DNA of 64,000 nt from Pelotomaculum thermopropionicum SI (lineage in GTDB: Bacteria; Bacillota; Desulfotomaculia; Desulfotomaculales; Pelotomaculaceae): assembly GCA_000010565.1 (NCBI GenBank), contig AP009389.1:2728001-2792000 (forward strand). The letters run 5' to 3'. The notes beneath the pieces are model-generated. The model did no database searches and was not told the DNA's origin. It was given only the letters and a program-made list of their open reading frames with translations. Shown piece after piece: positions 1 to 64,000 of the stretch. Within the stretch, counting starts at the first letter, position 1. Each line of letters opens with the position of its first letter. The translations under genes were made by a program, and so were the position numbers.

Positions 1-530
1 CACTCAAAACAGGGGCCTTCCCCGGGCATCACCGTGAAGGTCTGGCCTGCCCAGGCCAGCACTCCTCCGTAAACAAAAGGCTTTTTCAGCCTGACGCAGG
101 CCCGGTTGATGATGAAACGCGACGGAAAATTGTCGGTGCAGTCAATGACAAAATCGTATTTTTTTATTAAGCCTTCGGCAACGCTTTCGTTAAATACCTC
201 CTGGTAGGTTTCCAGCCGCAGCTCCGGATTGAGCGCCTTCAGCTTTTCCCCGGCCGAAATCACCTTGGCCCGCCCAAGGTCGGCCGTGGTGTGCAGGATT
301 TGTCGCTGCAGGTTTGACAGGGATACGGTATCGCCGTCTATCAGCCCTATCCTGCCCACCCCGGCGGCGGCAAGGTAAAACGCGGCAGGTGAACCCAGGC
401 CGCCTGTTCCAACCAGCAACACGCTTGAGCGGAGCAGCTTCTCCTGCCCTTCCGGGCCTACTCCTGCCAGCAGGATGTTTCTTTGATAGCGCTGGCGCTG
501 CTCTTCGGTTAGATTACCCCGTTCTTGCAA
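1..530 (-). CDS. MoeB/ThiF/HesA-family adenylyltransferase (3' end cut by window)
   Basis: E1-like enzyme that adenylates the C-terminal glycine of a small sulfur carrier (MoaD or ThiS type) for molybdopterin or thiamine synthesis in the cytoplasm. About 176 residues are visible: an N-terminal RYQRNILL segment, the nucleotide-binding GTGGLGS motif near residue 40, the DFVIDCTDNF motif, and the first cysteines of the zinc site (GPCFEC) right at the window edge. The gene runs off the left end. A TTG at 530 has AAAAGGG eight bases upstream; a TTG at 536 is the alternative. It follows mobB and MOSC on the same strand, so molybdenum cofactor synthesis is the likelier role. The MoaD/ThiS-like gene at 3829-4068 is a plausible partner. 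MoeB versus ThiF cannot be settled from sequence alone. Confidence 0.88.
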   Translation of the reverse strand, partial: MQERGNLTEEQRQRYQRNILLAGVGPEGQEKLLRSSVLLVGTGGLGSPAAFYLAAAGVGRIGLIDGDTVSLSNLQRQILHTTADLGRAKVISAGEKLKALNPELRLETYQEVFNESVAEGLIKKYDFVIDCTDNFPSRFIINRACVRLKKPFVYGGVLAWAGQTFTVMPGEGPCFE

Positions 531-577
531 GTCCAAGACCCCTTTTCCACTCTAAAAGTAGAAGATAAAATTCAACC

Positions 578-1075
578 TCATTTTTTTAAAATTTCCCTCT
601 CTATCAAGTCGGCCACACCGGCGGCATGATCAAAGGAAAAATGCGTCACCCGGCCGCCGGGCGAAGCCTCGCCGACCACCGCCAGAAGCTCTTCCGGCGG
701 CACGGCAGGCCGCCGGGATACACCCCGGTGGAAAACTTCTATCTTGGGCCACTTTCCCCTTTTGTATCCCTCCACAATAACAAGATCAACCCCGCTTATC
801 ATTGCCAGCACTTCCTCCGGCGCAGGATCACCTTCAAACTGCCTGACCACCTTTACCCCGCCGGGCGCGGCCAGAGCAACAACGTCGGCGCCGGCCCGGG
901 CAAAGCGCCAGGTGTCCTTGCCCGGTTGATCGAACTGTACCTGCTGGTGGGTGTGCTTGACCACGCCAACCCGGTAGCCGCGGCTCTTCAGTTCGCCGAC
1001 CAGTTTTTCCAGAAAGGTGGTTTTGCCGGAACCGGAATAGCCGGCCAGGCCGATGACAGGGATGCTCTTTTCCAT
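578..1075 (-). CDS. mobB: molybdopterin-guanine dinucleotide biosynthesis protein MobB
   Basis: P-loop GTP-binding protein that helps convert molybdopterin to the guanine dinucleotide form used by formate dehydrogenases. The 165-residue product starts with the Walker A motif GYSGSGKTT (about residues 12-20), followed by VVKHTHQ and the DLVIVEGYK block typical of MobB. Length is normal for a stand-alone MobB. The ATG lies directly after the stop codon of the MOSC gene, with CGGAGG upstream, so the two are co-transcribed and probably translationally coupled. The function suits the selenocysteine formate dehydrogenase at 20509-23202. Confidence 0.93.
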   Translation of the reverse strand: MEKSIPVIGLAGYSGSGKTTFLEKLVGELKSRGYRVGVVKHTHQQVQFDQPGKDTWRFARAGADVVALAAPGGVKVVRQFEGDPAPEEVLAMISGVDLVIVEGYKRGKWPKIEVFHRGVSRRPAVPPEELLAVVGEASPGGRVTHFSFDHAAGVADLIEREILKK

Positions 1076-1522
1076 TTAAGCCTCCGTTTGCGGGATTATT
1101 TCGATGGGATCTCCGGCCTTAACCTTCCCGCCGGTCAGAACGCGGATGAAAATGCCCTCCCTGGGCATGACGCAGTCCCCTGCCTGGTAGTAAATGGCGC
1201 ATCGGGTATGGCATTCCTTTCCAATCTGGGTGACCTCGCCTACCGCCTCGCTGCCGATTTTCAAGCGGGTGCCCAAGGGCAGGCCGGTCAGGTCGATTCC
1301 CTCGGTGGTGAGGTTCTCGGCAAAATCCCCGGGCCCTACATCCAGCCCCATTGCCCGCATTTTTTCTATGCTTTCCATTCCTAAAAGGCTGACCTGGCGG
1401 TGCCACGGCCCGGCGTGGGCATCGTTCGCAAGGCCGTGCCCCTCAATCAGCAGCCCTTCGCCCACGTCTTTTTTCCGCATTCCTTTTTCCGGACTAATGC
1501 ACACTGCCCTTATTATACCCAT
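1076..1522 (-). CDS. MOSC domain protein
   Basis: Small MOSC-domain protein of the kind linked to molybdenum cofactor sulfuration or handling. It has the conserved core with H-x-G-P-W-H-R-Q-V-S-L near the start, the GDFAENLT motif, and the conserved cysteine segment KECHTRC. The start is taken as the ATG at 1522, giving MGIIRAVCIS as in relatives. An in-frame GTG at 1576 would add 18 residues but has no convincing ribosome site. The gene sits between moaA and mobB, all leftward. Family membership is clear; the exact substrate is unknown. Confidence 0.88.
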   Translation of the reverse strand: MGIIRAVCISPEKGMRKKDVGEGLLIEGHGLANDAHAGPWHRQVSLLGMESIEKMRAMGLDVGPGDFAENLTTEGIDLTGLPLGTRLKIGSEAVGEVTQIGKECHTRCAIYYQAGDCVMPREGIFIRVLTGGKVKAGDPIEIIPQTEA

Positions 1523-1595
1523 CTGAAAACACATCCCCTCTATCTTCAATATTTCAGCACCGGTGACGGCCTGCACTTCTGGTTTTGCGGCTTTC

Positions 1596-2573
1596 CTACC
1601 CCCCGATCTGGGACATCTGCCGCCTGTCCCGCCATCCTTCGAGCATGTGATGCCGGTCGGGCTTTAAAGCAATAGCTTCCATTATCAAGGCCGCAATCTC
1701 CCTGGTCCCCGCGCCCTCCCGCAGCGGGGCCTTCAAATCTATCTCCCGCCCGTCGTATAGGCAGGGCCTCAAGCCCCCGCTGGCAGTCAGGCGCAGGCGG
1801 TTGCACCTGTGGCAGAAATGTTCGCTCATGGAAGTGATGAAGCCAACCGTTCCTGCAGCGTCCTTCAACCGGTAGTACTTGGCCGGGCCGCCTCCGGCCG
1901 GCTGTCTGGCCGGAACCAGGGGCCCCAGCTTGGCGCTTATTGCATCCATTACTTCGGCAGCGGGCACATACCGCCCGGCCGCCCATGAACTGGAGGAACC
2001 GATGGGCATCAGCTCAATAAAGCGGACGTGCAGCGGCCTGTTTATGGTTAGCATGGCCATGGCCACCACCTCGTCCTCGTTGAAGCCGCGGATAATAACA
2101 GTATTCAGTTTAACCGGGTGCAGGCCGGCGTCCAGGGCAGACTGGATGCCCTCCCAGGCCCCGGCCAGGTTTCCCCCCCGGGTAATTTCGGCGTAGCGGT
2201 CGGCCCTCAGGGTGTCCAGGCTGACGTTGACCCTCTTTACGCCGGCCTCCTTTAAAGCCTTCGCCCGCGACGGCAGGAGCAGCCCATTTGTGGTCAGGGC
2301 TATGTCGTCTATTCCCGGGATGCCGGAAACGCGCCGCACCAGCTCCTCCAGGCCCTTGCGCACCAGCGGCTCGCCCCCGGTCAGGCGGATTTTTTTTACC
2401 CCGGTGAGGGCTGCGGCCCGGACAACCGTCTCTATTTCCTCCAGCCGCAGGATTTCACCGTGCGGAAGCGACCGCACGCCTTCTTCCGGCATGCAATAAA
2501 CGCAGCGCAGGTTGCACCGGTCGGTAACTGAAATTCTCAGATAGTTAATTTCCCTCTGATAGGTATCTTGCAT
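1596..2573 (-). CDS. moaA: GTP 3',8-cyclase MoaA (radical SAM)
   Basis: First enzyme of molybdenum cofactor synthesis, cyclising GTP by radical chemistry. The 325-residue protein has the radical SAM cysteines C20, C24 and C27 in CNLRCVYC, the GGEPL SAM-binding motif, a second C-terminal cluster motif (HFCHRCNRLRLT followed by LRPCLY), and the double-glycine C-terminus IGG that MoaA needs for activity. Length is standard. ATG start at 2573 with GGTGGAG upstream. It leads the run moaA, MOSC, mobB, moeB-like, all leftward. Confidence 0.97.
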   Translation of the reverse strand: MQDTYQREINYLRISVTDRCNLRCVYCMPEEGVRSLPHGEILRLEEIETVVRAAALTGVKKIRLTGGEPLVRKGLEELVRRVSGIPGIDDIALTTNGLLLPSRAKALKEAGVKRVNVSLDTLRADRYAEITRGGNLAGAWEGIQSALDAGLHPVKLNTVIIRGFNEDEVVAMAMLTINRPLHVRFIELMPIGSSSSWAAGRYVPAAEVMDAISAKLGPLVPARQPAGGGPAKYYRLKDAAGTVGFITSMSEHFCHRCNRLRLTASGGLRPCLYDGREIDLKAPLREGAGTREIAALIMEAIALKPDRHHMLEGWRDRRQMSQIGG

Positions 2574-2638
2574 TTCTCCACCTTCTTACTTTTTATCTCG
2601 CCACTGAATTTATCATCAATCAGTTAACTGCTTTGACT

Positions 2639-3334
2639 TTATTTCTTCCCCCGCTGCTGCACCGTTGTTAAGACGGCGGTAATTCCAAAAGAAATAATCA
2701 GTAAAATGATGCTCAGGGCGGTGGCAATTTCCCATTCCCCTTTACCGACCTCCAGCACAATGGCAGTGGTCAGCACCCTGGTGTAGCCCTCAAGGTTGCC
2801 CCCCACCATTATTGAAGCGCCGACCTCGGAAATGGCGCCGCCGAAACCGGCCATAACGGCGGCCAGAAGGCCCAGCCTGGCCTCCCGCAAAAGCAGCCAG
2901 AGCAGTTGCAGCCGCGAGGCGCCCAGGGCCAAAATTTGAAGCCTGATTTTAGGATTCAGGGACTGGATGGCGGCAATGGCAAACCCGGTGACAATCGGCG
3001 CGGCAATGATTACCTGGGCGGTAATCATGGCCGTGGGAGTGTAAAGCAGGCCCAGGATGCCCAGAGGGCCGTAGCGGGCCAGCGCCAGCCAGACTGCCAG
3101 GCCAACCACTACCGGAGGCAGCCCCATGCCGAAATTAACCGTGCTTACCACCAGCCGCCGCCCCGGAAAAGAGGCCAGGGCCAGAAAGGCGCCCGCCGGC
3201 AGGCCTATCAAAACGCTGATAATTGTGGCCGTGCCGGAAACCTGAATGGTGCGCAGCACTATTTCCAGAACTTCGCGGTCTCTGCTAAGCAGGAGGCGGA
3301 GCGCCTCCGCCAGACCCTGCCAGTATACGTCCAA
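2639..3334 (-). CDS. tungstate-type ABC transporter permease (TupB-like), orphan
   Basis: Integral membrane permease of the tungstate/molybdate ABC uptake family, about 231 residues with five or six hydrophobic segments. It has the family block VVGLAVWLALARYGPLG and the EAA-loop region (GASRLQLLWLLLREARLGLL). TupB rather than ModB is suggested by length and by the GGAISEVGASIMVGGN block (family knowledge). No binding protein or ATPase gene is adjacent, which is unusual. The start may be TTG at 3334 (AAGGTGG five bases upstream) or GTG at 3343. It has its own promoter at 3361-3388 and a ModE-like palindrome at 3407-3430. Confidence 0.85.
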   Translation of the reverse strand: MDVYWQGLAEALRLLLSRDREVLEIVLRTIQVSGTATIISVLIGLPAGAFLALASFPGRRLVVSTVNFGMGLPPVVVGLAVWLALARYGPLGILGLLYTPTAMITAQVIIAAPIVTGFAIAAIQSLNPKIRLQILALGASRLQLLWLLLREARLGLLAAVMAGFGGAISEVGASIMVGGNLEGYTRVLTTAIVLEVGKGEWEIATALSIILLIISFGITAVLTTVQQRGKK

Positions 3335-3360
3335 GGTAACCACCTTTTCTAAACTCGAGT

Positions 3361-3388
3361 ATAATAGCCTTGTCCCTTAAAAAGTCAA
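3361..3388 (-). promoter_or_regulatory. sigma-A-like promoter of the tupB-like permease
   Basis: Read on the minus strand: TTGACT (3388-3383), a 16-base spacer, then TATTAT (3366-3361). It lies about 27 bases ahead of the permease start and between the permease and the modE-like gene. One base short of the ideal spacing. Confidence 0.6.
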
Positions 3389-3406
3389 AACTCTTCCCCG
3401 GTCCGT

Positions 3407-3430
3407 CGTTATGTTGCTAAAGTTATAGCG
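3407..3430. promoter_or_regulatory. candidate ModE-type operator
   Basis: A 24-base imperfect palindrome starting CGTTATGTT and ending TTATAGCG. The arms CGTTAT and ATAGCG resemble the CGTTAT/ATAACG half-sites of ModE operators (recalled family knowledge). It lies just upstream of the -35 box of the tungstate-type permease and just after the stop codon of the modE-like gene. Confidence 0.4.
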
Positions 3431-3440
3431 GCTTGTCAAT

Positions 3441-3824
3441 TTAAGGGCCTGGCCAGCCCCGGAATATTTCATTAAACAGATTATCTATAAAAGCGCGGGC
3501 TTCACGCCGCAGCCTGCTGAACTTTTCCATCAGTTCATCCGCCTGCGGAGTTAGCCTTGCCCCTCCGCCCAGTTCCCCGCCCACCTGGGTAATCACCAGC
3601 GGAAGCCCCAGGCGCTTTTCTGCCAGCCTTATCTTGCCCCAGGCAGCCCGGTAAGACATGCCCATTTCCCTGGCTGCCTGGGAGATGGAACCTGCGCTGG
3701 AAATTTTAGAAAGAAGTTCAAACAGTCCCTCGCCTAAAATTGCTCCTTCCTTCTCCAGCCAGATTTTGTACCCCGGGCTTAATAGGCTGCCTGAGCGGCC
3801 ACAGCCTGCTTTGTTCCCGGGCAT
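3441..3824 (-). CDS. ModE-like winged-helix regulator, DNA-binding domain only
   Basis: A 127-residue LysR/ModE-type winged-helix protein: SAGSISQAAREMGMSYRAAW forms the recognition helix region, followed by KRLGLPLVITQ and GGGARLT, as in the N-terminal domain of ModE. It lacks the C-terminal molybdate-binding Di-MOP domain, so it cannot sense oxyanion by that route. The ATG at 3824 has GGTGGAGG eight bases upstream, overlapping the end of the MoaD-like gene. The likely target is the permease promoter next door. Confidence 0.82.
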   Translation of the reverse strand: MPGNKAGCGRSGSLLSPGYKIWLEKEGAILGEGLFELLSKISSAGSISQAAREMGMSYRAAWGKIRLAEKRLGLPLVITQVGGELGGGARLTPQADELMEKFSRLRREARAFIDNLFNEIFRGWPGP

Positions 3825-3828
3825 GGCA

Positions 3829-4068
3829 TTAACCTCCACCAACCGGAGGAAAGATGGAAACCCTGTCACCATCGGCAAGGACTACGTCAAATCCCTTGTG
3901 AACGCCGTTTACCATAAAGGAAAAGGCCATTTTCTCGGGGATGTTCAGCTTTTCCAAAAGCATCCGCCCGGTGAAATTCTCGGTTATTTCGACCGGTATG
4001 GCCTGCCCGAATTTGGTGCCCGGGATGAAGCTTTCAAGGCCGCAATAGACCCTTACTTCCACCTGCAA
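3829..4068 (-). CDS. MoaD/ThiS-family sulfur carrier protein
   Basis: A 79-residue beta-grasp protein ending in VGGG, the C-terminal diglycine that is adenylated and thiocarboxylated in MoaD and ThiS. The ADGDRVSIFPPVGGG block is typical. TTG start at 4068 with AAGGAGG ten bases upstream. Its stop codon overlaps the ribosome site of the ModE-like gene, so the two form a unit. In this setting it is probably a molybdopterin or tungstopterin synthase small subunit; no MoaE is in the window. ThiS or an aldehyde oxidoreductase carrier is a possible alternative. Confidence 0.85.
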   Translation of the reverse strand: MQVEVRVYCGLESFIPGTKFGQAIPVEITENFTGRMLLEKLNIPEKMAFSFMVNGVHKGFDVVLADGDRVSIFPPVGGG

Positions 4069-4140
4069 AAGCCATCTGCCTCCTTTTGCAAAACAAGCTT
4101 CAAATTACAGTAACAATTCAACTTGAAGCAGGCAAATCCT

Positions 4141-4959
4141 CTATTTAAAGCTAGAAAAATTTAAGGTTTCATTCATGCTGCCGGTGCGGTACCCCTGCAA
4201 ATCAAGCGTAACATAATTATAGCCAATCTCTTTAAATTTTGCTACGGTTTCAGCCGATTTTTCAACCATCAGCCCCAGGCAGTCAGGGGGAACCTCTATG
4301 CGCGCCAGGTTGCCGTGGTGCCTCACCCTGAGCTGAGCTATCCCCAGCCCCCTGAGAAACTCCTCGGCCGCGTGCACCATCTCCAGGCCCTTTCTGGTAA
4401 TTTCCGTACCGTAGGGGAACCGGGAGGCCAGGCACGGGTTGGCCGGCTTTCCGGCGGTAGGCAGGCCCAGTTGCCGGGAAAGGGCGTGAATTTCCTGTTT
4501 TGTCAAACCGGCCTCCTTCAGCGGTGCCTTTACTCCCAGCTCAATGCCGGCGCGGATGCCGGGCCGGTAGTCGGCCGCGTCATCGGCATTGACGCCGTCT
4601 GCCACGCATTTGATCCCTCTTTCCCGGGCCAGCTTCAACAGTTCGGTGTAAATTTCCTTCTTGCAGTGATAGCACCGGTCCGGGGGGTTGTTCCGGAAAG
4701 CTGCACTTTTAAGCCCCTTTGCCGTAAAAACGATGTGCTCCGCCCCGATCGCCCGGGCCAGTTCCCCGGCCTCCGCGGCCTCGCCGGGCGGATAAATTTC
4801 CGAAGCGGCAGTCACGGCCAGGACCTTATCGCCCAGGACATCACGGGCAACTTTCAGCAGAAGTGTACTGTCGGCCCCACCGGAAAAAGCCACCAGCACG
4901 CTCCCGCAGCTCTTTAATATCTCTTTTAAAACTTCCAGCTTTTCAGTTAATTTGTTCAT
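4141..4959 (-). CDS. larE: LarE-type ATP-dependent sacrificial sulfur transferase
   Basis: PP-loop enzyme that adenylates and thiolates the pyridinium-3,5-biscarboxylate nucleotide during synthesis of the nickel-pincer cofactor. The 272-residue product has the PP-loop SGGADST at residues 26-32, a DRCYHCKKE segment, and NPCLASRFPYG, whose cysteine aligns with the sulfur-donating cysteine of LarE (family knowledge). The start is ATG 4959, thirteen bases after the larC stop, with AAAAGG upstream. The reading frame stays open a further 261 bases into larC, but that part would encode only Thr-rich shadow sequence. Confidence 0.92.
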   Translation of the reverse strand: MNKLTEKLEVLKEILKSCGSVLVAFSGGADSTLLLKVARDVLGDKVLAVTAASEIYPPGEAAEAGELARAIGAEHIVFTAKGLKSAAFRNNPPDRCYHCKKEIYTELLKLARERGIKCVADGVNADDAADYRPGIRAGIELGVKAPLKEAGLTKQEIHALSRQLGLPTAGKPANPCLASRFPYGTEITRKGLEMVHAAEEFLRGLGIAQLRVRHHGNLARIEVPPDCLGLMVEKSAETVAKFKEIGYNYVTLDLQGYRTGSMNETLNFSSFK

Positions 4960-4972
4960 GAGACCGGCCTTT

Positions 4973-5977
4973 TCACTGCTCCTCTGTTTTTTTACCATCA
5001 TCACACAGGTGGCCGTGTTCATGGCCGTGCTCATGGTCATGATCGTGCTCATGCACATGGCCGTGGCTGCGGTCATGCTCATGCCCGCCCTGGTGGCCGT
5101 GACCGTGCCCGTGGGCATGCCGGTGGCTGTGCCGGATGTGCCCGTGGCTGTGCTCGTGGTCGTGGACGTGCACGGCCCGTTCGTGGTCGTGCGGGTGGGC
5201 GTGAACGTGTTCGTGGTCATGCCCTCCGTGGCAGGGAAGGGGACCGGCCGGTACGGCCTCGTAAAGCTCTCCCACGATAAGCCTTAACAGGTTCGGATGT
5301 TCCATAACCTTTTTGCCTGCGCCATAACCTATTTTTTCGACGGTTAAGGCCGGCAGTTCGGTAAAGGCATCCGCCAGGGTGGAAATCAGGGCCGCCCCGG
5401 TAGGGGTTACCAGTTCTCCCTCAATGCCCGTCCCGTAAATAGGTATGTCCTGCAAAATTTCCAGGGTGGCCGGCGCCGGCGACGGAATGATACCGTGCAT
5501 GCACTTAATAAAGCCCTTTCCCATGGGCAGGGGGGAGGAGTAGACCCGGTCCACCCCAAGCAGGTGAAGGCCCAGCACCGTTCCCACCACGTCCACTATC
5601 GCGTCCACCGCTCCGACTTCGTGAAAATGGATGTGCTCCGGCGCGGTGTCGTGCACTTTGGCCTCCGCTGCGGCCAGGCGGTTAAAAACGGCCTTGCTCT
5701 TCTCCTTTACCGCCTCAGGCAGGGCGCTGCCGTCAATAATCTGATGTATGTCTGCCAGGTGCCGCTCGGGTTGCTTTTCGTCAAGCAGGTCCACAAATAC
5801 GCTGGCGGCGGTGATCCCGTTCCGCTTAACTTTTTCGCATCGGATGGAATAACCTTCCACCGGCAGCCCGGACAGTTCCTTGCGCAGCCGTTCGAAGTCA
5901 ACCCCGGCGCTGATCAGCGCGCCAAGGCACATATCCCCGCTGATTCCCGAAAAACAGTCGAAATACGCTATTTTCAT
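4973..5977 (-). CDS. larC: LarC-type nickel insertion protein with His-rich tail, second domain absent
   Basis: LarC inserts nickel into the thiolated pyridinium nucleotide using CTP. Residues 1-248 match the N-terminal (LarC1) part: MKIAYFDCFSGISGDM, EHIHFHEVGAVDAIVDVVG, and GYGAGKKVMEHPNLLR. Family members then usually continue into a C-terminal LarC2 domain of roughly 150 residues. Here residues 249-334 are instead a tail with 33 histidines in 86 positions, then the stop. LarC2 is not in the next frame because larE begins 13 bases later. The start overlaps the larB stop by four bases. The His tail could store or deliver nickel. Confidence 0.9.
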   Translation of the reverse strand: MKIAYFDCFSGISGDMCLGALISAGVDFERLRKELSGLPVEGYSIRCEKVKRNGITAASVFVDLLDEKQPERHLADIHQIIDGSALPEAVKEKSKAVFNRLAAAEAKVHDTAPEHIHFHEVGAVDAIVDVVGTVLGLHLLGVDRVYSSPLPMGKGFIKCMHGIIPSPAPATLEILQDIPIYGTGIEGELVTPTGAALISTLADAFTELPALTVEKIGYGAGKKVMEHPNLLRLIVGELYEAVPAGPLPCHGGHDHEHVHAHPHDHERAVHVHDHEHSHGHIRHSHRHAHGHGHGHQGGHEHDRSHGHVHEHDHDHEHGHEHGHLCDDGKKTEEQ

Positions 5978-6738
5978 GTGTTTGCCCTCGCAATCATCTG
6001 GGTTATGGCATTGGCCAGGGCCGCAGCGCCAAAGCCGTTGTCTATATTTACCACGCCAACACCCGAAGCACAGCTGTTGAGCATGCAGAGCAGGGCGGAA
6101 AGCCCGTTGAAGCTGGCGCCGTAGCCCACGCTGGTAGGCACGGCAATGACGGGCTGGTCGGCAAGCCCTCCCACCACGCTGGCCAGGGCCCCTTCCATGC
6201 CGGCCACCACAATAATCACGTCGGCCCAGCGGATCAGGTCCAGCTTGTCCAGGAGCCGGTGAATTCCCGCCACACCAACGTCGTAGGCCTTTTTCACCTC
6301 GTTGCCCATCACCTCGGCGGTGACGGCAGCCTCCTCGGCCACCGGCATGTCGGCCGTCCCGGCGCTCATCACCAGGATTTTTCCTTTTTTGGCCGGCGGC
6401 TCCCCGCGGTAAACCACAATGGTCCGCGCCAGCTCGTGGTAAACCGCGTCCGGGTATATTTCGCGCACCGCTTCAAAGACCTCCCTGGTTGCCCTGGTGC
6501 CCAGGATGCTTCGCCGGCCGCAGCAGAGCTTTTTAAAGATCTGCGCCACCTGTCCGGCGGTCTTGCCCTGGCAGAAAATTACCTCCGGGAAGCCCTTGCG
6601 CAGGGCGCGGTGGTGGTCCACCAGGGCAAAGCCGAGATCCTCGTAAGGCAGCGTTTTTAGCCTGTTTAAAGCATCTCCGACATCGACTTTGTTATTTTTG
6701 ACATCCTCCAGCAACTGGCGCAGTTCATCTCTCACCAT
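5974..6738 (-). CDS. larB: LarB-type nicotinate nucleotide carboxylase/hydrolase
   Basis: LarB carboxylates nicotinic acid adenine dinucleotide and releases the bis-carboxylated mononucleotide that LarE then thiolates. The 254-residue protein has the LarB N-terminal region and the PurE-like (AIR carboxylase) C-terminal half with SAGTADMPVAEEA and VVAGMEGALASVVGGL. Length is standard. It starts four bases after the stop of the 120-residue gene upstream and overlaps larC by four bases, so it is the middle of a tight operon. No LarA (lactate racemase) is in the window. Confidence 0.95.
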   Translation of the reverse strand: MVRDELRQLLEDVKNNKVDVGDALNRLKTLPYEDLGFALVDHHRALRKGFPEVIFCQGKTAGQVAQIFKKLCCGRRSILGTRATREVFEAVREIYPDAVYHELARTIVVYRGEPPAKKGKILVMSAGTADMPVAEEAAVTAEVMGNEVKKAYDVGVAGIHRLLDKLDLIRWADVIIVVAGMEGALASVVGGLADQPVIAVPTSVGYGASFNGLSALLCMLNSCASGVGVVNIDNGFGAAALANAITQMIARANT

Positions 6739-6741
6739 AAT

Positions 6742-7104
6742 CTATAAAGCTCCTTTATGGCTTTTTAAAACCTGGCCGTTTTGCTCGGCAATGCGCTGCA
6801 AATTCATAGCTATTATTCTGATATCCTCGTGCAGGGTGGACTCCCCGTACTGTTTGAGCTGATACTCCATCTCATCGGTCAGACCCTGCAGGGTTTGCAA
6901 CACCTGCCAGTGCGGCACATACCTGGCGTCAGAAACCAGCTCGTTCCAGTGTCTTGAAAGGATATCCCCCACATGGAGGTCCGACAGGCCTGCTAAAAGG
7001 GCCTGCCTGGATACCCGGCCGGAAAGAAACTGCTGTATCAGGCCCAAGGATTTTTTCCCTGCTTCCATAACGGCTTCATTAATTCCTTTGCTTTCCGCCG
7101 GCAT
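6742..7104 (-). CDS. uncharacterised 120-residue protein in lar operon
   Basis: Not recognised. A soluble, mainly helical 120-residue product with no cysteine cluster, membrane segment or known motif; it contains HVGDILSRHWNELVSDARYV and ends SHKGAL. ATG at 7104 with GGTGG six bases upstream. Only three bases separate it from larB, so it is co-translated with the lar genes and may be an accessory of the cofactor pathway or its target enzyme (inference only). Confidence 0.65.
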   Translation of the reverse strand: MPAESKGINEAVMEAGKKSLGLIQQFLSGRVSRQALLAGLSDLHVGDILSRHWNELVSDARYVPHWQVLQTLQGLTDEMEYQLKQYGESTLHEDIRIIAMNLQRIAEQNGQVLKSHKGAL

Positions 7105-7194
7105 GCTGTTCCACCAACCTTTTATTATAAAATGCCCGGGCTGTTAAAGGCTTTTATTTTCATCATATCACTTTGTAACAAGAAGCAAAAGCAA

Positions 7195-7497
7195 TTAAGT
7201 CATCCGGATTACCATGGTCCTGACTCTTTCTACCAGTTCATTAATTACGGCATCCAGGGCGACTATTTTTTCGGCATCAGACGGGTTGTTTTTAAGAGCC
7301 TCGCTGTCCTCCAGCGCAACCGCGGTCATCTTTTCGGCCTTCTGGGTCCGCATGAAGGTGCGGTTGTCCTTAATCGGATCCAGATTGGCAATTAAACTTT
7401 CAATTTTCGCCTTGTTTTCGCCTTCTGCTTTGGCGAGGGCCTCCCTCAAGTTCTCCAGAATTTTGGCGGCGTTTTCATGTGCAGGATAACCAGCCAT
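7195..7497 (-). CDS. uncharacterised 100-residue helical protein
   Basis: Not recognised. A charged, helix-rich 100-residue product (KILENLREALAKAEGENKAK, ending VRTMVIRMT) with no membrane segment or cofactor motif. ATG at 7497 with AGGAGAG upstream. It follows the SDR gene by 39 bases and precedes the other unknown gene by 90 bases, all leftward. Confidence 0.6.
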   Translation of the reverse strand: MAGYPAHENAAKILENLREALAKAEGENKAKIESLIANLDPIKDNRTFMRTQKAEKMTAVALEDSEALKNNPSDAEKIVALDAVINELVERVRTMVIRMT

Positions 7498-7536
7498 TGT
7501 TCTCCTCTCCTTTGCTTTGATTTATTTTGATAAAAG

Positions 7537-8403
7537 CTATTCCTGGTTGTAGAAGTCTTCAACGGCTTTGGCCAGTTGCTCGAAAAACATCTCCGGCGTG
7601 TTGTTCTGGTATTGCAGGATGGCCTGGCTTTCTTCGGTGTCGTACCAGTCAAACCAGCCCGGATGCTCGGAATAAACAGCCTCTTCAAAGGGGATGTCGA
7701 TAACTTCCATGTGCCTTTTGGCCCACTCGTGGCCGAGCATCTGCCAGGCCTTGCCGCCCGCTATGTTGAAGATTTTGTTGCGTGCTTCCCTGGTCACGGC
7801 GGCGTTGTAAAGGGCGGTGGCCACGTCGTCCCGGTGCACAAACTCCACCCGCTGGTCTTTCAGGAACTGCCAGGGGTTGGGATCGTAAAAGACGGGAATC
7901 ACGACGCCGCTGATGCGCAGTATAACGTAAGGCACGCCGGAAGACAGGACCACCTTCTCCGCCTCTATCTTGCTTTCCGCGTACAGGTCCATTCCCACCT
8001 GCGGGTGATCGATCCGGATCGGCGGCGTGTCGTTAACTGTCCACCCGTAAGTGGAGACCGAGGAAGAAAATACGAACTGGACGTCGCGGCCTTCCTTCTT
8101 CAGGGCGTCGAGCACGGTCTGGGTGCCGCCCACGTTAACGGCCATGGTTTTTTCCCTGTCGGTTGCCAGGTGGGTCATCAGGGCGGCCAGGTGTATAACC
8201 GAATCAACGCCTTTAACGGCCCGGCCCACCGCCTCCGGGTCGGTGACAAAGCCCTTGAAAATGGTAATGCCTTCTTTCCCTTCGAGGCCTTCGTAATTGG
8301 CCTGGGGAATATCAAAAACGGTCACTTCATTGCCGGCCTCCAGCGCTCTCCTTACCAGTTCGCGGCCGATGTTGCCGGCTCCGCCGGTGATTAGAATTCT
8401 CAA
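7537..8403 (-). CDS. NAD-dependent epimerase/dehydratase family protein (extended SDR)
   Basis: A 288-residue extended short-chain dehydrogenase. The Rossmann motif TGGAGNIGREL is at residues 5-15, the catalytic serine lies in FSSSVSTYGW, and the Y-x3-K pair in YAESK. Such enzymes act on nucleotide sugars or related alcohols with NAD; the substrate here is unknown. It overlaps the Mrp gene stop by four bases, so it belongs to the DUF362-Mrp-SDR-lar run. Confidence 0.87.
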   Translation of the reverse strand: MRILITGGAGNIGRELVRRALEAGNEVTVFDIPQANYEGLEGKEGITIFKGFVTDPEAVGRAVKGVDSVIHLAALMTHLATDREKTMAVNVGGTQTVLDALKKEGRDVQFVFSSSVSTYGWTVNDTPPIRIDHPQVGMDLYAESKIEAEKVVLSSGVPYVILRISGVVIPVFYDPNPWQFLKDQRVEFVHRDDVATALYNAAVTREARNKIFNIAGGKAWQMLGHEWAKRHMEVIDIPFEEAVYSEHPGWFDWYDTEESQAILQYQNNTPEMFFEQLAKAVEDFYNQE

Positions 8404-9278
8404 GGCTGCTTTCCCTCTCTTTCCTTCAGGATTTCAAGCATTCTGCCGGTTACCTGCCGGAAGGCTTCGGACGCCGGCGACCCGGGATAGCTCACCACCA
8501 CCGGCACGCCTTCGTCCGCCGCCCTGCCGGCCTGCTCGCTTAACGGAATCCTTCCCAAAAAAGGTATCTTATAGGTTCTGGCCAGATCCTCGCCCCTGCC
8601 GCGGCCAAGCAAAGAAATTTCGCCGCCGCAGTGGGGACAGCGGAAATCGCTCATGTTCTCGATCAGGCCCAGAATCGGGGCGCCCAGTTCCCTGGCGCTG
8701 CTTATGGCCTTGCTGCAGACGGCCACGGACACTTCCTGCGGCGAGGTCACCACGACCACCCCGTCCAGTCCGGGGATGGACTTCATAATGGTTACAGGCT
8801 CGTCTCCTGTGCCGGGCGGGAGGTCGATTAAAAGGTAATCCAGTTCGCCCCAGTGCACCGTTGCCAGCAACTGGCGAATTACCCGCGCCTTGTAGTGGCC
8901 GGTCCACATCACCGGCGTATCCTCGCCGGGCCAGAACAGGCTGACCGACATTACCTTTATGCCCTGTTCTGTTTTCAGAGGCTTCATCTGCCAGGCACCG
9001 TGCAGGTCGGTGCGCTGGTTCAACCCTGTCATTTTGGGAACGCTGGGGCCGTGCACATCGGCGTCCATTATCCCCACTTCAAAGCCCTTCTCCTTCAGGG
9101 CCGAAGCGATGTTTACAACGGCGCTGGTCTTGCCCACACCGCCTTTGCCGCTCAAGATGGCAATTTTACAGCGCACGTCCTTTAAAGCCTCTTTGATCGG
9201 GCCGTACTGGTCGGCCAGTTCCTTTTTAACCCGTTCCCTCAGGGTAATTTTTTCAAACAGCTCCATTTCTTCTATCAT
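8400..9278 (-). CDS. Mrp/NBP35-family iron-sulfur cluster carrier ATPase
   Basis: Cytoplasmic P-loop ATPase that binds and transfers Fe-S clusters to apoproteins. It has the deviant Walker A motif SGKGGVGKTS near residue 43, a DADVHGPS switch, LPPGTGDEP, and the CPHCGG pair (CxxC) near the C-terminal part that bridges clusters in the dimer. 292 residues, normal length. ATG with GGAGGTGAGG upstream, six bases after the DUF362 gene. It probably matures the neighbouring ferredoxin-domain protein. Confidence 0.92.
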   Translation of the reverse strand: MIEEMELFEKITLRERVKKELADQYGPIKEALKDVRCKIAILSGKGGVGKTSAVVNIASALKEKGFEVGIMDADVHGPSVPKMTGLNQRTDLHGAWQMKPLKTEQGIKVMSVSLFWPGEDTPVMWTGHYKARVIRQLLATVHWGELDYLLIDLPPGTGDEPVTIMKSIPGLDGVVVVTSPQEVSVAVCSKAISSARELGAPILGLIENMSDFRCPHCGGEISLLGRGRGEDLARTYKIPFLGRIPLSEQAGRAADEGVPVVVSYPGSPASEAFRQVTGRMLEILKEREGKQP

Positions 9279-9284
9279 CGGGCC

Positions 9285-10403
9285 TCACCTCCCAGCCAAG
9301 TATATTTCAAAGTCTCTCGAACCTAACCCCAGCATCTCGGCGTGTCCGAGCATTACCGCCGGATCGGCTCCGGTCAGGGCCTTAAACTTCTCCACCCCGC
9401 CTGCTAAAGCCCCCGCATCCTCCGCAGCCGAACCGGGAATGCCGGGCGCCCTGGCGATTAGCTCCATGCTCAGCGAGTCTACTGCCACAGGATCGGTGGA
9501 AGCCAGAAAACCAAGATCGGGAACAAAGGGCCCGTCAGACCAGGGAAAGCGGTAGGGCTGCGGAACGATGTCGATCAGGAAGTTGATAAAAATTATCTTT
9601 TTCTTTAAAGTTTTCACAATAGCAGCGGCCGACTCCGCAACCCTCCGCTGAAAGGCGGCCGTATCATCCCGGCTCAGGCGGCGGGCTTTATGCGGGCAGA
9701 CAAGCAGGCAGAAGCCGCAGCCGGAACAGGCGGATTCATCGTAAGACAGAAGGCCGTTGGCATATTGCAGGGCCTCCCACTGGCAGTAATCGGCGCAGAT
9801 GCCGCAGGACCGGCAGGCCAGTTCGTCCCGGCCGGGTTTCAGCCCCTGGTAAATCCTGGCTTTCCCCGCGTTGTTCAGGCACTCCACCCCCAGGTTGAGT
9901 AGAGCGCCGGACATGCCGGCCTGGGGATGGGCGGTTAAATGGGATACCATCACAATGCATGCGGCCTCGCGAACCGCCCTGGCCACTTCAACCCCGCCCA
10001 GTTCAACCCCGCCGGTGGACACGAACTCGCCGTCGTTGCCTTCGTAGCCGTTGGCAATTACCCGCTCGCAGCCCAGAGCCAGCTCGGAATAACCCATCAT
10101 TTCGGCCGCCGTATACCACTGATCTCCTGAATACCTGCCTTTTGGAAAAAAGCCTGAGGTATCGGTAATAACAGGTGTTCCGCCGAACTCCCTGACCTTT
10201 TCCACGACCGCCCTCATCAAAACCGGCCGGATGTGCCTGGTGTAGCCGACCTGGCTGAAATTTCCCTTTATAACGGTGTACTCGTTTTTGCCCTGCGGGA
10301 TCATTCCGGCAAACCCCGGGGCGCTTAAAAGCAGCCCAATCTTACCGATGTAGTTGTCTTCGACTCCGGCAGCCCTGGCACTAACCATAAACACATCCGA
10401 CAC
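9285..10403 (-). CDS. DUF362 protein with two 4Fe-4S clusters
   Basis: A 372-residue DUF362 protein with an inserted bacterial ferredoxin domain: CRSCGICADYC and CSGCGFCLLVCP give two 4Fe-4S sites around residues 200-240. The C-terminal half carries the family block PDLGFLASTDPVAVDSLSMEL. Function of DUF362 is not established; a redox role is inferred from the clusters. GTG start at 10403 with AGGGA upstream. It heads the tight run into Mrp, SDR and the lar genes. Confidence 0.85.
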   Translation of the reverse strand: MSDVFMVSARAAGVEDNYIGKIGLLLSAPGFAGMIPQGKNEYTVIKGNFSQVGYTRHIRPVLMRAVVEKVREFGGTPVITDTSGFFPKGRYSGDQWYTAAEMMGYSELALGCERVIANGYEGNDGEFVSTGGVELGGVEVARAVREAACIVMVSHLTAHPQAGMSGALLNLGVECLNNAGKARIYQGLKPGRDELACRSCGICADYCQWEALQYANGLLSYDESACSGCGFCLLVCPHKARRLSRDDTAAFQRRVAESAAAIVKTLKKKIIFINFLIDIVPQPYRFPWSDGPFVPDLGFLASTDPVAVDSLSMELIARAPGIPGSAAEDAGALAGGVEKFKALTGADPAVMLGHAEMLGLGSRDFEIYLAGR

Positions 10404-10463
10404 AGGCAGTTCCCTCCATTAATTGAAACATTTAAATTTTACTTGTCTTACCTGCATAAACAT

Positions 10464-10495
10464 GCCGTTAGTCCAAGGAGGCTTGGACTAACGGC
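10464..10495. other. strong stem-loop between the two DUF362 genes
   Basis: Perfect 14-base inverted repeat (GCCGTTAGTCCAAG, loop of 4, and its complement) in the 119-base gap. No T-run follows on either strand, so it is not a standard terminator. It may be an RNA processing or stability element that separates expression of the two DUF362 genes. Confidence 0.6.
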
Positions 10496-10522
10496 CGATT
10501 AACTTATAAGGCTGAGAAAGAC

Positions 10523-11866
10523 CTAGGCAAACTGCTTCCAGTTGGCATCAGCAAGCTTGACCCGCTTGAACGGCTCTGCACCAGTGCCCTTGGTAACGTG
10601 GCCATACTTCTGGTACAGCTTGCGCAGGTAGAAGGTGCCAGGCCTGTCAAAAGGCTGGTGCTTGCCGATAGTGTCTGGGGACAGCACCGGCTCCCAGGTC
10701 ACCAGTTCGTAATCCATGGTGCCCATGCCGATCTTCTGGGCGGCCTTGAGCTGGATCCGCGGGGTGACCAGGTTGACGGCCTTGAACTTGTCTTCGCCGG
10801 GCTTTAAGCCGAGCTGGTCGACGCGGGAACCGGGCATGATCGGGGCGGCGTCGATCAGGTCTACGGCGGCGGTGTCTATAGCCACGATGTCCTTGGAAGC
10901 CAGGACGCCGACGTCGGGCACGATGTATGTGCCGGCCCACGGGAAGCAGTCGCATTCGGGCGCCACGTCGATCACATAGGCCATGTAGCCGATTTTACCA
11001 GGGTCAAAGAGGCTCATGACGCCTTTAGCCGCGTCCGCCATGGCAATCTGGGCAAACGGGAAGTAGTCGTCCCTGAAGCCGATGGCGCTCTCGCCGGTGA
11101 ACATGCAGGTGACCTGGCAGCTGTAGCACAGGCGGCACTTACCAAAATCGAAGTTAAGTCCTTTATCGTCAAACGAGATGGCGCCTTCCGGGCAGCCGTC
11201 TTCACAGAACTTATACCACTTGCAGCTTTTACCGGCACAGTTATCCTTGTTAACCAGAGGATAGCCGATGGCATCGGCGGGATCGCCCCACATGGCCAGG
11301 TGGGTGATATACTTGCCGCGCTTGGACTGCCCGCCGATACCGAAGTTCTTGATGCAGCCGCCGAAGGAAGTGATGGAGTGGCCTTTGGCGTGGGCCAGGT
11401 TGATGCAGGCGTCGGCCGAAGCGAGAGCCCGCGCAATGTAAGTTTCTTTCAAAATGTTGCCGTCGGGAATTTCAACCCGGATGTCGTCGTGGCCGATAAA
11501 ACCGTCCGCAATGATGACAGGACAGCCCAGGGAGTTCGGGTTAAAGCCGTGCCTGTAAGCGCCTTTAAGCTCGTTTACCTCGTCAAAGCGGTTGTTAAAA
11601 AGCTGATAGGTAAGGGTGGTGGTGTCGGTTACGAACGGCTTGCCGCCGCACTTCTGAACCTCTTCCACGATGGCGGCCACAAATTCCGGCCGCAGGCAGG
11701 CGGTACGGTTCCACTCGCCGATGTGAATCTTGACGGCCACCGTATCGCCGGGCTTGATGCACTTGTCCAGTTCGGCGACGTAGAACATTTCCTTAGCTTT
11801 GCAAATTGTACTCTCAACCCAGTTGGTTGCACCCGCAGGGGTGAAATAAACCTTACTCTTGCCCAT
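10523..11866 (-). CDS. second DUF362 protein with ferredoxin domain
   Basis: A 447-residue DUF362 protein, paralogous to the one at 9285-10403. It has CAGKSCKWYKFCEDGCPEG and CRLCYSCQVTCMFTG cysteine clusters around residues 220-270, and the C-terminal block PDVGVLASKDIVAIDTAAVDL. ATG at 11866 (MGKSKVYFTP) with GGAGGTG upstream is preferred over an in-frame upstream start at 11908. The IS element lies 121 bases upstream, so its original promoter region may have been disrupted or replaced. Role unknown beyond probable electron transfer. Confidence 0.85.
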   Translation of the reverse strand: MGKSKVYFTPAGATNWVESTICKAKEMFYVAELDKCIKPGDTVAVKIHIGEWNRTACLRPEFVAAIVEEVQKCGGKPFVTDTTTLTYQLFNNRFDEVNELKGAYRHGFNPNSLGCPVIIADGFIGHDDIRVEIPDGNILKETYIARALASADACINLAHAKGHSITSFGGCIKNFGIGGQSKRGKYITHLAMWGDPADAIGYPLVNKDNCAGKSCKWYKFCEDGCPEGAISFDDKGLNFDFGKCRLCYSCQVTCMFTGESAIGFRDDYFPFAQIAMADAAKGVMSLFDPGKIGYMAYVIDVAPECDCFPWAGTYIVPDVGVLASKDIVAIDTAAVDLIDAAPIMPGSRVDQLGLKPGEDKFKAVNLVTPRIQLKAAQKIGMGTMDYELVTWEPVLSPDTIGKHQPFDRPGTFYLRKLYQKYGHVTKGTGAEPFKRVKLADANWKQFA

Positions 11867-11989
11867 TTTTGCACCTCCAGATTTTTTTAAAAAACGGTAA
11901 CTCCACAAAATCCGATCTGCTCAAGACCTGCCCGCCCTCACCCCCTTGATCTTTGTAAAAAAACAGCTGCCGCAAAAAATTTTTTTAAC

Positions 11990-13387
11990 TCAACTTTCGC
12001 AGGGCGAAAGTTTGAGGCGACCCTTTAAGAACGAAGGCAAACAGGAAATAAAATTATTGACCAGTTCCTGCAAAGCACCATCTGTTATTGCAAGAAATTT
12101 TCTCAACGTATTTTTGAGCATTGCCAAAAGCAATTGAAATGCCTCTGCAAAACTTATGTCCTGCAGTTCGTCACAGCAAACATAAAATAGATCACCGAGA
12201 GTCCTCGGGTCCTTGCTTTCACGGTTTTCTAGAGCGAGCATGATGTAACGGCAGAAGACAATCGTGGTATGGGCCACCATAGAATCATATGTTCTTCCCT
12301 GGAATTCCCTGGCCAGGTTCAAAAAGGATTTGGTGGTTTTAAAGAACACCTCGATACTCCAGCGTTTTCCGTAAATACGAATGATTTCTTCATCGGTCAG
12401 CTCTAGATCAGTTGAAAGCAATGCCAGCCATTTTTTAGACCGGTTCCGGTCCCGGATGAATACAATCCGTGCCGGTACCGGATTACCCTCTGAATCAATG
12501 CCGATTTGGACAAGAGCACTTGCCAGGATCTTGGCTTTACCAGGCTTTTTGAGAAGTTCTTTGTAAAGGGTATCAAGGGTCACCTTCTCCCCTTTATAGG
12601 TGTACAGAACTCTTTTCATTGATTTAAGCATGCATATCACATGGAGGAGATGCTGTTCACGAACCCTGCAGATAATAGACGGGAAGGCAAACCAGCTATC
12701 GAAAAGAAGATACCTTGCCTGTACACCATATTCCCGGGCTTGACGCAAGAGATCAAACATTACTTCGGTAGACTTTTTGATGCTTTCCACCCTTCTTTTA
12801 TAGCCAGTGGTACGCTTATCGATCCGTGGGTCAATTCCGCAAAGCCGGTTGCGTTCATTTTCTGAGCTGAGCAAGGAGAAAGCAACCGGCAGAAAAGTAT
12901 TGCCGTCCGACCAGCCCAGGGTGAGCATCCTAAATCCACGGACATACTTGTTTTCAACATGGTCTTTTACCCTGGCCAGCAATTCAACAGCCTTGCTTCT
13001 GTTGCGGCTGTAGAGGGAATCGTCAAGAACAAGTACATTTTTCCAGTTGCGGGAGGTCAAAGGTTCAATGGTTTCATTGATTACAGATGAACTCAGGATA
13101 AGCAAAAATTTTCGCCAGTTGTACCGGAACGAATTCAAAAAGCGATAAATTGCGTCTTTCTCTGGCCTTCCGGGTTCAGCTTCAGATTGTAATGTGCGAT
13201 AAAGATTCTTGCCGTTAAAGACAAGCAGAAAAATGAACTTGAAAAGTTCAAGGCAGCTAAATCCCTTTTCCTTTTGAAAATTGGAGCGGCGTAATATTTT
13301 ACCAATTTCGTGCCTGGATAAAAAATTATCCACACGAGAGTTAAACTGTTTTTCAATTTCATATTGTTCTGGTAAAATAGAGTTCAT
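11990..13387 (-). CDS. IS4-family transposase (copy 1)
   Basis: A 465-residue DDE transposase. First acidic residues in VLVLDDSLYSR, second in YLLFDSWFAF, and the IS4 Y-(2)-R-(3)-E-(6)-K signature in YGKRWSIEVFFKTTK. The stop codon lies inside the left terminal repeat. The leader contains two interleaved inverted-repeat pairs covering the ribosome site and codons 2-6 (13371-13451), likely damping translation. Intact and presumably active. Confidence 0.95.
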   Translation of the reverse strand: MNSILPEQYEIEKQFNSRVDNFLSRHEIGKILRRSNFQKEKGFSCLELFKFIFLLVFNGKNLYRTLQSEAEPGRPEKDAIYRFLNSFRYNWRKFLLILSSSVINETIEPLTSRNWKNVLVLDDSLYSRNRSKAVELLARVKDHVENKYVRGFRMLTLGWSDGNTFLPVAFSLLSSENERNRLCGIDPRIDKRTTGYKRRVESIKKSTEVMFDLLRQAREYGVQARYLLFDSWFAFPSIICRVREQHLLHVICMLKSMKRVLYTYKGEKVTLDTLYKELLKKPGKAKILASALVQIGIDSEGNPVPARIVFIRDRNRSKKWLALLSTDLELTDEEIIRIYGKRWSIEVFFKTTKSFLNLAREFQGRTYDSMVAHTTIVFCRYIMLALENRESKDPRTLGDLFYVCCDELQDISFAEAFQLLLAMLKNTLRKFLAITDGALQELVNNFISCLPSFLKGRLKLSPCES

Positions 13388-13451
13388 AAGGACACCCTTT
13401 CGTCTTGTTAGAATGGTCTTGCCAACTCTATTTTACCAAGACAAGGGTGTC
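13371..13451 (-). promoter_or_regulatory. interleaved stem-loops over the transposase start (copy 1)
   Basis: Two inverted-repeat pairs overlap the start site. GGTAAAATAGAGTT (13371-13384, codons 2-6 on the other strand) pairs with 13424-13437 perfectly. GACACCC-TTTC-GTCTTG (13391-13407, including the AAGGGTG ribosome site) pairs with 13437-13451 with a two-base bulge. The order A-B-A'-B' allows a pseudoknot or alternative folds. The same arrangement lies at 45463-45543 in copy 2. Confidence 0.65.
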
Positions 13452-13674
13452 TTTTGCTGTTTTTCTTCAAAAATTATTGCAAAAAATCCAGTTATATCAA
13501 GGATTCGAGACTGTTATCTTTGTGAGAAAGTCGAGTTTTTTAAATTAAATAAATTAACTGGCAATTTTGCTAGTGTGCAAGTTTAATGCCACCAGAATCT
13601 GAAAATTTTTTTCCGGCTTTAACTTCAAATCTACGCTACCCGCCTTACATTCCCGCCGGAAAAGGTTTAACCGG

Positions 13675-13703
13675 AGAAAAAAAACACAACATGCCGTTGT
13701 GTT
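13675..13703 (-). terminator. terminator downstream of the NtrC-type regulator
   Basis: On the minus strand AAACACAAC, loop GGCAT, GTTGTGTTT followed by a run of T. A second perfect 8-base hairpin (13713-13720 with 13732-13739) lies just before it. Apart from these hairpins nothing was recognised in 13544-13814. Confidence 0.75.
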
Positions 13704-13814
13704 TGATGCAGGAAACGGTGTTTAAATTGAACACACCGTTCGCCGGCCAATATGGAACAACTGTACCGCAACAGAACAAAAGCCGTCTTTTTGTATTAAA
13801 CTTTGTATTAAACA

Positions 13815-15353
13815 TTAATATTTAATGCCGTAATCCTTCATCTTGCGGTAAAGGGTATTCCTGCCGATGCCCAGCGCCCTCGCGGCCAGGGTGATGTTTC
13901 CCCGGTAGTAGTTAAGGGCGTTGCGAACGGCCTCTGCTTCCACCTTTTCCAGGGAGGGGGGCGGTGAAACTTCAATGCCTTTTTTTCTCATGGCGGCCGA
14001 AAGACTGGCATCCAGCCTGCGCAAGAGCCCCTTCAAGCCGGCCAGCTTGCCCTCTTCCATGGCTTCCAGAACGCTTTCGGCCGAATAATACTCCAAAAGC
14101 TCCTCCAGCGACTGCGGCGGCAATTGCGAACAGCCTTCCGGCGGCGCTCCCCCGCCCGGATTGCCGGCGGCAGCCGGCTCGGAACCGCCGGAAACCAGCT
14201 TGCCGCTTAAGTGCTCGGGCAGGATAATCTTGCCGTCGCAGAGGGCTACCGCCTGGCTGATGGTGTTGGCCAGCTCCCTTACGTTGCCGGGCCAGGGGTA
14301 ATTGTAAAGGATGCGCATGGCCTCAACGGACACATGCAGTTCCGGGTTGAGCCTTTTCACAAAATACTCGGTCAGGTACGGTATGTCCTCCCGCCGGTTC
14401 CTCAGGGGCGGCACTTCGAGCCTTACCACGTCCAGGCGGTAGAACAGGTCTTCCCGGAAGGTCTTTTCCTTCAGGGCCTGCTCCAGGTCGACGTTGGTCG
14501 CGGCTATTATCCGCACGTCGGTTTTAATCGGCTTTTCCCCGCCCACCCGCAAAAACTCGCCGGTTTCCAGGACGCGAAGCAGCTTTACCTGGATGGACAG
14601 GCTGGACTCTCCCACTTCGTCCAGGAAAAGAGTCCCCCGGTTGGCCAGTTCAAAGATGCCCCGGCGGGTTGCCCCGGCGCCGGTGAAGGCACCTTTCTCG
14701 TGGCCGAACAGTTCGCTTTCCAGGAGGTTTTCGGGCAGCGCCCCGCAGTTTACCGGTATAAAAATCTGGTCGGCGCGGTTGCTCGCGGCGTGGATAAACC
14801 TGGCCAGCACCTCTTTGCCCGTTCCGGTCTCGCCCTGGATTAAAACATTGATGTTCTTTTTGGCGATTTTGAAAGCTATCGAAACCAGTTTTTGCATGGC
14901 CTGCGAAGTGCCTACCTGGAAGCCGATCCGGTCGGCTATCGGGGCCCACTCCGCGTTGACCGGGCGGCCGTCGTAACCCCGCACCCTGTATTCGGACGCC
15001 CGCTCGATTATCTTTTCCACTTCGCCGATATCCTCAAAGGGCTTTTCAAGGTAGTCGAAAGCGCCCAGCTGGATGGCCTTGACGGCCGTCCTGGTGGTGC
15101 TGTAGCCGGTCATGATAATTACTTCGCAGTCGGGCTGCCTATTCTTAATCTGCTGGAGAAGGCACAGGCCGTCGGCGTCGGGCAGCTTCAAGTCGACCAT
15201 GGCAACGTTGAATTTCTTTTCCACGATCAGCCTGGCCGCCTCCGCCCCGCTGACCGCCACAGATACGGCATAACCTTTCTTCTGAAGGAGGCGGCGCAAA
15301 AAGGTTCCCACTTCTACCTCGTCGTCTATAACCAGCACCTGAGTCTCAGGCAA
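13815..15353 (-). CDS. NtrC-type sigma-54-dependent response regulator
   Basis: About 512 residues in three parts: a receiver domain (VIDDE; phosphoacceptor D in VDLKLPD), a sigma-54 AAA+ domain with Walker A GETGTGKE, the sigma-54 contact motif GAFTGA and Walker B LFLDEVGE, and a C-terminal Fis-type helix-turn-helix (ITLAARALGIGRNTLYRKM). The TTG at 15353 has GGGGGTG upstream and gives MPETQVLVIDD; an ATG at 15395 lacks a ribosome site. It follows its sensor kinase and the Fe-ADH gene. The likely target is the sigma-54-like promoter at 18357-18372. Confidence 0.93.
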   Translation of the reverse strand: MPETQVLVIDDEVEVGTFLRRLLQKKGYAVSVAVSGAEAARLIVEKKFNVAMVDLKLPDADGLCLLQQIKNRQPDCEVIIMTGYSTTRTAVKAIQLGAFDYLEKPFEDIGEVEKIIERASEYRVRGYDGRPVNAEWAPIADRIGFQVGTSQAMQKLVSIAFKIAKKNINVLIQGETGTGKEVLARFIHAASNRADQIFIPVNCGALPENLLESELFGHEKGAFTGAGATRRGIFELANRGTLFLDEVGESSLSIQVKLLRVLETGEFLRVGGEKPIKTDVRIIAATNVDLEQALKEKTFREDLFYRLDVVRLEVPPLRNRREDIPYLTEYFVKRLNPELHVSVEAMRILYNYPWPGNVRELANTISQAVALCDGKIILPEHLSGKLVSGGSEPAAAGNPGGGAPPEGCSQLPPQSLEELLEYYSAESVLEAMEEGKLAGLKGLLRRLDASLSAAMRKKGIEVSPPPSLEKVEAEAVRNALNYYRGNITLAARALGIGRNTLYRKMKDYGIKY

Positions 15354-15410
15354 ACTTACACCCCCTGCTTTTTTATGATGGCTTACCTGCCGCATTGCAG
15401 TTAACGGCAG

Positions 15411-17072
15411 CTACTCAACTGTTTCTTCGTCTACCGGCAGCACAAGGGAAAAGGTGCTTCCCTCGCCCGGCGTGCTGTCCACCTCGATACAGCCGCCGTG
15501 GGCCTCGGCAATGCCCAGGCTGACCGAAAGGCCCAGTCCCGTGCCTTTAGAGGCGTCCTTGCTGGTATAAAAGGGGTTGAATATTTTGGGCAGGTTTTCT
15601 TTCTCAATGCCCACCCCGTTGTCCCTGACCGTTACAACCACCTTTTTCCCTTCTCCTTCAACCTCGCGAAGCGAAGAGCTGATTTCGATCCTTCCCTCCC
15701 GTTCCAGGCCCTCCAGGGCATCACGGGCGTTGAGCAAAAAGTTGATCAGCACCTGCTGGATTTGCTGGCTGTTGGCGGTAATTCTGGGTAAATCAGGCGC
15801 CAGATCCTTGACGATAACAATTTTGTTCCGGTTGATCTGGTACTGGATCAGGCTCAGCACCCGCTCCACCACATCGTTCAGGTCGGTGGGAGCCAGCGGG
15901 TACCGGTCCTGCCTGGAAAAGGTGAGCAGGTTCTGGATAATTTTCTTGCAGCGCAGGCCGCAGTTAACTATGTCCTTTAAAGCCTCGCTCTCGAAGCTGC
16001 CTTCCTCCTTGTCCCTTAAAAGAAGCTGGGCGGTGCCGATAATCACGGTCATCTGGTTGTTCAGCTCGTGTGCCACCCCGGCGGCCATTTCCCCAATGGC
16101 GGCCAGTTTGGCCGACTGCATCAGTTGGGCCTCCATCTTGGTTTTTTCGGTAACATCCTTCATCTGGTTAATAACGGCGGTAATCTGGCCCTTTTCGTTG
16201 TAAACGGGGTAGTAGGAAATATCGAAAACCAGCCCGGAAGCCATCTGAACCCGCTTGTAAACAGGCTTTCCCTCTCTGATGGTTTCCTCCATCAGGCATT
16301 CATCGCATTTCCCGTTCCTTCCCCACAGCCTGGCATAACATTTCTGACTTTCACTATCCCTGCCGGTTACATCCATGCTCGGCGGAAAGTTGTTATTGTC
16401 GCGGAGAATGTTAAAGTCGGTGTCAATCAGCAGAATCGGGTCGGTCACGGCCCTGAACGTGGCCTCCCATTCGCTTTTGGCCCGCGATACCTGCTTGTAC
16501 AGGCTGGTGTTCTGAATGGCTATGGCCATCTGATCGGCCAGTTGATGAATGAAGTTAAGCTCGCTGGATGAATACGCGCGGGACACCTTGCTGCCGACCA
16601 GCAAAACGCCTCTCACGGCAGACCTGCAGAAAAGCGGGGCCGCCGCCAGGGAGCAAATCTGGCCGCCCAGGTCCGGGTTTTCCTGAATGAAAGGATCGCT
16701 GGAGGCCGGTTCGTAAATCAGGCCCTTTCCTTCCTCCACGCATTCCCAGAGGAAGGACCCTCTGGGAATGGAGACCTTCCCGTACAAAACCCGGGGCATC
16801 ATCGCCTTCATCAGCAGCTTGCCGTCCTGATATAAGGCCAGTCCGATGAAATCGCAGGGCACGGCCAGGGGCAGCTTTCCGTACACCCTTTTGATTAAAT
16901 CCGCAACGGACATTTCGATATTAATGTCGCGGACCAGCTGGTGAATGATTTCCAGCCTGCTGTTTTGTTTGACTATCTCTTCGTTCCGCTTTTTCAGCTC
17001 GACGTAATAATTCAGCTTGGATGAATTGACCCCCGTAAGGTTTTGAATCAGTTTTGTCTTTTCGTTAAACAC
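15411..17072 (-). CDS. sensor histidine kinase (GAF-PAS-HisKA-HATPase), soluble
   Basis: About 553 residues with no clear membrane segment. A GAF-like domain (about 40-190) is followed by a PAS-like domain holding a cysteine pair in GKCDECLMEE, the H-box GVAHELNN, N-box NARDAL, and G boxes DNGVGI and GTGLGLSVS. The GTG at 17072 with AAAGGGG upstream is preferred; a longer frame from 17165 would overlap the alcohol dehydrogenase gene. It forms a pair with the NtrC-type regulator 57 bases downstream. A redox or small-molecule signal sensed in the cytoplasm is inferred. Confidence 0.9.
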   Translation of the reverse strand: MFNEKTKLIQNLTGVNSSKLNYYVELKKRNEEIVKQNSRLEIIHQLVRDINIEMSVADLIKRVYGKLPLAVPCDFIGLALYQDGKLLMKAMMPRVLYGKVSIPRGSFLWECVEEGKGLIYEPASSDPFIQENPDLGGQICSLAAAPLFCRSAVRGVLLVGSKVSRAYSSSELNFIHQLADQMAIAIQNTSLYKQVSRAKSEWEATFRAVTDPILLIDTDFNILRDNNNFPPSMDVTGRDSESQKCYARLWGRNGKCDECLMEETIREGKPVYKRVQMASGLVFDISYYPVYNEKGQITAVINQMKDVTEKTKMEAQLMQSAKLAAIGEMAAGVAHELNNQMTVIIGTAQLLLRDKEEGSFESEALKDIVNCGLRCKKIIQNLLTFSRQDRYPLAPTDLNDVVERVLSLIQYQINRNKIVIVKDLAPDLPRITANSQQIQQVLINFLLNARDALEGLEREGRIEISSSLREVEGEGKKVVVTVRDNGVGIEKENLPKIFNPFYTSKDASKGTGLGLSVSLGIAEAHGGCIEVDSTPGEGSTFSLVLPVDEETVE

Positions 17073-17118
17073 GGTCCCACCCCTTTCCTGGACCACCATT
17101 CTGTACCAGCCTCTGGCG

Positions 17119-18270
17119 CTACATGGCCATCCGGTAAATCTCCGCGATGTCGTTTTCATCGGCATCCCTGGGATTGGTAACCAGGCAGGCGTCTTTCAGG
17201 GCGTTGCGGCTGAAGCTAGGAATGTACTCTTCTTTCATCCCTAACTCGGCCAGTCCCTCCGCCAGGCCGACGTCGCTGACCAGGGCGCGCACCGCCTTGA
17301 TTGCTTTCTTGGCCGCCGCCCAGGTGCTCAGTCCCGTCACGTCTTCACCCAGGGCTTCGGCGATCTGCTTAAATTTGCCCGGACAGGCAATCAGGTTAAA
17401 CTCCATCACATAGGGCAGGATACAGGCGTTTGATTCGCCGTGGTGGGTATCCAGAAACCCGTCCACCTGGTGAACCATGGCGTGGGCGGCGCCCAGAATG
17501 GCGTTTGAAAATGCTATGCCGGCCTGCAGGCTGGCCATGGCCATGCTGGTCTTGGCCTCCATGTTGGTCCGGCAGGCTACCGACTCCCTCAGATTCTGAG
17601 CAATCAGCCGCAGGGCGCTGAGGGAGTGAACCTCGGTTAAAGGAGTGGCAGCCAAAGAAACGTAAGCTTCGATGGCGTGGCTTAAGGCATCTATGCCGGT
17701 AGCGGCGGTGAGCCTGGCGCTCTTGGTTTGAAGAACCTCGGGATCAATGATGGCTATGTCAGGCACCAGGGATTTGGATATAATGGCCATTTTCAGCTTT
17801 CTTTCCTTGTCCACTATAATGGCAAACTGGGTCACTTCAGAACCCGCTCCGGCCGTGGTGGGCACGGCCAGCATGGGCGGCAGCGGCTTCGTTATCTTGT
17901 TTATGCCTTCAAAGTCCTGAATTACCCCGCCGTTTGTGGCCATGGTGGCGATCGATTTAGCTACGTCGGTCGGACTGCCGCCGCCCACCGCCATAATGCT
18001 GTCGCATTCCGACTCCAGGTATCTCTTCAGGCCTTCTGTTATTTCGGTATGCTTGGGGTTGCTGGTGACACTGGAGAAAATTTCATACTGGAGTCCGGCG
18101 GCCTTTAAATAGCTCAGCACCCTCTCAACCCAGCCGGCATTAACCACCCCCTGGTCGCTGACTATGAAGACCTTGTTGGCGCCCAGCCGGACCGCGCTTT
18201 CCCCCACCTGGCTCAAAGCGCCGCGGCCGAAGATTATTTCCGGCGCCACATGCTTGCAGATGCTGCTCAT
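17119..18270 (-). CDS. iron-containing alcohol dehydrogenase
   Basis: A 383-residue group III alcohol dehydrogenase that interconverts alcohols and aldehydes with NAD(P). It shows the cofactor motif GGGSPTDVAKS, the iron-ligand helix IDALSHAIEAYVS, and the HAMVHQVDGFLDTHHGES region with further histidine ligands. ATG with GGGGGAG upstream. It is the first gene of a unit with the two-component pair downstream and is preceded by a sigma-54-like promoter, so the pair probably controls it. Confidence 0.94.
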   Translation of the reverse strand: MSSICKHVAPEIIFGRGALSQVGESAVRLGANKVFIVSDQGVVNAGWVERVLSYLKAAGLQYEIFSSVTSNPKHTEITEGLKRYLESECDSIMAVGGGSPTDVAKSIATMATNGGVIQDFEGINKITKPLPPMLAVPTTAGAGSEVTQFAIIVDKERKLKMAIISKSLVPDIAIIDPEVLQTKSARLTAATGIDALSHAIEAYVSLAATPLTEVHSLSALRLIAQNLRESVACRTNMEAKTSMAMASLQAGIAFSNAILGAAHAMVHQVDGFLDTHHGESNACILPYVMEFNLIACPGKFKQIAEALGEDVTGLSTWAAAKKAIKAVRALVSDVGLAEGLAELGMKEEYIPSFSRNALKDACLVTNPRDADENDIAEIYRMAM

Positions 18271-18609
18271 GAGCTCTCCCCCCGTCTCAAACCTTTCCCG
18301 CCAAAGCGGAAAATTAAATTTTGAAAAAAGTTTTTATTTTTGAAATTGAAAATACATGCAATAATTATTCCATAACAGGACAGAACAGTCAACATTTTTT
18401 TTCGCAAAAAATGCTTGAAATGCCTGGAATCCGGCTTAAACGCAGAATAAACCGCGGGCAAAAATTTTTTGTAATAATTATAAAGGTATTCCATAACGGA
18501 ACTGCAGGAAAGGAACGGTGTGCGTTAATGGAGCAGGACGGGATCGGGTTGTTACAGTTAGAGTTTTAGGCTGGTTAAAGGCGCAGGCGCAATTCAAAAG
18601 TTTTTTCGC
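18271..18609. other. intergenic region with sigma-54-like promoter and repeated box
   Basis: About 340 AT-rich bases with no convincing gene. It contains the sigma-54-like promoter at 18357-18372 and an 11-base direct repeat TATTCCATAAC at 18366-18376 and 18487-18497, the first copy overlapping the promoter. On the minus strand the repeats read GTTATGGAATA and could be activator sites. Confidence 0.5.
18357..18372 (-). promoter_or_regulatory. sigma-54-like (-24/-12) promoter of Fe-ADH
   Basis: Minus strand reads TGGAATAATTATTGCA. The GG and GC pairs have exactly the spacing of the TGGCACG-N4-TTGCA consensus. It lies 86 bases before the ADH start codon, in a unit that includes an NtrC-type activator with the GAFTGA motif. 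Confidence 0.65.
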
Positions 18610-19542
18610 CTAATTGCTGCTGAAATACCATGCCAAAAGCGCCATAGTCTCATGAGGATGCCGCCCTGCGGTAATGCGGAAGATGCGGGAGGGATCCTGG
18701 CCCGGTTTGTTCAAGCCAGGTTCATTGGTGTACAGATAAACGTATCCGGCCTCCTTCAAGATCTGGATAAGCCCGGGGTCAGGCGCGCCGTAGGGGTAGG
18801 CAAAGTCCAGCGGCTCCGCCACCCCGATCCTCTTTAACGCCGCCCGGTCGAGCACGATGTCGCTCCACACCCTGGCTTTATATTCAGCTTCAGACTCAAA
18901 CCGGTTCTCGGCGGGCTTCCAGGTCCTGGTCAACAGGTAGGGCCTGTAAACGCCGCCGGGCCCCGCCGCGAGCCGGTGCCCTTCATAGCTGTGCCCGGCA
19001 ATCTGCCACAGGCCGGATACCAGAAGCTCTTTTGCCTCTCCGGCGCTTAAATGGCTCCGGCTGGCTTCCGGCCTGGGGTAGGGATCAAACCACTTCGTTA
19101 CGGCAAAAGCCACGGCCGGAAAACGGTATTTTTCCGTCAGGGGCAAAGCATATTCATAGACATCGCGGTAACCGTCGTCAAAGGTAAGCAGGACGGCCCT
19201 GGCCGGCACCCCGGCCTTCCCCTCCAGAAAATCGTGGAAGCGGTTCAGATCGATCGGCACATAACCGCAATCTTTCAGGAGCTGAAAGGTGGCCTCCAGA
19301 TCCTCCGGGCTAATGGTGTCCGGGCCGGCGGAAGCGCCCCCGACGGCATGGAAAAGCAGTACAGCTACTCCCTGGCCGCCGTACCCTCCGTAAACCGTCC
19401 GGCCCACGGCCGGTTGCGAAGGAGCAGGAGCAGGCTCGCGGGTGCAAAGAAGGAATAGCACCAGTAAAAACGCACCTGTAAAAATTACGGTTATGATCTT
19501 GACGGCCAGAAAACTGGCGTCGTCGCAGCGCGACGGAGGCAT
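18610..19542 (-). CDS. membrane-anchored polysaccharide deacetylase
   Basis: About 310 residues. An N-terminal hydrophobic anchor (VKIITVIFTGAFLLVLFLL) is followed by an extracellular NodB-type domain with the catalytic pair in LTFDDGYRD and the metal histidines in GHSYEGH. It removes acetyl groups from a cell-wall or exported polysaccharide. Start taken at ATG 19542; an in-frame upstream start at 19650 would add a non-homologous leader. Stands alone, divergent from the LUD gene. Confidence 0.88.
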   Translation of the reverse strand: MPPSRCDDASFLAVKIITVIFTGAFLLVLFLLCTREPAPAPSQPAVGRTVYGGYGGQGVAVLLFHAVGGASAGPDTISPEDLEATFQLLKDCGYVPIDLNRFHDFLEGKAGVPARAVLLTFDDGYRDVYEYALPLTEKYRFPAVAFAVTKWFDPYPRPEASRSHLSAGEAKELLVSGLWQIAGHSYEGHRLAAGPGGVYRPYLLTRTWKPAENRFESEAEYKARVWSDIVLDRAALKRIGVAEPLDFAYPYGAPDPGLIQILKEAGYVYLYTNEPGLNKPGQDPSRIFRITAGRHPHETMALLAWYFSSN

Positions 19543-19735
19543 CACGGCGGGCTCTCTCCTGGTAACCGGGTCGAAACAGGCCGGGGCCGGTCTGAAGGCC
19601 GGGCGTTTGCAAAAATGTATTTGCAGAAAATATAAATTTTTTTTCGCCAAAAAACTCCAATACCCTTCAAAAAATTTCCGGCCCGGGCTTTAAACCTCAA
19701 AATTATTTGCCTTATAGATTACTTTTGCCGTTGGT

Positions 19736-19743
19736 GCTATACT
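19736..19743 (+). promoter_or_regulatory. possible extended -10 promoter of the LUD gene
   Basis: TGCTATACT-like extended -10 about 55 bases before the GTG start; no good -35 seen. Confidence 0.35.
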
Positions 19744-19798
19744 ATATTTTAAACCGGCCAAATTCAGCCAGTCATCATTTTGCAGGGAGGGCTGTCAT

Positions 19799-20449
19799 GT
19801 GAGCTTAACAGGGCAACACTTAAACTGGAGTTACGAGCAAAAGTGCAAAAGGGCCGTCGAGGCCCTGAACAGGAACGAATTCACGGCAATTTACTGCAGT
19901 ACCCGGCAGGAGGCTTCCGACTACATAATTAAGGAGGCGGCGGAAGCGCAAACAATCGGTTTCGGCGGGTCCATGTCGGTTGCCGGTTTAAAAGTCGACG
20001 AGGTTTTGAAAGGAATGGGAAAAGAGCTGCTCATCCACGGCGCTCCCGGCCTTTCCCCCGAGGAAAGGCTTGCCGTAAGGCGCCGGCAGCTCACCAGCGA
20101 CCTTTTCCTGACGGGCACCAACGCCCTCACCCTTTCGGGCTGCCTGGTCAATATTGACGCTACCGGCAACCGGGTGGGCTCGATGATGTTCGGCCCTAAA
20201 AAGGTAATAGTCGTGGCCGGCCGCAACAAGCTGGTCAGCAGCGTGGACGAAGCCATCAGGCGGATTAAGGAATATGCCGCCCCGCCCAACGCCAGGCGCC
20301 TTGACTACAACACCCCTTGCGCCCAGACCGGATTTTGCTCCGACTGCAGATCGCCGCAGCGCATCTGCCGCATCATCACCATCCTCGAAAAAAGGCCGGC
20401 CCTTACCGACATGCGGGTGCTGGTTGTAAATGAGGACATGGGGTTTTAA
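19799..20449 (+). CDS. LUD-domain protein (LutC/YkgG-like)
   Basis: A 216-residue LUD-domain protein, the fold shared with LutC and LutB of lactate utilisation. It has the IGFGGSMSV motif, LTGTNALTLSG, and the IDATGNRVGSM block, plus four cysteines near the C-terminus (CAQTGFCSDCRSPQRIC). GTG start at 19799 with AGGGAGGG eight bases upstream; an overlapping ATG is followed at once by a stop. It is a single-gene unit with its own terminator. The substrate is unknown. Confidence 0.85.
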   Translation: MSLTGQHLNWSYEQKCKRAVEALNRNEFTAIYCSTRQEASDYIIKEAAEAQTIGFGGSMSVAGLKVDEVLKGMGKELLIHGAPGLSPEERLAVRRRQLTSDLFLTGTNALTLSGCLVNIDATGNRVGSMMFGPKKVIVVAGRNKLVSSVDEAIRRIKEYAAPPNARRLDYNTPCAQTGFCSDCRSPQRICRIITILEKRPALTDMRVLVVNEDMGF

Positions 20450-20466
20450 CAGGGCTTTATAAAAGA

Positions 20467-20502
20467 AACCGGCTCCCGCCGCAAACGGGAACCGGTTTTT
20501 TT
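20467..20502. terminator. bidirectional terminator between LUD gene and fdhA
   Basis: Stem AACCGG-C-TCCCG with its complement (one mismatch), 7-base loop, followed by seven T on the plus strand and a weaker T-run on the minus strand. It serves the convergent LUD and fdhA transcripts. Confidence 0.88.
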
Positions 20503-20508
20503 ATCGGA

Positions 20509-23202
20509 TTAGCCCACTTTTTCGATTTTTACCGCACAGACCTTGTACTCCGGTATCTTGGCTATGGGATCGCGGGCCGGGTTGGTTACCCTGTTGATAG
20601 GCACGTCGGGGTACTGGAAGGAGGTAAATACCAGCCCCGGCGGAACCATGGCGGTGATGCGGGCGGCAACCTCCACAAAGCCCCGGCGGGAGGAAACCCT
20701 GACCCGGTCTCCGTCGCAAATGCCCAGCTTTTCGGCGTCGGCACAGTTGATCTCCAGGTACTCGCTGGGGTAGAAGACCTCCAGGGCCCCGGTGCGGTGG
20801 GTCATCGTGCCGGTATGGTAGTGGTATCTCCTGCGGCCGGTGCTTAAGACAAACGGGTACTCCGCGTCAGGCAGTTCGTCCGGCGGAACATGCTCCACCG
20901 GGTGGAACTTGCCCAGCCCCCTGACGAACTTGCCCGCGTGCAGGAACCTGGTGCCGGGATGGTCTGGCGCCGGGCAGGGCCACTGCAGGCTCCCCTGCTC
21001 CAGCCTGGCATAAGAAATGCCGGCATAGGAGGGGGTTACCTTCCTCATTTCGTCGAATATTTCCTCGGCCGAATTATATTTCATGGGGTAGCCCATGGCT
21101 GTTGAAACCATGCAGATTATCTCCCAGTCGGCCTTTGCGCTTCCCGGCGGCTCTACGGCCTTGCGCACCCTCTGGACACGGCGCTCGGTATTGCTGAAGG
21201 TGCCGTCCTTCTCGGCAAAGCTCGCGGCGGGAAGAACCACGTCGGCAAGCTGCGCCGTCTCGGTCAGGAAAATGTCCTGCACTACCAGGAAGTCCAGGTC
21301 TTTAAGGGAATGGACGGCGTGACCGGCATCGGGATCGGACAGCACCGGGTTTTCGCCCATAATATACAGACCCTTGATCTTCTTCCCGCATTCCTCGATG
21401 ATTTCACCCACGGTCAGGCCGGGACCGGCGGGCAGTTCCTGCACTCCCCACGCCGCCGCAAACTTGGCCCTGTTCGCTTCATTGGCCACGGGCTGGTAGG
21501 CGGGGAAGAAAGCCGGAAGCGCGCCCATGTCGCAGGCTCCCTGGACGTTGTTCTGGCCGCGCAGCGGGTTGATGCCGCTGGACTCCTTGCCGATCTGGCC
21601 GCAGAGCATGGCCAGGTTGGCGGCCGCAAAAACGTTGTGGGTGCCGCAGATGTGCTGGGTCAGGCCCATGGTGTAAAGGATGGTGGCATTCTTGGCGCCG
21701 GCGTAGCCGCGGGCCACCGCCTTAATCATTTCGGCAGGCACGCCGGTAATGCCTTCAACGAAATCCGGAGTATATTTGGCAACCGTTTCTTTCAGCGCCT
21801 CGAAGTCCTCGGTGCGCTGCCCGACAAATTCCCTGTTCCAGAGCTCCTCGGCAATTATCACGTTGGCCAGGCCGTTCAAAAGGGCAATATCCGTCCCCGG
21901 CTTGATTTGCAGGTGGTAATGGGCCAGCTCTGCCATTTCCGTCCGGCGCGGGTCGACCACGGCGAGGATGGCCCCGTTCCGCAGGGCTTTTTTAACCTGA
22001 ATGCCGATGACCGGGTGGCCTTCGGTGGTGTTGGTGCCGGTAGCCAGAATAAAGTCTGCCCCGGCAATTTCCCCGATGCTGTTGGTCATGGCTCCGCTGC
22101 CGAATGCTGCCGCCAGACCGGCGACAGTAGGAGCGTGTCAGAGGCGGGCGCAGTGGTCGATATTGTTGGTACCGAACACGGCGCGGGCCAGTTTATTCAT
22201 AAGGTAGTTTTCCTCGTTGGTGCAGCGGGCGGAGGAAAGTATGGCCAGGGCATCGGGGCCGTAACTCTCTTTTATCGCCCCGAATTTCCGGGCAATCAGG
22301 CCGATTGCCTCGTCCCAGGTGGCCTCCACAAACTGCCCGTCTTTTTTGATAAGCGGGGTTTTAAGCCGGTCGGGATGGTGGATGAAGCCGTAGCCGAAAC
22401 GGCCTTTCACGCAAAGAAACCGTCCGTTTACGTCGCCTTCGGTGGAAGTGACGCCGACAACCTTGCCGTCCTTGACGTTTAAGTCGATGCTGCAGCCCAC
22501 GCCGCAGTACGGGCAGGTAGTGGTAACCTTCTTCATCTCCCAGCGGCGCCCTTTGCCCAGCATGGCCTTCTCGGTCAGCGCCCCTACCGGGCAGACCGCA
22601 ACGCAGTTGCCGCAAAAAACGCAATTCGATATTTCCGTATCGCTCAACCGGGCATCCATGGCCGGACCCACCTTGGCCTTAAAGCCGCGGTAGGCAAAAT
22701 CGATGGCGTTGTTGCCCTGAATCTCTTCACACACCCTGACACATTTGCCGCACAGGATGCACTTGTTCATATCGCGCACGATAAAGGGGTTGTCATCTTC
22801 CAGGGGGTACCGGTGCTTTTCCCCCTTGAAGGCGCCAAAGCTGACGCCGTAATAGTAAGCATACTCCTGCAGCTTGCATTCGCCGTTTTTATGGCAGGTC
22901 AGGCAGTCCTCCGGGTGGTTGGCCAGGAGAAGCTCCAGGTTCGTCTTGCGGGCCTCGATTACGGCCGGAGAGGCGGTATAGACCACCATGCCTTCGGTTG
23001 CCTCCGTAACGCAAGAGGCCGGCAGGTTGCGCGCCCCCGGAATTTCCACCACGCAGATGCGGCAGGCGCCCGGCCTGCTCAGCTCCGGATCGTGGCAGAA
23101 GGTGGGAATAAAGATGCCTGCCTTCCCGGCGGCTTCCAGAACCGTGGTTCCCTTCGGTACGGTTACCTGGATGCCGTCGATGGTAAGAGTGACATCGGCC
23201 AC
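20509..23202 (-). CDS. fdhA: NAD-linked formate dehydrogenase alpha subunit, selenocysteine-containing
   Basis: Oxidises formate to CO2, or the reverse, at a Mo/W-bis-MGD site. The gene reads through an in-frame TGA at 22138-22140 (residue 355) in the context CARL-U-HAPTVAG, the usual active-site selenocysteine position, giving about 897 residues. N-terminal domains: plant-type 2Fe-2S, NuoG-like His-Cys cluster (CLTCHKNGEC), two 4Fe-4S (CILCGKCVRVC, CVFCGNCVAVCP), then CPYCGVGC of the catalytic domain and a C-terminal molydopterin-binding domain (STGRRRYHYHTGTMT). GTG start with GGAGGT. A matching SECIS hairpin follows the TGA. Last gene of the formate operon. Confidence 0.96.
22108..22126 (-). 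ncRNA. SECIS element within fdhA
   Basis: On the mRNA strand a 7-base stem TGTCGCC/GGCGGCA (one G-U pair) closes the loop GGTCT. The loop begins 18 bases after the TGA, the same distance and loop as in the E. coli fdhF SECIS (recalled knowledge). Confidence 0.88.
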
Positions 23203-23345
23203 TGATGGTTACCTCCTTTCAACTCACTCCTTTCCATAGCGGGAGGCGCAGCAGTTTCCCGCCGCACCCTGTCGGCCTGCTGCCGTGCCGCCGCGGCGGT
23301 TTAGGCAGCCGGGCTCGGAGTTTGCGATTTATTAAAACTCTGCTC

Positions 23346-24275
23346 TTATTTCTCCATTTCCTTTAACTTTTCAAGCACGCCTTCCAGGCCAAGGGCCTCC
23401 GCCCAGGAAACTTCGACAAATTTGCCGTCTTTCTTGAGCACCGGCTTAACAGGCTGCTCGCTGTAAAGCAGCTCCAGCCCCAGCCTTCCTTTGAGGCAGA
23501 GGGGGCGCCCGGCGCCGGGGGCTTTGGCCGTTACGCCGATAACCCGGCCGTTCTTAACGTTCAGATCGAACTGGCAGCCGGCGTCGCAGAAGGTGCACGT
23601 GACGGGCTCCTTCTTGATTTCGTAGGCCCGGCCCTTGCCCGCCAGGGACTTGTATGTGAGCGCGCCAACCGGACAGACGGCCAGGCAGCGGGCGCAGGAA
23701 ACGCAGTCCGATTCGCCCAGGCCGGTGTCCATGGCCGGGGCTATTTTGGTCTTGAAGCCGCGGTAGGCAAAGTAAATGACCTGGCGGTCTTCAACCTGCT
23801 CGCAGGTGCGGACGCACCTGCCGCACAGGATGCACTTGTTCATGTCCCTGATAATGTAAGGGTTGGTATCATCTACCGGGTAGTTGTGTCTTTCCCCTTC
23901 AAAGCCCGGTTTCTTCACATCATAGTAGTAGGCGTAGTCCTGCAAGCGGCAGTCGCCGTTCTTCTCGCAGGTAAGGCAGTCGGCGGGGTGGTTGGCCAGA
24001 AGCAGCTCGATGATGGTTTTCCGGGCCTCCACTACGGCCGGGGACTCGGTCTCCACAACCATGCCGTTGGTTGCTTCGGCCGAACACGATGCCACCAGGG
24101 CGCGCGCCCCCTTCACCTCCACCACGCAAATGCGGCAGGCACCGAAGTTCGGGCTGGCCGGATCGTGGCAGAAGGTGGGGATGAAAAAGCCGGCTTCCCT
24201 GGCAGCGTCCAGAATAGAGGTCCCGGCCGGGACGGTTACCTGCACGCCGTTGATGGTCAGGGTAACGTTAGCCAA
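23346..24275 (-). CDS. FdhA/NuoG-like ferredoxin subunit, truncated paralogue of FdhA
   Basis: A 309-residue protein closely resembling the first third of FdhA next door: 2Fe-2S domain (CHDPASPNFGACRIC), CLTCEKNGDC, two 4Fe-4S motifs (CILCGRCVRTC, CVSCARCLAVCP), then CTFCDAGC as the start of a catalytic domain, and it ends soon after. The Mo/W and substrate site are absent, so it can only carry electrons. TTG start with GGAGGGGGAAGG upstream. It lies between the NuoF-like gene and fdhA and is probably a wire between them. Likely arose by duplication. Confidence 0.88.
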   Translation of the reverse strand: MANVTLTINGVQVTVPAGTSILDAAREAGFFIPTFCHDPASPNFGACRICVVEVKGARALVASCSAEATNGMVVETESPAVVEARKTIIELLLANHPADCLTCEKNGDCRLQDYAYYYDVKKPGFEGERHNYPVDDTNPYIIRDMNKCILCGRCVRTCEQVEDRQVIYFAYRGFKTKIAPAMDTGLGESDCVSCARCLAVCPVGALTYKSLAGKGRAYEIKKEPVTCTFCDAGCQFDLNVKNGRVIGVTAKAPGAGRPLCLKGRLGLELLYSEQPVKPVLKKDGKFVEVSWAEALGLEGVLEKLKEMEK

Positions 24276-24290
24276 ATCCTTCCCCCTCCT

Positions 24291-26144
24291 TTATGCTTTG
24301 TATATCGCTTCAAATTTGCATTTCTGGATGCAGGAGCCGCACTTAATGCATTTTTCCACATCAATGACATGCGGCTGTTTCTTTTCGCCGGCAATCGCCC
24401 CTGCCGGGCAGGCCCTGGCGCAGGCCCCGCAGCCGGTGCACTTCTCCTGATCGATAACATAAACCAGCAGGGCGCTGCAAACTCCGGCCGGGCAGCGCTT
24501 GTCCACGATGTGCGCCTCGTACTCATGCCGGAAGTAGCGCAGGGTGGTCAGGATCGGGTTCGGGCAGGTCTGGCCCAGGCCGCACAGGGCGGAATTCTTA
24601 ATCACCCTGGCCAGGCGCTCCAGCGTATCGATGTCCTCCAGCTCGCCCCTGCCGTCGCAGATCTTGCCCAAAAGCTCGAGCATCCTCTTGGTGCCCTCGC
24701 GGCACGGGGTGCACTTGCCGCACGACTCGGCCTGGGTGAAGTTAAGGAAGAACCTCGCCACGTCCACCATGCAGGTGGTTTCGTCCATGACCACCAGGCC
24801 GCCGGAACCCATGATCGCCCCGGCTGCAGTAAGAGATTCGTAATCCACGGGCAGGTCGAGCTTCTCCTCGGGCAGGCAGCCGCCTGAAGGGCCGCCGCTC
24901 TGCACGGCTTTAAACTTCTTGCCGCCCTGAATGCCGCCCCCTATGGAAAAGATGACGTCCCGCAGGGTAATCCCCATCGGCACTTCCAGAAGGCCGGTGT
25001 TGTTAACCTTCCCGGTCAGGCAGAAGACCTTGCTGCCCTTGCTCTTTTCGGTGCCCATGGCCGCGTACCAGTCGCCGCCCTTGCGGATGATAAACGGCAC
25101 GTTGGCGTAAGTCTCCACGTTGTTCAGAACGGTCGGTTTTTCCCATAATCCCTTGTGCGCGGGGAAGGGAGGCCGCACCCGGGGCATGCCCCGCTTGCCC
25201 TCGATGGAATTGAGCAGGGCCGTCTCCTCGCCGCAGACGAAGGCGCCGGCGCCGGCCTTGATCTTGATCCGGAAGCTGAAGCCGGAGTCCAGGATGTTGT
25301 CCCCCAAAAGGCCAAGCTGCTCGGCCTGGGCAATGGCCAGGTTCAGGCGGCGGATGGCCAGGGGATACTCGGCCCGGCAGTAGATGTAACCCTCATCGGC
25401 GCCAATGGCGTAGCCGGCTATCATCATGCCTTCCAGAACGGCATGGGGGTCGCCCTCCAGAACGCTGCGGTCCATGAACGCGCCCGGGTCGCCCTCGTCC
25501 GCGTTGCACACGGCATACTTCTTATCGCCGGGGGCATTGTAAACGAACTGCCACTTGTTGCCGGTGGGGAAGCCGCCGCCGCCCCGTCCCCGCAGGCCGG
25601 ACTTTTTAACCTCGTCGATAATTGCCTGACGGTCCATCTTCAGGGCCTTTTCAATGCCTTCATAGCCGCCGGTGGCAATGTAGTCCTCGATGCTCTCAGG
25701 GTTTGTCCGGCCAAGGCGCGAAGTTACCGAACGCACCTGCTTTTCGTAATACGGCGATTTTTCCATGGTAACCAGGCCGTCGTAAGGTTCGGCCCCTTCG
25801 GTGATCTGCATGGCCGCCCATTCAAATACCGGCTCGCCTTTAATTAAATGGCTCTCTATCAGCCTTTCGACCTTGTCGGGGAAAATATCGCCGTATATAA
25901 CGGACGGCCTGCCGGGCAGGGAAATCTCCACAAGCGGCTCCCGGTAACACATGCCGATACAGCTGGTGAAGTCAACGTCCACATCCAGGCCGCGGGCGGC
26001 AACCTGCTCCTTAATGGCCGCCATGACTTTTTCCCCCCCGGCAGCAATGCCGCAGGTGCCCAGACCGACTACAATCCTGGGCCTGTTGAGTTTCTGCCTG
26101 TACTGCTCCTGGTACAATGTGCGCAGTTCACTTAAACTTTTCAT
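24291..26144 (-). CDS. NuoF/HydB-like NADH-binding flavoprotein subunit
   Basis: A 617-residue FMN- and NAD(H)-binding subunit. Domains: N-terminal thioredoxin-like 2Fe-2S (C31 in GLGTCGI, then CIGMC), NuoF core with GRGGGGFPTG at 185-194, the 4Fe-4S motif ESCGKCTPCREG, and a C-terminal 2x4Fe-4S ferredoxin (CTGCGACARACP and CIKCGSCIQKC). This layout is that of the diaphorase subunit of NADH/ferredoxin-linked hydrogenases and formate dehydrogenases. Sixteen bases after the NuoE-like gene. Confidence 0.94.
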   Translation of the reverse strand: MKSLSELRTLYQEQYRQKLNRPRIVVGLGTCGIAAGGEKVMAAIKEQVAARGLDVDVDFTSCIGMCYREPLVEISLPGRPSVIYGDIFPDKVERLIESHLIKGEPVFEWAAMQITEGAEPYDGLVTMEKSPYYEKQVRSVTSRLGRTNPESIEDYIATGGYEGIEKALKMDRQAIIDEVKKSGLRGRGGGGFPTGNKWQFVYNAPGDKKYAVCNADEGDPGAFMDRSVLEGDPHAVLEGMMIAGYAIGADEGYIYCRAEYPLAIRRLNLAIAQAEQLGLLGDNILDSGFSFRIKIKAGAGAFVCGEETALLNSIEGKRGMPRVRPPFPAHKGLWEKPTVLNNVETYANVPFIIRKGGDWYAAMGTEKSKGSKVFCLTGKVNNTGLLEVPMGITLRDVIFSIGGGIQGGKKFKAVQSGGPSGGCLPEEKLDLPVDYESLTAAGAIMGSGGLVVMDETTCMVDVARFFLNFTQAESCGKCTPCREGTKRMLELLGKICDGRGELEDIDTLERLARVIKNSALCGLGQTCPNPILTTLRYFRHEYEAHIVDKRCPAGVCSALLVYVIDQEKCTGCGACARACPAGAIAGEKKQPHVIDVEKCIKCGSCIQKCKFEAIYKA

Positions 26145-26159
26145 TTCCGCCCGCCCCCC

Positions 26160-26648
26160 TTACTCATATTGATCCAGAATTGCCGGAACCCTCGAGGGCA
26201 CCAGCCTGCCGTGGGTGTCGTTGTTCACCATCATGCAGGGCGACAGGCCGCAGGCCCCGATGCAGGCCACATTCTCAATGGTGTAGCGGAGGTCATCGGT
26301 GGTTTCACCGTGGCTTATGCCCAGGTGATCCCTGACGGCCTCGTAAATCTTCGCGCCGCCCCTGACGTGACAGGCGGTACCCAGGCAAACGCGGATAATA
26401 TTGCGCCCGCGCGGTTTAAGGTGGAACTGGGCGTAAAAGGTGGCCACCCCGAACACCTTGCTGAAGGGCACGTTTAGCTCCTTCGAAATTTGCTGGAGCA
26501 CCTCTTTCGGCAGATAGCCGTAGATGTTTTGCGCCTCCTGCAGGACCGGAATAAGGCCTCCTTTGTAGTCGCGGTATTGATCAAGCAGTTTCTGCAATGC
26601 CTCCTCTTTGGTAAGCCCGGCATTGCCGTTGCACTTACAGGCTGCCAA
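26160..26648 (-). CDS. NuoE/HydC-like 2Fe-2S subunit
   Basis: A 162-residue thioredoxin-fold 2Fe-2S protein with the four-cysteine pattern C-x4-C in CLGTACHVRGG and C-x3-C in CIGACGLSPCMMV. It pairs with the NuoF-like subunit in NADH-linked complexes. ATG start; the N-terminus has an extra CKCNG motif. Located between the OB-fold membrane gene and nuoF-like gene. Confidence 0.93.
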   Translation of the reverse strand: MAACKCNGNAGLTKEEALQKLLDQYRDYKGGLIPVLQEAQNIYGYLPKEVLQQISKELNVPFSKVFGVATFYAQFHLKPRGRNIIRVCLGTACHVRGGAKIYEAVRDHLGISHGETTDDLRYTIENVACIGACGLSPCMMVNNDTHGRLVPSRVPAILDQYE

Positions 26649-26666
26649 TGTTTTTCCTCCTCCCGT

Positions 26667-27146
26667 TTATCGTTTCGTTCCCTGGGAACTGTTCAGTCTC
26701 TGCATCTTTATACCCCATACAAGTTTCTTCTTCGACAGGCCGAGCCGCAGGGAACCCACGGCTTCCACGCTGTCGCCCGGTTTGATATCCTCACGCGGAG
26801 CCCACACCATGAATACGCCAATCGTGCCGCTCCCGTCGCTAACCTGAAAATGAGGCCGGTTCAACCATTTTAACGACACTGCCTTGACCTGGCCGCGCAG
26901 GCGGACCGGTTCCCCCACCGGAAGTCCGGCCAGGTCTTTAACCCGGTAAAGTTTGAAATCGCGGACATCAATCTTGTCCATGTGCCGCCTGTTCATTTCG
27001 TTCAAAATCAGCGGCACCCCAACCAGAACCAGAATCGCCGGCAGGGCTGCCAGCAAAAAGCCCGACTGGGGATGGGCAGCATAAGCCAGGCCCACCATGG
27101 CAACTGCCAGACCCAGGCTGACGTATGCCGGTATGGACATCCGCAC
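26667..27146 (-). CDS. membrane protein with OB-fold domain
   Basis: A 159-residue product with two N-terminal hydrophobic segments (about 8-25 and 30-48) followed by a cytoplasmic beta-rich domain resembling a nucleic-acid-binding-type OB fold (VGEPVRLRGQVKAVS, FQVSDGSGTIGVFM). GTG at 27146 or ATG at 27140, with AGGAGG upstream. It lies inside the formate operon between the channel and the NuoE-like subunit. Function unknown; membrane attachment of the complex is one possibility. Confidence 0.72.
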   Translation of the reverse strand: MRMSIPAYVSLGLAVAMVGLAYAAHPQSGFLLAALPAILVLVGVPLILNEMNRRHMDKIDVRDFKLYRVKDLAGLPVGEPVRLRGQVKAVSLKWLNRPHFQVSDGSGTIGVFMVWAPREDIKPGDSVEAVGSLRLGLSKKKLVWGIKMQRLNSSQGTKR

Positions 27147-27185
27147 CGAGGATACCTCCTTAAAGCGGTTAGTCAGGGCAGTCCC

Positions 27186-28124
27186 CTACTTGCCTACTGT
27201 GGCGCCAGGGGAGGCTTGATGGCCGGCCCGGTACTCCTCCGGAAGCTCATTTCTGTAGCACAGGTAATAAACAAGCCCGATGAAGATCATGCCGCCGACG
27301 ATATTCCCTAAAGTTGCCGGGATGATGTTCCAGAACCAGACGTCGCCCCAGGTCAGCCCGCCGAATTTGCTCAGCAGGGGGTTCCAGGGCTTGCCGTCGA
27401 CCATTTTGGTGGCAATGCCGGGGAAGCTCTGATATACCCAGAGGCCTGCCGGCAGGAAGTACATATTGGCAACGCAGTGTTCGAAGCCGGTCGCAACGAA
27501 GGTCATGATCGGGAACCAGATACCGAAAAACTTGCCGATAAAGTCTTTGGCCGTAATGCCCAGCAGGATGGCCAGGTTAACCAGGAAGTTACAGCCTATG
27601 CCGTTCAGGAAGCAGGACCACAGTCCTATGCCTCCCACCGACTTGTAGGCCAGCGTTTTACCCACCGCAATGGATACTGCGTTCAGGGCAAAGGCGTTTG
27701 GCTCCGCGGTGGCGAAGTTACCCTGGGTGAAGGGGCCCATAACCATCAGGTAGGCGTAAGCCAGCGAGCCGATCAGGTTGCCGATATAAACAAAAAACCA
27801 GTTACGCAACACGCTGCCCCAACTGGTCTTGCCGAAGAAGGCCGCCAGAGGGCCCAGCATTGCATCCCCGGTAAACAGCTCCATACCGGTCAGAACGGTT
27901 GCAATGAGGCCTACGGGGAACACGGCGCCGCCGATCAGCTTGCCTATGCCGGCGCCGAGGTACTGCGCCGCCGCCGTGCCGCAGACGGTGCACAGGCCGG
28001 CGCCGACGGCAATGTAAACACCGGACATAAAACCGCGCAAGAGAAGCTGTCCAACCGGTAAACTCATTTTATATTTACCGACGTTTGATGCCAAACCTAT
28101 TGTTACGGCTGGAGCGTTAGCCAT
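27186..28124 (-). CDS. formate/nitrite transporter family channel (FocA/FdhC-like)
   Basis: A 312-residue membrane protein of the FNT family with six hydrophobic segments and the conserved blocks YLGAGIGKLIGGAVFPVG and FEHCVANMYFLPAG (the latter includes the channel histidine region). The formate dehydrogenase operon context makes formate the likely substrate. ATG with AAGGGGGG upstream. First gene of the run ending in fdhA. Confidence 0.94.
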   Translation of the reverse strand: MANAPAVTIGLASNVGKYKMSLPVGQLLLRGFMSGVYIAVGAGLCTVCGTAAAQYLGAGIGKLIGGAVFPVGLIATVLTGMELFTGDAMLGPLAAFFGKTSWGSVLRNWFFVYIGNLIGSLAYAYLMVMGPFTQGNFATAEPNAFALNAVSIAVGKTLAYKSVGGIGLWSCFLNGIGCNFLVNLAILLGITAKDFIGKFFGIWFPIMTFVATGFEHCVANMYFLPAGLWVYQSFPGIATKMVDGKPWNPLLSKFGGLTWGDVWFWNIIPATLGNIVGGMIFIGLVYYLCYRNELPEEYRAGHQASPGATVGK

Positions 28125-28226
28125 AAATTTACCCCCCTTATAAATTAAGAAAAATGCGCAACAAAATCCTGGTTTGACTTATAAAACCAAAACCAAATTA
28201 ACAATAGCCAGCATCTTTACCAATTA

Positions 28227-28258
28227 TTGTATTATGACATACAGTATACATAATACAA
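28227..28258. promoter_or_regulatory. inverted repeat upstream of formate channel gene
   Basis: TTGTATTATG and its exact complement CATAATACAA separated by 12 bases, 103-134 bases before the channel start codon. Size and symmetry fit a dimeric regulator site. Confidence 0.5.
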
Positions 28259-28280
28259 GCGTGAACCCGGATCCCCTGTT

Positions 28281-28301
28281 AAAAAACACGGAGTTGCTCC
28301 G
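28281..28301 (-). terminator. leader terminator/attenuator upstream of the formate operon
   Basis: Minus strand CGGAG, loop CAA, CTCCG, then TGTTTTTT. An alternative hairpin GTTGC-CCGGA-GCAAC uses the same bases, so the two cannot form together. It could simply terminate transcripts from the folate cyclo-ligase gene 585 bases upstream. Confidence 0.55.
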
Positions 28302-28885
28302 GGCAACAAATGCCCGCCCTTTCTTTACCACCCGCCCCCTTTATGCCGGACGGGAGCATGCGCCGGGCTCGCGGCAGAAAAAACTAAAACCTGCTCCCGC
28401 TTTCAAATTTTAAAATTCTATCATGGCTTTTGCCTTCCTTCACCCCCTTTAAGGCCATGAATTTCAGGTCGGCCGCCCGCCTGCCAGTAAACTGCAGAAA
28501 AAGCCTTGCCTACCACCCCCCGAGTTCTTTTGCTGATGCAAGTACAGGGGGCAAACCGCCTTTGTTACCTTGGACAAGAATTTTTTATTTAAATCTTAAA
28601 AAAGGTTTATATGCAACCCTTAAATTTGCACACCTCAAGGCCATTAATTATATAAAATCATAAGGATAACAGTTATACAAAAATTTTTAATTTTTTTTAT
28701 ATACAAATAACAGTTATCGTAAAACACAATAAAAACATCAAAAAAATAAATGGGGCTTATTAACGCATTAAATAAGCACACCAGGCACCAAGTTTGCTTT
28801 AAACTTATTACTATTAATTAAAAAAAGAGCATCAACATTAAATAATCTATTACACCTAATCATAATAAACATCTCATAATAAACA

Positions 28886-29497
28886 TTAATCCCGGCAGTC
28901 GATCAAACGCTCCTCCGTCAGGATGTAGTGAACCGGAACATCGTGCCGGCGGTGATAGACATCGATCTGCAGTTGCAATTCATATGCCAGTCCGACAAAA
29001 ACGGTGCCCTTCCCGGTAAGCGGCAGGAAACGGTCGTAAAACCCGCTGCCGTACCCCAGGCGGTAGCCTTTCAGGTCGAAGGCCAAGCCCGGCACGACAA
29101 CCAGGTCCAGCCCGGCAGGATCAACAAACCGCAAGCACCGGGGCTTCGGCTCCATAATTCCCCAGGCGTTTGGCTCCAGATCGCCGGGGAAATCCACCAG
29201 CAGGGAAGGCTTGAGCTGCCTGCCGGCCATATCGGTAACAGGAACGGCCACCCTTTTGCCGTCCGCCATGGCCCTCACAATTAAATCCCCCGTTTGCACC
29301 TCGCCGCGGAAATCAACGTAAGACATAATGGTCCGGGCCTGCCGGTACTCATCCATGGCCACCAGCCTTTTCACAATTCTGGCGCTTTTTTCGGCCGCCC
29401 CGGCGGGAGCAAGGGCAGCCCTAGCCTTCAGCATCTTTTTTCTCAGCTCAGTTCTTAAAACCTCCGCATCTCCGGGAAAATCCCGCCCGTTTTTCAT
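28886..29497 (-). CDS. 5-formyltetrahydrofolate cyclo-ligase
   Basis: ATP-dependent conversion of 5-formyl-THF to 5,10-methenyl-THF. 203 residues with the N-terminal RTELRKKML basic helix and the C-terminal substrate/ATP motif GYRLGYGSGFYDRFL. The ATG at 29497 with GGAGGAAAG is used; an in-frame upstream start at 29590 has no ribosome site. Downstream of the ACT-domain gene. Confidence 0.93.
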   Translation of the reverse strand: MKNGRDFPGDAEVLRTELRKKMLKARAALAPAGAAEKSARIVKRLVAMDEYRQARTIMSYVDFRGEVQTGDLIVRAMADGKRVAVPVTDMAGRQLKPSLLVDFPGDLEPNAWGIMEPKPRCLRFVDPAGLDLVVVPGLAFDLKGYRLGYGSGFYDRFLPLTGKGTVFVGLAYELQLQIDVYHRRHDVPVHYILTEERLIDCRD

Positions 29498-29609
29498 AAC
29501 TTTCCTCCATAACCTTAAAAAATAACGGCCTGGTTCGCAGCGGGCCGTTGTCAAAATCTTTATTGCCTGCCGGGGCAAACCCGGCGGCATCCCCTTTTGC
29601 CGGACTTAT

Positions 29610-30041
29610 CTACAGGGCGTAAACCTCATCCCCGCTCAGCAGCCTGGTGCCGCTTTCCTGCAGCACCTTGATTGCCTCATCCAGTTGCTCCACCCTGAAA
29701 ACAACCAGGGCGGCGCTGGAAGATTTTTGCACAAAAGCATAAAGGTACTCTATATTGATTGCCGCCCGGTCCAGCGACTTCAGCACTTTGGCCAGGCCGC
29801 CCGGTTCGTCGGGCACTTCCACCGCTATAACGTCGGTAGCGCTGACGGTAAAACCGGCCTCTTTCAGTACCCGGTAGGCCTTACCGGGGTCGTTCACAAT
29901 CAGCCTTAATATGCCGAAATCGGTGGTGTCGGCAATGGACAGCGCCCGGATGTTAATGCCGTTCTCCCCCAGCACTCCGGTCACCTGGGCCAGGCGGCCC
30001 GACTTGTTCTCGAGAAAGATGGAGATCTGTTTTACCTTCAC
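29610..30041 (-). CDS. tandem ACT-domain protein
   Basis: A 143-residue protein made of two ACT domains: [20 protein letters not shown] at the start and [18 protein letters not shown] in the second half. Such proteins bind amino acids and are regulatory. GTG start with AGGAGG upstream. No partner enzyme is adjacent. Confidence 0.88.
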
Positions 30042-30148
30042 TTATTTCAACCTCCTTTAGTCCAGGTAAAAAAAGTATTCTATAATTAAAGGCCGGTTCC
30101 CTGCCGGCTCCGGAGCATACAGAGGATTATACAAAAAGGGTCGTTTTT

Positions 30149-31525
30149 CTAACACAATGTTTCAAACGCTGTATCAAACTTTTCATTTAGTTCCAAAAAG
30201 GAACGTCCGGTGAGGTCCCTTCCCCGCTCATCGAAGGCCAGGCCTGGCAGCAAAACCAGGCAGGGCCTTTCTCCCGGCTTCGCGGCAAGGTATTTTTCCA
30301 TGCCTGCCTCAAAATCGAACAGCGTGAGCAGCCCGGCAGCCTTTATGGAACCGCCGAAAAAAGAGTTTTTTACCGCTACGGCCTCAACTTCCGCATTTTC
30401 CTTCCAAAAGCGCTGCAACCCGGCCTTTATGGCGGAAACCGCCAGTTCCGAGGTAAACACCAGCACCTTTGCCGCCCCGTGCTGGCGCGCCGCCCTGCCC
30501 ATCTCTTCAATCAGGCGGGGATCCAGATCGTACTCCATAACCAGGCCGGATCTCTGGCCGGGCTCTTTCCAGAGTTTAAAAATTAGCCTTTCTCCTCCCC
30601 TGTTTGCCGTTATTTCAGGCGAGCCGGCCTCCAAGACCATTTTAAAAGCATGAACCCTGGTCATGGCCGGCACCCCGTTAACGGCCTCAATAACGTCCCC
30701 GCGGCGGATTCCGGCGCCGGCTGCCGGGGAAGCGGCAATCACTCCCGCCACCTCCGGCTCAAGGCCGGCAATCAAAGGCGGCTCGCAGGTAACCGGAATT
30801 TCTGTTTCCTCCCGCAGGCGCAAAACAAATTCCCCCAGCTGCTCCCATAAAGGCTGCCCGAAACGCAGGGCCGGGGGGGCAAGGGCGGTGTAGCCGGGCA
30901 GAAATACCCGCACGGTCTGCGCCCCGCACTCACAGAGGTAACTCACCGTTTTCTTCAAATCATCCCACCCCACCAGGTGGGGCATGGCAACAACGCTGCC
31001 GTGAAAAGGAACACCGTATTTTTTCAACAGGACCGGGCTTTTTATGGCGGCGCCGGGGTTTGCATCGCCCATCAGGAGGGCCCGCCCGAGTTCGCTGGCG
31101 CTGTTCAGGGACAGGCATACCGCCGCGTTGCCCAAATCGCCCAGCAGCCAGGCCCTCCTCTCATCCAGCAGGCTGCCGTTGGTGGTAATTTGGACGGCCG
31201 TGCGGGGCAAAGCAGCTCTCACCAGGCGAAGAACCTCATCTACGGCAGGATGGGTAAAAGGCTCTCCTTCTATTATCCTGGTGGCCGACTCGCCGATTAT
31301 CACCGGCCTTTCTGGATCGAGAAAAGCTATGGTTTGCCCGACTTCCGCCAGGCTGCGGGGCGCCATCCGGTAAACCTTCACCCCGGGCGGGTTCTGGCGG
31401 TGGGAGCAGAACAAACAGCGAACGTTGCAGGATGAGGTAAGGGGCAGGATGTTGTCCCTGGCGGCTGTGGACAGAATAATGCTTTCCTCGCTTATACCGT
31501 TATTTCCCCCGTTAAATTCACCCAC
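30149..31525 (-). CDS. radical SAM protein with internal PDZ domain (DUF512-like)
   Basis: A 458-residue protein. The radical SAM motif CNVRCLFC lies near residues 33-40, a PDZ-like domain follows at about 255-315 (ASPAAGAGIRRGDVIEAVNG), and the last part resembles DUF512 (FFGGSIKAAGLLT, LLPGLAFDERGRDLTG). The better known relatives carry PDZ first, then radical SAM, so this order is unusual. GTG start at 31525. It follows tsaD; the gap between them carries DnaA-box-like sites. Confidence 0.8.
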   Translation of the reverse strand: MGEFNGGNNGISEESIILSTAARDNILPLTSSCNVRCLFCSHRQNPPGVKVYRMAPRSLAEVGQTIAFLDPERPVIIGESATRIIEGEPFTHPAVDEVLRLVRAALPRTAVQITTNGSLLDERRAWLLGDLGNAAVCLSLNSASELGRALLMGDANPGAAIKSPVLLKKYGVPFHGSVVAMPHLVGWDDLKKTVSYLCECGAQTVRVFLPGYTALAPPALRFGQPLWEQLGEFVLRLREETEIPVTCEPPLIAGLEPEVAGVIAASPAAGAGIRRGDVIEAVNGVPAMTRVHAFKMVLEAGSPEITANRGGERLIFKLWKEPGQRSGLVMEYDLDPRLIEEMGRAARQHGAAKVLVFTSELAVSAIKAGLQRFWKENAEVEAVAVKNSFFGGSIKAAGLLTLFDFEAGMEKYLAAKPGERPCLVLLPGLAFDERGRDLTGRSFLELNEKFDTAFETLC

Positions 31526-31560
31526 AGGTTAACACCTTGTTTTATAAGTTATTAACAGAC

Positions 31561-31594
31561 TTATTCACATTATCCACAGAATTTTTCATCCACA
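31561..31594. promoter_or_regulatory. cluster of DnaA-box-like sites
   Basis: TTATTCACA (31561-31569) and TTATCCACA (31570-31578) are perfect matches to TTATNCACA and lie back to back; TCATCCACA (31586-31594) has one mismatch. They fill the gap between tsaD and the radical SAM gene. Confidence 0.5.
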
Positions 31595-31606
31595 GAACCC
31601 CTGTTT

Positions 31607-32668
31607 TTAGGACGTAGGTCCTGTTTTTTTCCTGACAAAGCTGCCCTCATACCTGTCCTCACCCAGCTTCAGGTCTGGAACGGCGTTAAGGGTCAGCGGG
31701 GCGAAAGCCCCCCGCAAAAACCTGTAATAGGCCGCGCAGGCAACCATGGCGGCGTTGTCCGTGCAGAGCACCGGCGGGGGAATGATCACCCGGCGGCATT
31801 CCTCCTCCGCCCTTCTGGCCAGTTCCGCCCGCAGGCAGGCATTGGCGGCCACCCCGCCGGCCAGAAGAATGGTGGTAACACCGTTTTCCCTGGCGGCGGC
31901 CAAAGTTTTGTCGACCAGCACGTCCACCACGGCCTTCTGAAAGCTTGCCGCCAAATCGGCCTTGTTTACATCCCCGCCCAGCCGCCCGGCGCGGTGCAGC
32001 CAGTTGATCAGGGCCGATTTTAGCCCGCTGAAGCTGAAATCGAAACTGCCCTCCTCCAGGTAAGCCCGGGGCAGGTTCACGGCCGCCGGGTTGCCTTGCC
32101 GGGACAGGCGGTCGATCAGCGGCCCGCCCGGGTAACCAAGGCCCAGGGTGCGGGCGGCCTTGTCAAAGGCCTCGCCGGCCGCGTCATCCCTGGTCCTGCC
32201 CACCACCTGAAAAGACCCGTGCCCTTTAACAAGCACCAGGTCGGTGTGCCCGCCTGAAACCACCAGGCAGAGAAGGGGAAAGTCAAGGGCGGGATCCACC
32301 AGGAAGTTGGCGTAAATGTGCCCTTCCAGGTGGTTCACCCCCACCAGGGGCAGGTCCAGGCCGTAGGCAATGGCCTTGGCCGCCGAAACGCCGACTAGAA
32401 GCGCTCCTACCAGGCCGGGGCCGTATGTCACGGCCACCGCGTCCAGATCCTTAAAACCCAGGCCGGCCGCGCCGAGCGCCTCCGCCACCACCTGGTTCAG
32501 CAGCTCCAGGTGCTTGCGGGAAGCCACTTCCGGCACCACCCCGCCGAACTTGCGGTGCACTTCCACCTGGGAAGATATTATGTTGGACAAAACCTGCCTG
32601 CCGCCGGCCACAACGGCGGCCGAAGTTTCATCGCAGGAAGTCTCCAGGGCCAGGATAACCGCGCTCAT
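31607..32668 (-). CDS. tsaD: tRNA threonylcarbamoyl transferase TsaD
   Basis: Transfers threonylcarbamoyl to A37 of ANN-decoding tRNAs. 353 residues, with ALETSCDETSAAVV at the start, the metal-binding VNHLEGH, VVSGGHTDL, and C-terminal CTDNAAMVA. Start taken at ATG 32668 (MSAVILALETS); upstream in-frame starts lack ribosome sites. A good sigma-A promoter lies at 32711-32739. Confidence 0.97.
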   Translation of the reverse strand: MSAVILALETSCDETSAAVVAGGRQVLSNIISSQVEVHRKFGGVVPEVASRKHLELLNQVVAEALGAAGLGFKDLDAVAVTYGPGLVGALLVGVSAAKAIAYGLDLPLVGVNHLEGHIYANFLVDPALDFPLLCLVVSGGHTDLVLVKGHGSFQVVGRTRDDAAGEAFDKAARTLGLGYPGGPLIDRLSRQGNPAAVNLPRAYLEEGSFDFSFSGLKSALINWLHRAGRLGGDVNKADLAASFQKAVVDVLVDKTLAAARENGVTTILLAGGVAANACLRAELARRAEEECRRVIIPPPVLCTDNAAMVACAAYYRFLRGAFAPLTLNAVPDLKLGEDRYEGSFVRKKTGPTS

Positions 32669-32710
32669 TACTGCCACCCGCTTCATACCGGAAATTAATT
32701 GTTCTCCTGT

Positions 32711-32739
32711 ATTATATAACACATTCCTCCGGAAAACAA
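32711..32739 (-). promoter_or_regulatory. sigma-A promoter of tsaD
   Basis: Minus strand TTGTTT, 17-base spacer, TATAAT, about 40 bases before the tsaD start codon. Confidence 0.7.
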
Positions 32740-32846
32740 AGAAAACGGCCGGAATACGGGTGCAGCCGAAAATAATCCAAAAAATGAATAAACAGGAGCG
32801 GACGGGGCAAACTTATCTTAAACAAAGCCTAAAGGAGGCCGTAAAA

Positions 32847-33098
32847 ATGTTAATGGCGAATACCAGTTGGGAAGAATGGAAGAAAACCCTGGGGCAGGCG
32901 GTGGAGTTTGCGGCGGAACTGGGAATCTCTAAAGAGCAGGTAAGCTCCATGGCCAAGCAGGTGGGTGATTTGCTGGCCCAAAGCGTGCCCCCGGCCAATC
33001 CGGAGCAAAAAGCGGTAAAAGAGCTCTGGGAGGTGGCCAGCACCGAAGAAAGGCAGGTGCTGGCAAACCTGATGACCAAACTGGTGAGCAAAAGGTAA
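32847..33098 (+). CDS. DUF3243 family protein (YmfJ-like)
   Basis: An 83-residue acidic-helical protein: SWEEWKKTLGQAVEFAAELG, then IGD-like VGDLLAQSVPPANPEQK and ELWEVASTEE...LANLMTKLV, the DUF3243 pattern common in Gram-positive spore formers. ATG at 32847 with AAAGGAGG upstream. Function unknown. Divergent from tsaD, convergent with the hydrolase gene. Confidence 0.85.
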   Translation: MLMANTSWEEWKKTLGQAVEFAAELGISKEQVSSMAKQVGDLLAQSVPPANPEQKAVKELWEVASTEERQVLANLMTKLVSKR

Positions 33099-33155
33099 AA
33101 CGCCGGAAACCGCCCGTCGCGGCGCTTACTTTGCGCCCGGACAGGCGGTTTGGCC

Positions 33156-33914
33156 TTAAGACCAGCCTTTTATCACCTCCGCGGCAATAACCCTCAACCC
33201 TTCCTTCTTACAAAAGTACTCCATATGCCCTTTTACCGGATCGAAAGCGTTAATGGTAAACTCCACGTTTTCATCCAGGCCGCCTACCAGCCTGGAAACC
33301 GCCTGCGGCCAGGCAATGTCCAGAATGCCGGCAATATTGGCAAAGCGCCCGACCGCAGGCCTGGACTCCAGGCCGACCCGCCCGGCCACCCCCTGCCTGA
33401 ACCAGAACAGCGGGCTGCCCAGCATGATCAGGTGGGACACTTTTCGGGCGGCGGCCTGGTTTTGCTTCAGGGCGCAGTAGCACACGATAGAACCCAGGCT
33501 GTAGCCGATCAGGACGGCCGGCCCGGCACTGCTTTCAACGGCCTCGTAAACCCGCCCGTTAACCGCCTGGTGCGTTTCGTCCAGGTATAGATAAGTCAGA
33601 ATATCGCCAAAGTTGTCAACAATAAACTCTGCAAGCTTCTTAACCGCCTCCTTCCCCCCGGCAAAAGGGGAGCGGAGCGAACCGAGCTCCTCTGCCGCCC
33701 TTTTTCTTAAACCGAGGAGCTGGACCTGCAGGGCTTCACCGTTCCAGACCTCATCGCGGGGGCCCGGAACCAGATCGTAATAATAAACCCCGCCGAACTG
33801 CCCTTCCTCCAGCGGAAGGCCCTGAACGGCCAGTTCGGCCCGAAGCGGAGCGGCCCACTTTTTCCAGTAATAACGGTCATCGCTATGGCCCATGCCGTGC
33901 ACAAACAAGATCAT
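33156..33914 (-). CDS. alpha/beta hydrolase-like protein
   Basis: A 252-residue protein with an N-terminal ILFVHGMGHSDD oxyanion region and the nucleophile elbow GYSLGS near residue 140; a late histidine could complete the triad (VKGHMEYF). Lipase or esterase-like, substrate unknown, no signal peptide. The gap to the convergent DUF3243 gene holds the inverted repeat AACCGCC/GGCGGTT. Confidence 0.78.
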   Translation of the reverse strand: MILFVHGMGHSDDRYYWKKWAAPLRAELAVQGLPLEEGQFGGVYYYDLVPGPRDEVWNGEALQVQLLGLRKRAAEELGSLRSPFAGGKEAVKKLAEFIVDNFGDILTYLYLDETHQAVNGRVYEAVESSAGPAVLIGYSLGSIVCYCALKQNQAAARKVSHLIMLGSPLFWFRQGVAGRVGLESRPAVGRFANIAGILDIAWPQAVSRLVGGLDENVEFTINAFDPVKGHMEYFCKKEGLRVIAAEVIKGWS

Positions 33915-34126
33915 CCCAAACTACCTGCCTCCCGGACCCGATTTCTACACATTTTAATATATATTTATTCGGCAGGTTCAAATTTAAGCCGGCAACACTT
34001 TCTTGCGGCCGGGCAAAAATAATAAACCCGGTGCAAATTAAATATACCGAGGTATGGGATAGACCTTATAGTATTCTAAGAAAGGGTTTATCCCTATTTT
34101 TATTCCTATAAAATTAGTTAAATATA

Positions 34127-34155
34127 TTGTTTTAATATAGTACTAGTAGTACAAT
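34127..34155 (+). promoter_or_regulatory. promoter of the Tn554-like genes with embedded palindrome
   Basis: TTGTTT (34127-34132), 17-base spacer, TACAAT (34150-34155). The palindrome GTACTA-G-TAGTAC (34140-34152) overlaps the spacer and -10, a good place for a repressor. Confidence 0.6.
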
Positions 34156-34190
34156 ATAGAAAATATTTCATTTAATGGTGGTGTTTGCCA

Positions 34191-35321
34191 ATGAGGGTGG
34201 AAACGATTAGAACTTCCGATGGAAAAATCCGATATATGCTGGTTGACTCAGACAGTGAACCCGTCCTTCCCGTCATGCGGTTCATCAAGTTCAAGGATAA
34301 CAGCGGAGCCGCACGGAACAGCCTCCGTTCCTACTGCCAGCACCTGAAACTTTTTTTCGAGTTCATTGAGCAGGAGGGGCTGGATTATCGTAAAATCAGC
34401 ATCGACGACATGGCTGCTTTCATGCGCTGGCTTCAGAACCCCTACGGGAACCTGAAAGTAATCCCAGTGACGCCCGTAACGTCCCCCCGCGGACCGGCCA
34501 CCGTGAACACCGTCATCTCCACGGTCCTCAATTTCTACGACTACCTCATGCGCCATGAGGACTATAGCGTCCAGCTCTCCGAAAGGCTTAAAAAGACCAT
34601 CCCCGGGAGCAGGAGGGGCTTTAAAGACTTTCTCTACCACGTCAACAAGGACAAGGAGTACCCGGCCAAGATTTTAAAGGTCAAGGTCCGCCGTTCCCGG
34701 CCCAAGACCATTTCTAAAGAGCAGGTGGGCAAGTTGATTGACGCCTGCTCAAACTTAAGGAATAAGTTTTTAATCCAGCTTTTATGGGAAAGCTCCATTC
34801 GTATCGGCGAGGCCCTGGCCCTGTGGCTGGAGGACTTTGAGCCCGACGGGCAAAAGATCCACATCCGGGACAGGGGGGAACTTCCCAACCTCGCCGAAAT
34901 TAAAACTATCTGCAGCCCCCGGACGGTGGACGTTTCCCCGGATTTAATCAACCTGTTTTTCGACTATGTGGCTGAATTCCACACGGACGAAGTGGACACA
35001 AACCACGTTTTTATTAAACTGTCCGGTGAAAATAGGTATCAACCCATGGAATACCAGGACGTCGCCTCTCTTTTCCGCAGGCTGAAGGCCAAAACGGGAA
35101 TTGGCGTCAGCCCCCACATCCTCCGGCACAGCTCCTTAACCGAACTGCGCCGGGCCGGCTGGAAGCCGGAACACTTGCGAAAACGGGCCGGACATGCCCA
35201 TGTCCAGACCACCACGCAAATTTACTTGCACCCGAGCGATGAAGACATGCGCAAGGACTGGGAGAAGGCAGAGGAAAAAATGCGCCTTAAACGGCAGCAA
35301 AAGGAGGGCTCTGAACAGTGA
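34191..35321 (+). CDS. TnpA-like tyrosine recombinase
   Basis: About 376 residues: an N-terminal SAM-like core-binding domain (SLRSYCQHLKLFFEFIEQEG) and a C-terminal catalytic domain with the first Arg in SSIRIGEAL, HILRHSSLTELRRAG (H-x2-R), GHAHVQTT, and the tyrosine in TQIYLH. Family and gene order match Tn554 TnpA. ATG at 34191 with GGTGGTG upstream; a TTG at 34185 is possible. Overlaps the next gene by four bases. Confidence 0.9.
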   Translation: MRVETIRTSDGKIRYMLVDSDSEPVLPVMRFIKFKDNSGAARNSLRSYCQHLKLFFEFIEQEGLDYRKISIDDMAAFMRWLQNPYGNLKVIPVTPVTSPRGPATVNTVISTVLNFYDYLMRHEDYSVQLSERLKKTIPGSRRGFKDFLYHVNKDKEYPAKILKVKVRRSRPKTISKEQVGKLIDACSNLRNKFLIQLLWESSIRIGEALALWLEDFEPDGQKIHIRDRGELPNLAEIKTICSPRTVDVSPDLINLFFDYVAEFHTDEVDTNHVFIKLSGENRYQPMEYQDVASLFRRLKAKTGIGVSPHILRHSSLTELRRAGWKPEHLRKRAGHAHVQTTTQIYLHPSDEDMRKDWEKAEEKMRLKRQQKEGSEQ

Positions 35322-37288
35322 GTACGGTTTACCGGCCGGTCCCGACGCTAGCAAAATTACAAGAGATCGAGGAAACCTTGTCAGGCTACTGGGAAAAGGA
35401 CAGGTGGGTAATTACTGACCCCATCTTTGACGAGTTTCGGCCTGAAAGGTGGACTTTAACCAACAAAACTATTGACTTTTCCCGCCTACAACCAGGTATT
35501 AAGGGAGAGGTCAAGTTTTTCTTTGTTCACCGCCTCCAGGAACACACCTTGCGATTAAAAACGGCGGTCGTTTACGGAGTTTGCTTTGCCCGCCTGGCTG
35601 AATTTCTAGAACGGGCTTATCCCAGGATTAAAAGTTTTACGGACTTGGAAATAGAAAAGGCCATGATTAGGTGGCGTTCTTACCTAATTGAGCAGGGGTT
35701 TAAGATTAATAAAGATAGCCGCTTGTCCAGTAATGAATACGAAACTCTGTTACAGCAGGTATATCAGTTTATGGTCAACTTCTACGACGAGCGGGAGGAG
35801 TTTGAAAAGAACGTCTGGGATGTGCGGAAAATACCAGGAGCGAAATATACCCAAAACAAAGCTCTTTACCTGCTTTCCTTTGAGGGCATTCCCCTTCCCT
35901 TCCGGCCCCTGGCTAAAAGATACCTGAAGGTACGGGTAGGCATTCGGTCATATACCCAATGTGCAACAGACTTGATGGCTCTGCGTTTGTTTCTGTGTTT
36001 CATTCACAAGCAATATCCTCACTGGAAAGACCTTAAGAGTTTATCTCGTAAGGATATAGAGAATTACCTGGCATGGTACCGGTCGTACACAGAAGGTTGG
36101 CGAAAACAGCATTATGAATATTTAGTCAGCCTGCGGAGCTTTTTAGATTACATACAGCGGGCCGGGTACCCGGAGGCGCCGGAAAAGCCTCATTTTTTGC
36201 TGTTGTTCAAGGAAGATTTCCCTAGGCTGGCTAAGCGGTCGGAAGAAGATATTAAATTTATCCCTGAAGGGGTTCTAAGGCAACTGGAAGAAAATCTGGA
36301 TCAGCTTACGCCCCCGGAGTACATCCCTGTAGTCGTTCTTCTTCGTGCTACGGGCTGGCGCATCTCCGACATCCTGAACCTTCGTTACGATAACTGCCTG
36401 GACCGTACTGCCCAAGGGTGGTGGCTCTGCGGGGATATTCTGAAAACGCAGGTGCTGAACCACCGCGTTCCCATTACCGACGAGGTGGCTACAGTGGTTC
36501 AGGCAGTAGTTGATGAGATCAAAGAAAAAAGCACGCCGGAAAACAACCCTCATAAATTGCTGTTCGTGCGACTGGAAGGAAAACGCAGGGGCCGCCCACC
36601 AATGGGGTTGCTCATTCAACAGGCTCTCATTCGCTTGGCCCAAAAATGCAACATCGTAGACGATCAGGGCCGGGTATTTCATTTTGGTAACCATGCTTTC
36701 CGCCACACTAAAGGCGTGGAGTTAATTAACAACGGGATGAACATTCTTCACGTCCAAAAGTGGATGGCCCACGCTTCCCCGGAAATGACCCTGCGTTACG
36801 CAAAGATCCTGGACACCACCATGCGGAAGTCCTGGGAAGAGGCCACGAAAAACGGCCTTTTCCGGATTGACCCTACAGGGAAGCCCGTAAGGATCGACCC
36901 TTCCGAAATCGAGAACGAAGATTTAATTGAGTGGGAGTATATCCGCCACAACCTGGATGCGGTGAGGACGCCCTTAGGGTACTGCCTTAAGCCCCACAAG
37001 GTGGAGTGCAAGCACCAGTTAAACCCCTGCCTGACCTGCCGCAATTTATGCACCACCCCTGATTTTATCCCGCAGTTCGAGGCGGAAATCAGGGAGGTAA
37101 AGGCTGTCATCGAGCGCGGCAAGGCCCAGGGCCGGACCATCTGGGTGGAGAAAAACGAGACCCTTCTGGAGCGTTACGAAGCGATTCTGACTGTTCTAAA
37201 GGAAGGCCATACCCATCACCTGGCAGGGAAAAAAGGGCGAGAGTACGTGGGGGAGGAACGTTTAAATGTCCGGCAAACACCAGCGTAA
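35318..37288 (+). CDS. TnpB-like tyrosine recombinase with C-terminal Cys cluster
   Basis: A 656-residue recombinase. Catalytic residues: Arg in ATGWRISDILNLRYD, H-x2-R in HAFRHTKGVEL, His/Trp-region HASPEMT, and Tyr in LRYAKI. After the catalytic domain there is a cysteine group (VECKHQLNPCLTCRNLC) and a helical tail, as in Tn554 TnpB. This is the transposon protein, not the IS200/IS605 TnpB nuclease. GTG start overlaps the TnpA stop (GTGA). Confidence 0.9.
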   Translation: MSTVYRPVPTLAKLQEIEETLSGYWEKDRWVITDPIFDEFRPERWTLTNKTIDFSRLQPGIKGEVKFFFVHRLQEHTLRLKTAVVYGVCFARLAEFLERAYPRIKSFTDLEIEKAMIRWRSYLIEQGFKINKDSRLSSNEYETLLQQVYQFMVNFYDEREEFEKNVWDVRKIPGAKYTQNKALYLLSFEGIPLPFRPLAKRYLKVRVGIRSYTQCATDLMALRLFLCFIHKQYPHWKDLKSLSRKDIENYLAWYRSYTEGWRKQHYEYLVSLRSFLDYIQRAGYPEAPEKPHFLLLFKEDFPRLAKRSEEDIKFIPEGVLRQLEENLDQLTPPEYIPVVVLLRATGWRISDILNLRYDNCLDRTAQGWWLCGDILKTQVLNHRVPITDEVATVVQAVVDEIKEKSTPENNPHKLLFVRLEGKRRGRPPMGLLIQQALIRLAQKCNIVDDQGRVFHFGNHAFRHTKGVELINNGMNILHVQKWMAHASPEMTLRYAKILDTTMRKSWEEATKNGLFRIDPTGKPVRIDPSEIENEDLIEWEYIRHNLDAVRTPLGYCLKPHKVECKHQLNPCLTCRNLCTTPDFIPQFEAEIREVKAVIERGKAQGRTIWVEKNETLLERYEAILTVLKEGHTHHLAGKKGREYVGEERLNVRQTPA

Positions 37289-37655
37289 CACGGGAGGAAT
37301 GAAAAAACACGCCCGGCACAAGAGCGAGGAAACCGTGAAAAAGGTTGACGAGGCCATCCAGAGGCTAATCAAGGCTGGGGAGAAAATCAACTTCAACAGC
37401 GTTTCTCTGGAGGCCAGGGTGAGTAAGTCTTATCTCTACACCCACCAGGAGATTAAGGAGTGCATCGAGAACCTCCGTAAGCAGCAGGCGGCCGCGCCTT
37501 CTCCGAAGCAGATAAAACGGGAAATGACCGATGCCAGCAAGGATATTATTATTGCTGCAAAAAACAAACGTATCAAGGAACTGGAAGCCGAAAACAAACG
37601 GTTGAAAGAGGAACTTAAAATGCTGCGGGGAAAGCTTTACGAATCATTGGAGTAG
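37266..37655 (+). CDS. TnpC-like small helical transposition protein (DUF6262-like)
   Basis: 129 residues. A basic N-terminal part and helix-turn-helix-like centre (NFNSVSLEARVSKSYLYTH) followed by a C-terminal coiled coil (KNKRIKELEAENKRLKEEL). Tn554 TnpC influences orientation and frequency of transposition (family knowledge). ATG at 37266 overlaps TnpB by 23 bases. Confidence 0.85.
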   Translation: MSGKHQRNTGGMKKHARHKSEETVKKVDEAIQRLIKAGEKINFNSVSLEARVSKSYLYTHQEIKECIENLRKQQAAAPSPKQIKREMTDASKDIIIAAKNKRIKELEAENKRLKEELKMLRGKLYESLE

Positions 37656-37714
37656 GATTAATTTTACGAACGTAATCATTCTTAAAATGGTTATGCTTAT
37701 TATTGCCGCAGCCG

Positions 37715-37892
37715 GGCCTGTGGATATGTGGGCAACGCGAAGCGTTGTCCAAGCGAGTGTGAACCCTGTGGACAGGCGGGAAGCAAACCAATGAACTGCC
37801 TGGAAATTCAGGGTTCGGTTAGATAACCCCGATTGGTGAGATGAACCCTTGTGCCTGTCCACAAGTCCACACGAGCGGCATATCCACAGGCC
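37715..37892. repeat. nested inverted repeats after tnpC
   Basis: Outer arms GGCCTGTGGATATG (37715-37728) and its exact complement (37879-37892). Inner arms TGTGGACAGGC (37767-37777) and exact complement (37853-37863). Between them lie hairpins CAACGC-GAA-GCGTTG (37733-37747) and GGTTA-GA-TAACC (37817-37828). The whole could fold as one branched RNA or DNA structure of 178 bases. Confidence 0.8.
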
Positions 37893-37994
37893 TAAAGCAG
37901 GATTAGAGGTTCCCCATGTTGCGAGTCTGGTTTTGGAGTACGCTTAATATTTTAAACACAAAAATATACGTTGTGGATATATACAGAAAGTGAG

Positions 37995-38024
37995 AACCTT
38001 GTGTTTACAGGGTTTTTTCTTTTT
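37995..38024 (+). terminator. terminator after the Tn554-like genes
   Basis: AACCTTGT, loop GTTT, ACAGGGTT (one G-U pair) followed by TTTTCTTTTT. Confidence 0.75.
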
Positions 38025-38103
38025 AGGTATATATAAAAAAACCCGGATTTATTTTTTAGCGTTGAAAAATTATCCCGCTTAAATTTTTTTGGTTCAAATT
38101 GCC

Positions 38104-38268
38104 TTAACTTAAGATAATGGCGTCCCTGTTGCACGCCACAAACTCTTCTTTAACATCCCCGCAGTTTTTGCAGACAACGGTAAGAATATCGCAGAGGTCG
38201 CCCTGGGAAACGCTGATGTAAAACCCGTCCGGTTCTTCATTGCCGCAGTCGCACAGAAACTTGATCAT
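38104..38268 (-). CDS. small zinc-ribbon-like protein, 54 residues
   Basis: Short gene with ATG at 38268 preceded by GGAGGTGA six bases upstream. The product starts MIKFLCDCGNEEPDGFYISV and has C-x-C and C-x2-C (VCKNCGDV) plus a later cysteine (VACNRDAIILS), the look of a zinc ribbon. No named family recognised. Leftward, downstream of the rhomboid gene by 79 bases. Confidence 0.7.
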   Translation of the reverse strand: MIKFLCDCGNEEPDGFYISVSQGDLCDILTVVCKNCGDVKEEFVACNRDAIILS

Positions 38269-38347
38269 TTGCTATCACCTCCGCCGTATTAGTGAAGAAT
38301 TCGTCACATGCGGAGGCGATCCTTTTTATTTTTTCTAATAAAAAATA

Positions 38348-39016
38348 TTAATAATTAGCATATCTCCTGCGCCGGGCAAACAATTTAACCAGCAGCATCC
38401 CGGCCACAAACCCTCCGATATGGGCCCAAAAGGCCACGCCCTGGGCGACCTGGCCGGACAGGCCGGCAGTGCCGTTCAAAACCTGGAGGATAAACCAGAT
38501 GCCCAGGAAAATCACGGCGGGAATGGGAACTACCTGAATGAATATAAAAACAAATATGAGGGTAAGCACCCTGGCCCCCGGAAACAGGATCAGGTACGCC
38601 CCCAAAACTCCTGCTATGGCTCCGCTGGCCCCGATAAGAGGCGACTTTGACATTGGAGTGTACAGGACGTGGGCAATTGTGGCAATATAGCCGGTCAGGA
38701 GGTAAAAGACGAGGTACTTGAAATGGCCCATGCGGTCTTCTACGTTGTCGCCGAAAATCCACAAGTAAAGCATGTTGCTCAAAACGTGAAACCATCCGCC
38801 GTGCAGGAACATGGCGGTGGTAAGCCTGGCCATCTGGTCCGCCGTCAGGCCTGCGTCTACAAGCTGGGCCGGGATCACCCCGTGCGAGTATATAAAATAG
38901 TCCACATATCTTCCCAAAGAAACCTCATAAACAAAAACGGCCAGGTTAACAACTATCAGCAGCACGTTGACTATGGGGTAACTCCGGGAAGGGATGTCGT
39001 CCCTTAACGGTATCGT
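38348..39016 (-). CDS. rhomboid-family intramembrane serine protease with non-standard start
   Basis: Six-helix membrane protease. Catalytic serine in IGASGAIAG, histidine in WAHIGGFVAG, and the N-terminal family motif IPLRDDIPSRSYP. The only standard start in frame is GTG 38965, which has no ribosome site and would cut off that conserved motif. A strong GGGGGAGG lies just before ACG (39016) followed by ATA (39013) and the conserved sequence; relatives start MIPLRD. Initiation at ACG or ATA, or a damaged start codon, is inferred. About 222 residues from ACG. Confidence 0.82.
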   Translation of the reverse strand, partial: TIPLRDDIPSRSYPIVNVLLIVVNLAVFVYEVSLGRYVDYFIYSHGVIPAQLVDAGLTADQMARLTTAMFLHGGWFHVLSNMLYLWIFGDNVEDRMGHFKYLVFYLLTGYIATIAHVLYTPMSKSPLIGASGAIAGVLGAYLILFPGARVLTLIFVFIFIQVVPIPAVIFLGIWFILQVLNGTAGLSGQVAQGVAFWAHIGGFVAGMLLVKLFARRRRYANY

Positions 39017-39135
39017 GGCAGCCTCCCCCTTTGCTTTTTATTTATTTTTCCAGAAAGCCTGCTTTATAATATTCAGGGCAATATTCCGGCCGTTCATTTA
39101 TTCCCTTTCCTGCCCGGCCCTGCTAAAAAGTTTTT

Positions 39136-39885
39136 TCATGCATCAATTGCCAGGGCTTTGAGGGTGTCGGTCAGAACCTTTCCTATTTTTTCGTTTATAA
39201 CAAGAACGGCCCGGCCGTCCCAGGGGGTGGGCTCCCTGTTTATAATTACGAGCTGTCCGGCCAGTTCCGGCAGGGAAGCTACAGGGTAAACCTGGAGGCT
39301 GCTGCCGATGGCCATGAGCAACTGGCACCCCGAGAGGGCCCGATAGGCGCTGTAAAAGTCATCCCCCATCGGATCTTCAAAAAGAACCACGTCGGGCCGC
39401 AGCACGCCGTTGCAACTGCCGCAGCGGGGCGGGTTTGTCCCGGCATTGAACTGCTCCAGAAGATACCCGAAGGGGTAGCTGCGGCGGCACTCCATGCAGT
39501 GGCAGGTGCGCAGATGGCCGTGCACTTCCCATACTTTTTGCGAACCGGCCCTGCGGTGCAGGCCGTCGATATTCTGGGTAATCACTCCGGCCAGCAGCCC
39601 TTTCCGCTCCAGGCTGGCCAGGGCATAGTGGGCGGCATTCGGTTCGGCGCCGGCGCACTTGCTCAGCAGGTCCAGGTTTGCCCTGTAAAAGGCGGCCGGA
39701 TCGCGCCGCAGGGCAGAAACCGTTGCCACCTTTACCGGGTCGAGCCTGGTCCAGAGGCCGGTGCCGGGGCTGCGGAAGTCCGGGATGCCGCTTTCGGTGC
39801 TGATACCCGCACCGGTCAGGGCAAAAGTGCGGGTGGAAGTTTTTAATAAATCTGCCAGGCATGCAATCTTTTCACCGTAATTCAC
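39136..39885 (-). CDS. NAD-dependent protein deacylase (sirtuin, CobB-like)
   Basis: A 249-residue Sir2 protein that removes acyl groups from lysine using NAD. Motifs: [27 protein letters not shown], catalytic VHGHL, and the zinc cysteines CHCMEC and CGSCNG. GTG start at 39885. Length and motif set are standard. Confidence 0.95.
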
Positions 39886-39906
39886 TTTATCACTCCGCTT
39901 TCGAAC

Positions 39907-40659
39907 TTAATTATGACCGATCCGGCAACCCTTTATTTCCGGCCACAAATTGCGCCGGTCAAAGGTCTGCAGGGCGGTGAGAAAGCGCATCTTTAAATCC
40001 GGATAACGGCCTGCCAGCCAGGCCACCAGTTCCCTGGCCTCCTGCCGCTTGGTTTTGCCGCTGGCCGGACAGGGATTGGTTATGGCCGGCAGCCCTTCCA
40101 TCTCCACCCAGGTACGGATGTCCTCAGCCGGCAGATAAACCAGGGGCCTGATCATGGTCAACCCGGTGCGGTCGAGAAAAGTGCAGGGCGAAAAAGTGCG
40201 CAGTTGCCCGGTATAAAAAAGGCTCATAAAAAAAGTTTCAATGGCATCGTCCAGGTGATGCCCCAGGGCTACCTTGTTGCAGCCCAGTTCCAGGGCCTTG
40301 CCGTGGAAGGCGCCCCGGCGCAGGTGGGCACATAGCGCGCAGGGGTTCTCACCTTTCCTGGCCTCAAAGACTATTTCCGCAATGCCGGTTTTAACCACAT
40401 GCAGGGAAACGTTCCTCAACCGGCAGAATTCCTCCAGCAGGGATATATCGGCCGGCCACCCCAGGTCGACAAACACCGCCTCCAGCTCAAACCGTACCGG
40501 CGCCGAGCGGCTGATCAGGTGCAGGGCGTGGAGTAAAGAAGTGCTGTCCTTCCCGCCGGACATGCCCACCGCCACCCTGTCCCCGGCCCCAATCATGCCG
40601 TAATCGGTAATGGCCTTCTTGATCCGCCCCAAAAACCACTTCCGGTAGTCTTTAACCAA
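39907..40659 (-). CDS. PP-loop ATPase of the TtcA/TilS-like family
   Basis: About 250 residues. PP-loop SGGKDST near residue 38, CALCAHLRRG giving the C-x2-C pair of the TtcA group, GHHLDDAIETFFM, and a late proline-cysteine PCPASG. TtcA-type enzymes thiolate tRNA using an Fe-S cluster; the exact target is uncertain. TTG at 40659 with GGAAGGTG eight bases upstream is preferred to a longer in-frame start at 40725. Confidence 0.86.
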   Translation of the reverse strand: MVKDYRKWFLGRIKKAITDYGMIGAGDRVAVGMSGGKDSTSLLHALHLISRSAPVRFELEAVFVDLGWPADISLLEEFCRLRNVSLHVVKTGIAEIVFEARKGENPCALCAHLRRGAFHGKALELGCNKVALGHHLDDAIETFFMSLFYTGQLRTFSPCTFLDRTGLTMIRPLVYLPAEDIRTWVEMEGLPAITNPCPASGKTKRQEARELVAWLAGRYPDLKMRFLTALQTFDRRNLWPEIKGCRIGHN

Positions 40660-40745
40660 ACAGAACACACCTTCCGGCGCACATTTCCTCTTTTTTATAA
40701 TAAAATCAGCCTCAAACAAAAACAAGTCCTGGCACTACAAAGCAA

Positions 40746-41798
40746 TTATTTTTCGGTGCCCAGCCCTTCCAGCGGGTCCGCCTCCTCAAGGGTTTTGCCG
40801 AAGTAAAGGCAGCCCGCGCCCAGGAGCAGGTTGAGCACCGCACCAAACAGGTAAACCAGGCTCAAGGCGGCGGAATCCTTCAACAATACATATCCGCCGA
40901 AAAGCAAAAGCCCGCACCAAAAGTAGCTTCTTGCCTTTTTTCGCGAGCCAAAGGCCGCATCACGCAAGGCTGAAAAGGCTGCCGGCAGCCTTCCGTTCTG
41001 CGGCCCGGCCAAAGCGGCGGGCGGTTCCTCCCCGCTTAAAAAAGCGCCGGCGCCGGCCTGCCTGGCCAGGTCGATCAGCCTGTAACGGTCGGCCAGCTTA
41101 ATGTTTAGCCCCCGGCGCGCCGCCTTTTTCACCACAGATGCGGCCCCCGGCGCAAAACTGCCTAAGGTAACAAAAAGGCCGTTTCTATAGCCGCCCAGGT
41201 GCATTGCGCCGGCAAAAGCCCGGATGTCGTCCGGGGCAATTTTCCCGTCGGCTTCCTGGCGCACGCAGCGGACCGCCACCGGCACCCCCCTGTAAATGCC
41301 CTCCAGGTCGATGCCCGCGCCGGCGGCGCTGCCGTCTTTTCCGTCCCCGGCCAGCCTCACCTCCTGGAAGCCGGGCAGCCCGGCCAGGATGTCCCGCACG
41401 TAAGCTTTAAATTCCCGGTGCTGGTCCATTTTTAAAATGTCCTCCATAAATCTCTGCCCGGCCAGCCAAAACCTGCGCTGCAACTGGTGCCTGTACTCCC
41501 TCTTCTCCTTCAGCTTTTTTAAGATCGGCAATGCGGCCGCCAGCAGCACGGCCGACAGCGCCAGGGCGGCACGGGGCCGGCCGGTAAGGCTTGCCAGCAG
41601 GAAAAAAACGGCCAGCCAGGCCAGCAGCAGCCCCACCAGGACGTCCAGCCTCCTGCCCAGGGCACTCCTGGCATCCTCGCCGGGCTGCCTCCGGTAATAG
41701 CGCAAAAAGGCGCCTTTCTCACGCCTTTCCCGCCATTTTGAAAAGCTCAGGCGCAGGTTCCTCCCTTTAAAATTAAAAATGCGCACCCGGAATTTCAT
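40746..41798 (-). CDS. membrane protein with restriction-endonuclease-like (Mrr-cat) domain
   Basis: About 350 residues. Two N-terminal hydrophobic helices (VLVGLLLAWLAVFFLLASL and a following Ala/Leu-rich one), then a cytoplasmic domain with D-x-G-A-G-I-D-L-E and VPVAVRCVRQ resembling an Mrr_cat nuclease core, and two more hydrophobic helices near the C-terminus. The usual catalytic (E/Q)-x-K is not obvious (VRCVRQ), so activity is doubtful. ATG at 41798 with AGGAG five bases upstream. Nuclease-fold assignment is inferred. Confidence 0.65.
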   Translation of the reverse strand: MKFRVRIFNFKGRNLRLSFSKWRERREKGAFLRYYRRQPGEDARSALGRRLDVLVGLLLAWLAVFFLLASLTGRPRAALALSAVLLAAALPILKKLKEKREYRHQLQRRFWLAGQRFMEDILKMDQHREFKAYVRDILAGLPGFQEVRLAGDGKDGSAAGAGIDLEGIYRGVPVAVRCVRQEADGKIAPDDIRAFAGAMHLGGYRNGLFVTLGSFAPGAASVVKKAARRGLNIKLADRYRLIDLARQAGAGAFLSGEEPPAALAGPQNGRLPAAFSALRDAAFGSRKKARSYFWCGLLLFGGYVLLKDSAALSLVYLFGAVLNLLLGAGCLYFGKTLEEADPLEGLGTEK

Positions 41799-42044
41799 AT
41801 CTCCTATACCTCCGTTTTTTATTAACATTTTAACCATTTAATGCCTTTATTAAAAACTGCTCTAAAGCACGCCTTCTGGCTTGACGACGCCTGGCCTTCG
41901 CCGACGGACAGAAGTGCCCCTGTTGCGGAGAAGGGAGCATTAAACGTACCTGGGCGGAAATAGTCAGGCGGGGGTTTTGAGCGCTCAACATTAGTTCAGG
42001 AAAAAATATTTTTGCCTCCGATAAGTGAGCTTACCAGAAATACC

Positions 42045-42073
42045 TTGCAGAACACCTGTTCTGATGATACAAT
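42045..42073 (+). promoter_or_regulatory. sigma-A promoter of the restriction-modification operon
   Basis: TTGCAG (42045-42050), exactly 17 bases, TACAAT (42068-42073), 50 bases before the methyltransferase start. Confidence 0.72.
42049..42062. promoter_or_regulatory. palindrome in the spacer of the R-M promoter (LexA-box-like)
   Basis: AGAACA-CC-TGTTCT, a perfect palindrome in the -35/-10 spacer. GAAC-N4-GTTC matches the outer part of the Gram-positive LexA box (recalled consensus CGAACRNRYGTTYG) with differences at the flanks and one inner base. Confidence 0.5.
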
Positions 42074-42122
42074 AAAAATCAAGAGCGGGAATAAGAAAAA
42101 TACAGGCAGGTGTAGATAAAGC

Positions 42123-43079
42123 ATGGAACCAACTTTATTCGATCCTTTATGTTACGCTGAGGAAAGCCAAAAAGAAAATACAATTGTTATAGGCCCCCCA
42201 TCCTTGCTTTCTAAAATTGATAAAGAAACATCGTACATAATAACAGGGGACGCTTTGACTGCGTTAAAACAATTACCCGAAGAGACCGTCCAGACCTGCG
42301 TTACCTCACCCCCTTATTGGGGGCTTCGCGATTACGGCATCCCGGACCAGATCGGTACGGAGATGGATGTTTGCGAATACCTGGACAAACTTGTTAAAGT
42401 ATTCCGGGAGGTAAAAAGAGTTTTAAAACCCGACGGAACTTTCTGGTTGAATATGGGTGACGGGTACACCAGCGGGGGGAGGACTTACCGGGCACCCGAC
42501 AAAAAAACTGACAACGACCACGTGGTGCGCGGACTGCCTTTCCGGCCTCCTACTCCGGCCGGTTTAAAACCAAAGGATCTCCTGGGCCTGCCGTGGCGGC
42601 TGGCTTTCTTGTTGCAAGAAGACGGCTGGTATTTAAGGGCAGATATTATATGGTTTAAACCTAACATACTTCCTGAAAGCGTTAAAGACAGGCCGACTAT
42701 TGCCCACGAATATATTTTTTTACTCACTAAGAACGAACGTTATTATTATGATTACCAGGCAATTCTTGAGCCAGCGGTTTCCGGTAAAGGCTACCGAAAC
42801 AAGCGGTCAGTCTGGGCCGTGAATACCGAGCCTTATCCGGAAGCCCATTTCGCGACCTTCCCTCCATCCCTTGTTCTGCCCTGCATCCTGGCCGGGTCAA
42901 AACCAGACGATCTCGTGCTCGACCCCTTTTTGGGTTCGGGCACTACAGGGCTAGTGGCCTTACAAAAAAAGAGGAATTTTATCGGTATCGAGCTAAATCC
43001 TGAATATTGTGCACTGGCCGAAAAAAGGCTTACTCCCTATGCCATGATCCTGAAAAACGAAACCGAAACGGAGGCTTGA
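42123..43079 (+). CDS. type II DNA methyltransferase (beta class, probably N4-cytosine)
   Basis: A 318-residue SAM-dependent DNA methyltransferase. The catalytic motif TSPPYWGLRDYG comes first and the SAM-binding motif FLGSGTTGLVA near the C-terminus, the beta-class order. SPPY favours N4-methylcytosine. The recognition domain is in the middle. ATG at 42123. Base composition is more AT-rich than its neighbours, suggesting transfer. The endonuclease gene follows after three bases. Confidence 0.92.
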   Translation: MEPTLFDPLCYAEESQKENTIVIGPPSLLSKIDKETSYIITGDALTALKQLPEETVQTCVTSPPYWGLRDYGIPDQIGTEMDVCEYLDKLVKVFREVKRVLKPDGTFWLNMGDGYTSGGRTYRAPDKKTDNDHVVRGLPFRPPTPAGLKPKDLLGLPWRLAFLLQEDGWYLRADIIWFKPNILPESVKDRPTIAHEYIFLLTKNERYYYDYQAILEPAVSGKGYRNKRSVWAVNTEPYPEAHFATFPPSLVLPCILAGSKPDDLVLDPFLGSGTTGLVALQKKRNFIGIELNPEYCALAEKRLTPYAMILKNETETEA

Positions 43080-43082
43080 ATT

Positions 43083-44039
43083 GTGGAAACCTTGATTCTC
43101 ACAAAACAAATGTGGGTAATCAATCGCTTAAAGTCCGAACGTGGAAAAATTCTGCGTGACGCCTTAAGGGAAGCCGTGGGAAAAGTAGGAGTCCAGGTCA
43201 TTGACCGCGAGCTTCACGACTTGGTCAGCACAAGCGCCCTCAATAAATTGGGAACGTTCGGCCTGCGCGGAGAAGTCCTTTTTGCCGTACCCAGCCTGAT
43301 TAAAGAAAAACCGACTATTTCTGGTTACTATCGGCTTGTCCTGGGAATTTCCCAAAAAGAATACGGCAGGAAAGGCTTGGACAAGTGGATTAAAATTGAA
43401 AAAGGAGAAAGCGCTACTGTTTCGGAAAACGAAGTACGGGATCTTTGCGTAATACTCATCGAGGCGGGAGAACGGTTATTGAGCGTGTTTAGCAGCAGGG
43501 ATAACATTACTGAAGATTTCTTCCACGAGCTTACCTTGCTAACTCTAGGGGCGCAATTGGACGGGAGTTACCGGGTAATCGTCGGCCAGAAGGCGGTAGC
43601 TGTCATCCGGGAGTTAATAGAAAACATCATTAAACCGAAAAAACCTGATAGTTTCCGGAAAAAGAGTAATGAAATCGAATTTAATAACGCGGCGGGCCGG
43701 CAGGTAAGAATACGTTTCGGCTCCGACCCGGATATATTGGTTAGCGAGCGGTCCGGCAACCAGGACCGGCACCTGCTAGCGATAGAAGTAAAAGGGGGCA
43801 GCGACCCTTCCAATATTCACAACAGATTGGGCGAGGCGGAAAAAAGCCACTTGAAGCTATCCGCAAGCGGTGTCTTGCGCTGGACTATAATAGGGGTTCC
43901 GGTTGACGAAAAAACGGCCCGTATGCGCTCACCTAGTACAAATCGGTTTTATGCGATAAGTAATTTGCTTATTAACGGAAGCCAGGAGTACGAAAGTTTT
44001 CGACGGGAGTTAATTTCAATCCTAGGCCTTCCTGAATAA
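43083..44039 (+). CDS. type II restriction endonuclease, possibly XcyI-like
   Basis: A 318-residue protein paired with the methyltransferase. It contains a PD-(D/E)xK-like core: GSDPDILVSER followed by LLAIEVKGGSD, then IHNRLGEAEKSHLK. This pattern and an N4-cytosine methylase partner resemble XcyI/CCCGGG systems (from memory). GTG start at 43083. The IS element lies 40 bases after the stop. Confidence 0.75.
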   Translation: METLILTKQMWVINRLKSERGKILRDALREAVGKVGVQVIDRELHDLVSTSALNKLGTFGLRGEVLFAVPSLIKEKPTISGYYRLVLGISQKEYGRKGLDKWIKIEKGESATVSENEVRDLCVILIEAGERLLSVFSSRDNITEDFFHELTLLTLGAQLDGSYRVIVGQKAVAVIRELIENIIKPKKPDSFRKKSNEIEFNNAAGRQVRIRFGSDPDILVSERSGNQDRHLLAIEVKGGSDPSNIHNRLGEAEKSHLKLSASGVLRWTIIGVPVDEKTARMRSPSTNRFYAISNLLINGSQEYESFRRELISILGLPE

Positions 44040-44079
44040 AGAATTGCTTTAAAACCTTGTTTTAAATTTAATGTTAATC

Positions 44080-45628
44080 ACTCAACTTTCGCAGGGCGAA
44101 AGTTTGAGGCGACCCTTTAAGAACGAAGGCAAACAGGAAATAAAATTATTGACCAGTTCCTGCAAAGCACCATCTGTTATTGCAAGAAATTTTCTCAACG
44201 TATTTTTGAGCATTGCCAAAAGCAATTGAAATGCCTCTGCAAAACTTATGTCCTGCAGTTCGTCACAGCAAACATAAAATAGATCACCGAGAGTCCTCGG
44301 GTCCTTGCTTTCACGGTTTTCTAGAGCGAGCATGATGTAACGGCAGAAGACAATCGTGGTATGGGCCACCATAGAATCATATGTTCTTCCCTGGAATTCC
44401 CTGGCCAGGTTCAAAAAGGATTTGGTGGTTTTAAAGAACACCTCGATACTCCAGCGTTTTCCGTAAATACGAATGATTTCTTCATCGGTCAGCTCTAGAT
44501 CAGTTGAAAGCAATGCCAGCCATTTTTTAGACCGGTTCCGGTCCCGGATGAATACAATCCGTGCCGGTACCGGATTACCCTCTGAATCAATGCCGATTTG
44601 GACAAGAGCACTTGCCAGGATCTTGGCTTTACCAGGCTTTTTGAGAAGTTCTTTGTAAAGGGTATCAAGGGTCACCTTCTCCCCTTTATAGGTGTACAGA
44701 ACTCTTTTCATTGATTTAAGCATGCATATCACATGGAGGAGATGCTGTTCACGAACCCTGCAGATAATAGACGGGAAGGCAAACCAGCTATCGAAAAGAA
44801 GATACCTTGCCTGTACACCATATTCCCGGGCTTGACGCAAGAGATCAAACATTACTTCGGTAGACTTTTTGATGCTTTCCACCCTTCTTTTATAGCCAGT
44901 GGTACGCTTATCGATCCGTGGGTCAATTCCGCAAAGCCGGTTGCGTTCATTTTCTGAGCTGAGCAAGGAGAAAGCAACCGGCAGAAAAGTATTGCCGTCC
45001 GACCAGCCCAGGGTGAGCATCCTAAATCCACGGACATACTTGTTTTCAACATGGTCTTTTACCCTGGCCAGCAATTCAACAGCCTTGCTTCTGTTGCGGC
45101 TGTAGAGGGAATCGTCAAGAACAAGTACATTTTTCCAGTTGCGGGAGGTCAAAGGTTCAATGGTTTCATTGATTACAGATGAACTCAGGATAAGCAAAAA
45201 TTTTCGCCAGTTGTACCGGAACGAATTCAAAAAGCGATAAATTGCGTCTTTCTCTGGCCTTCCGGGTTCAGCTTCAGATTGTAATGTGCGATAAAGATTC
45301 TTGCCGTTAAAGACAAGCAGAAAAATGAACTTGAAAAGTTCAAGGCAGCTAAATCCCTTTTCCTTTTGAAAATTGGAGCGGCGTAATATTTTACCAATTT
45401 CGTGCCTGGATAAAAAATTATCCACACGAGAGTTAAACTGTTTTTCAATTTCATATTGTTCTGGTAAAATAGAGTTCATAAGGACACCCTTTCGTCTTGT
45501 TAGAATGGTCTTGCCAACTCTATTTTACCAAGACAAGGGTGTCTTTTGCTGTTTTTCTTCAAAAATTATTGCAAAAAATCCAGTTATATCAAGGATTCGA
45601 GACTGTTATCTTTGTGAGAAAGTCGAGT
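44080..45628 (-). mobile_element. IS4-family insertion sequence, copy 2
   Basis: Same 1549-bp element as at 11988-13536, sequence-identical where compared, including the 14-base terminal repeats and the leader hairpins. Flanking direct repeat TAATC (44075-44079 and 45629-45633), with one more shared base (A) possible. It sits between the endonuclease gene and thrC, ending 30 bases before the thrC start codon. Confidence 0.93.
44082..45479 (-). CDS. IS4-family transposase (copy 2)
   Basis: A 465-residue DDE transposase with a product identical to that at 11990-13387: VLVLDDS, LLFDSW and the YGKRWSIEVFFKTTK signature. Intact. The start site is covered by the interleaved inverted repeats at 45463-45543. 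Confidence 0.95.
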   Translation of the reverse strand: MNSILPEQYEIEKQFNSRVDNFLSRHEIGKILRRSNFQKEKGFSCLELFKFIFLLVFNGKNLYRTLQSEAEPGRPEKDAIYRFLNSFRYNWRKFLLILSSSVINETIEPLTSRNWKNVLVLDDSLYSRNRSKAVELLARVKDHVENKYVRGFRMLTLGWSDGNTFLPVAFSLLSSENERNRLCGIDPRIDKRTTGYKRRVESIKKSTEVMFDLLRQAREYGVQARYLLFDSWFAFPSIICRVREQHLLHVICMLKSMKRVLYTYKGEKVTLDTLYKELLKKPGKAKILASALVQIGIDSEGNPVPARIVFIRDRNRSKKWLALLSTDLELTDEEIIRIYGKRWSIEVFFKTTKSFLNLAREFQGRTYDSMVAHTTIVFCRYIMLALENRESKDPRTLGDLFYVCCDELQDISFAEAFQLLLAMLKNTLRKFLAITDGALQELVNNFISCLPSFLKGRLKLSPCES

Positions 45629-45641
45629 TAATCAATATTTA
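45612..45641 (+). promoter_or_regulatory. possible hybrid promoter for thrC at the IS end
   Basis: TTGTGA in the IS terminal repeat (45612-45617), 18 bases, TATTTA in the flank (45636-45641). Each box matches its consensus at four of six positions; weak. Confidence 0.3.
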
Positions 45642-45658
45642 AAACGGAGGACAATTCC

Positions 45659-47158
45659 ATGCTCTACGAAAGCACCAGGGGCCGGCACGGCCTGGTTTCC
45701 CCGGCGGAAGCAATCAAGCTGGGCATTTCGCCGGACGGCGGGCTGTTTGTCCCCGCCGGGAATGTCACGGTATCCGGAAAGCAACTGGAGATAATGGCCG
45801 GCCTGAGCTACCGGGAGAAGGCCGTGCTCATCCTGAAAGAGTTTTTGAGCGGTTTCCCGGAAGAAGAAATAAAGGCCTGCGTGGATCTGGCATATGCTCC
45901 CGGAAAGTTCGATGCACCCGGGATAGCCCCGGTGTGCAAGCTGGACGCTTCCCTCTATGTCCTTGAATTGTGGCACGGCCCCACCTGTGCCTTTAAGGAC
46001 ATGGCCCTGCAGATCCTGCCCCACCTGCTGACCAGGGCCGCGGCCATGACCGGCGAAGAGCAGACCATTGTAATCCTGGTGGCCACTTCGGGCGACACCG
46101 GCAAGGCCGCCCTGGAAGGCTTTAAAAATGTGCCGGGAACAAAAATTATCGTGTTTTACCCGGAACAGGGGGTCAGCGAGGTACAGAAACTCCAGATGGT
46201 CACCCAGGAGGGGGAGAACGTCGCCGTGGTGGCCGTGCGGGGCAATTTCGACGACGCCCAGGCGGGGGTAAAAAGCATCTTCGGGGACAGGGAATTCAAC
46301 CGGGAGCTTATAAAAGGCGGCTACCGGCTTTCGTCAGCCAATTCCATCAACTGGGGCAGGCTGGTTCCACAAATCGTCTATTATTTCTCCGCCTACCTGG
46401 ACCTGATGGCCAAAGGCGAGATCGGGCCCGGCGAGAAAGTTAACTTTGCGGTGCCCACCGGCAACTTCGGCAACATCCTGGCCGCTTATTACGCCAGTGA
46501 GATGGGCCTGCCGGTCAACAGGCTGATCTGCGCCTCCAACGCCAACAACGTCCTTACCGACTTCATCCGTACCGGCGTGTATAACCGGAACAGGCCGTTC
46601 CAAAAAACCATTTCGCCTTCCATGGACATTCTCATTTCCAGCAACCTGGAAAGGCTTCTGTACCACCTTTGCGGGCGCGACAGCGCCAGAGTGCGGGGGT
46701 GGATGGAGGAATTAAATAAAAACGGTTCCTACCGCATCGACGAGCGAACCCGCAACCTCATTGCCGGCATTTTCTGGGCCGGCTTTGCCGGCGACGACGA
46801 GACGGTGGAAACCATCAGGTCTGTTTACCGGCGCTACGGCTACGTTGTTGACACCCACACGGCGGTGGGCCTGAACGTATACGAAAAATACCGCGCCACA
46901 ACAGGCGACGGCACCAAAACCATCCTGGCCTCCACGGCCAGCCCATTCAAGTTCAACGAAAGTGTGGCCCGGGCCATCCTGGGCGAAGAGGCCGTGAGGG
47001 GCAAGGGCGAACTCGAGCTTCTGGAGGTCCTTTCGGCAGCCAGCGGCGTGGCGGTGCCGCCGGGGCTTAAAAACCTGGCCGCAAAGCCGGTGCTGCACAC
47101 AAAGAGCACACCAAAGGAACGGATGAAAGAAACGGTGAGGGATATCCTGAAACCATAA
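45659..47158 (+). CDS. thrC: threonine synthase
   Basis: PLP enzyme converting O-phosphohomoserine to threonine. 499 residues, with the PLP lysine in GPTCAFKDMALQ, the phosphate-binding ATSGDTGKAA, and FAVPTGNFGNILA. ATG with CGGAGG upstream. The IS right end is only 30 bases before the start codon, so the native promoter has been displaced. Convergent with the NUDIX gene. Confidence 0.96.
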   Translation: MLYESTRGRHGLVSPAEAIKLGISPDGGLFVPAGNVTVSGKQLEIMAGLSYREKAVLILKEFLSGFPEEEIKACVDLAYAPGKFDAPGIAPVCKLDASLYVLELWHGPTCAFKDMALQILPHLLTRAAAMTGEEQTIVILVATSGDTGKAALEGFKNVPGTKIIVFYPEQGVSEVQKLQMVTQEGENVAVVAVRGNFDDAQAGVKSIFGDREFNRELIKGGYRLSSANSINWGRLVPQIVYYFSAYLDLMAKGEIGPGEKVNFAVPTGNFGNILAAYYASEMGLPVNRLICASNANNVLTDFIRTGVYNRNRPFQKTISPSMDILISSNLERLLYHLCGRDSARVRGWMEELNKNGSYRIDERTRNLIAGIFWAGFAGDDETVETIRSVYRRYGYVVDTHTAVGLNVYEKYRATTGDGTKTILASTASPFKFNESVARAILGEEAVRGKGELELLEVLSAASGVAVPPGLKNLAAKPVLHTKSTPKERMKETVRDILKP

Positions 47159-47175
47159 ATTTCAAAATGCGTCAG

Positions 47176-47685
47176 CTAACTGCTCCGGGGTTTTCTGCTC
47201 TTCAGCATTTCAATGACCAGGGCGTCGGTCGGGAAAGCCAGCGGAGGCGGGGCGGAAAGATCGAAATAGCCGACCTCGTCCAGGTCCCCCTGGGCTTTGA
47301 GTTCGCCACCCGTCACGTCCGCCAGAAACCAGATGCCCACCGTATGCGTCTCGGGGTTGTGAAAGTTGGACTGCACCGTGAAAACCTTTTTTATAATCAC
47401 CTCGAGCCCGGTCTCCTCTTTGAATTCTCTGACGGCGGCGTCAAAAACGTCTTCATCGTACTCCACATAGCCGCACGGAATGCACCACAGCCCCCGGTAG
47501 CTGCCGCTTCTGCGGCCCAGCAGGATGCGGCCGCTGCCGTCGAAAACAATAACGGCCACCCCCACCACCGGGTTTTCGTAAAAGACGTAACCGCAGGCAG
47601 TGCAGGTAAGCCTTTCTCTTTCGCCGCGGCGGCGGTACTCCAGGCGGCCGCCGCACTTCGGGCAGTAAAAAAACCTCTGCTTCAT
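47176..47685 (-). CDS. NUDIX hydrolase with N-terminal zinc ribbon
   Basis: A 169-residue protein. Zinc ribbon CPKCGG and CTACGY at the start, then a NUDIX domain with the box G-x5-E-x7-REUxEExGU in GYVEYDEDVFDAAVREFKEE plus TGLEV. Resembles NADH pyrophosphatase-type NUDIX proteins but is shorter; substrate unknown. Confidence 0.9.
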   Translation of the reverse strand: MKQRFFYCPKCGGRLEYRRRGERERLTCTACGYVFYENPVVGVAVIVFDGSGRILLGRRSGSYRGLWCIPCGYVEYDEDVFDAAVREFKEETGLEVIIKKVFTVQSNFHNPETHTVGIWFLADVTGGELKAQGDLDEVGYFDLSAPPPLAFPTDALVIEMLKSRKPRSS

Positions 47686-47724
47686 GCTTCAGCCCTCCCG
47701 CCAGTGAAAAAACATAACGCTTAA

Positions 47725-47753
47725 ATAAAAAAGCCTGCTTGCAACCGCAGGCC
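47725..47753 (-). terminator. terminator after the 104-residue gene
   Basis: Minus strand GCCTGC, 8-base loop, GCAGGC, then TTTTTTAT. Confidence 0.85.
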
Positions 47754-47758
47754 CTATT

Positions 47759-48073
47759 TTACTGGCTTTGATTAAGATTTATAAACAGGGCGTTTTCAGC
47801 CTCATCATACCTGGCCTGATACTTGCCTTTGGCCGAAATATTGAAATGATTGAAGAAACCCCTGCTGAAAACCTTTGTCTTTTTTATGTTCTGCCCGTCT
47901 TCCGCAGCTTTTATGCGGATCGTGTTGGTTTCCCGGTCATAGGCCAGCTCTACCTTTTCTGCGCTTAATTTTTCCCGGGCATGCTTGTTTAAGACAATAG
48001 AGTTTTTTGAAATCTTTACTAAAGGCAGTTTTGGTACTCTTTCTCCGCGCGGCTTATAAACTTCAAATGCCAT
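47759..48073 (-). CDS. uncharacterised 104-residue protein
   Basis: Not recognised. Basic protein (MAFEVYKPRGERVPKLPLVK) with predicted beta strands, no cysteines or membrane segment. ATG at 48073 with GTGGGAG upstream and a good terminator behind, so it is a real single-gene unit. Confidence 0.7.
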   Translation of the reverse strand: MAFEVYKPRGERVPKLPLVKISKNSIVLNKHAREKLSAEKVELAYDRETNTIRIKAAEDGQNIKKTKVFSRGFFNHFNISAKGKYQARYDEAENALFINLNQSQ

Positions 48074-48295
48074 TTTTCACACTCCCACAATTTATACATT
48101 TAACATAGATTATAAACAAATATACGTTAATTTGTCAAACATATCCGTAATTTTTAAAAAAGTTTCTTTTTCAAACCAGTCTCCGTTCCTTATTATTACA
48201 AGGTTCTTTTACGGTTTAAAATTATTGAAGGATTTTAAACAGAAACTGAGAATAAATGAAGAATATTTAATTTTTACTTCCCGGGAGGGGTAAAT

Positions 48296-48610
48296 TTGGA
48301 CTTTAAGGCAATGAGCTTAAAAGAAAGGGCAAATTACTGCCTCAATATCTATTACCCGGAAGGAAAAGAAATGGTGCCGAAATGCGCCGACAACTTTAAC
48401 GAAAACGAAAAATGCGGTTACATTTGCTGCGGCCACTGCCCGGATTATGACGCCTGCGAGGAGGGAAAATGCAAAAAGGTGTGGATTGATCCTTATCTCG
48501 TAACAGATGATCCAAAAGGGCGGATCCATTACGTGGTTCTGGAAACCGGCCGGCTGGTTTCCGGTTCGGTGCCCTGCCTGATCAGCGAAATGTACGACGA
48601 CAATGGGTAA
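48296..48610 (+). CDS. cysteine-rich 104-residue protein
   Basis: Not recognised. Nine cysteines, most in a cluster at residues 30-60 (KCGYICCGHCPDYDACEEGKC), suggesting a metal or Fe-S site. TTG start at 48296 with GGGAGGGG upstream. Its stop is 53 bases before the HD-GYP gene on the same strand. Confidence 0.7.
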   Translation: MDFKAMSLKERANYCLNIYYPEGKEMVPKCADNFNENEKCGYICCGHCPDYDACEEGKCKKVWIDPYLVTDDPKGRIHYVVLETGRLVSGSVPCLISEMYDDNG

Positions 48611-48663
48611 AGCAAGAAGGAATTTCGACATTTTCAGGGAAAATTTCCTTTGGGGTGGAATTA

Positions 48664-49797
48664 ATGAGGAGAGTAGCCGCAACCGCCCTCATGCCGGGAA
48701 TGAAGGTGGGGCATCCCGTTTACAACAGCAGGGGCGAAGTACTGATCAACCGGGGCGTTACGCTGACCAGGAGCTATATCAAAAAGTTATTAAAGCTGGG
48801 CATTCCCGCCCTTTATATTATAGACGAAAGCCTGCCTGAATTTTACATAGAAGACGTAATTGACGAGCGAACCAGGGTTGAGGCTGTTAAGCTGGCCAGA
48901 AAGATTTTGACAGGGGCGTCCCCGTCCAAATCCACCTTGAACAGGGTGCTCCTGGACGAGGCCAAAAGCACCATCAGCAGCATAATCGACCAGTTGCTGG
49001 AAAACAGCTCTTTAATGGTCAACCTGATCGATATCCGCAGCCTTGACGACTACCTTTTCGGCCACTCGGTCAACGTCTGCGTCCTTTCGCTGATAACCGG
49101 CATATCCCTGGGCTACAACAGGGAAAAGCTGATGAGCCTGGGCATGGGCGCGCTGATGCACGACATGGGCAAGACGCTGATTCCACCCAGGATCCTCAAC
49201 AAGCCGGGGCCGCTGGATGAAGACGAATTCAACCTCATCAAAAGACACCCAGAATACGGTTACGCCATTCTGGCCAACGGCGATCCGCAGATCAGAAAGA
49301 TTTCGGCCCTGATTGCCATTCAGCACCACGAACGGTACAACGGTGAAGGCTACCCAAAAGGGCTTAACTCCGCCGGCATCCACGAGTTTTCACAGATAGT
49401 GGGGATGGCAGACATTTTCGACGCCATGACCGCCGACCGGGTTTACCGCAAGGCCCACCAGCCCAACGAAGTCTGGGAAATGCTGGCGGCCTCGGGCGAT
49501 TATTTATTCGACTACAAGCTGGTGGTGGCCTTCCTCAGCAACATTGCGGCCTACCCTGCCGGCACGCTGGTCCGGCTCAGCTCAAACGAAACGGCCGTGG
49601 TGGTAGAAACGGCTAAAGGGTTCCCCCTTCACCCGAAAATCAAAATAATTTACGATGCCGCCGGGAACAGGCTTGCCGGGCCGGTCGACGCCGACCTGTC
49701 AAAACAGAAGGAGCTGTCTATTATAAAAGTGCTGGAACACGAAGAAATAGAGAATATGAAACTGAACCGGGAGAGGCCGCCTTTTCAAGGGGCATAG
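48664..49797 (+). CDS. HD-GYP domain protein (cyclic-di-GMP phosphodiesterase type)
   Basis: About 377 residues. An N-terminal DUF3391-like region (MKVGHPVYNSRGEVLINRGV), then an HD-GYP domain with HDMGK, HHERYNGEGYPKG and ADIFDAMTADRVYR, a complete catalytic set. No membrane or receiver domain. ATG 48664 with GGGGTGG upstream; a GTG at 48655 is in frame. Probably degrades cyclic di-GMP. Convergent overlap of 13 bases with the NlpC/P60 gene. Confidence 0.93.
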   Translation: MRRVAATALMPGMKVGHPVYNSRGEVLINRGVTLTRSYIKKLLKLGIPALYIIDESLPEFYIEDVIDERTRVEAVKLARKILTGASPSKSTLNRVLLDEAKSTISSIIDQLLENSSLMVNLIDIRSLDDYLFGHSVNVCVLSLITGISLGYNREKLMSLGMGALMHDMGKTLIPPRILNKPGPLDEDEFNLIKRHPEYGYAILANGDPQIRKISALIAIQHHERYNGEGYPKGLNSAGIHEFSQIVGMADIFDAMTADRVYRKAHQPNEVWEMLAASGDYLFDYKLVVAFLSNIAAYPAGTLVRLSSNETAVVVETAKGFPLHPKIKIIYDAAGNRLAGPVDADLSKQKELSIIKVLEHEEIENMKLNRERPPFQGA

Positions 49798-50834
49798 CGC
49801 CTCGCCCCCCAGAACTCCCCGCCGTAGTCCCCGCCGTCAATGGCTTCAATCCGCACCGCGGAACTGCTGTTGGGGGAGTGGATCATCAGGCCGTTGCCGA
49901 TATACATGCCGACATGATGTATCTGGCCGCTCCCTCCCTTGGCCGCATAGAAAACGAGATCGCCCGGCAACAGACCGTCCTTCTCGACCGCAAAGCCCTC
50001 CGTGGCCTGCTCATCGGCATCGCGCGGGATGGAAATGCCCTGGGACTGGTAAAGGCGCATAACAAAGCCGGAACAGTCGAACCCATACGAAGACGTACCC
50101 CCCCAGAGGTAAGGGAGGCCAAGAAATTTGCGGGCCTCGTTAACTATGCCGTCCCTGGTAAAGGCAAGAGCGTCCGCCCTCTTCACGTCGCCCGGTGCCA
50201 GGTAGCCCGTCCCGCCGCCGGGCAGGCGCACCGTCACGGCCCGCCCGCTTTCGCCCAGCAGGGGCAGCCTGGTCTGGTAGCAGAGCATTGCCAAAGGCTT
50301 GGTAAGTCCTGCATCGGCGTACAGCGGGGCAGATTTTCCGGTAACCACCACGCATGGCAGTTTTTCCAGCTCTTCCAGGAAAACGGCGCTTTCTGCAGCT
50401 ACCTGGGCGGCAGGCACCCAGCCGGGATAGCCTTTTTCATTAAGCGACGTCTTCTGTGTTTGCACGGCAACTTTCAGCCAGTCGCCGCTGCGCTCCAGGA
50501 TTACCACCGGCTCGCCGTAAACGGCCATGGTTTCCACCTTTCCCACCAGCCACAAGCGCATGGATCCGTCCATCCCGCCGGCCCAGGCGGCAGGATCGCC
50601 GTTCTCCCTCAAAATAAGCTCATCGTGCTCCCTCTTCCGGCCCGGCTCGCTCCAGAGCACCGCGAGCGGCACGTTTATCGCGCCGCGGTCAGTCAAGCCG
50701 GCCCCATCAGAGAGCGATGAGCCGCCCGGGGCCGGGCTGCCGGGAAAGCCGGGCCCCGCCGCCATCCGGTGGGGCAGGTAAAAGAGCGCCGCCAGGGCGA
50801 CAAGCAGAACGGAGCCTTTTAACATGCTTTTCAT
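49785..50834 (-). CDS. secreted NlpC/P60 peptidoglycan endopeptidase with SH3 regions
   Basis: A 349-residue exported cell-wall hydrolase. Signal peptide at residues 1-26 (GSVLLVALAALFYLP), two SH3-like segments (about 95-140 and 160-215), and a C-terminal NlpC/P60 domain with Cys in FDCSGFVMRLYQ and His in IHHVGMYIG. It cuts peptide stems, typically gamma-D-glutamyl-diamino acid bonds. ATG with AGGAG upstream. Confidence 0.92.
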   Translation of the reverse strand: MKSMLKGSVLLVALAALFYLPHRMAAGPGFPGSPAPGGSSLSDGAGLTDRGAINVPLAVLWSEPGRKREHDELILRENGDPAAWAGGMDGSMRLWLVGKVETMAVYGEPVVILERSGDWLKVAVQTQKTSLNEKGYPGWVPAAQVAAESAVFLEELEKLPCVVVTGKSAPLYADAGLTKPLAMLCYQTRLPLLGESGRAVTVRLPGGGTGYLAPGDVKRADALAFTRDGIVNEARKFLGLPYLWGGTSSYGFDCSGFVMRLYQSQGISIPRDADEQATEGFAVEKDGLLPGDLVFYAAKGGSGQIHHVGMYIGNGLMIHSPNSSSAVRIEAIDGGDYGGEFWGARRYAP

Positions 50835-50956
50835 CTCCAGTCCTTCTCCTTATAATCTATTAATCTATATTCCGGTTTAAGGCGTTAAACCAGTTTTTTT
50901 AGTATTTTTATAAAACGCCGATTCTAAACCTGAAACGCCATTCCCGCTTTAAAAGG

Positions 50957-50981
50957 TTAAACCCGCCTGAAGCGGGTTTAA
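50957..50981 (-). terminator. hairpin overlapping the carbonic anhydrase stop
   Basis: TTAAACCCGC, 5-base loop, GCGGGTTTAA; the stop codon is inside the stem and only a weak T-run follows. Confidence 0.5.
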
Positions 50982-51616
50982 TGATAAAACACTACCCTGC
51001 CGGAGCTGAGATGATACTTGGCCCCGATCAGCATGAGCCTGCCTTCTTCCATAAAATGCCTGATTACGGGACTCTTTTTCAGCTCTTCAATTGCCGACTT
51101 AATGTTCTCGTCGGCGGTTTTTTCGTAAAGCTCGCCGCCGGCAGCCCCGGCCGCAGCCGCTTTTTGCACTGACGGCCTGATTTTAGAAACTATGGCCCCG
51201 ATGCTTCCCGGAACCTCTCCGCCGTCCACGGCCGCCTGCACCGCCCCGCACTTCTCATGGCCCATCACGACAACCAGGGGCGTGTTGAGATGCTCAACGG
51301 CATACTCGACGCTCCCCAATGCGACCTGGTCAACCACATTTCCGGCCACCCGGATGACGAAAAGGTCGCCCAGGGCCTGGTCGAACAGGATCTCCGGCGG
51401 CACGCGCGAGTCGGAACAGGTCACTATCACGGCAAAAGGTTTTTGCCCCTTACTCGCCAGCTCTTCCCTCCTGGCGCCGCCCAAATCTTTTGGAGCAAGG
51501 CGGCCCTCCACAAACCTGCCGTTCCCTTCCATCAACAGCCGCCTGGCCTCTTCGCCCGTCACCGCTCCCGGCCTCTGGCAGGCCGGATTTTCCTTTTTCA
51601 ATAAATACACCCCCAC
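50978..51616 (-). CDS. beta-class carbonic anhydrase
   Basis: A 212-residue zinc enzyme interconverting CO2 and bicarbonate. Zinc and catalytic residues: CSDSRVPPE, and H-x2-C in MGHEKCGAV; also GDLFVIRVAGN. GTG at 51616, or a TTG at 51601 just before KKENPACQ, are possible starts. In a CO2/formate-metabolising cell it would balance the CO2 pool. Confidence 0.93.
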   Translation of the reverse strand: MGVYLLKKENPACQRPGAVTGEEARRLLMEGNGRFVEGRLAPKDLGGARREELASKGQKPFAVIVTCSDSRVPPEILFDQALGDLFVIRVAGNVVDQVALGSVEYAVEHLNTPLVVVMGHEKCGAVQAAVDGGEVPGSIGAIVSKIRPSVQKAAAAGAAGGELYEKTADENIKSAIEELKKSPVIRHFMEEGRLMLIGAKYHLSSGRVVFYH

Positions 51617-51690
51617 CCGTTTTTAACAATAACAACAAGTATTAAAACATTTTTGCCTTTTTAAAATGATGCAGGCGGCAAAGTTAGCCT

Positions 51691-52935
51691 TCAGGCCGTA
51701 ATTTCTTCCTCCGCAGCCTCCTTCAGCAGTCCGGCCGTTTCCGGGACGGGCAGTTCCTGCACGTCTTTTAATTTCTTTTCAATGGTGCGCGATTTTCTTG
51801 CGGCGGTTTCAATGGTGTTGCTTGCTTCTTGCAGTTTTTTCCTTGTCTTTTCAAGAATATCGCCAAACTTGCTGAATTCAGCCTTTACCGCACCGAGCAG
51901 GGCCCATACCTCGCTGGAACGCTTTTCGATGGCAAGGGTTCTGAAGCCCACCTGGAGGCTGTTCAGCAGCGCCGAAAGAGTGGTCGGCCCGGTTACAACC
52001 ACACGGTATTCCCTCAGCAGGGTATCGCACAGCCCCGGCCGGCGCAGCACTTCCGCGAACAGGCTTTCGGTGGGCAGGAACATAATGGCGAAATCGGTGG
52101 TGCCTGGTGGGTCCAGATACTTCTCCTTTATGTTCTTGGCCTCGCCTTTTATCCTCATTTCAAGCTGTCTTGCCGCCTGCTCGGCCAGCACCGGGTCGGC
52201 CTGCTCCTGGGCTTCAATCAGCCGCTGGTAATCCTCCTGGGGAAACTTGGCATCCACCGGCAGCCAGACCGGCCCGTCGCCACCGTCGCGGCCGGGCAGC
52301 TTTATGGCAAACTCCACCCTCTCGCTGCTGCCCTTCTTGGTGGGCACATTCCGGGCATACTGCTCTTCCGTAAGTATTTGCTCCAAAAGGCCGGCAAGCT
52401 GGATTTCGCCCCATATCCCCCTGGCCTTGACGTTGGTCAGCACTCTTTTAAGGTCGCCCACTCCGGCGGCCAGGGACTGCATTTCGCCCAGGCCCCTGTG
52501 CACCAGCTCCAGCCTTTCGCTGACTATCCTGAAAGAATCGCCCAGCCGTTTTTCAAGGGTGGAGTGAAGTTTCTCGTCAACCGTCGCCCTCATCTGCTCC
52601 AGCTTCAGGTTGTTGTCCTTCTGCATCAGTTGCAGCCTTTCTTCAACGGTGTCCCTTATCTTGTCGAGTTTGTATTCGCTGGTCTGGGTCAGCCTGGCCA
52701 AAATGTTGATTATTTCCTCCCTGAGCTGCTTTGCGCTTATGCCGCTCTCCTCCCTGTTCCTGGCGATTTCCTCCCTGATCATCCTTTCGCTTTTTTCCTG
52801 GTTTTTTTCCAGGGAGGCAAAGTAAACGTCAAACTCGGGCGGCTTTACCCTCCTCAGGTGCAGAAAAAGGACTGCCAGCAGGATAACGGCCGCCACGTTA
52901 AAAATTAGCGATACGGCCACCAGTGAACCGCTCAC
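51691..52935 (-). CDS. rmuC: DNA recombination protein RmuC homologue
   Basis: About 414 residues. N-terminal membrane anchor (VAVSLIFNVAAVILLAVLFL), a long coiled coil (about 40-160), then the RmuC nuclease-like domain with LPVDAKFPQEDYQRL and FLPTESLFAEVL. RmuC limits inversions at short inverted repeats. The GTG at 52935 with GAGGGGGG upstream is preferred over the longer frame from 52956. Confidence 0.92.
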   Translation of the reverse strand: MSGSLVAVSLIFNVAAVILLAVLFLHLRRVKPPEFDVYFASLEKNQEKSERMIREEIARNREESGISAKQLREEIINILARLTQTSEYKLDKIRDTVEERLQLMQKDNNLKLEQMRATVDEKLHSTLEKRLGDSFRIVSERLELVHRGLGEMQSLAAGVGDLKRVLTNVKARGIWGEIQLAGLLEQILTEEQYARNVPTKKGSSERVEFAIKLPGRDGGDGPVWLPVDAKFPQEDYQRLIEAQEQADPVLAEQAARQLEMRIKGEAKNIKEKYLDPPGTTDFAIMFLPTESLFAEVLRRPGLCDTLLREYRVVVTGPTTLSALLNSLQVGFRTLAIEKRSSEVWALLGAVKAEFSKFGDILEKTRKKLQEASNTIETAARKSRTIEKKLKDVQELPVPETAGLLKEAAEEEITA

Positions 52936-52961
52936 CCAAAAACCCCCCCTCACCAAAAGGT

Positions 52962-53651
52962 TTACGTTTCGTCGTGCCAGCCTTCCTCGCCAACCAGCGG
53001 GACGAAAAAGACGGTCCCCAGTTTTTTCACGTTATAGCCGCCGTCAAGGGCGCGCCGCACCACCAGCAGTTCCTGCCAGCGCTTGTCCCCCACCGGCGCC
53101 ACCAGCCGGCCGCCCGGCTTGAGCTGGCCGCACAGGGTTTGCGGCACTGCAGGGGCCCCGGCCGAAACGATAATGCCGTCGAAAGGCGCGGCCTCGGGCC
53201 ATCCCTTTGTCCCGTCGCCGGTGCGGACGTATATGTTGTCGTACTTCAAACTCTGGAAAAGGGAGCGGGCCCCCCTGGCCAGGCTGTCGAAGCGCTCGAT
53301 TGTGTAAACCACGGAAACTATGCGGGAAAGGACGGCTGCCGCGTAGCCCGAGCCGGTCCCCACCTCCAGGACGCGGTCCGACGGGGCCGGTTCCAGGGCC
53401 TCGATCATCAGCGCCACGATATAGGGCTGGCTTATCGTCTGCCCCTCCCCGATGGCGAGCGGCCCGTCCTGGTAGGCGTACTCCTGCAGGTGCTTCGGGA
53501 CAAAGCGGTGGCGGGGCACTTCGAGCATGCTCTGAATCACGTCATCGTTTTCTATGCCGCGTGAAATAAGCTGTTCGTAAACCATCCGGCGGCGCTCGCC
53601 GGCCCGGTTGTCATCATCTTTTTCTTTACCTGCGGCTCGCTTCAGCAGCAT
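52962..53651 (-). CDS. pcm: protein-L-isoaspartate O-methyltransferase
   Basis: SAM-dependent repair of isoaspartyl residues. 229 residues with MIEALEPAPSDRVLEVGTGSGYAAAVLS (SAM motif around the GTGSGY) and GQTISQPYIVALM. ATG with AAGGAGG. Between RmuC and the cyclic-nucleotide-binding protein gene. Confidence 0.94.
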   Translation of the reverse strand: MLLKRAAGKEKDDDNRAGERRRMVYEQLISRGIENDDVIQSMLEVPRHRFVPKHLQEYAYQDGPLAIGEGQTISQPYIVALMIEALEPAPSDRVLEVGTGSGYAAAVLSRIVSVVYTIERFDSLARGARSLFQSLKYDNIYVRTGDGTKGWPEAAPFDGIIVSAGAPAVPQTLCGQLKPGGRLVAPVGDKRWQELLVVRRALDGGYNVKKLGTVFFVPLVGEEGWHDET

Positions 53652-53663
53652 GGCTGGTCCTCC

Positions 53664-54983
53664 TTAAACCTTCATCTCCTGTTCCTGCCTGACCCTCTGG
53701 CGCAGTTCGGCCCAGGCTTCCCTGGCCTGGTTTATTACCGCCGTTGCCGCAGATTTTGCCGGGTGCCTTAAAATCCGCTCCATCCACCTGGTCGCTTCCT
53801 GGTTGTTCCCCGCCCTCATATTCAGGATCGCAATCAGGTAAACGATGTTCAGCTCCGACTTCGGATCGACAAAGTCTTCCTTCTCATAGGCCTGTTCCAG
53901 ACAGGCAGCGGCTTTTTTTATGTACTTTAGCTCTTTCTCCTCATCGCCCTTAAAGCGGAACAGCCACGCCGCCTTCAGGTACAGCATGCCTTTCTTTGAC
54001 ATCTTCACCGGAATGCTTTCGATACAGAGCAGGGCCAGCAAAAACGTTTCCACGGCCTGCTCCAGGGAACGTTCGCCGCCGTATTCTTTTAACGGCCGGC
54101 TCCGCCAGACCGTGGCAAGCAGGCCCTTCACTTTCTCTTTCTGCCCGGGGCTGAGCCGGGTGTTTAAAATGCTTTCGTCGAAGGCAAAGCCGCAGGCGGG
54201 GCAGACCATTATTTCGTAAAACAGCGGGTTGACCGTTTCGTAGTGCTTGCAATAGTCGTTGTCTATCTTTTGCACGCGCAGGTATTTGGACCTTACCTTA
54301 GGCGAGTCAAATTTTGATTCACAGATGGGGCATGCATACTTTTTATAAAAAAGCATGTCCTTAACTTCCACTTCGTCTTTGCCCGGCCCGGCCGGGGCGT
54401 CCTGTGCGGCATCTTCCAGGTGTTTTTCCAGCATCCCTTCAAAAAAGCCGTCTTCCTGCCCTGAATCAGGCGCATCCGGGCTTACTCCGGAAAGGGCGTC
54501 CGGCAGGTGCACTTTCCGCTCCGGGTGCCTGCTGCCAAGCACAGTCAGGACCCTAAGGCGGTAGTCGGCCTGCCTTAGCTTCCTGCTCAGGTTTTCTATT
54601 ATCTTTAAAGAAACCTGGAGGTTTTCCTTTAAAAAGTCCAGAAAATCCTGCCGGTAAAGGCAAAAGCAAACCGTATCCTCCAGCGCCCTTGCCCAGGCCG
54701 GCCGCCTCCCGCCGTCCAGCAGGCTCATTTCCCCGAAAAAACCCGGCTGCTCAATCGTTTCAATGGGCATTTCCCGGCCGCCGGCCAATACGGTATAGAC
54801 AAGCACTTTCCCCGCAGAGACAAGGTACAGGCAGGAGCCTTCGTCCCCTTCTTTATAGATTACCGAGCCCTTATCAAAGCGGCTCAGCTGCATCTTTCCG
54901 GCAAGGCCGTGCAGGGGGTACCCGATGTCCTTAAAAATATACACTTTCTCAAGCAAATTTACCAGGTCCGCCGCGTTCAACAA
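53664..54983 (-). CDS. cyclic-nucleotide-binding/DUF2225 fusion protein
   Basis: A 439-residue protein. Residues 20-150 form a Crp-type sensor domain (VIYKEGDEGSCLYLVSAGKV, GFFGEMSLLDG), without a DNA-binding helix-turn-helix. Residues 210-420 are DUF2225, with CPICESKF, CPACGFAF and a C-terminal TPR-like helical part. It could sense a ligand and act on a protein partner. TTG start with AAGGGGATGA. Function unknown. Confidence 0.82.
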   Translation of the reverse strand: MLNAADLVNLLEKVYIFKDIGYPLHGLAGKMQLSRFDKGSVIYKEGDEGSCLYLVSAGKVLVYTVLAGGREMPIETIEQPGFFGEMSLLDGGRRPAWARALEDTVCFCLYRQDFLDFLKENLQVSLKIIENLSRKLRQADYRLRVLTVLGSRHPERKVHLPDALSGVSPDAPDSGQEDGFFEGMLEKHLEDAAQDAPAGPGKDEVEVKDMLFYKKYACPICESKFDSPKVRSKYLRVQKIDNDYCKHYETVNPLFYEIMVCPACGFAFDESILNTRLSPGQKEKVKGLLATVWRSRPLKEYGGERSLEQAVETFLLALLCIESIPVKMSKKGMLYLKAAWLFRFKGDEEKELKYIKKAAACLEQAYEKEDFVDPKSELNIVYLIAILNMRAGNNQEATRWMERILRHPAKSAATAVINQAREAWAELRQRVRQEQEMKV

Positions 54984-55115
54984 ATCATCCCCTTACATGA
55001 GCCAGCGGTCTACATCTTGCCGCCGGTCTAAATATAAAATTTAACCGGACATTCATTATTTTGGCTGCCCGGGCGAATATACCTTCCGGCCTGCAGGAAT
55101 TTTTTTAAGAGCGCT

Positions 55116-55147
55116 AAAAAATGCAGGGCCCGTTTCCGGAGCCCCGC
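55116..55147 (-). terminator. terminator after the thiamine-binding gene
   Basis: Minus strand GC-rich stem with GAAA loop (GCGGGGCTC/GGGCCCTGC) followed by ATTTTTT. Confidence 0.75.
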
Positions 55148-55188
55148 CTTTAAGCAATCTTTTCCTTTCTTGAACCCTTGCCCGGCAA

Positions 55189-55431
55189 TTAACCTGCCGC
55201 GTTTGAAATGGTAACCACCATGCTTACCTCGCTCTTTTCCCTGGCCCGGTCGAACAGGGCCTTCAGGCCGGCCCACACCTCCTCCTCGGTTCCCTGCAGC
55301 ATGGTCGAGATGGGCCCGACGTTGGTCTGCAGGTTGTAACGGTTGAGAGATTCCAGCGAATCGCTTATAATCCGGCTGGCATTGGTTGTTTTTTGAGGAT
55401 AAAGAGATACTTCTGCCGTCAGCAAAGCCAT
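55189..55431 (-). CDS. MTH1187/YqgV-family thiamine-binding protein
   Basis: An 80-residue ferredoxin-like-fold protein with AEVSLYPQKT, NVGPISTMLQG and the C-terminal VSMVVTISNA, typical of the DUF77/thiamine-binding family. ATG with GGGAGG. Probably binds thiamine or a derivative in the cytoplasm. Confidence 0.85.
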   Translation of the reverse strand: MALLTAEVSLYPQKTTNASRIISDSLESLNRYNLQTNVGPISTMLQGTEEEVWAGLKALFDRAREKSEVSMVVTISNAAG

Positions 55432-55505
55432 CTGCCTCCCTGTTTTTTTTAGGTTGGCTTTATTATGCTAAAACGGGCCGCTTTTTATTATACATCTGCC
55501 GGTTT

Positions 55506-58500
55506 TTAGCCGGCGGCGCCCGGCGCCGCCTTTTTTGCCAGCCGGCCGGAAATCTTCTTCCCCATGTCGTCAAAAATAGTGTAAACCACCGGCACCAGCA
55601 CCAGCGTAATCAAGGTGGACAGCGTCAGCCCGAAGGCAATGACCACGGCCATGGGGGCCTGGCTTTCCGAACCTTCTCCCCCTCCGAAGGCCATGGGTAA
55701 AATGGCCAGAACGGTGGTGAGGGCCGTCATGAGGATGGGGCGGAGCCTGACCGGGCCGGCCTCCAGAATGGCCTGGTTGCGCTCGTAACCCCTTTTCCTG
55801 AGCGTGTTGATATAGTCAACCAGCACGATGGCGTTGTTCATCACTATGCCGATGAGCATGATCGCCCCCAGCAGGGCAGGCACGCTGATGGCGTGGCCGG
55901 TAAGCCCCAGCCCCAGGACTACCCCCACAAATGTGGGCGGCAGGCAGAACATTATTATGAAGGGCTGGAAAAGGGACTCAAACTGGGCCACCATGACCAT
56001 GAAAACCAGCACCACCGAGAGAAGCATGGCCGTGCCCAGGGAACTGAACGACTCGGCCATATCCCTGGCCTCGCCCCCGAATTCGAACATATACCCTTCC
56101 GGCAGGGAAAAACTGCTCAGCCTGTTCTGGATCTCCCTGTTCACGCTTCCGCTGTCGCGCCCGGAGATGTCCGCCGTAACGGTGACCTCCCGGTTCTGCG
56201 AGGACCTGGTTATTTCCATGGGGGCATCCTGGCTTTGAATGCGGGCCACCGCGCTCAAGGGCACCCTCGCCCCGGACGGCGACACAACGGTCAGGTTGGG
56301 CAGGGTGTCCAGGCTGGCCCTGGAGTTTCTGGCCAGCTCCAGCCTTATGTCAACCTCGTCGTCACCGGTGCGCATCTTGCTCACCACCTGGCCGTCGTAG
56401 GAAATGAGCACGGCGGACAGGATCTGGGAGGCCGACAGGCCGTAGCGGGCGGCCTTTTCCCTGTCCACGACGACCATCATTTCCGGCCTGGTTTCATCCA
56501 GCGAGTTCTTGACGTTTCTCGTTCCTTCAACCTTTTTGACGACTTCCACAATCGAATCGCCAATCTGCCGCAGCATGGCCAGGTCCTCTCCCCGCACGGT
56601 TATCTCCACCGGGCTGGCGGACGGACCCATGGAAGCGCTGCTGACGCTGACGGTAATTTCGGCCCCCGGCACGCCGGATACGGCCCGCCGCAGCTTCTCC
56701 GCCGCCTCCTGGGTGGTTATCTCCCTCTGCTCCAGGGGCTTGAGCTTGATCTGCAGCGTTGCCCTCTCCCCGCTGGTTATTCCCAAAAAGGCCAGTTCGC
56801 CCGAGCCGACGGTGGTGAAGATGTTCTCTATCTCGGCAATTTCGTTCCTGGCCAGGCTTTCCAAGTCGGAGGCAATTTTCGCCGTTTCGTCAATTTTTGT
56901 ACCCGGGGGCATTTCCACGCTGACGGTTATTTCCCCCTGGTCGGTAGCTGGTATGAATTCCGCGCCTATTAAAGGGGTGGCGGCAATGCTCAAAACCAGC
57001 AGCACTACCGTTAAAATTACCACTTTCCTGCGGTTGCCCAGCGCCCAGGCCAGCAAGTTCCTGTAAAACCCGTTCAGCCAGTGCAAAAAGGCCGAAAAAA
57101 TACTCACCGGGTTTTTTGTTTTTAATCCGGACACGTGCACGGTCGGCGGCGTCACGTTTTTCAAAAGCCTGGACGAGAGCATGGGCACCAGGGTCAGGGC
57201 GGTAGCCAGGGCGGCTATGTGGGAAAAGCTGACGGTCAGGGCCATTGGCTTGAAGACCAGACCGGCAATTCCCTGCACGAACACGATGGGCAGAAACACC
57301 ACCACCTGGGCCGACGCCGAGGCGATAACGGCCGTTCCCACCTCCGCCGTGCCGGTCCTGGCGGCCTCGATCAAACCCGCGCCTTTCTCCAGGTAGCGGT
57401 AAATGCTTTCCAGCACCACCACGGAGAAGTCCACCAGCGACCCCAGCCCCAGCACCAGGCCGCCCAGGGTGATGACGTTGATGGACTGGCCTCCGAAGTA
57501 CATCATGGTAAAGGTGGCAATAATCGAGATGGGTATGACCAGGGCCACCACCAGGGTACTGCGGGCGCTGCGCAGGAAAAGGTAGAGCACCGCCACGGCA
57601 AACAAGCCGCCCAACAGGCCGTGCTCAATCACGTTGTCAATCGACTGCCGGATAAACTCCGAACTGTCCATAACGGTGTCTATCTTTACTCCGGCGGGAA
57701 GCGTTTTGTTCAGATCCTCAATTTCGCGCCTGATGCTTTTGGCCACCTGGACCGTGTTGGCCCCCGAGGCCTTCATAATGTCAATGCCCAGCGAGGGTCT
57801 GCCGTTCACAAAGGTATAGCTGTTTGCATCTTTAAAGGAGTCTTCCACCGAGGCTATGTCCGACAGGGCAACCGAATTCCCCCCGCCAAGGCTTACCCTT
57901 ATTTTTTTGATATCCTCAAGAGTGTTGTATTCGCCCGACACCCTCAGGGAAATTTCACCGGAGCCCTTCTCAATTTTGCCCGCGCTCCCGGAGACGTTGT
58001 CCCCGGCCAGGGCCTGGGTGACCTGGGGGATGCTCAGGCCGTAGGTTTCCATTTTGGCCTGGTCCAGCCTGACCCGGATCTCCCTTTCCCTGCCCCCGCT
58101 TATGGATGCCGTGGCCACTCCCTCTATTCTCTCCAGGCGGGGCTTGATAATATCTTCGGCTATTTTCTTCAGCCCGACCACGTCCGCCCCTTCCACCGAA
58201 AGCCACATGATGGCCATGGCGTTGGGATCGGCCTTTATAGTCCTGGGCGGCTGGGCGTCGTCGGGAAGCACGCCCCTGACCATGTCCAGCTTTTCCCTCA
58301 GGTCATTGACGGCGTTGTCCACGTCGGTGCCCCAGTTAAACTGGACGATGACCAGCGAGTTGCCGTAGCTGGAAATGGACATGACCTCCTTGATGTTGCT
58401 GACGGTGGACACGGCCGACTCGATGGGCTTGGTGACGGTTTTTTCCACCTCGGCCGGATCGGCCCCGGCATAAGAGGTGGTTATTACGGCCACCGGTATT

Positions 58501-58622
58501 TCCATGTCCGGAAACAGGTCTACGCGCAGCCGGGGAAAGGACACCAGCCCCAGCAGCACCAGCGCGACGATAAACATGGTCACGGCCAGGGGGCGGTTAA
58601 TGGAGAACTCGGACAGCTTCAT
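55506..58622 (-). CDS. RND-family efflux pump (AcrB/HAE1-like)
   Basis: A 1038-residue proton-driven exporter. Twelve membrane helices in two sets of six and two large outer loops; N-terminus INRPLAVTMFIVALVLLGL, GLVLGLGSLVDFSVVVLESI and GIVMNNAIVLVDYIN contain the conserved helix-4 and helix-10 regions. Its ATG overlaps the adaptor stop by one base (TGATG). No outer-membrane channel gene is present, as expected in a monoderm. Confidence 0.95.
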   Translation of the reverse strand: MKLSEFSINRPLAVTMFIVALVLLGLVSFPRLRVDLFPDMEIPVAVITTSYAGADPAEVEKTVTKPIESAVSTVSNIKEVMSISSYGNSLVIVQFNWGTDVDNAVNDLREKLDMVRGVLPDDAQPPRTIKADPNAMAIMWLSVEGADVVGLKKIAEDIIKPRLERIEGVATASISGGREREIRVRLDQAKMETYGLSIPQVTQALAGDNVSGSAGKIEKGSGEISLRVSGEYNTLEDIKKIRVSLGGGNSVALSDIASVEDSFKDANSYTFVNGRPSLGIDIMKASGANTVQVAKSIRREIEDLNKTLPAGVKIDTVMDSSEFIRQSIDNVIEHGLLGGLFAVAVLYLFLRSARSTLVVALVIPISIIATFTMMYFGGQSINVITLGGLVLGLGSLVDFSVVVLESIYRYLEKGAGLIEAARTGTAEVGTAVIASASAQVVVFLPIVFVQGIAGLVFKPMALTVSFSHIAALATALTLVPMLSSRLLKNVTPPTVHVSGLKTKNPVSIFSAFLHWLNGFYRNLLAWALGNRRKVVILTVVLLVLSIAATPLIGAEFIPATDQGEITVSVEMPPGTKIDETAKIASDLESLARNEIAEIENIFTTVGSGELAFLGITSGERATLQIKLKPLEQREITTQEAAEKLRRAVSGVPGAEITVSVSSASMGPSASPVEITVRGEDLAMLRQIGDSIVEVVKKVEGTRNVKNSLDETRPEMMVVVDREKAARYGLSASQILSAVLISYDGQVVSKMRTGDDEVDIRLELARNSRASLDTLPNLTVVSPSGARVPLSAVARIQSQDAPMEITRSSQNREVTVTADISGRDSGSVNREIQNRLSSFSLPEGYMFEFGGEARDMAESFSSLGTAMLLSVVLVFMVMVAQFESLFQPFIIMFCLPPTFVGVVLGLGLTGHAISVPALLGAIMLIGIVMNNAIVLVDYINTLRKRGYERNQAILEAGPVRLRPILMTALTTVLAILPMAFGGGEGSESQAPMAVVIAFGLTLSTLITLVLVPVVYTIFDDMGKKISGRLAKKAAPGAAG

Positions 58623-59743
58623 CAGGGTTGTCCCCCTTCCGCGTTAACCACTTTGACCTTCTGGCCGTCGGCAACCAGCCTGTTACCCTTTACGATGACG
58701 GCCGCCCCCTCGCTGAGCCCTTCTTTTATTTCGGCCAGCTCATCGGTTATCACGCCCGGCTTGACCTGTTTCTCCCTGGCCACGCCGTCCTCCACCGTAA
58801 ATACGTAATACGCCCCGTCGCGCTCGATCAGCGCGCCGGCCGGCACCGTCAGCGCCGCCTTAGCCGTTCCGACGGGAATCTTCAGGGTCGCCACCATGCC
58901 CGGCCTTATTTCCCCCTGGGCGTTGTCCAGAAAGATTTCCACCGGGAAGGCCCGGGTGGCCGGGTCGCTCTTCGGCCCCACCGAAACTACGGTGCCCGTC
59001 ACCGTTTTTCCCAGCACGCCGATGCTTACCTGCACCTGCGATCCTTTTTGGATCGAGCTAATTACATTTTCGGATACGTTTACCTTCACCTTCACCGTAT
59101 CCATATTGACCACGGTCACCGCCGCCCCCTGCGGACCGGCCATTTCGCCGCTGTGCACGTTAACGGCGGCAACGTGTCCCGCAATGGGGGAGGTTACCGT
59201 ATGGTTGGCGAGGTTCTCCCGGGCGCCGGCCAGGGCCGCTTCGGCCTGCCTTAACTGCTCTTCGGCCAGTTGCAGCCCCAGGCGGGCGTTGCTGAGGGCG
59301 CTTTCAGCCTCCTCAAACTGCGCCCTGGAAACGGCCTGGGCCTGGTACAGGGCGCTTATGCGGCTGTAGTTCCGCTCCGCATCGGCCAGGGCCTGACGGG
59401 CCTTGAGAACGTTCACGCCGGCCGTGCCCGCCGCAGCCTCCGCCTGGGCAACAGAATTGCGGGCTTCAGAAGATTCCAGGACCAAAAGCGCCTGGCCCCT
59501 CGCCACCCTGTCGCCGACCGACACGTTAACCGTGCTCACCCGTCCGGAAACCTTCGGCGCCACGTCGGCCTCCTCGCTGGCAATTACCTCGCCGGTTGCA
59601 TCGAGAATGCTGGACAGGTCCTTAACAGCTGCCGCGGCGGTTTCCACCGGGGGTATGTACTCTTCGGCTGGCGGCGGCTTTTTGCCGCATCCGGACAGGG
59701 CTACGGCCAGCACCAGTAAAAATACAAAACGCCAACACTTCAA
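58622..59743 (-). CDS. RND efflux adaptor lipoprotein
   Basis: A 373-residue membrane-fusion protein. Lipobox ALSGC near residue 19, biotinyl-lipoyl-like and long coiled-coil hairpin (about 90-170), beta-barrel domain and C-terminal GLSEGAAVIVKGNRLVADGQKV. TTG start with AGGAGGAG. Second gene of the TetR-adaptor-pump operon; attaches to the outer face of the membrane. Confidence 0.94.
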   Translation of the reverse strand: MKCWRFVFLLVLAVALSGCGKKPPPAEEYIPPVETAAAAVKDLSSILDATGEVIASEEADVAPKVSGRVSTVNVSVGDRVARGQALLVLESSEARNSVAQAEAAAGTAGVNVLKARQALADAERNYSRISALYQAQAVSRAQFEEAESALSNARLGLQLAEEQLRQAEAALAGARENLANHTVTSPIAGHVAAVNVHSGEMAGPQGAAVTVVNMDTVKVKVNVSENVISSIQKGSQVQVSIGVLGKTVTGTVVSVGPKSDPATRAFPVEIFLDNAQGEIRPGMVATLKIPVGTAKAALTVPAGALIERDGAYYVFTVEDGVAREKQVKPGVITDELAEIKEGLSEGAAVIVKGNRLVADGQKVKVVNAEGGQP

Positions 59744-59791
59744 GACTGACTCCTCCTTAATCTATTAATACCGAACGGCAGGTTTTGCGGT

Positions 59792-60394
59792 TTAAATAAT
59801 TGCCTGCCGGTTCAACAGGCCTTCCAGGCAGATACTCATGGCGGTTTTGGCGACACGTCGCAGCAAGGAGATATCTTTATGCTTGAAGTGCCATCTCATC
59901 ACCAGTCCGTGAAACATGGTCACGAAAATTTCGGAGGCGACCCCGGCATCCAGGGACTTGAACTCCCCGTCCTCAATCCCACGGCTTATAACGGCGGCAA
60001 TGATGCTCTCTTCCGACCGGCGTTCCATCAACTCGCGCAGGCGGTTTATGACGCTGTCGTCCCTGACCGCCATCACGAACTCGTTAATCAGCGAGAGTAC
60101 CGGCGAGCGTGCCCGTTCAACGGTAAAATCGACAAACCTGGCAAGCTTTGCGGTGGCCGGTTCATCCAGCTTGAGGCAGGTTTCCAGGGCCTTTCTGTTC
60201 TCGTCCAGCCATTTTTCAACCAGGTAGAGGAATATTTCCTCCTTGCTTTTAAAGTGCCAGTATATGCCGCCCTTGCTCACCCCGGAGGCTTTCACTATGC
60301 TGTCTACCGAGGTTCCGCTGTATCCCGAGGCAAGAAAGCAGGACATGGCGGCGTCCGCAATTAAATCTTTTTTAGCCTCTCTCTTCAATACCAT
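59792..60394 (-). CDS. TetR-family repressor of the RND pump
   Basis: A 200-residue regulator. N-terminal helix-turn-helix GYSGTSVDSIVKASGVSKGG followed by IYWHFKSKEE, and a helical ligand domain. ATG with GGGGGGAGG. The palindrome at 60411-60428 lies between its promoter and its start codon, so it probably represses its own operon. Confidence 0.93.
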   Translation of the reverse strand: MVLKREAKKDLIADAAMSCFLASGYSGTSVDSIVKASGVSKGGIYWHFKSKEEIFLYLVEKWLDENRKALETCLKLDEPATAKLARFVDFTVERARSPVLSLINEFVMAVRDDSVINRLRELMERRSEESIIAAVISRGIEDGEFKSLDAGVASEIFVTMFHGLVMRWHFKHKDISLLRRVAKTAMSICLEGLLNRQAII

Positions 60395-60410
60395 TCCTCC
60401 CCCCTCCCCC

Positions 60411-60428
60411 AGACAGACTGGTCGGTCT
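60411..60428. promoter_or_regulatory. TetR-type operator
   Basis: An 18-base palindrome AGAC-A-GAC-TG-GTC-G-GTCT (14 of 18 symmetric) just after the -10 box of the tetR promoter. Confidence 0.7.
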
Positions 60429-60433
60429 TTTAT

Positions 60434-60462
60434 ATTTTACGATCCAGATTATCCCTTGTCAA
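60434..60462 (-). promoter_or_regulatory. sigma-A promoter of the tetR-adaptor-pump operon
   Basis: Minus strand TTGACA (60462-60457), 17 bases, TAAAAT (60439-60434). A strong consensus match. Confidence 0.8.
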
Positions 60463-60505
60463 TGCAACCCACGCCCAAAAAATCTGCTGAAATGATGTAA
60501 TGCTT

Positions 60506-62275
60506 TTAACTTTCCCCGGGCGCGGCAGCCAGGGTAAAGCTGAAGACGGAGCCCTGCCCGGCCTCGCTTTGCACGTCCACCTGCCCGCCGTGCGCCTCGA
60601 TGATCTGCCTGACGATGGCAAGCCCCAAGCCCGTTCCTCCAAGGCTGCGGGAACGGGATTTTTCAACCCGGTGAAAGCGCTCCCAGATATGCGGCAAATC
60701 CTCCGGCGGAATGCCCGGTCCCCGGTCGGCCACCTCCACGGTAATTTTCCCTTCCCGCCCGGCGGCCCGCACGGTGACCGTGCTGCCCGGCGGAGAGTAG
60801 CGGACGGCGTTTTCCAGCAGGTTGGTCAGCACCTGCTCGATGCGGTCCTCGTTACCCAGCATCAGGGGAAGGCCTTCCGGCATCTCCGGCACCACCGTTA
60901 TTTGATGCCGTTCTATCTGCGGCTTCAGCTTGAGAATGACCCGCCCAACCAGGGACGGAACGTCAATCGGGTTGATCTCCCAGCGCACTTTGCCAGACTC
61001 GATCTGGGCCAGGTCCAGCAGTTCGTTGATCAGGCGGTTTAAGCGCAGGGTTTCCTGGTGAATTACTTTCAGATAGCGCTCCCGGGCCTGGCTTTCGCCA
61101 ATGGTGCCGTCCATCAGCGCTTCCAGGAACCCCTGGATGGAGGTAAGGGGCGTGCGCAGTTCGTGCGAAACGTTGGCCACGAAATCCCGCCTTAAAAGCT
61201 CAAGCTTCCTCAGTTCGGTTATGTCCTGCAGCACGCCCACCGCGCCGTAGCTGCCGCCGGCCTCCCGCAGCGGAGCCAGGTGGGCTAAAACAAAGGTCCT
61301 GCCCCCGTCCATTTCAAACTCCGCCGACCTGGGCTCGCCCGACCCGGCAACGGCGCTGAAAAGCCCGGCCAGCCCGGGACAGCACGAAAGCTCTGAGACC
61401 GGCCGGCCCAGCAGCTCCGCCGGGTCTACCTTAAGGGTGCGCGAGATCGCCCCGTTTGCCAGGATCACCTGGCCGCGCCCGTCCACCGCCAGCACTCCTT
61501 CGGTCATGTTGGCCAGGATGTTCTCAATCTTGCCTTTTTCATGCGAAAGGGCGCTGACGGTCTGGTCCAGGGAGGCCGCCAGGTAATTGAAATCTTCGGC
61601 CAGCCGGCCCACTTCGTCGTCGGAGGTCACCTCAACCCTCTGCCGGAAGTTGCCCCTGGCCATTTCCCTGGTAACGGCGCTCATCTGGCTTAAAGGGCGG
61701 GAGATGGAGCGGGACAGCCAGAACCCCAGCAATACGGAAAGCACGACTGCAGCGGCGGCGGCGTAAAGGATCAAAAGCCGCACGGCGTTAACAGTGGCCG
61801 CCAGATCGGAGATGGGGGAGGAAAGAATTAAAGCGCCGGCCACTTCGCTGTTTGCCTGGACCGGCACTACTACCGTCAGCATGGCCTGCCCGTGACGGGG
61901 ATTGAAGCCTCTCTTGCTGACAATTTTGCCCTCCAGCACCTGCCCCGCCTCCTCCGCCGTCAGCCACATCTGAGGAGTGATCCGCATGCCGTAATAGCCC
62001 TGCTCGAGAGCCTCCCTGTTTATTGCCGTCAGCCGGGCATCAAGAAAAATGCCCAGCGTGTAAAGCATAGAATCAAACCGCTGGGACTGGTCCTTTTCCA
62101 GATAACCGGCAATGAACCTGGCCATTTCCTGGCCTTTGCGCTTCAGCTCTCTCTCCTTTGAGAAGTAGAAATAGTTGGCAAAGAGCTGCGACATGGCAAT
62201 GCCGACGGCGGCCAGGGTAACCAGGGTAATTACCAGGTAGGAAACCATCAATTTGGAAAAAAGGCTTTTGCCCAT
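60506..62275 (-). CDS. PhoR-type membrane sensor histidine kinase
   Basis: A 589-residue kinase. Two membrane helices (about 10-32 and 165-187) flank an extracellular sensor; then HAMP, PAS (NILANMTEGVLAVDG), H-box VSHELRTPL, N-box NLLENAVRYS, and G boxes DRGPGIPPE and GGTGLGLAIV. Its start follows the regulator stop directly. Signal unknown; phosphate or cell-envelope sensing is possible by family. Confidence 0.94.
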   Translation of the reverse strand: MGKSLFSKLMVSYLVITLVTLAAVGIAMSQLFANYFYFSKERELKRKGQEMARFIAGYLEKDQSQRFDSMLYTLGIFLDARLTAINREALEQGYYGMRITPQMWLTAEEAGQVLEGKIVSKRGFNPRHGQAMLTVVVPVQANSEVAGALILSSPISDLAATVNAVRLLILYAAAAAVVLSVLLGFWLSRSISRPLSQMSAVTREMARGNFRQRVEVTSDDEVGRLAEDFNYLAASLDQTVSALSHEKGKIENILANMTEGVLAVDGRGQVILANGAISRTLKVDPAELLGRPVSELSCCPGLAGLFSAVAGSGEPRSAEFEMDGGRTFVLAHLAPLREAGGSYGAVGVLQDITELRKLELLRRDFVANVSHELRTPLTSIQGFLEALMDGTIGESQARERYLKVIHQETLRLNRLINELLDLAQIESGKVRWEINPIDVPSLVGRVILKLKPQIERHQITVVPEMPEGLPLMLGNEDRIEQVLTNLLENAVRYSPPGSTVTVRAAGREGKITVEVADRGPGIPPEDLPHIWERFHRVEKSRSRSLGGTGLGLAIVRQIIEAHGGQVDVQSEAGQGSVFSFTLAAAPGES

Positions 62276-62962
62276 TTATCCGGTCACCTCGAACTTGTAG
62301 CCCCGGCCCCAAACAGTCCTGATGTACCGCTTCTCCGACCCGGCCTCCAGTTTCTCGCGCAGGCGCTTGATGTGGGTGTCCACCGTGCGGGTGTCGCCCA
62401 GGTAGTCGTAGGCCCAGACGTTTTTTAAAAGCTGCTCCCGGCTGTAAAGCTGCCCCGGATGGCTCGCCAGGAACCACAGCAGTTCAAACTCTTTGGGCGC
62501 CAGGGCCACCTCGCGACCGTCCACCTCGACCCGGTGGCCGCTATAGTCCACGACCAGGCCGGGAAAGCTCAACACCTTCGGACTGTCCCTGCCGCCCCGG
62601 GCGCGGCGCAGCACGGCCTTAATCCGCGCCACCAGCTCGATCGGGCTGAAAGGTTTGCAAACGTAGTCGTCCGCCCCCAGTTCCAGCCCCAGCACCCGGT
62701 CAAATTCTTCTCCCTTGGCCGTAAGCATGATGATGGGAGTGGCCATGGTTTTCCGGATCTCCCGGCACACCGCCCAGCCGTCCATTTTCGGCAGCATGAT
62801 GTCAAGGATGACCAGGTCGGGATTTGCAAAGCCCAGCTTTGCCAGCGCCTCCTCCCCGTCCCGGGCCACCTCCACCCTAAACCCTTCTTTTTCCAGGTAC
62901 AGCCTGATCAGGTCCTGAACCAGCTCTTCATCGTCCACAACCAGAATGGTGTTTGAAGCCAT
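62276..62962 (-). CDS. OmpR/PhoB-type response regulator
   Basis: About 228 residues. Receiver with VVDDE and phosphoacceptor D in LVILDIMLPKMDG, and a C-terminal winged helix with LAPKEFELLWFLASHPGQ and YIRTVWGRGYKFE. ATG 62962 with GGGGGAAT upstream; a TTG at 62968 is in frame. Partner of the sensor kinase downstream. Confidence 0.95.
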   Translation of the reverse strand: MASNTILVVDDEELVQDLIRLYLEKEGFRVEVARDGEEALAKLGFANPDLVILDIMLPKMDGWAVCREIRKTMATPIIMLTAKGEEFDRVLGLELGADDYVCKPFSPIELVARIKAVLRRARGGRDSPKVLSFPGLVVDYSGHRVEVDGREVALAPKEFELLWFLASHPGQLYSREQLLKNVWAYDYLGDTRTVDTHIKRLREKLEAGSEKRYIRTVWGRGYKFEVTG

Positions 62963-63034
62963 GACCAAATTCCCCCGCCATACGTCCGTTTACCGGAGCA
63001 ACAGAGCAAGTTAAGCCGCCTGAAATGTTTGCCT

Positions 63035-64000
63035 TCAGCCTAACCGGGAAACTGCGTCCTTCAGCATGGTGCGGATGGGCAGATTGTAAGGGCATTTCTC
63101 CTCGCACGCCCCGCATTCCTTGCAGGCGCCGGGCTTCACCTTCATTGCATTGTAGCGCTGGATCGCCCAGCCTTTCAGGTCGTACCGCCGGTAGTAGCCG
63201 TCCAGCAGGAACACCGTGGGAATATCGATCCCAACGGGGCACGGCTGGCAGTATTCGCAGCGCCGGCAGAAGGTTGCCCCCAGGCCGGCCTTCTCCTCTT
63301 CCAGGGCTTTCTTTTCGGCGGGGGACAGATCGAGCGGGCCGCTGCCAACGGCAGCGTTTTGCTCCACCTGCTCCACCGTGTCCATACCCGGTATAACCAC
63401 CGAAACGGGATGGGCCAGAATGTACCGGAGGGCCAGCCCGGCCTGCCGGAAACCGCCCCCGGCCAGCGGTTTCATCACTATCACCCCGGTGTCCGTCCTG
63501 CCGGCCAGGTCCAGCACTTCCTGCACGCCGTTGGTCTCCACCGGGTTAAAGGGAAACTGCACCGTTTCGATGTCTTCCACTTTCATCAGGTCCAGCAGCG
63601 TCTCCTTAACGTGGCTGGTGACGCCGATGTGCCGGACAAGCCCTTCCTTTTTGGCCTCCCGCAGGGCGGCCAGCGCCCCGCCGGCGCCGAGCACCTGCTG
63701 CAAGGACTCCCTGTCCTTCACATTGTGCATCTGGTACAGGTCGATGTACTCCAGCCCCATGACCTCCAGGCTTCGCCTGATATCGGCGGCCATCTTCTCC
63801 CTGGTCCTGGCCATGGATTTGGTGGCAATAATTACATCCCCTCTCCTCTTCCTCAATACGGCGCCCAGCTTCTCCTCGCTGTCGGTATACGCCCTGGCGG
63901 TGTCAAAAAAGTTGATGCCGAGTTCAAGCGCCCTGTTGATTACAGCAGCAGCTTCTTCCCCGGAAATGCGCTGGATGGGTATCCCGCCAAAACCTATTTC
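63035..64000 (-). CDS. aldo/keto reductase with C-terminal ferredoxin domain (5' end cut by window)
   Basis: About 321 codons are visible up to the stop; the start lies beyond 64000. The frame continues upstream of the first in-frame start codon with GFGGIPIQRISGEE and NFFDTARAYTDSEEK, the AKR active-site region (Asp, Tyr), and later VVIPGMDTVEQVEQN. The C-terminal part has two cysteine motifs, CRRCEYCQPCP and CKECGACEEKCPYN, so this is the 4Fe-4S-carrying AKR type common in anaerobes. Substrate unknown. Confidence 0.92.
   Translation of the reverse strand, partial: EIGFGGIPIQRISGEEAAAVINRALELGINFFDTARAYTDSEEKLGAVLRKRRGDVIIATKSMARTREKMAADIRRSLEVMGLEYIDLYQMHNVKDRESLQQVLGAGGALAALREAKKEGLVRHIGVTSHVKETLLDLMKVEDIETVQFPFNPVETNGVQEVLDLAGRTDTGVIVMKPLAGGGFRQAGLALRYILAHPVSVVIPGMDTVEQVEQNAAVGSGPLDLSPAEKKALEEEKAGLGATFCRRCEYCQPCPVGIDIPTVFLLDGYYRRYDLKGWAIQRYNAMKVKPGACKECGACEEKCPYNLPIRTMLKDAVSRLG

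Follow-up and report, generated by a model that had tools for sequence, protein, structure and literature searches.

Complementary-strand synthesis on plasmids is served by single-strand initiation (ssi) sites, and an ssi-like palindrome of pIGRK is described as dispensable, its loss raising copy number and multimerisation (PMC7690428, PMC6854812); ColE1-like plasmids are also described as having ssi (PMC2831885). For Tn554-type elements the proposed route is exchange of one strand together with an IS911-like copy-out of the top strand, and the account given for strand-biased elements, by analogy Tn554, is that the top strand is circularised and replicated, the circles being nicked double strands (PMC10214605). 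Copy-out is further described for IS30 (PMC9333248) and for an IS256-type element (PMC7780238), and the DnaA-trio is described as a run of three or more triplets that share a conserved middle A and lie near a DnaA box (PMC8287927). Copy-out transposons recruit host replication in passing from the one-strand bridge to the circle.

The module described here, found in a window of 64,000 nucleotides of the Pelotomaculum thermopropionicum SI genome, shares with ssi sites, primosome assembly sites and ABC-primosome A-sites a hairpin on one strand, and a hairpin of the same kind occurs in Pasteurellaceae plasmids; unlike ssi (the classical examples being compared by description) it is mainly transposon-borne, has a fixed polarity and lies near the element end. 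The sso of rolling-circle plasmids and ICEs, likened by description rather than by comparison of motifs, are hairpin-based starts for the second strand, i.e. the role proposed for the module, but no rolling-circle replication protein was seen beside it. Similar to BUS / DnaA-trio, the module has a triplet tract 5' of a short spacer together with DnaA-box-like motifs; unlike them, the middle base of its triplets is not a conserved A and the boxes sit in hairpin stems. Its host element has tnpA, tnpB and tnpC in the order of the Tn554 family, with two tyrosine recombinases, whereas the module itself is an extra part that is absent from two close relatives. Members of that family transpose without duplicating the target and with a 6-base footprint from the left flank. 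The closest kind is the ssi sites, and as a part common to unrelated transposons, with a polarity and a place near the end, the module seems new, no earlier description having been found in Rfam or in the literature covered, which mostly excludes subscription papers. The features in the window are as follows.

34038-38036, + strand: Tn554-like element carrying the module; ends from a three-copy comparison, uncertain by a few bases
34185-35321, + strand: tnpA-like tyrosine recombinase gene (PF00589, E 2e-22)
35318-37288, + strand: tnpB-like tyrosine recombinase gene (PF00589, E 5e-20)
37266-37655, + strand: tnpC-like gene (DUF6262), from open reading frame and domain match
37703-37714, + strand: (YNG)4 triplet tract, TTG CCG CAG CCG, directly before P1, read from the sequence
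37715-37892, + strand: the module; covariance model match at 37716-37891 (59.7 bits, E 2.5e-12)
37715-37728, + strand: P1 5' arm, GGCCTGTGGATATG, pairing with 37879-37892 (14/14 complementary)
37730-37750, + strand: P2 hairpin, GGGCAACGC-GAA-GCGTTGTCC, between the two left arms, from sequence, fold and covariance model
37757-37872, + strand: third arm, a nested second unit; outer stem 37757-37764 / 37865-37872 with one A-C mismatch
37767-37777, + strand: inner 5' arm, TGTGGACAGGC, pairing with 37853-37863 (11/11)
37853-37863, + strand: inner 3' arm, GCCTGTCCACA, partner of the inner 5' arm
37879-37892, + strand: P1 3' arm, CATATCCACAGGCC, partner of the P1 5' arm
37992-38017, + strand: terminator-like hairpin with T tail (one found against 0.5 expected in shuffles)

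The window version is a common core (P1, P2 and AAGC linker) with a second, similar unit nested inside it. The nested perfect arms of 14 bp and 11 bp reported in the preliminary description are complementary throughout. For the 211-nt stretch the folding energy is -96.4 kcal/mol; 200 dinucleotide shuffles give -66.2 +/- 3.8 kcal/mol, and none of them reached the native energy (z -8.0; opposite strand, z -7.4). To that description the analysis adds the P2 hairpin, the (YNG)4 tract and the 37757-37764 / 37865-37872 stem, which closely encloses the inner arms. The module lies between tnpC, whose frame ends ~60 bp on its 5' side, and the right end of the element, ~144 bp inside the terminus according to the three-copy comparison. 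No promoter-like site for the canonical strand was found in 37600-38100, and for the module Rfam gave no match in the window at the gathering cut-off and none up to E 10 in 37600-38000.

Within the 3,025,375-base genome the module stretch occurs six times, three occurrences being identical and three at 84%, and all six tnpC copies of this genome adjoin a module. A second type shares with the window type 12 of its 14 P1 pairs and the inner arms, and differs from it inside the nested unit. Three pairs are weakened or lost in the second type: at the outer end of P1 two pairs are replaced by G-T and A-C, and one P2 pair changes from G-C to T-T; in the reverse direction, the A-C mismatch of the window type is G-C in the second type. 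TnpC relatives are present in eight of 199 Bacillota genomes, Pelotomaculum included. Eight loci, drawn from six of the other seven genomes, were read by eye after tnpC and did not show the module (L185 and L187 being set aside as partial matches), and the covariance model gave zero matches up to E 1 in the six tnpC loci L179-L184. Since two close Tn554 relatives, with TnpC 92-94% identical, are without it, the module is not essential to Tn554. One of these loci, L180 (92% TnpC), resembles an empty site, with tnpC, ~20 nt and then conserved right-end sequence.

The homology search proposed in the preliminary description located the module in many genomes, beside unrelated transposases. The outer part (P1 stem, P2 hairpin and AAGC linker) recurs in Alphaproteobacteria, in Bacillota and in single records of other lineages, which among the matches listed are, by record titles, Anaerolineales, Elusimicrobia, Sulfotelmatobacter, Actinobacteria, Sulfuricaulis and one archaeal MAG, mis-binning being possible for the MAG records. 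A plain similarity search of plasmids gave matches of 37-40 bases to the outer part in 12 records from Bradyrhizobium, in two of which IS3-type transposase ends adjoin the match. A pattern scan of genomes of 84,980 species, with several letters held fixed, returned at least 119 stretches (one with two matches), mostly from Alphaproteobacteria and also from Bacillota; these reduced to 105 closed hits with enough flank and to 76 distinct copies, which are related, so that counts are not independent events. The covariance model R1, built from 40 distinct copies with none from the Pelotomaculum genome, matched in 24 of 299 Bacillota genomes, Pelotomaculum included. One IS3-linked copy was found in viral contigs, and phage and E. 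coli collections gave zero matches at E 1 with one 59-base query.

Copies fall into size classes of 43-48, 53-57, 66-69, ~100-112 and ~170 nt, the last being the window type. P1 sits directly on P2 in the 43-48 nt class; a short third arm, e.g. AAGCGCAGCG, is present in the 53-57 nt class and a third hairpin, variable in sequence yet still paired, in the 66-69 nt class, and the third arm of the ~100-112 and ~170 nt classes is another TGTGG...TCCACA unit, i.e. a unit nested in a unit. In alignment A1, comprising 40 of the 76 distinct copies with long inserts and near-identical rows dropped, 94.8% of cells pair and 12 of 29 pairs show changes on both sides, against 5.4 in shuffles, while sliding the partner columns destroys the signal; some columns were fixed by the search pattern, and the evidential weight is that of the free columns. 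Across the 76 copies, pair N2 of P1 is C-G in 42, T-A in 18, G-A in 12 and otherwise in four; pair N1 of P1 is G-T in 54, A-T in 13, G-C in five and otherwise in four; and pair 5 of P2 is A-T in 68, G-C in seven and A-C in one. Among departures from Watson-Crick pairing G-T is far commoner than A-C. RNAalifold recovered P2 alone from a second alignment, A2, because that alignment mixes two layouts. The pairing of the module is kept by compensatory changes. Apart from the weakened or lost pairs of the second type it is not broken in relatives, broken pairing there being a refuting outcome named in the preliminary description. Loci L222 and L223 of genome G190 hold two copies, one of two units and another that forms a long hairpin containing TGTGGATAA and TTATCCACA; a 160-aa piece of the protein beside these modules had no Pfam match.

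With RNA parameters the canonical strand (TGTGG...AAGC) folds more stably than its complement in 130 of 131 distinct copies, and with DNA parameters in 129 of 131, i.e. the module folds on one defined strand, as is expected of ssi sites. The sole exception with RNA parameters, L166, comes from an IS30-like element and is a cut copy. This test included the window copy, the second type and some cut copies; unclosed copies were omitted, as were those that are not whole modules (L007, L008, L015, L019, L021, L025-L027) and those cut or repeated (L201, L207, L211, L212, L214, L215, L224, L225). The mean gap between strands was 9.5 kcal/mol with RNA and 4.4 kcal/mol with DNA parameters, and the wider separation with RNA parameters, as an RNA would give, was counted against the ssi reading.

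Directly 5' of P1 most copies carry a run of YNG triplets. Runs of at least three are found in 63% of the 117 distinct flanks; the figure is 3.2% at other sites of these loci, i.e. about twentyfold lower, and 2.3% in shuffles. In runs of at least three the middle base is mostly T in IS3 and IS21 copies, and C or A in IS110 copies; identification of the tract as BUS / DnaA-trio was considered and set aside on these middle bases. DnaA-box-like 9-mers with at most two mismatches number 2.9 per copy, against 0.18 in shuffles, and occur in 136/136 copies (73/136 at one mismatch or fewer and 7/136 perfect), an enrichment that is not independent, the copies being one family, and in which the rarity of perfect boxes was counted against the ssi reading. 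In the ABC-primosome A-site, a DnaA box lies in a hairpin stem.

Seed searches and Pfam place the module beside IS21, IS3, IS110, IS30-like, ISNCY-like and IS481-like transposases as well as Tn554, the unrelated transposases including DDE and DEDD types; the ISNCY, IS481-like and IS30 labels are our assumption, the proteins tested having given HTH domains or DUF6431 in Pfam. The module is not specific to Tn554. In a control read by eye, 35 of 58 module places (15 genomes) lay within ~1.6 kb of a listed IS110 or rve match, six more were Tn554, and the other 17 fell in neither group. In a control for PF01609, drawn from the matches listed of 239 in total, one module place (G299:C87) lay near a PF01609 transposase match yet resembles IS3-linked copies. 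A frame that we read as IS5-type adjoins L112, a record without a seed match, and at L110 a frame that we take to be IS630-like stands beside a truncated IS3-type module, as if inserted into it.

The transposase gene lies on the 3' side of the module, in sense or antisense, in 103 of 108 distinct copies, a count drawn from 196 records (77 without a seed match of at least 80 bits and 11 sequence repeats) with seeds taken from the same loci, frames running through the module scored as 3' side and some loci reached by two routes; the copies being related, the polarity may rest on only some seven or eight families. These 103 comprise IS3 (40), IS21 (34), IS110 (18, nine sense and nine antisense), IS481-like (four), ISNCY-like (three), IS30-like (three) and IS256 (one, at L026, which may be a chance insertion). 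Relative to the transposase gene, the canonical strand is the antisense one in the IS3 and IS21 rows and in nine of the 18 IS110 rows; elsewhere it is the sense strand. The five exceptions are three Tn554 rows, two of them identical copies, and two IS21 rows that we believe to be one locus. In insertion sequences, the direction of the module follows the element end and not the orientation of the gene. In Tn554 it is the 3' side that faces the element end (~144 bp), opposite to the insertion-sequence polarity, and this counts against the ssi reading.

Comparison of copies, using gapless extensions that give lower bounds where copies differ by gaps and that in many pairs ended earlier, puts the module roughly 55-200 bp from where shared sequence stops. 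Beyond its 5' side, shared sequence stops at 118-121 bp in an IS110 element (four copies), at 119-122 bp in an IS30-like element of the same genome (three copies) and at 144-145 bp in an IS3 element (three of four copies; 60 bp against the fourth). Most alphaproteobacterial IS3 copies stop at ~103-109 bp, with one pair running to 306 bp; in IS21 sharing extends up to 149-201 bp, many pairs diverging earlier; and the stop is at 74-76 bp in two other elements and at 56-67 bp in one more IS110. The transposase frame of IS3 passes through the module on the opposite strand, and in many IS21 copies the istB frame ends ~11 bp before it; a coding origin of the module was rejected on the positions of the istB (~11 bp) and tnpC (~60 bp) ends before it. 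Translation of the complementary strand of the module gives the LDNAxALPTxPQ-like peptide found at the C terminus of IS3 transposases (L078, L134, L146, L163), and similar peptides can be read near other elements.

Replication-type and conjugation-type genes also occur near some copies of the module: an SSB gene at 50 bp (L079), DnaD-like and ParA-like proteins within ~1 kb (L154, L157) and a TrbL-like protein (L170), the protein match of the last being just below the cut-off. The RepA-type plasmids L022 and L023 gave short, weak covariance-model matches of ~22 bits, and L024 gave none; a hairpin related to that of L024 lies 78 bp after the replication-protein gene in a Xanthomonas plasmid. 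Two GTGG..AAC hairpins in a row are seen in L022 (about 2990-3130) and in L023 (about 3990-4130). Small Pasteurellaceae plasmids carry a 27-nt hairpin like that of the nested unit, and 84 records match a 61-base query around it. In pPSAS1522 and pB1000' this hairpin lies ~130-140 nt past a sequence that we take to resemble the ColE1 origin, Rfam giving no support for such an origin there; its position fits a ColE1-like layout, i.e. on the lagging-strand template past the start of replication, if the origin motif is as we assume. The links to plasmid origins are the weaker ones.

The reading that we favour, with confidence that is evenly balanced, is that the module is an ssi, i.e. primosome-assembly-like, site for the replication of copy-out intermediates. 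It is based on the observed conservation, pairing, strand preference, polarity, nearness to the end and spread over unrelated elements; that the module works as single-stranded DNA rather than RNA, through a host factor and in transposition, we infer. Also weighed against it were the short plasmid matches, the phage and E. coli result with the 59-base query, the 77 records lacking a seed match, the YNG tract, the two Tn554 relatives that have no module and the strand expected from the IS2 pathway. Of the functions suggested in the preliminary description, an origin-like site is thus the one that the evidence favours, with a regulatory RNA retained as the main rival. The module would be a widespread mobile-element part comprising a YNG tract, P1 as closing junction, P2 and a short, long or nested third arm, and would act as folded single-stranded DNA of one defined strand. 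A copy-out transposon, or the incoming or lagging strand of a plasmid, would expose the canonical strand, whose hairpins, with the DnaA-box-like stem motifs TGTGGATA/TATCCACA, might recruit host priming (DnaA, PriA or primase) and lead to DnaB helicase and the making of the complementary strand; the folded strand near the end would load the helicase onto the displaced strand, as ssi do on plasmids. Because the transposases beside the module are unrelated, the factor that it recruits probably belongs to the host. The strand that folds in the window is the top strand, in line with what the ssi model predicts. Copy-out is also used by IS21 and IS110. Copy-out elements, like conjugating and ColE1-like plasmids, present a single strand that has to become double-stranded. 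In the IS2 pathway the right end is the donor, and the coding strand would then be the one circularised, which is not the strand required for the IS3 copies; under the ssi model the donor end in IS3 would have to be the left one. The wider proposal, to which we give slightly less than even credence, is that a portable replication-start hairpin has been acquired by several unrelated transposon families and by plasmids across phyla, with a fixed polarity in insertion sequences and a place 55-200 bp from the end, where it would load the host replisome at copy-out.

The main rival, which we think unlikely, is a structured non-coding RNA from the canonical strand that would act on transposition in cis or in trans, as a regulator, guide or stability element. 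Consistent with an RNA are the alternation of A-U, G-U and G-C at one P1 pair (13 A-T, 54 G-T and 5 G-C of 76), the strand gap that is largest with RNA parameters, and the position of the window module between tnpC and a terminator-like hairpin. However, the folding strand runs antisense to the transposase gene in some families (IS3, IS21, half of IS110) and sense elsewhere, the polarity tracks the element end and not the gene, neither a canonical-strand promoter-like site in 37600-38100 nor an Rfam match was found, and the module is also near replication-type genes. An improbable alternative is a selfish passenger, i.e. a small hairpin element that inserts itself close to the ends of elements that form circles and is of no use to them; the comparison with the empty-site-like L180, the spread over unrelated elements and the nested units, as if one copy had entered another, would suit it, whereas the same polarity and similar end distance in unrelated families, and pairs kept by compensatory change with no enzyme of its own seen, argue against it. 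A site acting as double-stranded DNA (a cruciform, or a site for DnaA titration or at the replication fork) and coupling transposition to host replication would agree with the DnaA-box-like 9-mers present at two mismatches or fewer in every one of the 136 copies and with the near-perfect palindrome, but neither the near-absolute strand preference nor a third arm that stays paired while its sequence varies would be expected of it, and we consider it quite improbable. A folded recombination end, or a binding site for TnpA, TnpB or TnpC of Tn554, as the preliminary description had raised for the first two proteins, would explain the presence of the module at all six tnpC copies of Pelotomaculum and is hardly credible, given that the module lies ~144 bp inside the terminus rather than at the element end, is not common to Tn554-like elements, being absent from the two relatives with 92-94% TnpC identity, and occurs beside unrelated DDE and DEDD transposases and in other contexts, i.e. 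without these recombinase genes, an occurrence that the preliminary description had itself named as refuting.

Were the module an ssi-like site, it would be a shared cis-element for a poorly understood replication step of copy-out transposition, and that step would become directly testable, given a conserved cis-site for which strand, polarity and host partner are predicted. Circle-forming elements might then be found from non-coding DNA, transposons and plasmids would be linked through a common replication part, and the recurrent C-terminal peptide of IS3 would be a by-product of the module on the other strand. Elsewhere in the window, an RF01055 molybdenum/tungsten cofactor riboswitch lies at 23211-23332 (- strand, 69.4 bits), and a type II restriction-modification pair at 42123-44039 (+ strand), comprising an N6/N4 DNA methylase and an XcyI-type endonuclease (PF09571, E 5e-152), is adjoined by a DDE transposase at 44082-45479.
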